Under the pieces are notes generated by a model, which was given only the letters and a program-made list of their open reading frames with translations, was not told where the DNA came from and did not search any database. DNA of 20,825 bases, taken from IMG/VR virus record IMGVR_UViG_3300035670_001434, positions 1 through 20,825 of that record. One strand, written 5' to 3'. The stretch comes from a virus. The translations under genes were made by a program, and so were the position numbers. The stretch's first letter is position 1, and each line of letters begins with the position of its first letter. This document shows, in pieces, positions 1-20,825 of this stretch.

Positions 1-2
1 CT

Positions 3-734
3 GGCCTGTTCGGCCGCAACGGCAACCAGGAAACCCAGGTCGCCGAATGCGCCATCCGCCTGATGGCCGGCATGGAGGCCGGGTTCTCCCCGTTCGCCAG
101 CGCCACCGGCGTTCACATCATCAACGGCCGGCCGGCGTTCAGCTCCAATCTGCTGGCCCAGGCTGTGCGGCGCCACCCGACCTACGACTACCGGGTGGTT
201 GAGAAGTCCGCCAAGGTCTGCCGGATCCGGTTCCTCGCCAACGGTGAGGTGCTGGGCGAGGAAACGTTCACCATTGAGATGGCCGAACGGGCCGGCCTGC
301 TCAAGAACCCGACCTGGAAGGCCTACCCCGAGGCCATGCTGTTCAGCAGGGCCCTGACCGCCGGGATGCGGACCCACTGCCCCGACGCGCTGGGAGGCCA
401 CACGCCGTACACCCCTGACGAGATCGGCGGGGAGGTGGTCCCCGTGACCGTGGCCGATGCCACTCCTGAGCCCCAGGCCGACCCTGTTCAGCAGGCCCAG
501 CAGGTCTGCGATGCCGCCGGCCTCACTGCAGACGGCGTGATCGCGTTCTGCCTGCTGGTCAGCAGCGGGAAGATCGCCGCGCTGGCTGATCTGCCGGCGA
601 AGGTGCTCGACCGGATCATCCAGCAGGGGATCTCCGCCGAGACCGTGGCGAAGTGCAACGGCACACCCGAGCCAGACCCCGACCCCGAGCCGGACCCGAT
701 CGACGACGACCTGCCCGCCGCCTGGTCCGTGTGA
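3..734 (+). CDS. RecT-like single-strand annealing recombinase, 5' end outside window
   Basis: The frame is open to the left edge, so the start codon lies upstream; 243 residues are visible. Segments resembling phage RecT-type proteins include a hydrophobic 'LMAGMEAGFSPF' stretch, 'GVHIINGRPAFSSNLLAQ', 'HPTYDYRVVE' and, most diagnostic, 'NPTWKAYPEAMLFSRALTAG' followed by 'YTPDEIGGEV'. Proteins of this family anneal complementary single strands during phage recombination and work with SSB, whose gene follows 37 bp downstream. The C-terminal third is less conserved and ends in a Pro/Asp/Glu-rich repeat tail (PDPDPEPDP). The family call is by pattern recognition; a different annealase class is possible. 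A partner exonuclease, if there is one, would lie left of the window. Confidence 0.75.
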   Translation, partial: GLFGRNGNQETQVAECAIRLMAGMEAGFSPFASATGVHIINGRPAFSSNLLAQAVRRHPTYDYRVVEKSAKVCRIRFLANGEVLGEETFTIEMAERAGLLKNPTWKAYPEAMLFSRALTAGMRTHCPDALGGHTPYTPDEIGGEVVPVTVADATPEPQADPVQQAQQVCDAAGLTADGVIAFCLLVSSGKIAALADLPAKVLDRIIQQGISAETVAKCNGTPEPDPDPEPDPIDDDLPAAWSV

Positions 735-740
735 CCTGGT

Positions 741-762
741 GGGCTGCATAACCGGAACCTGA
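741..762 (+). promoter_or_regulatory. Copy 1 of recurring CCGGAACCT element, upstream of ssb
   Basis: The 38-bp gap between the recombinase and ssb contains TGCATAACCGGAACCT. It matches the element at 5896-5910 at 15 of 16 positions and ends 11 bp before the ssb start codon. The function is inferred. It could be a promoter part, an operator or a translational element. Confidence 0.4.
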
Positions 763-771
763 CCCCACACC

Positions 772-1239
772 ATGAACGAACTCCTGACACAGCTGATTCA
801 GTGCAACCAGTGGCGATTCATCGGCCGCCTCGGTGCCGACCCTGAAATGCGGTACTTCGAGTCTGGCTCCAGCGTCTGTAATGCCCGGCTGCTGGTCAAC
901 AAGCCCGGCCAGAAACGGGACGACGGGCAGAAGCCCTATTCGTTCAAGCTCGAACTTTGGAACGACAAGGCCCAGCAGTTCGTCGATGCCGCCGGCAAAG
1001 GCGATCTGATCGACGTTGAAGGGCGGGTCAAGACCGAGAGCTGGGATGACCGCAACACCGGCGAGAAGCGCCATGCCTTGGTGCTGACGGTACAGGGCTG
1101 GGAGGTGCTGGCCAAACCCGGTCAGAACCAGCAGGGCCAGCAGCAGTCCGCTGCACCGGCCCGCCAGGCCGCACCGGCTCAGGCGTGGAACACCGCGCCG
1201 CTGGGTGGCGACATCGACGAAGACGACGTGCCTTTCTGA
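772..1239 (+). CDS. ssb: Single-stranded DNA-binding protein
   Basis: The 155-residue protein has the standard SSB layout. An OB-fold spans roughly residues 10-110, with 'IGRLGADPEMRYFESGSSVCN' near the start and 'LWNDKAQQFVDAAGKGDLID' and 'VEGRVKT' strands. A Gln/Ala/Pro-rich flexible linker follows, then the acidic tip DEDDVPF that recruits replication and repair partners. The length is normal for a phage SSB. It coats single-stranded DNA during phage replication and recombination and probably works with the RecT-like protein encoded just upstream. The ATG at 772 is followed by a recognisable SSB N-terminus. The next gene begins 3 bp after its stop, so the two are very likely co-transcribed. 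Confidence 0.95.
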   Translation: MNELLTQLIQCNQWRFIGRLGADPEMRYFESGSSVCNARLLVNKPGQKRDDGQKPYSFKLELWNDKAQQFVDAAGKGDLIDVEGRVKTESWDDRNTGEKRHALVLTVQGWEVLAKPGQNQQGQQQSAAPARQAAPAQAWNTAPLGGDIDEDDVPF

Positions 1240-1242
1240 CCC

Positions 1243-1524
1243 ATGCCGAAAATCGACAACATCCGCCAGCAGCTGAACGACCTGCTGGCCTACATCGAAA
1301 CCGATCAGCAGGCCCTCGCTGCAGAACAGGCCGCCGTGGCCCGCGCTACCGAGGCCCTGCACGAAGCGCCCGCCCTGCAGGCCGCAATGGCCCAAGGCCA
1401 GGAGATCATGCGCGGCCGGGTGGTTGCGCTGATCGATGCGCAACGGGACATGTTGGAGCGTGGCGGCACCGATGCCGTGGTCTTGGGTGCCCTCCGACGC
1501 CAGGTGCTGGAGGTGGCGTCATGA
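1243..1524 (+). CDS. Small helical protein, unknown function
   Basis: This 93-residue protein lies 3 bp after ssb and its stop overlaps the next start (ATGA). The sequence is almost entirely predicted helix, rich in Ala, Gln and Leu with regular heptad-like spacing ('LLAYIETDQQALAAEQAAVARA'), suggesting a coiled coil. It has no cysteine motif, signal peptide or membrane segment. I do not recognise the family. Its position directly after ssb suggests an accessory role in early phage DNA metabolism, but that is only context. Confidence 0.7.
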   Translation: MPKIDNIRQQLNDLLAYIETDQQALAAEQAAVARATEALHEAPALQAAMAQGQEIMRGRVVALIDAQRDMLERGGTDAVVLGALRRQVLEVAS

Positions 1525-1646
1525 CCCTCTCCATCCTCGCCGGCCTGCTGCAGATCATCTGCGTCGAGGCCGTGGTGGGCGCCTGCGTGCTGGCCACGTC
1601 GCTGTGGTGGGCGGCCTGCCAGCGGCTCAATCGGGAGGGGGAGTGA
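1521..1646 (+). CDS. 41-residue single-span membrane protein
   Basis: The start overlaps the previous stop (ATGA) and its own stop overlaps the next start in the same way. The protein is one long hydrophobic stretch at about residues 4-33 (leucines, valines, alanines, a Trp pair), followed by a charged tail RLNREGE, consistent with one membrane span. Such tiny membrane proteins are common in phage early regions. No function can be assigned. The chain of overlaps is the main evidence that it is translated. Confidence 0.6.
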   Translation: MTLSILAGLLQIICVEAVVGACVLATSLWWAACQRLNREGE

Positions 1647-1825
1647 TGTTCCCACCCCTGAGTGAGCAGCGCTGCTCCAGCTGCCGGTATTTCTTCCCCG
1701 ATCAGCACGACCTAGGCCAGTGCCGCCGCAACCCGCCGCAGATCGGCCCGCGTGGTGAGCAGTGGCCCACCGTCGCCGCGGATGACTGGTGCGGGGAGTG
1801 GGTGACGAGGGAGGGGGAGCAGTGA
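1646..1825 (+). CDS. 59-residue four-cysteine protein (probable zinc or metal knuckle)
   Basis: The start overlaps the previous stop (ATGA). Cysteines at 10, 13, 26 and 49 form C-x2-C-x12-C-x22-C, with aromatic and proline positions around them ('CRYFFPD', 'CRRNPPQ', 'WCGEW'). This layout recurs in small phage and bacterial proteins and probably binds zinc; a redox metal is not excluded. The minus-strand gene at 8982-9281 carries a comparable module behind an HTH. The stop lies within GTGAAAATG at the border of the AT-rich Ibr-like block, so this is the last gene before the composition changes. Confidence 0.65.
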   Translation: MFPPLSEQRCSSCRYFFPDQHDLGQCRRNPPQIGPRGEQWPTVAADDWCGEWVTREGEQ

Positions 1826-1827
1826 AA

Positions 1828-3210
1828 ATGCTCAAAGACAGCGCAAGCCCACTTGAAACCGCGCCATCTGCCACCACAACGCCAATCACCATGAATACAA
1901 GCCGGTCAAGTCTCTCGATTGATGTCTACACAGCAACGCAAGAGCGCTTAGATTTTATTTTCGCAAACTTCAGCCGGGTATACGTTTCGTTTTCTGGCGG
2001 GAAGGATAGCGGCGTGCTCTTAAACCTTGTTATTGATTACGTCAGAGCGCATGGGATTAAAACAAGGGTAGGTGTTCAAATAATGGACAATGAGGCGAAC
2101 TACACCCAGAGCGAAGAGTTTATGCACCGCATCATCCAGGCCAATCTAGATGTCCTGGACGTTTACTGGTGCTGCCTGCCTATTACCTTGCCCTGCACAG
2201 TTTCCTCTTACGAGATTGACTGGCAGTGCTGGGGCGAAGCTGATCGCCACCGCTGGATCAGGCCAATGCCAGCCCAAAGCTACATAGTAAATCTTGCCAA
2301 CCACCCATTTGGAGAGTTGTTTGCGGAAAACATGGACTACGCTTCATTCTGGGACATGTTTGCAGAGTGGTACAGCAAGGGAGAATCTTGCGCAAACCTT
2401 ATCGGGATTCGGACTGTTGAGTCCCTAAACAGGTTTCGCGCAATTCTGAATCAGCAGAAAGAGACAATGCAGGGTCGGATGTGGACAAAGAAAAACACGG
2501 ATCACACTTACAATTGCTATCCGATTTACGACTGGCGTACCGAAGATATTTGGACGGCAAACGCGAAGTTCGGATGGGACTACAACAAGCTTTATGACAT
2601 CTTCTATATGGCTGGCATCCCCATTAAGAAGATGCGAGTCGCTTCCCCTTTTATGTCAGAGTCCAAATCAAGTCTTGCAATGTATCGAGTTATTGACCCG
2701 GTTATCTGGGCCAGGCTGTGCGCAAGGGTTGGTGGCGCCAACTTTATGGCAACGTATGGCAAGCAATTGGACTACAAATCTTTTCGCTTACCCGCTGGCC
2801 ATACGTGGAAATCGTTTGTCAAGTTTCTCCTGGCGACCCTTCCGGAGCAGTCAAGCGTAAATTTTAAGCAGCGCTTCATTCAGTCCATCCGTTACTGGGG
2901 GCGAGTGGGGCGCGGCCTGCCTGAATACATCATTGAAGAATTGCAGCGTATTGGTATCCGGCACAGAATTAACGGCACCACAAAGCATGGAGGCAATAAT
3001 CTTCGCCGAGTAATCATCAAGGTTCCACCGGACCACCTAGATGAACTGCCGTGCCACAACAGCATGGTCACGTCTTGGAAGCGATTTGCGGTAACAATTC
3101 TAAAGAATGATCACACCTGCAAATACCTGGGCCTTGCGCCAACACAAGAGCAGCAGCGCCGACAAAAGTCCATTCAGTCTAAGTACACCAACGCATTTAC
3201 CGTCAAATGA
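1828..3210 (+). CDS. ibrA: IbrA/YbdN-like PAPS-reductase-family protein (DUF3440 type)
   Basis: The 460-residue protein has the PP-loop ATP-pyrophosphatase motif SGGKDS at residues 56-61, within 'VYVSFSGGKDSGVLLNLV'. Further segments match the E. coli YbdN/IbrA family: 'EWYSKGESCANLIGIRTVES', 'YPIYDWRTEDIWT', 'YDIFYMAGIPIKKMRVASPF' and a C-terminal 'SWKRFAVTILKNDHTCKYLG' module. PAPS-reductase-fold proteins bind ATP or PAPS-like nucleotides and often activate or transfer sulfur; the true IbrA reaction is unknown. In E. coli prophage-type loci, IbrA with IbrB (ParB-like) controls immunoglobulin-binding protein genes. ATG 1828 was chosen because GAGGGGGAG lies 8 bp upstream; GTG 1822 (overlapping the previous stop) and ATG 1891 are alternatives. 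The following ParB-type gene overlaps by 4 bp. Confidence 0.88.
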   Translation: MLKDSASPLETAPSATTTPITMNTSRSSLSIDVYTATQERLDFIFANFSRVYVSFSGGKDSGVLLNLVIDYVRAHGIKTRVGVQIMDNEANYTQSEEFMHRIIQANLDVLDVYWCCLPITLPCTVSSYEIDWQCWGEADRHRWIRPMPAQSYIVNLANHPFGELFAENMDYASFWDMFAEWYSKGESCANLIGIRTVESLNRFRAILNQQKETMQGRMWTKKNTDHTYNCYPIYDWRTEDIWTANAKFGWDYNKLYDIFYMAGIPIKKMRVASPFMSESKSSLAMYRVIDPVIWARLCARVGGANFMATYGKQLDYKSFRLPAGHTWKSFVKFLLATLPEQSSVNFKQRFIQSIRYWGRVGRGLPEYIIEELQRIGIRHRINGTTKHGGNNLRRVIIKVPPDHLDELPCHNSMVTSWKRFAVTILKNDHTCKYLGLAPTQEQQRRQKSIQSKYTNAFTVK

Positions 3211-4148
3211 AAGTTTTTAACCTCTCCGAGCTCCAGCCTGAGCGAATCGTCAAGTGCCCCAAAGGTGGTTTTACTTCTCATCGGTTGATCACTGAGAGCG
3301 ATGGCATGGGTTACAGCATGACCAAGACCATTGTTCACGCTGGCAAGGCGCACCGCTGGCACTATCAACATCACCTGGAAAGCTGTTATTGCGTCAGCGG
3401 CAAAGGCCTGCTGATTAACGAGCGAACAAAGGAGCTACACGCGATCGGCCCCGATTGTACATACGTGTTAGACCAGCACGATCCGCACGTTTTTGAGGCG
3501 CTAGAGGAAACGATACTCATTTGTGTATTCAACCCACCGCTAGTTGGAGACGAACTGCACGACGATAACGATTCGTACCCTTGGCGCTCTCCCGTCTACT
3601 CAGTCCGCAGTGTGCCAATTGAAAAGGTAACGGCCAATGACTACAACCCAAACAGCGTCGCCCCGCCAGAGATGGAGCTGTTAGAAACATCAATTTGGGA
3701 AGATGGCTACACCCAGCCCGTGGTTGTTGTTCGCGATGAGGAGCGGGACACGTATGTAGTCGTTGACGGCTTTCACAGGTTTTTAACGCTGAAAAACAGC
3801 GCCCGGATACGTGAGCGAGAGGGCGGCAGACTGCCAGTCGTGATCTTGCGAAAGGAACTACATGAGCGGATGGCTTCCACGATTCGGCACAATAGGGCCA
3901 GAGGGTCTCACAATATTGAGCTGATGAGCGTCATCGTTGCCGAGCTAATTGAGATGGGCAAGGGTGATGCGTGGATTTGCAAGCACATCGGCATGAGCCC
4001 GGATGAGTTGCTTAGGCTGAAACAGGTGACTGGCCTTGCTTCGCTGTTTCTGGGCAAGGAGTTCAGCAAGGCGTGGGACGTAGAGCAAATTGACCAAGTT
4101 TCGGAGATCTTAGACGATGAAGCTGGCGAGAGTATGGAGGCCAATTGA
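3207..4148 (+). CDS. Fusion of ectoine-synthase-like cupin and IbrB/ParB-like domain
   Basis: This 313-residue protein has two domains. Residues 1-125 resemble L-ectoine synthase (EctC) along their whole length: 'RWHYQHHLESCYCVSGKG', 'CTYVLDQHDPHVFEA', 'CVFNPPLVGDELHDD'. Glu58, Tyr86 and His94 fall where EctC metal ligands are expected, and Glu116/His118 match the EctC 'G-x-E-x-H' active-site signature. Residues 132-300 resemble IbrB/YbdM of the ParB/sulfiredoxin superfamily: 'SVPIEKVTANDYNPN', 'VVDGFHR' at 186-191, 'IRHNRARGSHN' at 226-236, then an HTH-like stretch around 250-275. The start overlaps ibrA by ATGA, so the pair is coupled. No other ectoine gene and no ParA is present, so neither ectoine synthesis nor partitioning is likely. 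The reaction is unknown. Confidence 0.85.
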   Translation: MKVFNLSELQPERIVKCPKGGFTSHRLITESDGMGYSMTKTIVHAGKAHRWHYQHHLESCYCVSGKGLLINERTKELHAIGPDCTYVLDQHDPHVFEALEETILICVFNPPLVGDELHDDNDSYPWRSPVYSVRSVPIEKVTANDYNPNSVAPPEMELLETSIWEDGYTQPVVVVRDEERDTYVVVDGFHRFLTLKNSARIREREGGRLPVVILRKELHERMASTIRHNRARGSHNIELMSVIVAELIEMGKGDAWICKHIGMSPDELLRLKQVTGLASLFLGKEFSKAWDVEQIDQVSEILDDEAGESMEAN

Positions 4149-4530
4149 CTCATGGGAGGAGATCGCTTTCAACATGTGGGGAGATGTTCCCGACCGTGCA
4201 AAATTCTTGAGAAAAGCTGTTTTGTTTACGGGAAACCATCGCCTATACGGCCGCTACATGAACAGAGTGACCGTCGAATGGCCCAACAGCTGCCTCAATG
4301 CTTTGACGGATTACAATCTAAACAGGCGAGCATGGATTGGGCATGCAGCTTGCGCTCTAGCGTTGCGCTGCCCGGAGGACGTTACCAGGGAAGCATGGGG
4401 GAAGTTAAGTCATGAGCAAAGGGTATTGGCGAACAGGCAAGCCGATAGAGCAATTCAATCCTGGGAATTGCGCTACAGAAAGAGTGTCGGAATACGTCCA
4501 AGCATGGAAGCGCCGCTGCTATTCGGTTGA
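4117..4530 (+). CDS. Conserved small companion of IbrA/IbrB loci, unknown function
   Basis: The 137-residue protein has 'SWEEIAFNMWGDVPDR', 'YGRYMNRVTVEWPNSCLNAL', 'NLNRRAWIGHAACALALRCP' and 'ANRQADRAIQSWE'. I recognise this pattern from small phage proteins, often near PAPS-reductase-type genes, but know no established function. It is helical, with invariant-looking Trp, Arg and Asn positions. The start at 4117 overlaps the cupin-ParB gene by 32 bp and has GGAG about 10 bp upstream; ATG 4174 would avoid the overlap but would remove the conserved 'SWEEI' segment. The 3' end overlaps the next gene by 119 bp, unusually long here. Confidence 0.75.
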   Translation: MKLARVWRPIDSWEEIAFNMWGDVPDRAKFLRKAVLFTGNHRLYGRYMNRVTVEWPNSCLNALTDYNLNRRAWIGHAACALALRCPEDVTREAWGKLSHEQRVLANRQADRAIQSWELRYRKSVGIRPSMEAPLLFG

Positions 4531-4744
4531 CATTCCAGACGAAGTGCCGCGCAAGGTTCAATCTAGCGGTCGGGCACCCTCCTGGAAGGCAATTGCAATT
4601 GCTATCCTGCAGAATGATCTGCAATTGCGTCAACTTGGCTTTTCACCGATTAACTGGGAAAAGCAAAAGGCAATTGCAGCTAAAGCACATTTTGCCTTTA
4701 ACGGCTATCATGGCGACGGACACCAGCTAGAGCTTTTTCAATGA
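4412..4744 (+). CDS. Free-standing paralogue of the IbrA C-terminal module
   Basis: This 110-residue protein has 'YVQAWKRRCYSVDIPDEVP' followed by 'SWKAIAIAILQNDLQLRQLG' and 'KQKAIAAKAHFAF'. The second part aligns with the IbrA-like C-terminus encoded at about 3074-3200 ('SWKRFAVTILKNDHTCKYLG'): SWK, then I-L-x-N-D, then L-G at matching spacing. It therefore looks like a detached C-terminal helical module of the DUF3440/YbdN family without the PP-loop. GGGGGAAG about 8 bp upstream supports ATG 4412; GTG 4484 is an alternative that would shorten the 119-bp overlap. It may be a partner or decoy subunit for IbrA. That role is inference. Confidence 0.7.
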   Translation: MSKGYWRTGKPIEQFNPGNCATERVSEYVQAWKRRCYSVDIPDEVPRKVQSSGRAPSWKAIAIAILQNDLQLRQLGFSPINWEKQKAIAAKAHFAFNGYHGDGHQLELFQ

Positions 4745-4935
4745 ACACCACTCACGCCGACGTGTTATCAAGCCTTGCTTCCTGGAACCTTCAGGGAATT
4801 GTTGAATGCAAGGAAGTCAAGGGTAGGACCGAATTGACTTACAAGGGTGAAGTTCAGTCTTTCCCGCACTGGCTTGCGCTTCGCCGCGTTAATCAAATTG
4901 GCGCCAATCATGTTTGCGAGCCGGACAATTTATGA
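4741..4935 (+). CDS. 64-residue protein in the Ibr-like block, unknown function
   Basis: The gene is framed by ATGA overlaps on both sides (4741 and 4932), good evidence that it is translated. The protein begins 'MNTTHADVLSSLASWNLQGI' and contains 'YKGEVQSFPHWLALRRVNQ', mixed helix and strand, with two cysteines (residues 23 and 59) far apart. It has no membrane segment or signal peptide. I do not recognise the family. Its position between the IbrA-C-like gene and the Cas4-like nuclease suggests a structural or adaptor role in the same system. Confidence 0.65.
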   Translation: MNTTHADVLSSLASWNLQGIVECKEVKGRTELTYKGEVQSFPHWLALRRVNQIGANHVCEPDNL

Positions 4936-5588
4936 CTATCGACACCACTAGCAATTTGCTTAAGAGTCGCGGCACTCCAACTGTTTGGGTAACGTGGATG
5001 GCAAAGGCGCTGTCGGACCCAGCCCAGTGCAGGCTGCCTGCCTGGACGCTTACCCGATTCAGTATCACAACAGATGACAGCTACAGCGGGGACTGGGCCG
5101 TGAAACACGCTGTGATTATCGGGAAAGTGCAGCAGCGGCTGGTAGCGGCCGGCCGAATTTCGGAAGTGGAAAAAGATGTGACTTTAATCAGTCGCACGGG
5201 TTTGCCCATTACTGGATCAATTGACGTTTGGGCGCCACAAGTTGATGGCAGCGCGGCAGTTGCGATCGACGCCAAAACCGGCAAGCACAACCCAGCGCAC
5301 CGCTTACAGGTCAATCTGTATCAGCTGATTACCAAGGCGACCGGGGAAGCCGTGATTCCGCCAAAGGGGATGCTCTCCTACCGAGATCGGGACGTTTGGA
5401 TTGATCCAGCGGAGGCGTCTGCCGAGCTCATCTCCCAGGTTGCTGAACTGATGGAGGTGATTGCCGCAGATCGCCCGCCAGCTGCAGCGCCAAGCAAGTC
5501 GAATTGCCGGTTCTGCAGCCTCAAGGGAATCTGTACTGCAGCGTGGCATGGGGACGCTCAGGCGGCGCCTATTACTGATCTTTTCTGA
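4932..5588 (+). CDS. Cas4/RecB-like PD-(D/E)XK nuclease with Fe-S-type cysteines
   Basis: The 218-residue protein contains motif II 'GSIDVW' (Asp98), motif III 'AIDAKTGK' (Asp113-x-Lys115) and motif IV 'HRLQVNLYQ' (Gln126, Tyr130), the catalytic core of RecB-family PD-(D/E)XK nucleases. Cysteines 33, 192, 195 and 201 give one distal N-terminal Cys plus C-x2-C-x5-C at the C-terminus, the arrangement that holds a 4Fe-4S cluster in Cas4 and AddB. No helicase domain is present, so it probably acts as an exonuclease, perhaps with the recombinase and SSB encoded at the left of the window or with the Ibr-like proteins. The start overlaps the previous stop (ATGA); TTG 4914 in the same frame is less likely. 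Confidence 0.85.
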   Translation: MTIDTTSNLLKSRGTPTVWVTWMAKALSDPAQCRLPAWTLTRFSITTDDSYSGDWAVKHAVIIGKVQQRLVAAGRISEVEKDVTLISRTGLPITGSIDVWAPQVDGSAAVAIDAKTGKHNPAHRLQVNLYQLITKATGEAVIPPKGMLSYRDRDVWIDPAEASAELISQVAELMEVIAADRPPAAAPSKSNCRFCSLKGICTAAWHGDAQAAPITDLF

Positions 5589-5740
5589 GTGCCGCCATCG
5601 CCACTACCAATGCCCGCCGCCTAACCGTTGTCCTACCCCTGCCTCAGGTCGAGGCCCTCCGCCGCCTACTCAAGCCAGGAGAGGGCATGAATGAGCTGCT
5701 GAAACGGCTGCTGGCTGAACTCGCTGCCCCGACGCCGTGA
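5585..5740 (+). CDS. Small basic protein with probable CTG start
   Basis: An in-frame stop at 5576-5578 rules out upstream starts. No ATG, GTG or TTG occurs before ATG 5687, which would give only 17 residues. A CTG at 5585 overlaps the nuclease stop as CTGA, imitating the ATGA/GTGA junctions used across the window. The reading frame ends at 5740 in a GTGA overlap with the next gene. The resulting 51 residues ('RRLTVVLPLPQVEALRRLLK', then a Leu-rich helix) look like a genuine strand-helix-helix protein. Coding is inferred from junctions and composition. There is no clear Shine-Dalgarno, so reinitiation after the nuclease would be required. Confidence 0.45.
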   Translation: MSAAIATTNARRLTVVLPLPQVEALRRLLKPGEGMNELLKRLLAELAAPTP

Positions 5741-5919
5741 CCCACCCCCTAACCACCCGACTAGCCCGCGCCGCCTGCCCGATGCAGGCCCTGAAACCCT
5801 GCCCCTCACCATGCCAGGACTGCCGCCGGTTCGCTGAACTGGTGGCGGTGGAGCTGGTCAGGGTGGTGCGGGAGGTTCACGCGGTCCCTGAGGGTGCAAA
5901 ACCGGAACCTATGCGGTAA
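5737..5919 (+). CDS. 60-residue cysteine-containing protein, unknown function
   Basis: The GTG start overlaps the previous stop (GTGA). The N-terminal half carries 'ACPMQALKPCPSPCQDC', four or five closely spaced cysteines that could bind metal. The second half is a helix 'ELVAVELVRVVREVHAV'. I do not recognise the family. The last codons overlap the recurring CCGGAACCTA element, so the coding end and a regulatory site may share sequence. Confidence 0.5.
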   Translation: MTHPLTTRLARAACPMQALKPCPSPCQDCRRFAELVAVELVRVVREVHAVPEGAKPEPMR

Positions 5920-5923
5920 CATT
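5892..5923 (+). promoter_or_regulatory. Copy 2 of recurring CCGGAACCTA element
   Basis: GGTGCAAAACCGGAACCTA begins the element and about 33 bp align with copy 3 (11926-11957, opposite strand) at roughly 25 positions, including a following CGGTA and ATT. It overlaps the end of the preceding gene and lies 65 bp before the start at 5989. TAGGT at 5926-5930 forms an inverted pair with the ACCTA at 5907-5911. A promoter or operator for the 5989-7192 gene group is the simplest reading. Confidence 0.45.
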
Positions 5924-5966
5924 CCTAGGTCAGCAGCCCGAGCGCGGCGCTGGCCACACCACTCGC

Positions 5967-5984
5967 CCGGCACTGGCCGGTTTT
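5967..5984 (+). terminator. Terminator-like hairpin abutting the next start codon
   Basis: CCGGC, loop ACTG, GCCGG and then TTTT make a perfect 5-bp stem with a T tract. It ends 4 bp before the ATG at 5989, leaving no room for a Shine-Dalgarno. It could be a terminator or attenuator downstream of the 5892 element, or a structure that masks translation of the next gene. The stem is short, so termination efficiency is uncertain. Confidence 0.45.
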
Positions 5985-5988
5985 ATCT

Positions 5989-6180
5989 ATGACCACGACC
6001 ATTCTCTGCACCGTCTTGGTGCTGTTGCTGCTCCCGCTGCTGGTGCTGCTGTGGCTGACAGAATCCCGTAAGCAACGCGCCCAGAGGTGGCGCCGGGACG
6101 GGCTCACGTATCGGGTGATCGCTGAGCGCCTCGGCTGCAGCCAGACCACCGCTCGCCGGCTGGTGGGGGTGGCGGCATGA
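5989..6180 (+). CDS. Membrane-anchored helix-turn-helix protein, 63 residues
   Basis: Residues 4-24 form an uninterrupted hydrophobic span (leucine-rich). A basic stretch 'ESRKQRAQRWRR' and a helix-turn-helix at about 38-60 ('DGLTYRVIAERLGCSQTTARRLVG') follow. This gives a single-span membrane protein with a small DNA-binding domain on the positively charged, presumably cytoplasmic, side. It could tether DNA to the membrane or regulate transcription there. A second membrane-plus-HTH protein is encoded in the lysis cassette (16445-16906). The next gene overlaps by ATGA. The start has no Shine-Dalgarno and sits right after the hairpin at 5967-5984, so its translation may be controlled. Confidence 0.65.
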   Translation: MTTTILCTVLVLLLLPLLVLLWLTESRKQRAQRWRRDGLTYRVIAERLGCSQTTARRLVGVAA

Positions 6181-6515
6181 GCGGGCAGCATGGGGCTACG
6201 GCTGAGCAGTGGGCCTACGCCGCTGTCCGCACCGGCCAAAACCACTTCGCCTGCATCCTCGAACTCCGCGCCCGCGTCGAGGCGCTGGAGGCTGCGGCCA
6301 ACTTATCAGCCGGCCTTACAAGTTCCAACCATCCGGCCGCACCAGATAGTTCGCTGGTCAAGAGGGTGCATAGCTGCATCGTGGGCGAGCCACCGTGTGG
6401 CCGCATGCGGGCCCGCGCCGCAATCCGCGAGGTGGCGGCGGCTGCCAGGGATCTCAGGTTCACCACCGCCAAGGCCCTGATCGACTGGTTGGAGAGGGAG
6501 GTGGGCCGTGGCTGA
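6177..6515 (+). CDS. Small hypothetical protein, 112 residues
   Basis: The ATGA overlap with the previous gene fixes the start. The sequence has a helical N-terminal part ('HFACILELRARVEALEAAAN'), a polar middle with two cysteines (about residues 67 and 74) and an Ala/Arg-rich C-terminal helix ending 'ALIDWLEREVGRG'. No known family or catalytic motif is visible. Gene 6508 starts inside its last codons, so it belongs to the same translationally coupled group. Confidence 0.6.
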   Translation: MSGQHGATAEQWAYAAVRTGQNHFACILELRARVEALEAAANLSAGLTSSNHPAAPDSSLVKRVHSCIVGEPPCGRMRARAAIREVAAAARDLRFTTAKALIDWLEREVGRG

Positions 6516-6729
6516 ACTGTCGCCAGCGGCTCAGGCGGTGCTGAATGCGGTACATGCTGTCTATTGGAAGCATGACGCTGAGTGTCCTGCTGACGCCGAG
6601 ATCATTGCCGCCGCCCTCCGAGCTGCTGCGGATCAGACAACACAACCAGACCCTTTAATGGGTATCGGCTGCGTTATTTACTCAAGAGCCATTTATGCCA
6701 TCGCCACCGAACTGGAGAACCACCAATGA
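6508..6729 (+). CDS. Small hypothetical protein, 73 residues
   Basis: GTG start overlapping the previous gene by 8 bp; 'GAGAGGGAGGTGG' just upstream can act as a Shine-Dalgarno. The N-terminal pattern 'SPAAQAVLNAVHAVYW' followed by 'PADAEIIAAALRAAADQ' and 'YSRAIYAIATELEN' resembles a small helical family frequent in cyanobacteria and cyanophages, for which I know no function. The stop overlaps the next start by ATGA. Confidence 0.65.
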   Translation: MAELSPAAQAVLNAVHAVYWKHDAECPADAEIIAAALRAAADQTTQPDPLMGIGCVIYSRAIYAIATELENHQ

Positions 6730-7049
6730 GCCTTGACGTGTATTTGGAAGACGACAACGGGGAAGAGTTGTATTCGCGCAACATCACCCACAACCTGAAC
6801 AAGATGGCTGGCACCGCTGGAATTTATGAGGCTTTGTGGCGTCCTGAAGAGATTGGCATCACAACTGCTCACCAGCTAATTGAACCGATCTCAAAGGGGA
6901 TTGCATTCTTGGCCATGCACCGCATTATCTGCGAGCAAGACAATCCGCCCAATGGCTGGGGCGACTGGGAAGGTCTGTATGACTTCTGCTGCGACTATCT
7001 CAAGGCTTGCACTGCTCACCCACTAGCCACTGTTCGCGTTTCCCGCTAA
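6726..7049 (+). CDS. Conserved phage/bacterial protein of the 'MSLDVYL' type, unknown function
   Basis: The 107-residue protein has 'SLDVYLEDDNGEELYSRNIT', 'ITHNLNKMAGTAGIYEALWR', 'PPNGWGDWEGL' and ends 'ATVRVSR'. I recognise this set of segments from small proteins found widely in phages and bacterial genomes, with no function known to me. The His-Asn and Trp-rich segments may form a binding pocket. The start overlaps the previous stop (ATGA). The DNA is somewhat less GC-rich than its neighbours. Confidence 0.8.
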   Translation: MSLDVYLEDDNGEELYSRNITHNLNKMAGTAGIYEALWRPEEIGITTAHQLIEPISKGIAFLAMHRIICEQDNPPNGWGDWEGLYDFCCDYLKACTAHPLATVRVSR

Positions 7050-7192
7050 TCCCCCGCCTCTACCACATCCAGCTCACCACCGGCCCCATCGAGCTCTACG
7101 CCGTCTCTCAAGCCCAGGCCATCCGCACCGCGCTGGAGCTGGCGGGTCCGGGTGCTCGGGTGCTCAGGGTGTGGCGGGAGGGGGAGTGGTAG
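7007..7192 (+). CDS. Small protein, start uncertain
   Basis: The convincing part is 'LYHIQLTTGPIELYAVSQAQ' followed by 'AIRTALELAGPGARVLRVWREGEW'. This is a strand-strand-helix-strand pattern common in small cyanobacterial and phage proteins. The only standard start in frame is TTG 7007, overlapping the previous gene by 43 bp. Without it, translation would have to begin near 7046-7050, where no standard start codon exists. The true N-terminus is therefore open, but the frame looks coding. No function is assigned. Confidence 0.5.
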   Translation: MHCSPTSHCSRFPLIPRLYHIQLTTGPIELYAVSQAQAIRTALELAGPGARVLRVWREGEW

Positions 7193-7200
7193 CCCGCCGA

Positions 7201-7410
7201 TCACACTCCCGGCTCATCACACTCCGAAGGCCCCCGCCGCGGCTGCTCACTCCCTGCTGGGAGCTGCAGTCCGCGGCGTTGGCATTCTTGGGTGAACCGC
7301 TGGGCCGCCGTGTGCCGGTCGCCGTCCGCCACGCTCACCCCGGCACCCTGCACCAGCCACACGGGCACGCCATCCCTGATGACTAGCTCAGTGGTGGGGA
7401 GGTGGTGCAT
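7201..7410 (-). CDS. Possible small minus-strand protein, 69 residues
   Basis: This frame fills an otherwise empty 489-bp stretch between the early plus-strand genes and the integrase. It reads 'LVIRDGVPVWLVQGAGVSVA' and then a helical segment 'RHTAAQRFTQECQRRG', a believable small protein, with a Pro/Glu-rich tail. There is no convincing Shine-Dalgarno before the ATG and no operon partner. Other frames across this high-GC stretch are also open, so it may be chance. Confidence 0.4.
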   Translation of the reverse strand: MHHLPTTELVIRDGVPVWLVQGAGVSVADGDRHTAAQRFTQECQRRGLQLPAGSEQPRRGPSECDEPGV

Positions 7411-7681
7411 GGTTCAGGGTATGTACGGGATATGCACGCTCCCCGAGATCGCCTGCCACTACTGGCTAGTTAATACGACATCCGCGAAGTGGATGAGGAG
7501 TTGTATTTGGCGGTACTGGCCTGTCGTAAAGCGCAGAGTGACTGCGCGGCAGGGGATCTAGCCGCTGCTGCAGATCAGCCGCAAGGGACTGCAGGGGACC
7601 ACAAGGGCCCATAATTTCGCGAAGTATGTACCGGCCGTCCATCGGTGCATCGGTTCCCGATTCTGCGCGTCGTATTCCCCC
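7411..7681. other. Non-coding stretch before integrase; candidate attP region
   Basis: No convincing gene is present. It contains short repeated words suited to integrase arm sites: GTATGTAC at about 7419-7426 and 7624-7631, and CGCGAAGT at about 7486 and 7618. AT-rich patches (AGTTAATACGA near 7470, TTGTATTT near 7501) could be promoter parts. In temperate phages attP commonly adjoins the integrase, so the stretch is a reasonable place to look for it. No tRNA-like segment was recognised, so the core cannot be named. Confidence 0.3.
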
Positions 7682-8680
7682 ATGGCCAGCGTGAACGTCC
7701 ATCGGGGCAGGCTGTACCTGCTGGCCAAGGTGCCACGGCGGGACGGCTCGCCAGGGCTGCAGCAGTGCCGGATCGCCCTGCGGATGGATGACTCACCGGT
7801 AAATCGCCGTACCGCAGCGAAGCAGCTCCAGGCGTTGGAGCGACAGCTGGCGACGGGGACGTTTGAGTGGGCCTACTGGACCGATCAGGAGCAGGGGATC
7901 ACCTGGCGGGAGGCGATTGCCAAGCTGCACCGCGCCAAGGTCGTCCTGGGGCGCACCAGCGAGAGCACCTGGGAGATCAACTACATGGGCCGGCTGCGGC
8001 AGATTCCGCCCAGCTCCACGGTCACCACCGACTCAATGGCGCAGGCGCTGCAGCGCTACGACCGTGCCACGTGCAGCTACAAAGAGCTGTGGTATCTGCT
8101 GCAAAATCTCGCCCGGCTGGTGGGCGTGCCTTTCCCGGAGCTGCCGGTGCCCACCTACGGCCAGGCTGAGCTGGTGGCGGTGCCCACTGATGCGGAGATC
8201 ATCGCGTGGGTGGAAGCGGCCGGCAGCGCAGCGAGCTGGTATTTCGGGATGATGGCCACCTACGGCCTCAGGCCGCACGAAGTTGAGTCGGCCACGCTGA
8301 TCGAGCGGGACTACTGCCAGGTGGCCGACGCGACCAAGACCGGATTCCGAACGGTGGTGCCAGTCCCTCGCGAGTGGGTCGAGCGGTTCCGGCTGCGCGA
8401 TCGACGACTGCGGCCTAGCAAGACCAGTGCGGGGCGTGCGGACGCCTGTTCCCGCTGGCTGCATAAGGAAATCCGCCGGCTGGGCTTGCCATGGCGCCCC
8501 TATGCGCTGCGGCACGCCTACGCCGGCAGGCTGTGGCGCGAGGGAGGTGGGCGGCTGGACATCTACACGGCGGCCAGGTTGATGGGGCATACCGCGACCC
8601 AGCACGCCAAGACCTACCGTGCTCACATTCAGCCTCACCAGGTGGCGGAGGCGGCGGAGAGGGCGTTGAGCGGTGGCTGA
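7682..8680 (+). CDS. int: Tyrosine recombinase (phage integrase)
   Basis: The 332-residue protein shows the catalytic series of tyrosine recombinases: Arg197 in 'TYGLRPHEVE', Lys219 in 'ATKTG', Arg277-His278 in 'PYALRHAYA', His303 in 'MGHTATQHAK' and the nucleophile Tyr312 in 'KTYRAHI'. The first His of the usual H-x-L-R-H box is Tyr (YALRH), a substitution I also associate with cyanobacterial integrases. The N-terminal half (about 1-165) would carry the arm- and core-binding domains. It catalyses site-specific integration and excision of phage DNA. The convergent HTH gene just downstream is a likely excisionase. The ATG at 7682 gives a normal length. Confidence 0.93.
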   Translation: MASVNVHRGRLYLLAKVPRRDGSPGLQQCRIALRMDDSPVNRRTAAKQLQALERQLATGTFEWAYWTDQEQGITWREAIAKLHRAKVVLGRTSESTWEINYMGRLRQIPPSSTVTTDSMAQALQRYDRATCSYKELWYLLQNLARLVGVPFPELPVPTYGQAELVAVPTDAEIIAWVEAAGSAASWYFGMMATYGLRPHEVESATLIERDYCQVADATKTGFRTVVPVPREWVERFRLRDRRLRPSKTSAGRADACSRWLHKEIRRLGLPWRPYALRHAYAGRLWREGGGRLDIYTAARLMGHTATQHAKTYRAHIQPHQVAEAAERALSGG

Positions 8681-8894
8681 GCCGAAGAGTCTGCGCCAAG
8701 CCCTGGTGGCCATGCTGGCCAGTTACCAGGAAGAGGTCAGATCAGGCCGGCACGTTCCGCCGCCCCCGCCCCCGGCACAACCGCCCCAACATTCACCCTC
8801 ACCATCCGCCGCTGAGCCCCGACCGGTGACAGATCCACCAGCTCCCGACCCCAGCGCCAGCGCGAGCGGCGGCAACTGTCTGCCTCATGGATAA
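8673..8894 (+). CDS. Possible proline-rich small protein after integrase
   Basis: GTG start overlapping the integrase stop by 8 bp. The first 25 residues ('AEPKSLRQALVAMLASYQEE') look like a real amphipathic helix. The rest is Pro/Ser-rich and low complexity. The frame lies antisense to the last 158 bp of the excisionase-like gene (8737-8979), which has the stronger evidence. Either the two coexist as a convergent overlap or this frame is partly chance. No function is assigned. Confidence 0.35.
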   Translation: MAEPKSLRQALVAMLASYQEEVRSGRHVPPPPPPAQPPQHSPSPSAAEPRPVTDPPAPDPSASASGGNCLPHG

Positions 8895-8979
8895 GGCGCT
8901 TGATGTGCCGCTCACTGCAGCCAAGGGCCTTGGCGGCTTCGGCCACAGTAAGCAGCATCCTGGGGCTGCACTTCCCCAT
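8737..8979 (-). CDS. Excisionase/MerR-like HTH protein
   Basis: The 80-residue protein carries the helix-turn-helix typical of phage excisionases and MerR-type winged helices at residues 9-30: 'LLTVAEAAKALGCSERHIKR'. A basic Trp/Arg stretch and 'RRMVRVNVGAVV', the likely wing, follow. Being last in the leftward operon and convergent with the integrase fits an excision or directionality factor; a small repressor is the alternative. ATG 8979 has GGAGG 7 bp upstream. GTG 8985, which overlaps the previous stop as GTGA, is another possible start. Confidence 0.72.
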   Translation of the reverse strand: MGKCSPRMLLTVAEAAKALGCSERHIKRLIHEADSCRRSRWRWGRELVDLSPVGAQRRMVRVNVGAVVPGAGAAERAGLI

Positions 8980-8981
8980 CC

Positions 8982-9281
8982 TCACCCCTCCACCACGTAC
9001 AGGGAGCAGTCACGGGCGAACCCCGGACCCTCTTCGATCGGGTCGGGGAATCCCAAGCTGCACGTCTCACCGCGCCATTCCTGGCAGCGCTCGCACGACG
9101 GGTCACCGGGCCCCGGCGGGGGGCAGTAGCCCTCGGGCAACACGTCCCGGTAGATCTTGCCGACACGGATCTGCCGGATGGTTTCCCGGCTGCAGCCGTA
9201 GAGCTTGCCGAGTGCGCGATGCGTTTCGGTCGAAGTGATGATGGCCGCCACCTGCTCGGCCGTGAACTTCCGGGTGCTCAT
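8982..9281 (-). CDS. HTH protein with C-terminal four-cysteine module
   Basis: Residues 5-45 form a HTH ('FTAEQVAAIITSTETHRALG', then 'YGCSRETIRQIRVGKIYRDV'), as in small phage DNA-binding proteins. The C-terminal half holds Cys63-x2-Cys66-x7-Cys74-x17-Cys92 with aromatic and proline residues between them ('CQEWRGETCSLGFPDP', 'GFARDCSLYV'), probably a zinc knuckle, comparable to that of gene 1646-1825. A regulator or DNA-end-binding protein is plausible. The start overlaps the dCTP deaminase stop (ATGA). Confidence 0.75.
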   Translation of the reverse strand: MSTRKFTAEQVAAIITSTETHRALGKLYGCSRETIRQIRVGKIYRDVLPEGYCPPPGPGDPSCERCQEWRGETCSLGFPDPIEEGPGFARDCSLYVVEG

Positions 9282-9790
9282 CCCTTGCTCGCGTGCACGG
9301 TGGTGTGACCGTTGTAGCGGCCAGTCTCCGCGTAGCTGGTCAATGGCTGTTCAGCCATCAAATGAAACACAATCTGCCCGATTTTCATGCCGGGCCACAG
9401 CAGCTGCGGCCAAAGCTGGCGGTTGTTGCGCAGCTCCATGGTGAGCACCGATCCATTCCACCCGGGATCCAGCCACACGGCGAGAGCCTGATCCAACCCT
9501 TCGCGCGCGCGGCTCGACTTGAGCCGAAACTCCCCGGCGATGTCGTCGGGGATGTTGAACACCTCGATGGTGTCCGCCAGACAGAACTGCCCCGGCCTGA
9601 GCTCATACGGATCATCCTGGCTATGCCGGTGCAGCGGATAGGGCACGAGCTCAGGCGACTGCGCCGATTCGATCAGCAACGTGCCACCCAGCCGCACGTC
9701 AAGCGACGCCGGGTTGATCAGCGCCGGATCCCAGCCCACCACCATGCCACCTTCGCAGCGGCTGCGGATCTGCCAATCAGCGAGGATCAC
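9278..9790 (-). CDS. dcd: dCTP deaminase / dUTPase-family enzyme
   Basis: The 170-residue protein matches the Dcd family: 'ILADWQIRSR' near the N-terminus, 'INPASLDVRLGGTLLIE', 'FRLKSSRAREGL' (residues about 88-99), 'WLDPGWNGSVLTMELRN' with Glu119 at the place of the Dcd catalytic Glu, and 'PGMKIGQIVFH'. It converts dCTP to dUTP; some homologues also hydrolyse dUTP to dUMP. It thereby supplies dTMP precursors for phage replication or removes dUTP. The GTG start at 9790 overlaps the previous stop (GTGA) and sits just ahead of the family's usual N-terminal motif; starts further upstream would be longer than family proteins. Confidence 0.9.
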   Translation of the reverse strand: MILADWQIRSRCEGGMVVGWDPALINPASLDVRLGGTLLIESAQSPELVPYPLHRHSQDDPYELRPGQFCLADTIEVFNIPDDIAGEFRLKSSRAREGLDQALAVWLDPGWNGSVLTMELRNNRQLWPQLLWPGMKIGQIVFHLMAEQPLTSYAETGRYNGHTTVHASKG

Positions 9791-10056
9791 TTGATCGTCT
9801 CCAGAACGTGTTTTGCAAACGCCGTGTGCGTCATCACGGCGTGATTTCCCGGCGGCCGGCCGTAGCTGTCCTGCCACCAAGCAGTGAACGCAGCACCGAT
9901 CAGCTCATCGCGCTGTTGCTGGCGCTCAGCCTCCGTCAGGCCGGTGTAGGTGCCGTGCCGACGGTGCGCCGGATCATGCCGGCCATCGGCGGTGTAGAGC
10001 TCCTCAAGTCGATCTTGCCGAGCGGTTTGCTCGACCGGGTTGCAATCGTGGCTCAT
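9787..10056 (-). CDS. Small conserved protein, 89 residues
   Basis: ATG 10056 overlaps the stop of the preceding gene (ATGA). The sequence 'ARQDRLEELYTADGRHDPAH', 'HGTYTGL' and 'AAFTAWWQDSYGRPPGN' has the look of small proteins encoded in picocyanobacterial genomes and phages, where 'LY..DGR...HP.HG.YTGL' recurs. No function is known to me. It is soluble, with no membrane segment or metal motif. Confidence 0.7.
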   Translation of the reverse strand: MSHDCNPVEQTARQDRLEELYTADGRHDPAHRRHGTYTGLTEAERQQQRDELIGAAFTAWWQDSYGRPPGNHAVMTHTAFAKHVLETIK

Positions 10057-10265
10057 GACGTGATGGGTGAGCTGGACAGTTGGACTTGGCAGATCCGCCA
10101 TTCGTAGCCATCGGCATCGACCACGAAGTAATGGGGCCAGCCTGCGGGCCCACAGCCCAGGGCGGCGGTGACGATGGCGGCCTGCTGCGGGTGGCCGGCG
10201 ATGTAGACGTGATCACCAGCCTTGAACCGCCACGGGTTGGCGGTGCGCGTTGCGGTTAGAGCCAT
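10053..10265 (-). CDS. Small SH3/KOW-like protein, 70 residues
   Basis: The middle reads 'PWRFKAGDHVYIAGHPQQ', 'AIVTAALGCGPAGWPHYFVV' and 'ADGYEWRICQVQLS', alternating strands with Gly-Asp turns like a small beta-barrel (KOW/SH3-type). Such proteins are frequent in cyanobacteria and cyanophages and lack a defined role. It overlaps the preceding gene's 3' end by 10 bp and the next start by ATGA. Confidence 0.7.
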   Translation of the reverse strand: MALTATRTANPWRFKAGDHVYIAGHPQQAAIVTAALGCGPAGWPHYFVVDADGYEWRICQVQLSSSPITS

Positions 10266-10489
10266 GTACAGGATCTCCGGCTGTGAACAGTGATGGAACT
10301 CGCGTCCGGGTGGCGCCGTTCGGCGAACTGATGGGCCTGCTGTTTGCAGGTGGCGCGGATGGTGCAGCGCATCGGCCGGCGGCAGGGGAAATGCACCTCC
10401 ACAGGCCAGAACTGGGCGCCTGGAGCAGTGGTGCGGGTGATGCCCTCGCCAGCGGACTGGCAGGGGTCGCCATCGGGGAGGAAGGTCAC
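10256..10489 (-). CDS. Small cysteine-containing protein, 77 residues
   Basis: GTG start at 10489 overlaps the preceding stop (GTGA). The protein reads 'TFLPDGDPCQSAGEGITRTT', 'APGAQFWPVEVHFPCRRPMR' and 'CTIRATCKQQAHQFAERRHP', with five cysteines spread over most of its length (one close to the C-terminus) and a basic C-terminal half. I do not recognise it. The stop-start chain on both sides supports translation. Confidence 0.55.
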   Translation of the reverse strand: MTFLPDGDPCQSAGEGITRTTAPGAQFWPVEVHFPCRRPMRCTIRATCKQQAHQFAERRHPDASSITVHSRRSCTWL

Positions 10490-10647
10490 CGGATCACCTC
10501 CACCCCCTGGATCAGGGCCTCGCGCTGGAGCACCACGGCAGTGGCCACCATGCCCAGCAAGCACAGCAGCAGGGCGGCTACGGCTCGGCGACCGGCAGCG
10601 GCCTGGGCAGCAGCCTCAGCTCGCCGCGCCTGGTCCTGACGGAGCAC
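10486..10647 (-). CDS. 53-residue single-span membrane protein
   Basis: From GTG 10647 the protein has a polar Arg/Ala/Gln helix ('RQDQARRAEAAAQAAAGRR'), then a membrane span at about residues 23-41 ('AVAALLLCLLGMVATAVVL') and a short tail. The frame stays open further upstream, but that part overlaps the well-supported gene at 10664-10825, so I chose a start after that gene's stop. TTG 10656 is an alternative. The topology (cytoplasmic coiled segment plus one span) resembles small phage accessory membrane proteins. Confidence 0.5.
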   Translation of the reverse strand: MLRQDQARRAEAAAQAAAGRRAVAALLLCLLGMVATAVVLQREALIQGVEVIR

Positions 10648-10663
10648 AGCAGCCAAGCGGCGA

Positions 10664-10825
10664 TCACAGGGAGCAGCATGGCCGTTCGTGGATGGAGAGA
10701 ATCTGCGCCTGCGGGAAGCGGCTCTCGAAACATTCGCGGATCGAGTCCTTGGTCCAGCCGTTGCCGGCGATCCATTCAAGATCGTGTCGTTCATTGTCTT
10801 TGATGTAGGTGATGAAGTAGGCCAT
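10664..10825 (-). CDS. 53-residue protein, unknown function
   Basis: The ATG starts 3 bp after the stop of the preceding gene. The protein reads 'MAYFITYIKDNERHDLEWIA', 'GNGWTKDSIRECFESRFPQA' and 'QILSIHERPCCSL': strand, helix-turn-helix-like, strand. The amino-acid make-up is natural for a small soluble protein, unlike the Pro/Arg-rich translation of the other frames here. I do not recognise it; 'W..~DSIRECFE..FP.A.I' could be a small fold binding nucleic acid, but that is a guess. Confidence 0.6.
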   Translation of the reverse strand: MAYFITYIKDNERHDLEWIAGNGWTKDSIRECFESRFPQAQILSIHERPCCSL

Positions 10826-10828
10826 TGG

Positions 10829-11134
10829 TTAAAACGCCTGCGTGGATTGGCGGATGAACTGAACACATCGCTCCAGTTCAACGATCAGATCAACCGCTAG
10901 GGACTTGGGCACGGCGATCCCCGAATCCCAGGCGTTGTCCGCGATGGCGTTGGCGGTGGCCCTGGTCGAGTCGATCAGGCCCACCAGCAGGGGCATGAGG
11001 GGCTGGTTGCGCTGGCCCACGTCGGGCAGCTGAACCAGCGAATCGACGTGGGCCGGCAGCGCCTGGCGGGCGGCCTGAAGGATCAGGTCGGAAAGTGCGC
11101 CATCGCAGGAGAGGGGTTGGGTGGGGGTGGGCAT
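10829..11134 (-). CDS. Small helical protein, 101 residues
   Basis: The protein is predicted mostly helical with hydrophobic heptads: 'LSDLILQAARQALPAHVDSL', 'RNQPLMPLLVGLIDSTRATA' and 'AVDLIVELERCVQFIRQSTQ'. There is no membrane span, metal motif or recognised domain. It lies 6 bp after the zinc-ribbon gene and 3 bp before the next one, in the leftward early operon. It could be a structural or adaptor protein. No function is assigned. Confidence 0.6.
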   Translation of the reverse strand: MPTPTQPLSCDGALSDLILQAARQALPAHVDSLVQLPDVGQRNQPLMPLLVGLIDSTRATANAIADNAWDSGIAVPKSLAVDLIVELERCVQFIRQSTQAF

Positions 11135-11140
11135 GGCGTG

Positions 11141-11326
11141 TCAGTCAGGGATGCGGATATAACCATGCCCGTTACACGTTGGGCAGGTTTTCTGTGTGAC
11201 ACCATTGCCGGTGTCCATGATTGAATCAATAAGTAATGCAATCGGCAGGTAGGCGGTCAAGCCGACCGCTATTGGGTTAAAGACAATCTTTTTGCCTTTG
11301 CATTTAGGGCACAGAATGTTTGGCAT
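11141..11326 (-). CDS. Small DnaJ-type zinc-ribbon protein with hydrophobic middle
   Basis: Two CxxCxGx knuckles, Cys6/Cys9 ('CPKCKGKK') and Cys48/Cys51 ('CPTCNGHGY'), flank a hydrophobic stretch at about 19-37 ('IAVGLTAYLPIALLIDSIM'). The knuckles match the zinc-binding repeats of DnaJ and related ribbon proteins. The intervening hydrophobic segment is odd for a soluble ribbon; it may be a membrane hairpin or a buried helix. The DNA is AT-richer than neighbouring genes. The preceding 33 bp contain a nine-codon frame starting inside the Gp157 stop, too short to call. Confidence 0.65.
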   Translation of the reverse strand: MPNILCPKCKGKKIVFNPIAVGLTAYLPIALLIDSIMDTGNGVTQKTCPTCNGHGYIRIPD

Positions 11327-11358
11327 GGCTTAAGTCTCTTGTGCGGTGATCGTGTCGC

Positions 11359-11904
11359 TCATTTGATACTCCAACTCCGCCGCTCCACCAGGGAGCAGCC
11401 GTCAATCTGCTGGCCCTGCTTCAAGGCTGCAGCAATGGCCGTCTTGTCGGCGCTGTAGACGGTCTTCACCCGCTGGAACTGCTCCGGCAGGTCGGCTACT
11501 TCGGCGGTGAGATCCACGGCAGTGACGCGGCGGCTGGTGAGCTTGTGCTCGGGCAGCTGATAGGAGGTCTCGTCAGGGATCGCCTTCTGCAGCGCCGCCA
11601 CCAGCCGATCCTGCAGAATGTCGGCCTGCTGCTCATCAGCGGCGGCCAGATCAGCCAGCGCCTGGGCGCGGGCCTTGCGGGCATCACGGCGGACCCGAAG
11701 CGAGTCGATCACCCAGCACCAGGCGTCGGCCTTGGCGAGGATGGCCTGGCGGTTGTCGGCTTCGACTGAGATCAGGCCTTCAAGGGTGGCAGTGGCCTGC
11801 GCCACCACAGCAGGGTCATCGCTGAACAGGTCGGCAGCGGCGGCGTCGATCTGCTGCTGCAGACGGAGCGCGTCTCCGGTTAGGTCGTAGAGGGTGGCAG
11901 GCAT
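11359..11904 (-). CDS. Siphovirus Gp157-family protein
   Basis: The 181-residue protein follows the Gp157 pattern: 'MPATLYDLTGDALRLQQQID' at the N-terminus, a long central coiled-coil region ('KADAWCWVIDSLRVRRDARK'), then 'KLTSRRVTAVDLTAEVADLP', 'FQRVKTVYSADKTAIAAALK', 'QGQQIDGCSLVERRSWSIK'. Gp157 proteins occur in the early region of siphoviruses; a Streptococcus thermophilus phage homologue has been linked to resistance against phage DNA, but the activity is unknown. ATG 11904 was chosen because family proteins begin 'M..LYDL'. It heads the leftward operon, 21 bp downstream of copy 3 of the recurring element. Confidence 0.85.
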   Translation of the reverse strand: MPATLYDLTGDALRLQQQIDAAAADLFSDDPAVVAQATATLEGLISVEADNRQAILAKADAWCWVIDSLRVRRDARKARAQALADLAAADEQQADILQDRLVAALQKAIPDETSYQLPEHKLTSRRVTAVDLTAEVADLPEQFQRVKTVYSADKTAIAAALKQGQQIDGCSLVERRSWSIK

Positions 11905-11925
11905 AGGCGAGTGGTGCAGACCCGC

Positions 11926-11957
11926 CAATCGTACCGGTTAGGTTCCGGATCTGCACC
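11926..11957 (-). promoter_or_regulatory. Copy 3 of recurring CCGGAACCTA element, in a divergent intergenic region
   Basis: Read on the minus strand it begins GGTGCAGATCCGGAACCTA, with CGGTACGATT following, closely matching copy 2 at 5892-5923. It ends 21 bp before the Gp157 start. On the plus strand the same stretch shows TAGGT and ACCTA as an inverted pair, and TAAGAT at 11958-11963 could be a -10 box for the sigma gene. It may therefore control both divergent genes. Confidence 0.45.
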
Positions 11958-11989
11958 TAAGATGAGGCAGATTCGTCACACTCGCCCCG

Positions 11990-12949
11990 GTGCCCGCCAG
12001 CTCTAGCCAGTCCTGGTGGCTCGACTCGATCGGTCGGATCCCCCTGCTCACGCCAGCCGAAGAGATCGAGCTGGGCACGGCGATTCAGCGGTGGCAGACC
12101 CATCCCGACCCGTGCCCGCCAGGGATCAGGCGCCGCGGCCAGCGGGCTCGGGACCGGTTCGTGAGTGCGAACCTGCGGCTGGTGGTGGCGTACATCTCCC
12201 GCCGCTGCCACCGGCTGGCCAAGGCCCACGACCGGGAGGATCTGATCCAGGCAGGGAACCTGGGCCTGATCACGGCAGCGGAGCGGTTCGACCCCAGCAA
12301 GGGGTACCGGTTCAGCACTTATGCGTATTGGTGGATCCGGCAGGCGATCAACCGCTGGGTTGATCAGCACGGCCGGGCCATTGCGATTCCCGGCAGCCAC
12401 TGCCAGCACCTGAGCAGGCTGGAGGCCGTGACCCAGCGACTGGAGCGGGAGCTGAACCGCAGCCCCACGCAGGCGGAGATCGCCGCTGAGCTGGGCGTGT
12501 CGCTCAGGGTGTTTGAGCAGGTGCTTGAGAACGGCAGGGGGATCGCCAGCCTTGACCAGGTCGTGACCGATGACGGACTGGAGCTGGGGTCGCTGTGCGC
12601 CACCTGGGACCGCAGCCCTGAGGATGAGGAAGAACAGCGGGAACGGTGGCGCCAGGCGGAGGAACTGCGGAACCTGATCGCCCGGCTGGCGCCGCAGGAT
12701 CGGCGGCTGCTGTCGCTGGCCTGGGGCCTCGATGGGGTGGAGGTGCCCAGGCCGGAGCTGGCCCAGCAGGAAGGGCTCAGCACCCGGGCGCTGGAGGTGC
12801 GGCTGAACGGATTACAGGCGGCGCTCGCGTCGCAGTCCGTCCAGCTGGTGTTGGTGGCGGTGCAGAGGGTGATTCCATCACCACGGATCCGGCAGCGGCG
12901 CAGACGGCGAGAGCTAGGCGTGGTGCAGCTCAGGTTGCAGGTGGCGTGA
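11990..12949 (+). CDS. Phage-encoded sigma-70-family factor
   Basis: The 319-residue protein has region 1.2-like 'WLDSIGRIPLLTPAEEIELG' (10-29), region 2 with 'NLRLVVAYIS' (61-70), 'DLIQAGNLGL' (84-93) and 'RFSTYAYWWIRQAI' (107-120), region 3 'RLEAVTQRLERELNRSPTQA' (143-162) and region 4 at about 233-285. 'GRIPLLTPAEEIELG' strongly resembles cyanobacterial group 2/3 sigmas. About 14 residues (38-51) expand the 1.2-2.1 junction, and the last 35 residues are unusual and Arg-rich. It would direct host RNA polymerase to particular promoters, perhaps phage late genes. GTG 11990 fits the alignment. It stands alone on the plus strand. Confidence 0.9.
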   Translation: MPASSSQSWWLDSIGRIPLLTPAEEIELGTAIQRWQTHPDPCPPGIRRRGQRARDRFVSANLRLVVAYISRRCHRLAKAHDREDLIQAGNLGLITAAERFDPSKGYRFSTYAYWWIRQAINRWVDQHGRAIAIPGSHCQHLSRLEAVTQRLERELNRSPTQAEIAAELGVSLRVFEQVLENGRGIASLDQVVTDDGLELGSLCATWDRSPEDEEEQRERWRQAEELRNLIARLAPQDRRLLSLAWGLDGVEVPRPELAQQEGLSTRALEVRLNGLQAALASQSVQLVLVAVQRVIPSPRIRQRRRRRELGVVQLRLQVA

Positions 12950-13001
12950 TCTAGAAGCCGGGCACCAGGCATGGCAATAGGTAGCAGTCACACCTAAGAC
13001 C

Positions 13002-13259
13002 ATGCGCGACGACCGCCCCATGTGGATGCAGCTGGCCACGCTTCGAGGGGATGCCTGTATCTCGGCGCACTACTCGCTGGAGCTGATCCGCTACATGCGG
13101 CAATACGCAATCGAGTTGACTGCCCGCTCGATGCTTGAGGGATTCCTGCCGATGCTGTCTGAGCTGGAGCAGATTCTTGAGGAAGAGCAGCAGATCGCTG
13201 AAGCAGCGATCGAATCTGGCGACTGGATGCCCGACCTGCTGCCGTTGCCTGAAGAGTGA
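13002..13259 (+). CDS. Small acidic helical protein, 85 residues
   Basis: The gene follows the sigma factor by 52 bp on the same strand. The product is helical, with acidic heptads at 49-73 ('PMLSELEQILEEEQQIAEAA'), and ends 'DWMPDLLPLPEE'. Acidic small proteins next to a sigma factor could be anti-sigma or polymerase-binding factors, but no homology supports that. Upstream, TAGGT at 12981-12985 and ACCTAAGA ending just before the ATG repeat the words seen ahead of the sigma gene, hinting at shared control. Confidence 0.65.
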   Translation: MRDDRPMWMQLATLRGDACISAHYSLELIRYMRQYAIELTARSMLEGFLPMLSELEQILEEEQQIAEAAIESGDWMPDLLPLPEE

Positions 13260-13296
13260 CCCGCCTGTTTGGGCATCGCTGAGAGGCCTGGCGGGT
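13259..13296. terminator. Possible inverted repeat between convergent genes
   Basis: ACCCGCC and GGCGGGT form a 7-bp stem around a 24-nt loop, just after the plus-strand stop and before the convergent minus-strand gene end. No T tract follows, so termination is uncertain. Position is the main support. Confidence 0.25.
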
Positions 13297-13311
13297 GTTG
13301 CTGGGGTCAGG

Positions 13312-13548
13312 CTACAGCGACCGCTCAATGCGCTGCAGCTCGTCGCGAGCATCCTCCTGGCTCAGGCCGCAGTCGAAGCAGTCGGCCTCATCGACGGGCG
13401 CCGGCTGACGCTTCAGCAGTTCATGGATCAGATCAATCTCGGTTTGTCTTACTCGCCTGGCGAAATGGCGGCCAGCCCGCTCGCAAGCAACGTTGAATGA
13501 TTCCAGCTCGTCTGATGACGGAGCGATGATGCGATTGGGGTCGCTTAT
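13312..13548 (-). CDS. 78-residue charged protein with probable ATA start
   Basis: The minus strand encodes an uninterrupted charged protein ('SDELESFNVACERAGRHFAR', 'TEIDLIHELLKRQ', 'CFDCGLSQEDARDELQRIER') with natural composition. It has no ATG, GTG or TTG codon. The frame can begin at ATA 13548, which overlaps the preceding stop as ATAA, with AGAGGA 6 bp upstream: exactly where an ATGA junction would be expected. It reads as a gene whose ATG became ATA, or which truly uses ATA. Conventional start rules would miss it. The C-terminal third has 'CFDC', a possible metal site. No function is assigned. Confidence 0.55.
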   Translation of the reverse strand: MSDPNRIIAPSSDELESFNVACERAGRHFARRVRQTEIDLIHELLKRQPAPVDEADCFDCGLSQEDARDELQRIERSL

Positions 13549-13772
13549 TTCTGATCCTCTGACGATGGTGTTCTAGATCGCTGCCTCGCCACCCTCTCCC
13601 GGTTCCACTCCCGGCCCTCAGGCGATCGTTTCCAACACCGGCTGCACAACGGCGCCGTGCGGTCGCTGATCACGCTGCGGCCGCACTGTGGGCATACCGG
13701 CAGCGCGGGGAGCTCACTTGCCTGGCGGAGGCGGAATCGCTGGGTTTTCTCGCGGCTGGGTTGGCGGGGCAT
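13545..13772 (-). CDS. Small zinc-ribbon protein, 75 residues
   Basis: Cys27-x2-Cys30 ('CPQCGRSV') and Cys43-x2-Cys46 ('CSRCWKRS') form a classic zinc ribbon between Arg-rich flanks ('REKTQRFRLRQ', 'REWNRERVARQR'), suggesting nucleic-acid binding. Its ATG shares one base with the preceding stop and its stop overlaps the ATA-start gene. A small DNA- or RNA-binding phage protein is the best description. Confidence 0.65.
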   Translation of the reverse strand: MPRQPSREKTQRFRLRQASELPALPVCPQCGRSVISDRTAPLCSRCWKRSPEGREWNRERVARQRSRTPSSEDQK

Positions 13773-13972
13773 CAGTGGACCCTGGCGACGCGCAGAGTGC
13801 CGCCACAGAGACGGGCGGCCTCATCGCGCAGCTTGAAGGCCTCGGCGCGGCTGTCAAACTCGGGAGCTGCGTCAAGGTCGCAGAACTCAGGGATGCGGCT
13901 GTTGGGGTTGATGCGGATGCCGAAGCTCCAGCGCTTGCCGTCGTGGGCTTCGACTCGATAGGCGGTGATCAT
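13772..13972 (-). CDS. Small protein, 66 residues
   Basis: The protein starts 'MITAYRVEAHDGKRWSFGIR', continues 'INPNSRIPEFCDLDAAPEFD' and ends in a helix 'AFKLRDEAARLCGG' with a final strand. It looks like a compact strand-helix domain of the kind found in small phage proteins. The function is unknown. ATG 13972 is preceded at 20 bp by one copy of the 31-bp repeat, so the repeat probably controls it. Confidence 0.6.
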   Translation of the reverse strand: MITAYRVEAHDGKRWSFGIRINPNSRIPEFCDLDAAPEFDSRAEAFKLRDEAARLCGGTLRVARVH

Positions 13973-13992
13973 GCCGGTGGTGGTGAGTGGGG

Positions 13993-14023
13993 TAGGTGCC
14001 GGATGGGCTCCGGCGGGCCGTGG
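13993..14023. repeat. 31-bp direct repeat, copy A
   Basis: The repeat begins TAGGTGCCGGATGGGCTCCG and is identical over 31 bp to copy B (14236-14266), 243 bp away. It contains GCCGGA-GCCCA-TCCGGC (minus-strand reading), a perfect 6-bp hairpin with a 5-nt loop. It lies 20 bp upstream of the minus-strand gene starting at 13972. Its minus-strand end CCGGCACCTA resembles the recurring CCGGAACCTA elements. Confidence 0.85.
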
Positions 14024-14027
14024 ATCA

Positions 14028-14216
14028 TCAGGCCTGCCACATGGACCCGTCGCCAGCAGCCAACGACTCAAAGTCGTCCGCGATGGCAGATGGCTGAGGG
14101 CGCCGCTCTGCCATCCAGCTGAACCAGCTGGGTTCAGGCCGGCCTGCTGCTCGGGCAGCGGCGCAGGCAGCTCTCCAGCGCTGAGGACAGGGGGCGTGGT
14201 TGATGTTGATGCTCAT
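14028..14216 (-). CDS. Small protein, 62 residues
   Basis: The product reads 'MSININHAPCPQRWRAACAA', 'ARAAGRPEPSWFSWMAERRP' and ends 'DDFESLAAGDGSMWQA'. Trp- and Arg-rich segments alternate with helices. I do not recognise it. The ATG at 14216 lies 19 bp downstream of copy B of the 31-bp repeat and the gene ends 5 bp before copy A, so both ends touch the repeat. The coding call rests on context and plausible composition. Confidence 0.55.
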   Translation of the reverse strand: MSININHAPCPQRWRAACAAARAAGRPEPSWFSWMAERRPQPSAIADDFESLAAGDGSMWQA

Positions 14217-14235
14217 GGCGATCGTTGCGAGTGGA

Positions 14236-14266
14236 TAGGTGCCGGATGGGCTCCGGCGGGCCGTGG
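14236..14266. repeat. 31-bp direct repeat, copy B
   Basis: Identical to copy A (13993-14023), with GAGTGG also shared just outside after a one-base shift. It lies between the stop at 14273 and the start at 14216 of two minus-strand genes, with the same hairpin. Occurring at the same spacing before two start codons argues for a regulatory element rather than a chance repeat. Confidence 0.85.
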
Positions 14267-14272
14267 GGTGGG

Positions 14273-14482
14273 TCAGGCGGCGGGCTGCAGCTCAGTCCAC
14301 ACCTGATCAACCAGCTGCAGGTGAGTGCCTTCACCAAACATGGCGTCCAGCGCCTTGCGGGGGCTGATGCCGGTTTCAACCATGGTCTTCATCACCAGGG
14401 CGATTGCCTCCTGACGGCTGCAGCCGTATTCGGTGATGGCGTGGTTGAGGGCTTTGATGATGCCGGGGTGGGTGGCGGTCAT
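14273..14482 (-). CDS. Small helical protein, 69 residues
   Basis: The protein is predicted all-helical: 'GIIKALNHAITEYGCSRQEA', 'IALVMKTMVETGISPRKALD' and 'HLQLVDQVWTELQPAA'. 'SRQEAIALVMKTMVETGISP' could be a HTH-like or dimerisation segment. I do not recognise the family. ATG 14482 was chosen for the compact N-terminus; a longer version from upstream adds Pro/Arg-rich sequence unlike the rest. The weak element at about 14501-14520 (AACCGGAAC on the minus strand) lies just ahead. Confidence 0.6.
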   Translation of the reverse strand: MTATHPGIIKALNHAITEYGCSRQEAIALVMKTMVETGISPRKALDAMFGEGTHLQLVDQVWTELQPAA

Positions 14483-14578
14483 GGCTGGCGGTGGCGGTGA
14501 ACCGTTCCGGTTCGGTCCCCTCAATGTAACCCGTGGGGCACACCCTGGCAACCCATCGCCAGGCCGGTTAACAATCCG

Positions 14579-14806
14579 TCACGACCCCAACCCCATCTCC
14601 CGCGCCCAGCGGTGGTGTTCATCGCTCGGCTCATTGGGCCCGGGCTCGCCCTTCACCCCCAGCTCCACCATCAGGTTCGCCGCGGCCTTCTGCAGCTCCA
14701 TGATCAGGTGCTCCTGCTGGTGGCAGCGCTGGATCAGCTCATCCGCCAGCTGGGCCAGCTCATCGCGGTTCATCTGCGCCGCACGCTGGCGGTGGTGGGC
14801 CATCAT
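14579..14806 (-). CDS. Small coiled-coil protein, 75 residues
   Basis: From ATG 14806, with GAGGGA about 4 bp upstream, the product is 'MMAHHRQRAAQMNRDELAQL', 'ADELIQRCHQQEHLIMELQK' and a C-terminal 'PGPNEPSDEHHRWAREMGLG' that resembles a short terminal motif. The centre is a clear amphipathic coiled coil. A longer form from 14848 adds 14 residues but lacks a ribosome-binding site. It may be a structural or scaffolding accessory. The function is unknown. Confidence 0.65.
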   Translation of the reverse strand: MMAHHRQRAAQMNRDELAQLADELIQRCHQQEHLIMELQKAAANLMVELGVKGEPGPNEPSDEHHRWAREMGLGS

Positions 14807-14846
14807 CGCTTCCCTCGACAGGCTGAGTGAGAGGTTCAGGCCCAGC

Positions 14847-15041
14847 ATGGTCGCAGCGCAGTTGGCTCAGTCTGGGGACGCCGAAACGGTGCCCTACATC
14901 ACAGTCGCCACCGATGCCCGGCAGGGCACCTGCTGGGTGGTGGTGGGACTGGGTACTGAGGTGAGGTGTTACTGCGGCCAGCGGGCCATGGGGATCCTGC
15001 GGATGATGTGCGCCAGCCGGGGGATCAGCGTTCCGCAGTGA
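14847..15041 (+). CDS. Possible small plus-strand protein, 64 residues
   Basis: The frame fills a 175-bp stretch lacking a minus-strand gene. The product 'ETVPYITVATDARQGTCWVV' and 'VRCYCGQRAMGILRMMCASR' has a natural strand-strand-helix pattern with 'CYC'. It overlaps the endolysin 3' end by 17 bp and its start shares CATG with an alternative start of the minus-strand gene. AGAGG lies 13 bp upstream, too far for a strong site. Without an operon partner the call is tentative. Confidence 0.4.
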   Translation: MVAAQLAQSGDAETVPYITVATDARQGTCWVVVGLGTEVRCYCGQRAMGILRMMCASRGISVPQ

Positions 15042-16305
15042 TTGCCCAGCCGGTATTCGCGCCCTCCACCATCCACCTGGGTCCGAAGTTTCGCCGGCTG
15101 TACTTGGCGAACCTGGCCACGCCGCCCAGGGTTGCGCCGCTCACCAGGTCGGCCATGCCGAAGGGATCATGCACGATCAGATTGTCCCGGTCGAATCCGA
15201 CCACGATCAGCCAATGGCCGCCGCCGGATGGTGCGGATACCGGGCCACGATGCAGGAAGCCGCAGGGCACCGGTATGCCACGGTTAATCTGCTGCTCCAG
15301 CGTGGCGAACCCGGCCACCTTGGTGAACTTCGCCTTGACGCCGTAGCTGGACAGCGCCCGGATCTGCGCGGTCGGGTCAACCGTGTCGCTGTACTGCAGC
15401 ACCCGCTTGAGGTATTGATCATCGCCGTTGGCGCCCTTGAGGGTGCCGGGATTGAGGTACTGCAGCAGCATGGCGCAGCTAGAGCTGAAACACATTCGCG
15501 CCGCCTGACTCCGATCGGCGCTGTCCATCTGCGCGAACCAGGGCACCTGCAGCGGGTTGCCGTAGCCCGTGGATTGCTGCAGCTGCACCGGAGGACGGCC
15601 GGCCGCCGTCAGCTGCCCAGACTTCACCAGTCCCCACACTCGCCGCGCCTCAGCCTGCCGGCGGTCCAGGCGCGGTACGCCAGGGCGGAAGTACACCTCG
15701 CTGAAATATGCCGCTGCTTTGGCCGCGTCCATCCCTTCCGGCCGATCCTCAAACACGCGAGTCCAGCCGATCAGCGAACCCTGCTGCGGGTCGTGCAGGC
15801 CGGCGTACTCCTCAGCGAAATACAACTGCTGCCAGCTGTTGCTGCCCGGATCGAGCCCATTGGCAATAGCGGCAGATCGGGCCTTGTCGTAGGCAGTACG
15901 GCGTACGCCCGTGTACTGCATTGCCCCGCGACCATCCCCGCTGCCGGCCCCCACCACGTCAAGCCTGTCGAGCAGTGGGCGCCCGGTTTCGACGATCACA
16001 CAGCCGATGAAACCGCACGCCTCAGCTACGGTCAATTGACTGATCTTGTTTCGGCTGAGGCGTGAAACATCAGGCCCCGTCAGGAAGGTCAGCCAGTGCT
16101 GCAGGTTGGCAAGCTCGTTCTGAGGCTGTGGCGCCGGCGCTGCAGGGCTGCCCTGTGCTCGCCAGCCTTCGGTGAACTCCTGCAAGATGTCCGGGTGCTC
16201 TTTCAGGCGCTCATCCAACCGGCCCAGTGCGGCCAGCTGGTGCGGCGTGATCGTGCCCACGCGGGCGACGTGTTCAGCGGCGGAGCGGACGGTGGCGAGG
16301 CTCAT
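15025..16305 (-). CDS. Two-domain endolysin: lysozyme-like plus C39-like peptidase
   Basis: The 426-residue protein combines two lytic domains. Residues 75-225 resemble phage tail-lysozyme-type glycosidases: 'CVIVETGRPLLDRLD' (Glu106 a candidate acid), 'GAMQYTGVRRTAYDKARSAA', 'WQQLYFAEEYAGL'. Residues 252-420 resemble a papain-fold C39-like peptidase: 'RMCFSSSCAMLLQYLNPGTL' (Cys277 likely nucleophile), 'GGGHWLIVVGFDRD' (His364) and 'IVHDPFG' (Asp380). The N-terminal 70 residues are helical with a Pro/Ala linker. It would cut peptidoglycan glycan and peptide bonds at lysis. No signal peptide is visible, so export probably needs the holin-like protein upstream. ATG 16305 overlaps the preceding stop by ATGA. 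Confidence 0.85.
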   Translation of the reverse strand: MSLATVRSAAEHVARVGTITPHQLAALGRLDERLKEHPDILQEFTEGWRAQGSPAAPAPQPQNELANLQHWLTFLTGPDVSRLSRNKISQLTVAEACGFIGCVIVETGRPLLDRLDVVGAGSGDGRGAMQYTGVRRTAYDKARSAAIANGLDPGSNSWQQLYFAEEYAGLHDPQQGSLIGWTRVFEDRPEGMDAAKAAAYFSEVYFRPGVPRLDRRQAEARRVWGLVKSGQLTAAGRPPVQLQQSTGYGNPLQVPWFAQMDSADRSQAARMCFSSSCAMLLQYLNPGTLKGANGDDQYLKRVLQYSDTVDPTAQIRALSSYGVKAKFTKVAGFATLEQQINRGIPVPCGFLHRGPVSAPSGGGHWLIVVGFDRDNLIVHDPFGMADLVSGATLGGVARFAKYSRRNFGPRWMVEGANTGWAITAER

Positions 16306-16448
16306 TCCAGGTCGGGTAGTCGGTCTTTCAGCGCCTCATCCAGGCGCTGGTAACGGCGGCGGAGGAACGGCTTAACAACCAGCTCCTCAGCCGCCAGCCA
16401 GGCCAGCCGCGCCAGCAGCAGATCCAGCACCAGGCGGAGATCGCTCAT
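16302..16448 (-). CDS. 48-residue small protein in lysis cassette
   Basis: ATGA overlaps on both sides (16448 and 16305) frame the gene. The protein 'MSDLRLVLDLLLARLAWLAA', 'EELVVKPFLRRRYQRLDEAL', 'KDRLPDLE' has a hydrophobic N-terminal helix, a basic centre (FLRRRYQR) and an acidic end. It could be a holin accessory, antiholin or spanin-like peptide; there is no lipobox. It is short and easily overlooked. Confidence 0.6.
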   Translation of the reverse strand: MSDLRLVLDLLLARLAWLAAEELVVKPFLRRRYQRLDEALKDRLPDLE

Positions 16449-16906
16449 GCCTTGAGGATCCGGCTTACGGTGCTGCGGCTCACGTTGAGCCGGTCGGCGA
16501 TCTCCTGCTGCGTCAGGCCCTCGGCCCGCATGGCCCGGGCGGCGTCAGCCCGCAGGTCTTCCTCGTTCTCATCAGGCGGGTCGGGTGCGGGCAGCGGCTC
16601 AGGTCCGTCGATCACCACCGGCAACGGCTCAGGTTCCGGCTCCTCATCCCAGCGGCGCCGCCGGCCGGCTGCCAGCGACGAATCCAGATCTGGGTTCAGC
16701 GTCATAAATCCGGCCAGCGGGCCAGCGATGGCGGCGATGCCGGCCACCAGTGGCAGTGCGTTGCCCTCGATCACCTCGCTGCACTCGCCGGGCTTGGACT
16801 GGAACCGGAGGCAGTCGGCGATCTTGTATCCGCTGATCAGGGCAGCGGCGACACCAGCGACGATGGCGCCGCCAAACGTTGGCGCGGCCCAGGTGGGTTG
16901 CCTCAT
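16445..16906 (-). CDS. Membrane protein with C-terminal helix-turn-helix, in lysis cassette
   Basis: The 153-residue protein has two hydrophobic spans, about 8-28 ('APTFGGAIVAGVAAALISGY') and 50-70 ('ALPLVAGIAAIAGPLAGFMT'). An acidic Pro/Glu linker (about 87-118) and a HTH at 128-152 ('AEGLTQQEIADRLNVSRSTV') follow. Two spans separated by 'CLRFQSKPGECSE' resemble a small holin; a DNA-binding tail is unexpected. It may link lysis or membrane state to DNA binding, or the HTH may mediate oligomerisation. ATGA overlaps on both sides place it within the lysis operon. The plus-strand 252-residue frame across this locus is an antisense shadow. Confidence 0.75.
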   Translation of the reverse strand: MRQPTWAAPTFGGAIVAGVAAALISGYKIADCLRFQSKPGECSEVIEGNALPLVAGIAAIAGPLAGFMTLNPDLDSSLAAGRRRRWDEEPEPEPLPVVIDGPEPLPAPDPPDENEEDLRADAARAMRAEGLTQQEIADRLNVSRSTVSRILKA

Positions 16907-17169
16907 CGATTCAGCTCCAGGCGAATGGTGCGGCGGTCTAGCTCGGTTACTTGTTTTTCCAGCTCCTGAAACCTCAGCCCGAACTGGGTCTGATTGCTCA
17001 GGATCTGGGAGATCTGCGTTTCCAGCTGCTGCAGCCGGTTGGGCAGGGACACGATCAACCAGCCCATGCCGCCGGCCGTGGCCAGGATCGCCGCGGCCAT
17101 CAGGCTGGCGGCGGTGGCCTCCAACACCTGGACCCGTGAAAACTTGCGGCGATCTGGCGTCGGGCCCAC
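16903..17169 (-). CDS. Holin-like protein with one membrane span and coiled coil
   Basis: The 88-residue protein has a basic N-terminus, one span at about 20-42 ('ASLMAAAILATAGGMGWLIV') and a long coiled-coil tail ('LPNRLQQLETQISQILSNQT', 'FQELEKQVTELDRRTIRLEL'). One span with a cytoplasmic or periplasmic coiled coil is typical of phage holins or i-spanin-like proteins; its place just before the endolysin operon supports that. The GTG start at 17169 follows the tail genes by 37 bp, and the stop overlaps the membrane-HTH gene by ATGA. Confidence 0.65.
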   Translation of the reverse strand: MGPTPDRRKFSRVQVLEATAASLMAAAILATAGGMGWLIVSLPNRLQQLETQISQILSNQTQFGLRFQELEKQVTELDRRTIRLELNR

Positions 17170-17206
17170 GGCTGGGAGGTTGCTACCTCAGTCTGTGGAG
17201 GGCCGG

Positions 17207-17578
17207 CTAGATGACTTGGAGCAGGCGCACGCTCACATCGAACAGCAGGCCGCTGCGGTGGGTTTCGTTGGGTTGCTCGGCGTAGACCCAGGCCGTGCCT
17301 GCGGGCACGATATTTGTCGGGCTGGAGTGGCCCGACCAGATCACATCCGGCAGCAGGAACGACCGGGCGCCGCCGCTCTGGCCGCGGTAGTGATCGCGGA
17401 GCTGCTGGGCCTCCGCCTGCGTGATCACCTCGTACCCGAGCTCCAGGTTGACGCCGTAGCGGGTGTCGCCATGCAGGAACCGCACCGACCCGCCACCAGA
17501 ACCGCTCTCGGTGGTGACGGGGAACAACCCGAAACCATAGCGGCGGCGAGCTGGCCTGATCGCCGGGAAGCTGGCCAT
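17207..17578 (-). CDS. Small tail protein, paralogous to the LamG protein N-terminus
   Basis: The 123-residue protein shares its layout with the first 120 residues of the LamG protein: 'MASFPAIRP...FGLFPVT', 'VNLELGYEVITQAEAQQLRD', 'HYRGQSGGARSFLLPDVIWS' parallels 'VRLSFLGLTQAQMLDVWNHY' and 'NGRRGEFRSFELPAEVV'. The common 'DHY-G--G--RSF-LP' segment suggests a phage tail or baseplate domain present twice. It is probably a virion component. Start overlaps the previous stop by one base. Confidence 0.7.
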   Translation of the reverse strand: MASFPAIRPARRRYGFGLFPVTTESGSGGGSVRFLHGDTRYGVNLELGYEVITQAEAQQLRDHYRGQSGGARSFLLPDVIWSGHSSPTNIVPAGTAWVYAEQPNETHRSGLLFDVSVRLLQVI

Positions 17579-17994
17579 CAGTTCTGCAGGGTGATGACGC
17601 TGCTGCCGATGCTGAAGGTGGTGTTGCTGGTGCTGATGTCGCCGCCGAAGTCGTTGTAGAACACCAGCAGGTCATTGGCTGCGGTGCCGGTGGACTTGTA
17701 GACCACTGCGCCACTGGCGGTGATCGTTGAGCTGGTCCATGATTCGGCGGCAAAGGTGAGCGTGGTGCGATCGTTGGCGTTGTCGCGGGCCACGGTGCAG
17801 GTCACGGTTTTGCCGCCTGCGGTGTAGCCGCCAGTAGCTGCCACCTCATTGGTCACGTCGGCGCGGTCGGCGTGCGTGTCCTTGTTCGGTGTGTAGGTGC
17901 TGGTTACCAGCATCATCTTGAACGTGTTGGTGTCCAGGTCGATGTTGCCCCGGGCCAGGTCTTCATGGAACGAGTTGTAGATCAGGCTGGCCAT
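17578..17994 (-). CDS. Virion protein, possibly head/tail decoration
   Basis: The 138-residue protein starts 'MASLIYNSFHEDLARGNIDL' and continues 'NTFKMMLVTSTYTPNKDTHA', 'TNEVAATGGYTAGGKTVTCT', 'LTFAAESWTSSTITASGAVV' and ends in a hydrophobic strand. This beta-rich small protein is typical of phage tail regions, often near tail fibre or tip genes, and I recognise the type without a firm function. It probably decorates the virion or joins tail parts. It lies 35 bp after the LamG gene on the same strand. Confidence 0.75.
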   Translation of the reverse strand: MASLIYNSFHEDLARGNIDLDTNTFKMMLVTSTYTPNKDTHADRADVTNEVAATGGYTAGGKTVTCTVARDNANDRTTLTFAAESWTSSTITASGAVVYKSTGTAANDLLVFYNDFGGDISTSNTTFSIGSSVITLQN

Positions 17995-18029
17995 GGAGGT
18001 CTGGGGTTTGGGATCAGGCTATGGAGGGG

Positions 18030-19355
18030 TTAGGAATTAGGGAACGGCGTGGTGGGTGGGGTGAAGTTGGCGGTGTAGCGGGCGACGCCTTTGGTGATGC
18101 GGAGGTCGTCGATGTAGCCTATGTAATTAGTCAGCCCCACTGCGTTGCCAAGTACATTAACGGTAAAGCTATTGCTTACAGTGACCATAGTAGCTATAAG
18201 CAGACCGTCACGGAAGAGCCTATGTGTTCCATTCTGTGACGTTATAGCTAGGTGGTGCCATGTGTTTGCCGTTAAGCCTGCAGAAACATTGTTGAACACA
18301 ACAAGACTTTGTGCCACGTATCGAACGTTGAAAGAATTAAGCTCAAGCCTGTTGCTCACGCTATCAGAATAAATAATTACTCCATTGCCTGCTCCGGTAT
18401 AGATCCACATTTCTATAGTCCAGTCGCTTGCATCTGGCTGGAGAGTTAGCTTAGAGTCAGCGTTATTGAAAGTGATAGCCCCGCCGTTCAGGAAAGCGCT
18501 TGCGCCTCCAAACTTGGATTCAGTCGTGCTCACGGTGACGGTCCCTGACGGCGTGCAAGTCCGAGCGTTCGAACTGCTATCCGTAAACGTCGTGCTGCCA
18601 TTGCTGCCATCCATGTGCAGCAGCAGCGAGACGTCAGCAAAATCAGGGTCCAAATTGATTCCATTATCTGCGCCGCCAGCGGAAAGGTTGAATGCGATTT
18701 CCTTTTTAACACCTAAAGACGAGAGGCTTGCGCCTTGTCCATAATTTGCCCAAAAAATCATGCTTAGCGCAGCTCCGTCGGTCGAGGTGTCGCCTTGGGC
18801 GCTGCCCGGCGTCAAGCCTAGAATCATTGATTGATTAAAGCCGTTTAGAGCGGTAATGGCCGCACCAACACTAAACGAAAGTGCAATAATTTCGTTGCTT
18901 CCTGGTACATACTCGCCACCATTAACAGCCCCAGTAGCCAGCCGTAGCGAAGTGAACAGCTGAGCGCCAACCACGCTGGCTGCCGATGGCGGCACTGTCT
19001 CCAGTATCAGTGAAACGTTATGTCCGCCGCAGGGCAGATCCTCGACAGATCCCGGTCCGGCATATCTCCACATATAGGTGCCCGGCACGTAGTCAGTGAT
19101 GCTGCTGTAGCTCACCACTTCAGCCGGCAACTCAAACGATCTGAACTCGCCCCGTCGGCCGTTGTAGTGGTTCCATACATCAAGCATCTGCGCCTGAGTG
19201 AGGCCTAAAAAAGACAGTCGCACCTGAGCCGCCAAGAACGCGTTGCTGTGCCTGACACGATTCTGAACGCCGCTGTAGCCACTGAACGCCGTAGCGGGAT
19301 ACTCGCCAGGGGTAAATGTGCGGGAGCTTGGGATTAAGGCGGGGAAAGTGGTCAT
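18030..19355 (-). CDS. Tail protein with C-terminal LamG domain
   Basis: The 441-residue protein has an N-terminal tail domain (1-120; see the gene at 17207), a beta-rich middle (120-230) and a LamG/concanavalin-like domain (about 235-440): 'VSLLLHMDGSNGSTTFTDSS', 'FLNGGAITFNNADSKLTLQP', 'DWTIEMWIYTG', 'NTWHHLAITSQNGTHRLFRD', 'YIGYIDDLRITKGVARYT'. LamG domains in cyanophage tails are thought to bind host surface sugars. The DNA is AT-richer than the flanking genes, suggesting separate acquisition. It is likely a receptor-binding or adhesion part of the virion. Confidence 0.85.
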   Translation of the reverse strand: MTTFPALIPSSRTFTPGEYPATAFSGYSGVQNRVRHSNAFLAAQVRLSFLGLTQAQMLDVWNHYNGRRGEFRSFELPAEVVSYSSITDYVPGTYMWRYAGPGSVEDLPCGGHNVSLILETVPPSAASVVGAQLFTSLRLATGAVNGGEYVPGSNEIIALSFSVGAAITALNGFNQSMILGLTPGSAQGDTSTDGAALSMIFWANYGQGASLSSLGVKKEIAFNLSAGGADNGINLDPDFADVSLLLHMDGSNGSTTFTDSSSNARTCTPSGTVTVSTTESKFGGASAFLNGGAITFNNADSKLTLQPDASDWTIEMWIYTGAGNGVIIYSDSVSNRLELNSFNVRYVAQSLVVFNNVSAGLTANTWHHLAITSQNGTHRLFRDGLLIATMVTVSNSFTVNVLGNAVGLTNYIGYIDDLRITKGVARYTANFTPPTTPFPNS

Positions 19356-19361
19356 TTTGAT

Positions 19362-20825
19362 TTACGCTCCCGCCCAAGTGGCATCGATATTATTTTGATC
19401 ATTGGAAAACTCCCACGTCCAGTCAACAGTGATTGAACTGCCAGCGTTAATTCCGCCCGCCCAAGTAAAGAACGCAGCTATTTCGCCTTGAAGATTAGCT
19501 GCATAAACCTCGATAGCAGCGCCTCCCACGCCTCCCTGCGATGTAAATGTCCCGCCAGCCATCCAATTAATAATAGCCGGTCCACCATCAACGCCAAGCG
19601 CCAGAGAGCCGACGCCTCTAGTGTTTGAAGTGGAGTACCAGCTACTGGATGATCCACCAGACTGCCAGCGGAACCATGGATAATCAGTCGGCTCAAACGG
19701 CGGACTAGGCTCAGCGTCAACCAGCAAGCATGGATCAGTAGTGTAAGACCCGCCCTCAAACTCATACTCAAACGAAACAGATCTGTAATTCCAGTCAAAG
19801 CCTCCCGCCGCATTTGGCCCCAGCTCGTCGGGCGGAGTCTGTGGTATTGAGAATCCAGTTCTTGGAACACGAACCACGGATTCAGGAATCAAGTTGCCGT
19901 CCAGATCCAAGTTGCCGATCAGCGCGACCGTTGGAGTGTTGGCGGGCACGCCCACCGGCGGTTGCCCATCAAAGAAATCTTGAGCAGGGTTCGGGCAGCC
20001 CAGCAACACATTAGGCCTGCGGTCGAGTTCGTCGTCGGGGTCTGTCTCAGGCTGCGGCTCACCTGTGCCGCCACCGCCACCGCCACCGCCGCCGCCGGGA
20101 TCAATGACCGGGAAATCGCCCGGATCAATCGGCGGGATCTCGCCCGGCGGATCCTCATCCGGAATCAGGAACTCGTCATCAGGTAGCGGCGTGGTGTCAT
20201 CAAACCCGTTCACGTCGCAGCCCACGCCGGTGAAGTTGCAGGCGAAAAACGTCATGCTCTCCTGAGCGTTGGCCACATCCACGGCAATCAGGCTCTGCAG
20301 GTCTTCGCCCACCGGGGCATGGCTGCATTCGTACTGCACATCGCCGGCCAGAGTCTTGGTGATCCGCTCCACTTCGTAGTAGTAATCGTGGAACCCGGCG
20401 GAGCCACCGAACGGGTTGCGCGCCAGCCGCACCCGCACCAGGCTGCCCTGGGTGACCAGGGTGTTGTGCGACTGGGGGCGCACCTTGAACCGGATCGTGT
20501 GGGTGCTGCGCACACGCTTGGAGAGGATGTAGGCACCAACCCTCACGGCGTGCTCTTCCCTGGTGCAGAACGCCGACAGGTCGTGCGACTCATAGGGGCC
20601 ATTCGGCGCCGTGCCGGCGTACCTCACCTCAGTGGTGCGGATGATGCTCGGGCAGTCCTCAAACTCCTGCCGCCAGATCATCTGCGCCACGAACGGCTGG
20701 CGGGTGTTCCAGCTGGAGTACCGGATATCAACCGATCCAGGGATCACCAGGTCATCGGTGAACGTGTAGGCCAGGGTCTGGTTGAAGGTGTTGATCGCCC
20801 CGTTGCCCAGGGTCGGCAGCAGCGG
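19362..20825 (-). CDS. Large tail-tip protein, 5' end outside window
   Basis: The frame is open to the right edge, so the start lies beyond it; 'LLPTLGNGAINTFNQTLAYT' continues upstream of the first Met. The N-terminal visible part ('RQPFVAQMIWRQEFEDCPSI', 'VRVGAYILSKRVRSTHTIRF', 'DYYYEVERITKTLAGDVQYE') resembles phage tail-tip/baseplate hub proteins of the J type. A ten-glycine, Pro/Asp-rich linker and a beta-rich C-terminal region ('FRWQSGGSSSSWYSTSNTRG', 'GGAAIEVYAANLQGEIAAFF') follow, likely an exposed adhesion domain. The LamG gene follows after 6 bp. Confidence 0.75.
   Translation of the reverse strand, partial: PLLPTLGNGAINTFNQTLAYTFTDDLVIPGSVDIRYSSWNTRQPFVAQMIWRQEFEDCPSIIRTTEVRYAGTAPNGPYESHDLSAFCTREEHAVRVGAYILSKRVRSTHTIRFKVRPQSHNTLVTQGSLVRVRLARNPFGGSAGFHDYYYEVERITKTLAGDVQYECSHAPVGEDLQSLIAVDVANAQESMTFFACNFTGVGCDVNGFDDTTPLPDDEFLIPDEDPPGEIPPIDPGDFPVIDPGGGGGGGGGGTGEPQPETDPDDELDRRPNVLLGCPNPAQDFFDGQPPVGVPANTPTVALIGNLDLDGNLIPESVVRVPRTGFSIPQTPPDELGPNAAGGFDWNYRSVSFEYEFEGGSYTTDPCLLVDAEPSPPFEPTDYPWFRWQSGGSSSSWYSTSNTRGVGSLALGVDGGPAIINWMAGGTFTSQGGVGGAAIEVYAANLQGEIAAFFTWAGGINAGSSITVDWTWEFSNDQNNIDATWAGA
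20068..20099. repeat. CCGCCA/CCGCCG microsatellite encoding polyglycine
   Basis: A run of 3-bp CCN repeats, read on the minus strand as ten consecutive glycines in the tail-tip protein, separates the hub-like and C-terminal parts. Such tracts can change length by slippage, altering linker length. Confidence 0.85.

Follow-up and report, generated by a model that had tools for sequence, protein, structure and literature searches.

What does a phage do with an IbrA/IbrB-like gene pair embedded in a chain of overlapping genes, and how many of these genes belong to one unit? IbrA-type genes are widespread in phages, where they are routinely labelled as PAPS reductase or sulfur auxiliary metabolism, and our literature search found no demonstration of a biochemical activity of IbrA, IbrB or DUF3440. 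The locus considered here comes from a virus record of IMG/VR of 20,825 bases (hereafter the window), which is a whole contig and perhaps just part of a phage genome. An earlier note on this DNA, made from the sequence alone, had described a block of six genes around the pair and a Cas4-like nuclease, and proposed that it carries out nucleotide- or DNA-directed, perhaps sulfur-related, chemistry.

Gene layout and composition

The six genes, termed A to F, are all present on the plus strand downstream of two recombination genes. The features used below are as follows.

63-734, plus strand: RecT-like annealing protein (PHROG_561, 1e-36)
772-1239, plus strand: SSB (PHROG_44, 9e-30)
1828..3210, plus strand: gene A, IbrA/YbdN-like, of the "long" IbrA type (Pfam/PHROG, 39-sequence alignment, AlphaFold model, VIA-align)
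3207..4148, plus strand: gene B, EctC-like cupin fused to an IbrB/ParB-like domain (Pfam, NCBIfam, PHROG_2159)
4117..4530, plus strand: gene C, putative new all-helical family (confident helical model; neighbours IbrA and ParB)
4412..4744, plus strand: gene D, stand-alone DUF3440 C-terminal paralogue with a predicted clamp-binding tail (DUF3440, motif statistics)
4724..4738, plus strand: predicted clamp-binding motif QLELF at the C-terminus of D, protein end ...HQLELFQ (consensus match)
4741..4935, plus strand: gene E, 64-aa protein, non-core, goes with F (three other loci: L053, L059 and L065)
4932..5588, plus strand: gene F, Cas4/RecB-like PD-(D/E)XK nuclease, non-core (PDDEXK_1, Cas_Cas4)

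Successive genes from A to F overlap by 4, 32, 119, 4 and 4 nt, so that the "short overlaps" of the earlier description do not hold for C and D. The start of D lies out of frame within C, 295 nt past the C start in 76/84 loci, and because this offset is kept the 119-nt overlap is no annotation slip. The block is indeed AT-richer than both sides, as had been noticed (50.5% G+C for the module vs 63.4% for the flanks), and across 74 related loci the module lies on average 5.5 points of G+C under its flanks. Measured against the window, dN is 0.10-0.43 for A-D and 0.43-0.76 for E and F, with dS >1 or saturated, and all six genes are under purifying selection.

The conserved unit consists of four genes

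A scan of IMG/VR seeded with B returned 227 relatives, 80 of which were fetched; among these, the contigs of sufficient reach have the genes A to D in that order. Both the order and the overlaps of A-D are shared with about 70 other phage contigs, including that of Mycobacterium phage Gaia, and the module is also held by Pseudoalteromonas phage XCL1123. The conserved unit is thus the four genes A-D (1828-4744 in the window), not six. Of the more than 80 related loci, L059 and L065 are the only two in which both E and F accompany the module; L053 has E without F. The idea that six genes are kept together elsewhere is true of two other genomes, but as a single unit the six-gene block falls apart, since A-B-C-D recurs everywhere and the complete E-F pair does not.

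Counting the window, F lies beside the module in three contigs, so the coupling of a nuclease to the IbrA-like pair is not a general one, and the order is always (RecT-)SSB-[ABCD]-E-F: RecT-SSB-A-B-C-D-E-F in L059, and SSB-A-B-C-D-E-F in L065, which is cut at its start. This order places A-D inside a recombination block to which F belongs, and F is best read as the phage recombination nuclease of the RecT-SSB block. Used as a query against the phage collection, F gave no matches. A nuclease as core component was discarded, given the complete E-F in 2 of the >80 loci.

The position after D is held by an SF2 helicase in many other kin. Genes for SF2/SNF2-type helicases lie nearby in 39/85 EctC loci and in 25/32 IbrAB loci without C, and in these C-less pairs, found in bacteria and some phages, an SNF2-type helicase is often directly upstream. 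Neither a clamp nor a helicase gene was found in the window fragment itself. Since phage replication regions commonly bring together helicases, clamps, RecT and SSB, finding them near the module counts as weak evidence.

Assignment of genes A and F

Gene A encodes a PAPS-reductase-fold (adenine nucleotide alpha hydrolase) domain with an SGGKDS PP-loop, plus DUF3440. The IbrA-like reading of the earlier note is confirmed by Pfam, with DUF3440 at 7e-54 across 181/182 positions and PAPS_reduct at 7e-9, above its cut-off. In an alignment of 39 sequences the PP-loop is invariant or almost so, the invariant residues of the protein being S56, G58, K59, D60, S61, D87, E89, R195, E198, S199 and R202. 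An AlphaFold model (mean pLDDT 78; fold matches cover residues ~31-285) was compared with known structures by VIA-align, which gave FAD synthase at Z 15.3 and PAPS/APS reductases and ATP sulfurylase at Z 13.4-14.4.

PHROGs labels the A family as auxiliary metabolic PAPS reductase. Membership in CysH (PAPS/APS reductase) was rejected at 16.4-16.5 bits vs cut-offs of 154-165, as was membership in DndC (TIGR03183, 22.7 vs 290.4 bits). PAPS reductases usually carry a C-terminal redox cysteine motif, ECG(L/I)H, which is not present in the A sequence. The suggestion of sulfur-related chemistry loses ground on this count, and also because FAD synthase, an AMP-transferring enzyme with no part in moving sulfur, is just as near in fold.

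As for F, the description as Cas4-like is apt: Pfam finds PDDEXK_1 at 2.1e-9 and Cas_Cas4 at 2.5e-6 (28.1 vs a cut-off of 22.7 bits), and the protein stays below the Cas4 equivalog cut-off (51.0 vs 65 bits). Gene E has no family match.

Gene B joins an EctC-like cupin to a ParB-like domain

Residues 1-127 of B form the cupin and residues ~128-305 the IbrB/ParB-like domain. The ParB-like part of the earlier reading is secured by PHROG_2159 at 1e-76; the cupin is there as well, and can now be named more specifically as an ectoine-synthase domain (Ectoine_synth Pfam 5e-37; PDB 5bxx 1e-25; NCBIfam ectoine synthase 134.5 bits vs a cut-off of 128). In 12 other loci EctC and ParB are separate genes. 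The ParB-type partner stays next to IbrA throughout, with a 4-nt overlap in the window and adjacency in all complete loci that carry C.

The roles of ectoine synthase residues are known, and Trp21, needed for EctC activity, is conserved in the enzymes of ect clusters (PMC6344544). In the 86 EctC domains of our set the iron ligands E57, Y84 and H92 are kept without exception (86/86), likewise S23, R25, T40 and Y52. Trp21 is Phe in the 73 domains aligned at this position (13 are unaligned), and Asn38 is replaced in 86/86, by Thr in B itself. With iron ligands and most substrate contacts kept but Trp21 and Asn38 replaced, a working metal site acting on another substrate is predicted. Ectoine production by B is disfavoured by the same two replacements.

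Across 133 sequences the ParB domain has near-invariant residues at N147, P148, D187, G188, H190 and R191 and a TIRHNRARG block at 225-233. ParB-fold proteins can act as NTP switches with diverse nucleotides (PMC12704722), and can also be free-serine kinases (PMC5120207).

Gene C, a third partner of IbrA and IbrB

Gene C has no match in Pfam, PHROG or NCBIfam. Its model is helical with a pLDDT of 92, and against PDB folds neither Foldseek (best E 2.5) nor VIA-align (best Z 3.5) returned anything above helical-bundle noise. Scans seeded with C returned more than 500 homologues, and 133 distinct C loci, pooled from the B and C scans, were analysed. In every complete locus of the 133, C adjoins IbrA and ParB, the exceptions being cut by contig ends. 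At least five gene orders were seen, plus rarer ones:

A-[EctC::ParB]-C-D, 70 loci
A-EctC-ParB-C-D (EctC as a separate gene), 10 loci
ParB-C-short IbrA, 33 loci
C-short IbrA-ParB, 8 loci
C-D-long IbrA-ParB, 4 loci

On the IbrA tree, the loci with C fall on three distinct branches. EctC was seen only with D and a long IbrA, contigs cut at an end aside; the IbrA proteins of the EctC loci group in a single clade with strong support, which also includes L189. On the evidence of its homologues and their neighbours, C appears to be a new helical family and is the third partner of IbrA and IbrB. In the open-licence literature we found no description of the EctC-ParB fusion, the C family or the clamp link described below.

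Gene D and the sliding clamp

In Pfam the 110-aa product of D aligns with the C-terminal portion of DUF3440 (1.1e-5), in agreement with the earlier note, which had listed a C-module paralogue. What is new here is a canonical sliding-clamp-binding motif at its end. The published consensus is QL[S/D]LF or QxxLF, and the Hda peptide QLSLPL binds tightly (PMC12309361); the D tails QLELF and QLELPL fit both. We defined the motif as Qxx[LMI][FLIM] or Qxx[LMI]x[FLI] at the tail and counted it over families formed at 70% identity, with the body clustered without the tail. It is found in 23/29 D families vs 77/3602 (2.1%) other reading-frame tails (binomial 2e-33), and by other counts in 37/40 unique sequences and in 78/82 loci of the EctC clade. 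The tails of the neighbouring genes carry it in 7/85 (IbrA), 3/84 (C) and 0/74 (EctC::ParB) cases. The D tails of Gaia and a few others do not have the motif.

One of the D proteins without motif, in the metagenomic contig L079, instead forms an in-frame fusion with a phage sliding clamp (PHROG_947, 1e-34). Phage-encoded clamp homologues occur in 18 D loci, L079 included; the clamp gene is next to IbrA in L085 and 0.7 kb past F in L059. Six clamp genes were confirmed by PHROG_947, two of them beside systems with C only. Taken together, the short motifs and the one fusion strongly indicate that D would bind the sliding clamp. The motif also ends the D-like domain of a few short IbrA proteins from loci without D (QKDLF in L223, QMDLL in L229 and L256).

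Proposed function and alternatives

We propose that A-D encode a multi-protein enzyme complex of IbrA/IbrB type that acts on DNA, is recruited by the clamp and most likely modifies phage DNA during replication, a reading to which we give an even chance. The sequences themselves show which genes make up the module, their joint conservation, the preserved metal site, the clamp motif and one clamp fusion. From enzyme-like conservation, clamp tethering and ParB-family partners that recur in Dnd and Dpd we infer that the products form a single complex, that this complex works on DNA, and what it makes. D would be the adaptor, its body resembling the C-terminal part of IbrA and its tail docking on the phage or host clamp, as suggested by motif and fusion. 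The PP-loop of A would spend ATP on adenylating, and so activating, a substrate, or might transfer sulfur; the ParB-type domain of B would bind or use an NTP, and its iron cupin may close a ring by loss of water on a substrate other than the ectoine precursor. C could be a structural bridge joining IbrA, IbrB and D. More tentatively, and as a possibility rather than an expectation, PP-loop enzyme, ParB and EctC-like cupin together might hypermodify phage DNA in step with replication, assembling a base or side group that contains a ring while the DNA emerges from the replisome. We know of no earlier DNA modification that employs either a cyclase of the EctC type or such a dedicated sliding-clamp adaptor. 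Of the earlier note, the IbrA/IbrB reading and the C-module paralogy of D stand, and the idea of DNA-directed chemistry is upheld as part of this proposal.

The main rival, which we consider unlikely, is clamp-coupled gene activation, where the complex would serve as a phage transcription co-activator with D as its clamp link. T4 late-gene factors couple transcription to the sliding clamp, D, at 110 aa, is a small protein whose C-terminus bears a clamp motif, and the window has its own sigma factor (PHROG_351). Its standing as main rival comes from IbrAB being a known prophage-gene activator, as IbrA and IbrB activate the prophage eib genes (Sandt 2002, as cited in PMC7649339), but this activation could follow indirectly from a change in DNA. 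Sigma genes were seen in just 11 related loci of those searched, many contigs being short, and a co-activator leaves both the intact iron-cupin cyclase site and the conserved ATP PP-loop unexplained. Improbable in our judgement is an anti-host or defence cargo, with D capturing the host clamp to halt host replication or the module restricting competing phages together with F. Phage proteins that block host clamps exist, the Cas4-like F adjoins the module in the window, and the module is richer in AT than the sequence on either side. However, F is missing from nearly all kin, D is fused to or encoded alongside phage clamps, and a defence-model scan of the window neighbours gave no match save one sigma-factor cross-match.

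Auxiliary metabolism, with A as a PAPS reductase for host sulfate assimilation and B making ectoine-like osmolytes, seems to us very improbable. It would agree with the PHROGs label of A, with the score of B above the NCBIfam ectoine-synthase cut-off, and with an E. coli citR mutant in which ybdN (IbrA), ybdM and the sulfur regulon cys are up together (PMC9068703, Table 1), a response that is possibly unrelated. The absence of ECG(L/I)H from A, its CysH score (16.5 vs 165 bits) and the Trp21 and Asn38 replacements in EctC speak against it, and a clamp tag on D would be senseless for a metabolic role. As a separate observation, the rise of ybdN/ybdM with the sulfate-assimilation regulon hints at sulfur demand, which that paper does not appear to ascribe to YbdNM.

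For phage annotation, the recurrence of IbrA with a ParB-type protein and C, and in one large clade also with an EctC-like cupin and the putative clamp adaptor, would shift the interpretation from sulfur metabolism towards DNA chemistry at the replication fork. The long-unexplained IbrAB pair becomes cheaply testable in the cultured phages XCL1123, Gaia and Nebkiss, and a DNA base modification of a new type may come to light.

Comparison with known systems

The closest relatives are IbrA/IbrB (YbdN/YbdM) of enterobacterial prophages and other phages, which resemble A (PAPS_reduct plus DUF3440) and the adjacent ParB-type B, a pairing retained in every complete locus. Unlike them, B has an EctC domain and D a predicted clamp-binding tail; the additional partners C and D are absent next to IbrA/IbrB of the E. 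coli type (L120). The same four-gene module is present in Gaia (gp103-107) and XCL1123, with A 67-70% and C 56-60% identical. In these records the labels "PAPS reductase" and "ectoine synthase/ParB multidomain protein" are already in place, with C and D unannotated. In Gaia a further gene separates B from C, and its D has no clamp motif; in XCL1123 EctC and ParB are separate genes.

In Dnd, the PAPS-reductase-like DndC occurs with the ParB-family DndB, and Dpd has the ParB-like DpdB (PMC12839542). Dnd phosphorothioation and Dpd 7-deazaguanine modification share with the module a ParB-family protein and, as proposed for the module, nucleotide-activating chemistry on DNA, and the Dnd partner is PAPS-reductase-like too; the cupin, C and the clamp adaptor have no counterpart there. 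Among the scanned window proteins none reached DndC- or DndB-level scores, and no further Dnd or Dpd protein was found, so the comparison with Dnd drawn earlier stands as an analogy only (22.7 vs 290 bits for DndC). With ectoine synthase EctC the module shares the cupin domain with all three of its iron ligands and the majority of the residues that contact substrate, and differs in Trp21 (Phe in B), Asn38 (Thr) and the fusion to ParB. Finally, D tails are of the same peptide type as that of Hda (QLSLPL), and in one case D and a phage sliding clamp (PHROG_947) make up a single fused protein, but unlike known replication factors D has a body that is the C-terminal domain of DUF3440.

Gene arrangement around the four-gene module

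The gene for C, the all-helical protein, and that for D, a paralogue of the DUF3440 C-terminal region, share a long out-of-frame overlap (window 4412-4530) that is conserved in both reading frames, and the start of D lies at a constant offset within C, 295 nt in 76 of the 84 loci. On a single contig, the related locus L079, D reads through in frame into a sliding-clamp protein (4074-5333), a fusion that may possibly reflect a sequencing error that removed the stop codon.

Outside the module, the window also encodes:
9278-9880, dCTP deaminase (PHROG_1663, 1e-47)
11359-11928, DNA end-protection protein resembling Mu Gam (PHROG_253)
11990-12949, phage-encoded sigma-70-type factor (PHROG_351, 6e-53)

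The deaminase is present in 20 of the compared loci and the sigma factor has homologues in 11 related loci. The Gam-like protein is common to the window and L065.

ParB-like genes and their neighbours

In Fusobacterium phage phiFN37 (L121), a second ParB-like gene (8748-9266) adjoins a queuine tRNA-ribosyltransferase and lies close to the IbrA/IbrB genes of the same phage. At one locus only (L189, 3853-4614), the ectoine-synthase-like domain between IbrA and ParB is replaced by a gene assigned by eye as peroxiredoxin-like; the ParB fold is common to sulfiredoxin, the repair enzyme for peroxiredoxins.

Follow-up and report, generated by a model that had tools for sequence, protein, structure and literature searches.

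An EctC-type cupin fused to IbrB belongs to a conserved phage operon and may be its tailoring enzyme

The cassette and its surroundings

The window analysed here is the whole of a 20,825-base virus record, IMGVR_UViG_3300035670_001434, and on its + strand lies a cassette in which a gene for an EctC-IbrB fusion protein stands between ibrA and two small open reading frames, ORF137 and ORF110. The features of the window on which the analysis draws are the following:

1789..3210, + strand: ibrA, a PP-loop ATP-pyrophosphatase (PAPS-reductase-like) with DUF3440 (PF11922 6.8e-54, PF01507 5.8e-9, phrog_2302 1.9e-110)
3207..4148, + strand: ectC-ibrB fusion gene, 313 aa, ATG to TGA
3207..3584, + strand: EctC-type iron-cupin domain, residues 1-126 (PF06339, NF009806, match to 5bxx, AlphaFold superposition)
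3585..4145, + strand: IbrB / ParB-Srx-fold domain, residues 127-313 (phrog_2159, alignment to Salmonella IbrB)
4117..4530, + strand: ORF137, all-helical protein whose start overlaps the end of ectC-ibrB; a conserved IbrAB partner in phages
4412..4744, + strand: ORF110, stand-alone C-terminal part of DUF3440 (PF11922 positions 123-181, 1.1e-5)
4914-5588: PD-(D/E)XK / Cas4-like nuclease gene, directly 3' of the cassette
11990-12949: phage-encoded RpoD-like sigma factor, 77% protein identity to that of Synechococcus phage S-LBS1

The ibrA frame opens at a GTG (1789), although its relatives make the ATG at 1891 the likelier start, and its stop overlaps the start of ectC-ibrB (ATGA). ORF110 begins inside ORF137, about 119 bases being read in two frames (window 4412-4530), and its initiating Met is conserved at the same place across relatives. 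An earlier note on this DNA had picked out the fusion gene but passed over ibrA (~1891-3210), ORF137 (4117-4530) and ORF110 (4412-4744).

Because the annealing-protein gene (83% identity to its S-LBS1 counterpart) and the sigma factor both resemble those of S-LBS1, the window is taken as a cyanophage fragment, and the host of this phage is probably a freshwater Synechococcus. An integrase-like protein is also encoded in the window, as detected by PHROG profile search. A PD-(D/E)XK / Cas4-like nuclease is found near the cassette in two other loci as well (L056 and L062).

The EctC-IbrB fusion protein

The N-terminal part of the fusion protein is an EctC-type cupin over its full length, as had been claimed for residues 1-125. 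The Pfam Ectoine_synth profile PF06339 aligns with residues 1-126 from position 1 to 125 of its 127 (E 4.7e-37, 127.5 bits, cut-off 27), the NCBIfam ectoine synthase model NF009806 is passed (134.5 vs a cut-off of 128) and PDB entry 5bxx is matched at 4.1e-25. The cupin part of the AlphaFold model is well predicted, and its superposition on EctC 5bxx_A gives Z 17.6 and 1.8 A rmsd over 117 residues, against Z 13.7 for the best non-EctC cupin. Identity to 5BXX is 38%, and the likeness to the known enzymes (P. lautus 5ONM, S. alaskensis 5BXX) takes in all three metal ligands and almost every residue that contacts the substrate. In P. lautus EctC the iron is held by Glu57, Tyr84 and His92 (PMC6344544), which by alignment are E58, Y86 and H94 of the window cupin, while Glu116 and His118 align with the conserved C-terminal Glu and His of that enzyme; the five residues that the earlier note had placed at EctC metal and active-site positions thus keep their assignment. 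The active-site residues of the window cupin are S24, R26, T41, Y53, C106, F108, E116 and H118, and Ser23, Arg25, Thr40, Tyr52, Cys104 and Phe106 of P. lautus EctC are all retained. In P. lautus numbering, S23, R25, T40, Y52, E57, Y84, E114 and H116 are present in 126/126 phage EctC domains and H92 in 125/126, and position 38 is mostly Thr or His. This intact metal and catalytic site supports the suggestion that the cupin would bind or convert a small ligand, and the domain is probably an active enzyme.

The exception is Trp21, which positions the substrate and is conserved in all EctC of ect clusters (PMC6344544). It is replaced by F22 in the window cupin and found in none of the 126 phage domains, where the position is taken by F (73), a gap (51) or M (2). 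Trp occupies it in 30 of 53 cellular EctC, a sample in which orphans and tandem copies are included along with three copies from the cassette, and because this sample is mixed at the position, the loss of Trp is telling only in comparison with the ect-cluster enzymes. Since Trp is never present in the phage domains and the W21A change leaves P. lautus EctC with 9.7% of its activity (PMC6344544), the EctC reaction is not to be presumed for the phage cupin.

Phage cupins have diverged to 44-81% identity and are under purifying selection, with a dN/dS of ~0.03-0.14 in comparisons with unsaturated synonymous sites. In a quick tree built on few columns, 77/77 sampled phage EctC split from 43 cellular EctC with a branch support of 99; fused and separate forms are interleaved within the phage side, where the clade is supported and the finer order is not. 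In these respects the phage form differs from known EctC: it lacks Trp21, comes without ectA and ectB, is fused or linked to IbrB and makes up a separate clade.

The remainder of the protein is IbrB-like, as the earlier note also had it. The IbrB/ParB-like profile phrog_2159 matches residues 75-305 at 1.2e-76, and the C-terminal part scores 24.8 with PF02195, slightly short of the cut-off of 26.3. The domain shares 46% identity with the IbrB of a Salmonella plasmid across the aligned domain, in an alignment that runs through the DGFHR/DGYHR and TIRHNRARG motifs, and DGFHR and TIRHNRARGxH are invariant in the IbrB domain. AlphaFold modelled the ParB half poorly (block pLDDT 32-63). We also considered a partition ParB and rejected it, given that a Pfam search of the fusion protein gave no HTH_ParB match and that the neighbours tested are IbrA, ORF137 and ORF110, not ParA.

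A modular phage operon

Scanning viral contigs gave 227 matching relatives, and 80 of these were kept for examination. Wherever these 80 contigs are long enough, they show the order IbrA, EctC-IbrB, ORF137, ORF110 with hardly an exception, and close relatives nearly all have IbrA upstream of the fusion gene. The fusion is also present in the isolate genomes of Mycobacterium phages Gaia and Nebkiss, at 66% identity to the window protein, and Pseudoalteromonas phage XCL1123 has the same cassette with EctC and IbrB split into two genes. Gaia and XCL1123 share IbrA, ORF137 and ORF110 with the window, although Gaia has an additional gene ahead of ORF137 (GIY-YIG-like by the Nebkiss annotation). Among 348 distinct IbrB loci, EctC was found in 127, as a fusion in one open frame in 69 and as a separate gene in 58, a share that is inflated because several of the queries were EctC or ORF137 proteins. 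The search for further proteins with an EctC cupin and a ParB domain has therefore been productive, and the 69 distinct fused loci, together with the Gaia and Nebkiss genomes, dispose of an assembly error or a one-off fusion. Three further loci with the fused or split form came from bacterial genome bins (Acidobacteria, Planctomycetota, Saprospiraceae) and are perhaps prophages or contaminating viral contigs. Together, IbrA, IbrB, ORF137, ORF110 and EctC make up an operon of four to five genes that is conserved in phages.

The gene set can be rearranged. In one locus the order is IbrB-ORF137-ORF110-IbrA-EctC (L271) and in another IbrA-EctC-ORF137-ORF110-IbrB (L280). ORF137 is present alongside EctC in nearly all loci, and ORF137 and ORF110 follow EctC-IbrB in ~85 loci; both are absent from ordinary, EctC-less bacterial IbrAB loci. 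When only loci obtained with IbrB-type queries are counted, ORF137 occurs in 12/15 with EctC vs 49/179 without it (Fisher p 8e-5). The AF2 model of ORF137 is a confident helical fold (pLDDT 92), which had no convincing match in the PDB with Foldseek and none of Z 5 or higher with VIA-align, and the sequence gave no Pfam, PHROG or NCBIfam match. Its sole good match in BFVD, A0A649V0K8, is clearly a relative (59% identity).

The SGGKDS motif of the IbrA PP-loop is invariant, whereas Cys109 and Cys292 are nearly fixed in IbrA of EctC operons and rare in other IbrA, and Asn82 and Asn85 are likewise carried in EctC operons and rare elsewhere. Because IbrA of EctC operons carries residues of its own, IbrA and EctC may share a pathway, although membership of a common clade would look alike. 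ORF137 is also seen with EctC-less IbrAB, and there IbrA often retains the C-terminal DUF3440 'GIPD' stretch; in EctC loci this stretch is usually missing from IbrA and is carried instead by ORF110, whose motifs read GIPDE..RAPSxK..ILxND..LGF. With the stretch in ORF110 instead of IbrA, ORF110 seems to be a part of IbrA that has become detached. Compared with the E. coli pair (ibrAB, ybdN/ybdM; DUF3440 plus ParB-like), the phage cassette has the same adjacent IbrA and IbrB homologues but adds EctC, ORF137 and ORF110, and its IbrA differs by the Cys/Asn signature and, usually, by the lack of the GIPD stretch.

Other enzymes sit in EctC-less IbrAB operons, among them a GNAT gene (PF00583 or PF13673). 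A small gene of one family lies between ibrA and ibrB in L117 (Desulfosporosinus), L122 (a deltaproteobacterium) and L140-L165 (Clostridia); the first two exceed the Pfam GNAT cut-off, and the clostridial members can be aligned with these two but have diverged too far for the profile to score them. In six phage loci (L311, L313, L314, L357-L359) a GNAT lies between ORF137 and ibrA. EctC is found in 127 of the 348 loci, GNAT in 44 and both in 0 (p 4e-10), an exclusion that is confounded by descent because most GNAT loci are clostridial; inside loci with ORF137 it gives p 0.002. Substitution of GNAT for EctC in sister operons is thus suggestive. Two loci carry still other domains:

L258:5893-7428: three-domain protein of EctC, a SAM-methyltransferase-like part (FtsJ/Methyltransf_31; E ~0.003, below cut-off) and IbrB
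L345:3871-4614: 1-Cys peroxiredoxin (PF00578 2.6e-24) between an EctC-type ibrA and ibrB

The second of these has an EctC-type IbrA, ORF137 and ORF110, and EctC was not found in it. Taken as a whole, EctC is an interchangeable part of the phage IbrAB operon. The commonest neighbour of EctC-less IbrAB is an SNF2-type helicase (76 loci, 3 with EctC; for instance L385:1807-3087).

The fusion itself had been noticed before. The earlier note knew of no described system containing it, which holds in so far as we found no paper on the system in the literature on IbrAB, DUF3440 and EctC in phages, a prediction in a 2013 survey of phage base modification being possible, and EctC goes unmentioned in the main text of a 2025 survey of ParB-CTPase fusions; however, GenBank KJ567043 and MN313256 already annotate an 'ectoine synthase/ParB multidomain protein'. 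What is new here is the membership of EctC in a conserved IbrAB operon and the logic of a tailoring enzyme.

Possible function of the EctC domain

What might an ectoine synthase-like cupin do in such an operon? Our main reading, to which we give a probability of roughly 0.42, is that EctC would be a working iron cupin with a tailoring role in a phage modification pathway of IbrA and IbrB, the target of which is probably DNA, a nucleotide or RNA. That EctC belongs to the same pathway as IbrA and IbrB is the firmest part of this reading, and we consider it very probable. PP-loop enzymes such as TilS and QueC activate carbonyl groups with ATP. In the proposed order, IbrA, the PP-loop ATP pyrophosphatase, would use ATP to activate a substrate; the target would be presented or prepared by IbrB with its NTP-binding ParB/Srx fold, by ORF137 and by ORF110, the DUF3440 module; and EctC would act last, finishing an installed side group by closing or opening an amide/amine <-> cyclic amidine, a step for which sister operons may use a GNAT acetyltransferase instead. 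The modified molecule would probably be the phage's own DNA (or a nucleotide or RNA), and the purpose would be protection of the phage during infection. EctC closes N-gamma-acetyl-diaminobutyrate with loss of water and can also use glutamine (PMC5924519). A more specific version, in which IbrA, IbrB, ORF137 and ORF110 add an amine or amide group to a nucleobase, EctC cyclises it to an ectoine-like amidine and GNAT acetylates it in sister operons, so that the phages would make a hypermodified base new to science, seems to us unlikely in such detail. Two further observations go against the main reading: plain IbrAB is found on bacterial chromosomes with no known modification role, and the peroxiredoxin locus L345 has an EctC-type IbrA without EctC.

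DNA comes first among the targets, if only tentatively, because of where the cassette is found. It is absent from S-LBS1, in which an N6/N4 DNA methylase is encoded, together with an SNF2-type helicase, upstream of an SF2 helicase; L002, L007 and L036 have the cassette at exactly this place. In several loci, L002, L003 and L007 among them, the cassette comes after a prim-pol gene and before an SF2 helicase orthologous to S-LBS1 A47. A PF01555 methylase is present in 0/15 EctC-cassette records (13 contigs, Gaia and XCL1123) and S-LBS1 has one, a comparison that involves a single reference phage and one phage group whose cassette-bearing members are not independent. The window's own cassette is placed elsewhere, downstream of ssb. 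The same operon logic would serve if tRNA or another RNA, of host or phage, or a free nucleotide or cofactor in an anti-defence role were modified, with EctC again finishing the product, and the PP-loop tRNA modifiers TilS and TtcA do match IbrA weakly; since the cassette is found within replication modules and, for one phage group, at the site of the S-LBS1 DNA methylase, we regard such a target as rather doubtful. Known DNA modification systems offer partial parallels. Dnd phosphorothioation also combines a PP-loop enzyme (DndC) with a ParB-superfamily protein (DndB) (PMC10853773), but IbrA scores 22.7 with DndC vs a cut-off of 290.4 and EctC has no counterpart in Dnd. In outline, the CmoX/CmoY pathway to 5-carboxymethylcytosine-glycine amide is similar in that a base is modified and a further enzyme then finishes it, and ParBc proteins occur near cmoX (PMC12783734); however, no CmoA, CmoX or CmoY homologue was identified in the phage cassette. 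For IbrA, PADLOC returned only weak DndC/BrxP matches, and its output for the other cassette proteins was of no use; a known defence family was rejected on this ground.

The earlier note had proposed that the cupin gates the ParB-like domain. A sensor of this kind, binding an ectoine-like or amino-acid ligand and gating NTP binding in cis, would fit the 69 loci in which both domains share one chain, and proteins of the ParB-CTPase fold, which often have additional domains fused to it, bind a variety of NTPs (PMC12704722). Yet EctC is a gene of its own in 58/127 loci, does not always stand next to ibrB (L271, L280), retains a full catalytic set for which sensing has no need, and is found replaced by GNAT. 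Because EctC is separable, can lie away from ibrB and has GNAT in its stead, an enzyme sharing the pathway is preferred to a tethered sensor, which we hold to be improbable. Nor do we expect much of a purely metabolic role, in which the phage would make ectoine, or else ADPC, a cyclic solute derived from glutamine, as an osmoprotectant: the PF06339 and NF009806 cut-offs are passed and EctC converts glutamine to ADPC with low efficiency (PMC5924519), but EctA and EctB (TIGR02406, TIGR02407) occur in 0/12 cassette-bearing phage records, including the complete Gaia and XCL1123, Trp21 of the ect-cluster enzymes is never present, ectC is tied to IbrA, IbrB, ORF137 and ORF110, and the phage proteins form a single clade outside the cellular sample. 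Ectoine itself is unlikely given the lack of EctA/EctB and of Trp21, and the osmolyte role in general we judge to be highly improbable. Regulation of genes is the sense of the original name of IbrA and IbrB. The name 'co-activator of prophage gene expression' is given to IbrB homologues in several records, and E. coli YbdM is a predicted transcription factor (PMC9068703), so that the cupin might be an accessory to transcriptional or prophage control; the invariant SGGKDS of IbrA and its pairing with GNAT or EctC suggest chemistry instead, a Pfam search found no HTH domain in the window protein, and regulation appears to us quite improbable.

If EctC is a tailoring enzyme of this pathway, IbrAB would be a widespread modular system of nucleic-acid modification with exchangeable finishing enzymes, and the known reaction of EctC, which yields a cyclic amidine, together with GNAT elsewhere, would be a concrete clue to the product of IbrA and IbrB, for whose chemistry we found no paper. 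Should that product be a modified base, a large set of phage genes that now lack an explanation would turn out to be a modular DNA-modification system. Phages, plasmids and bacterial chromosomes commonly encode IbrA and IbrB homologues, and both proteins also have homologues in an Asgard archaeal genome bin (L141, Candidatus Heimdallarchaeota).
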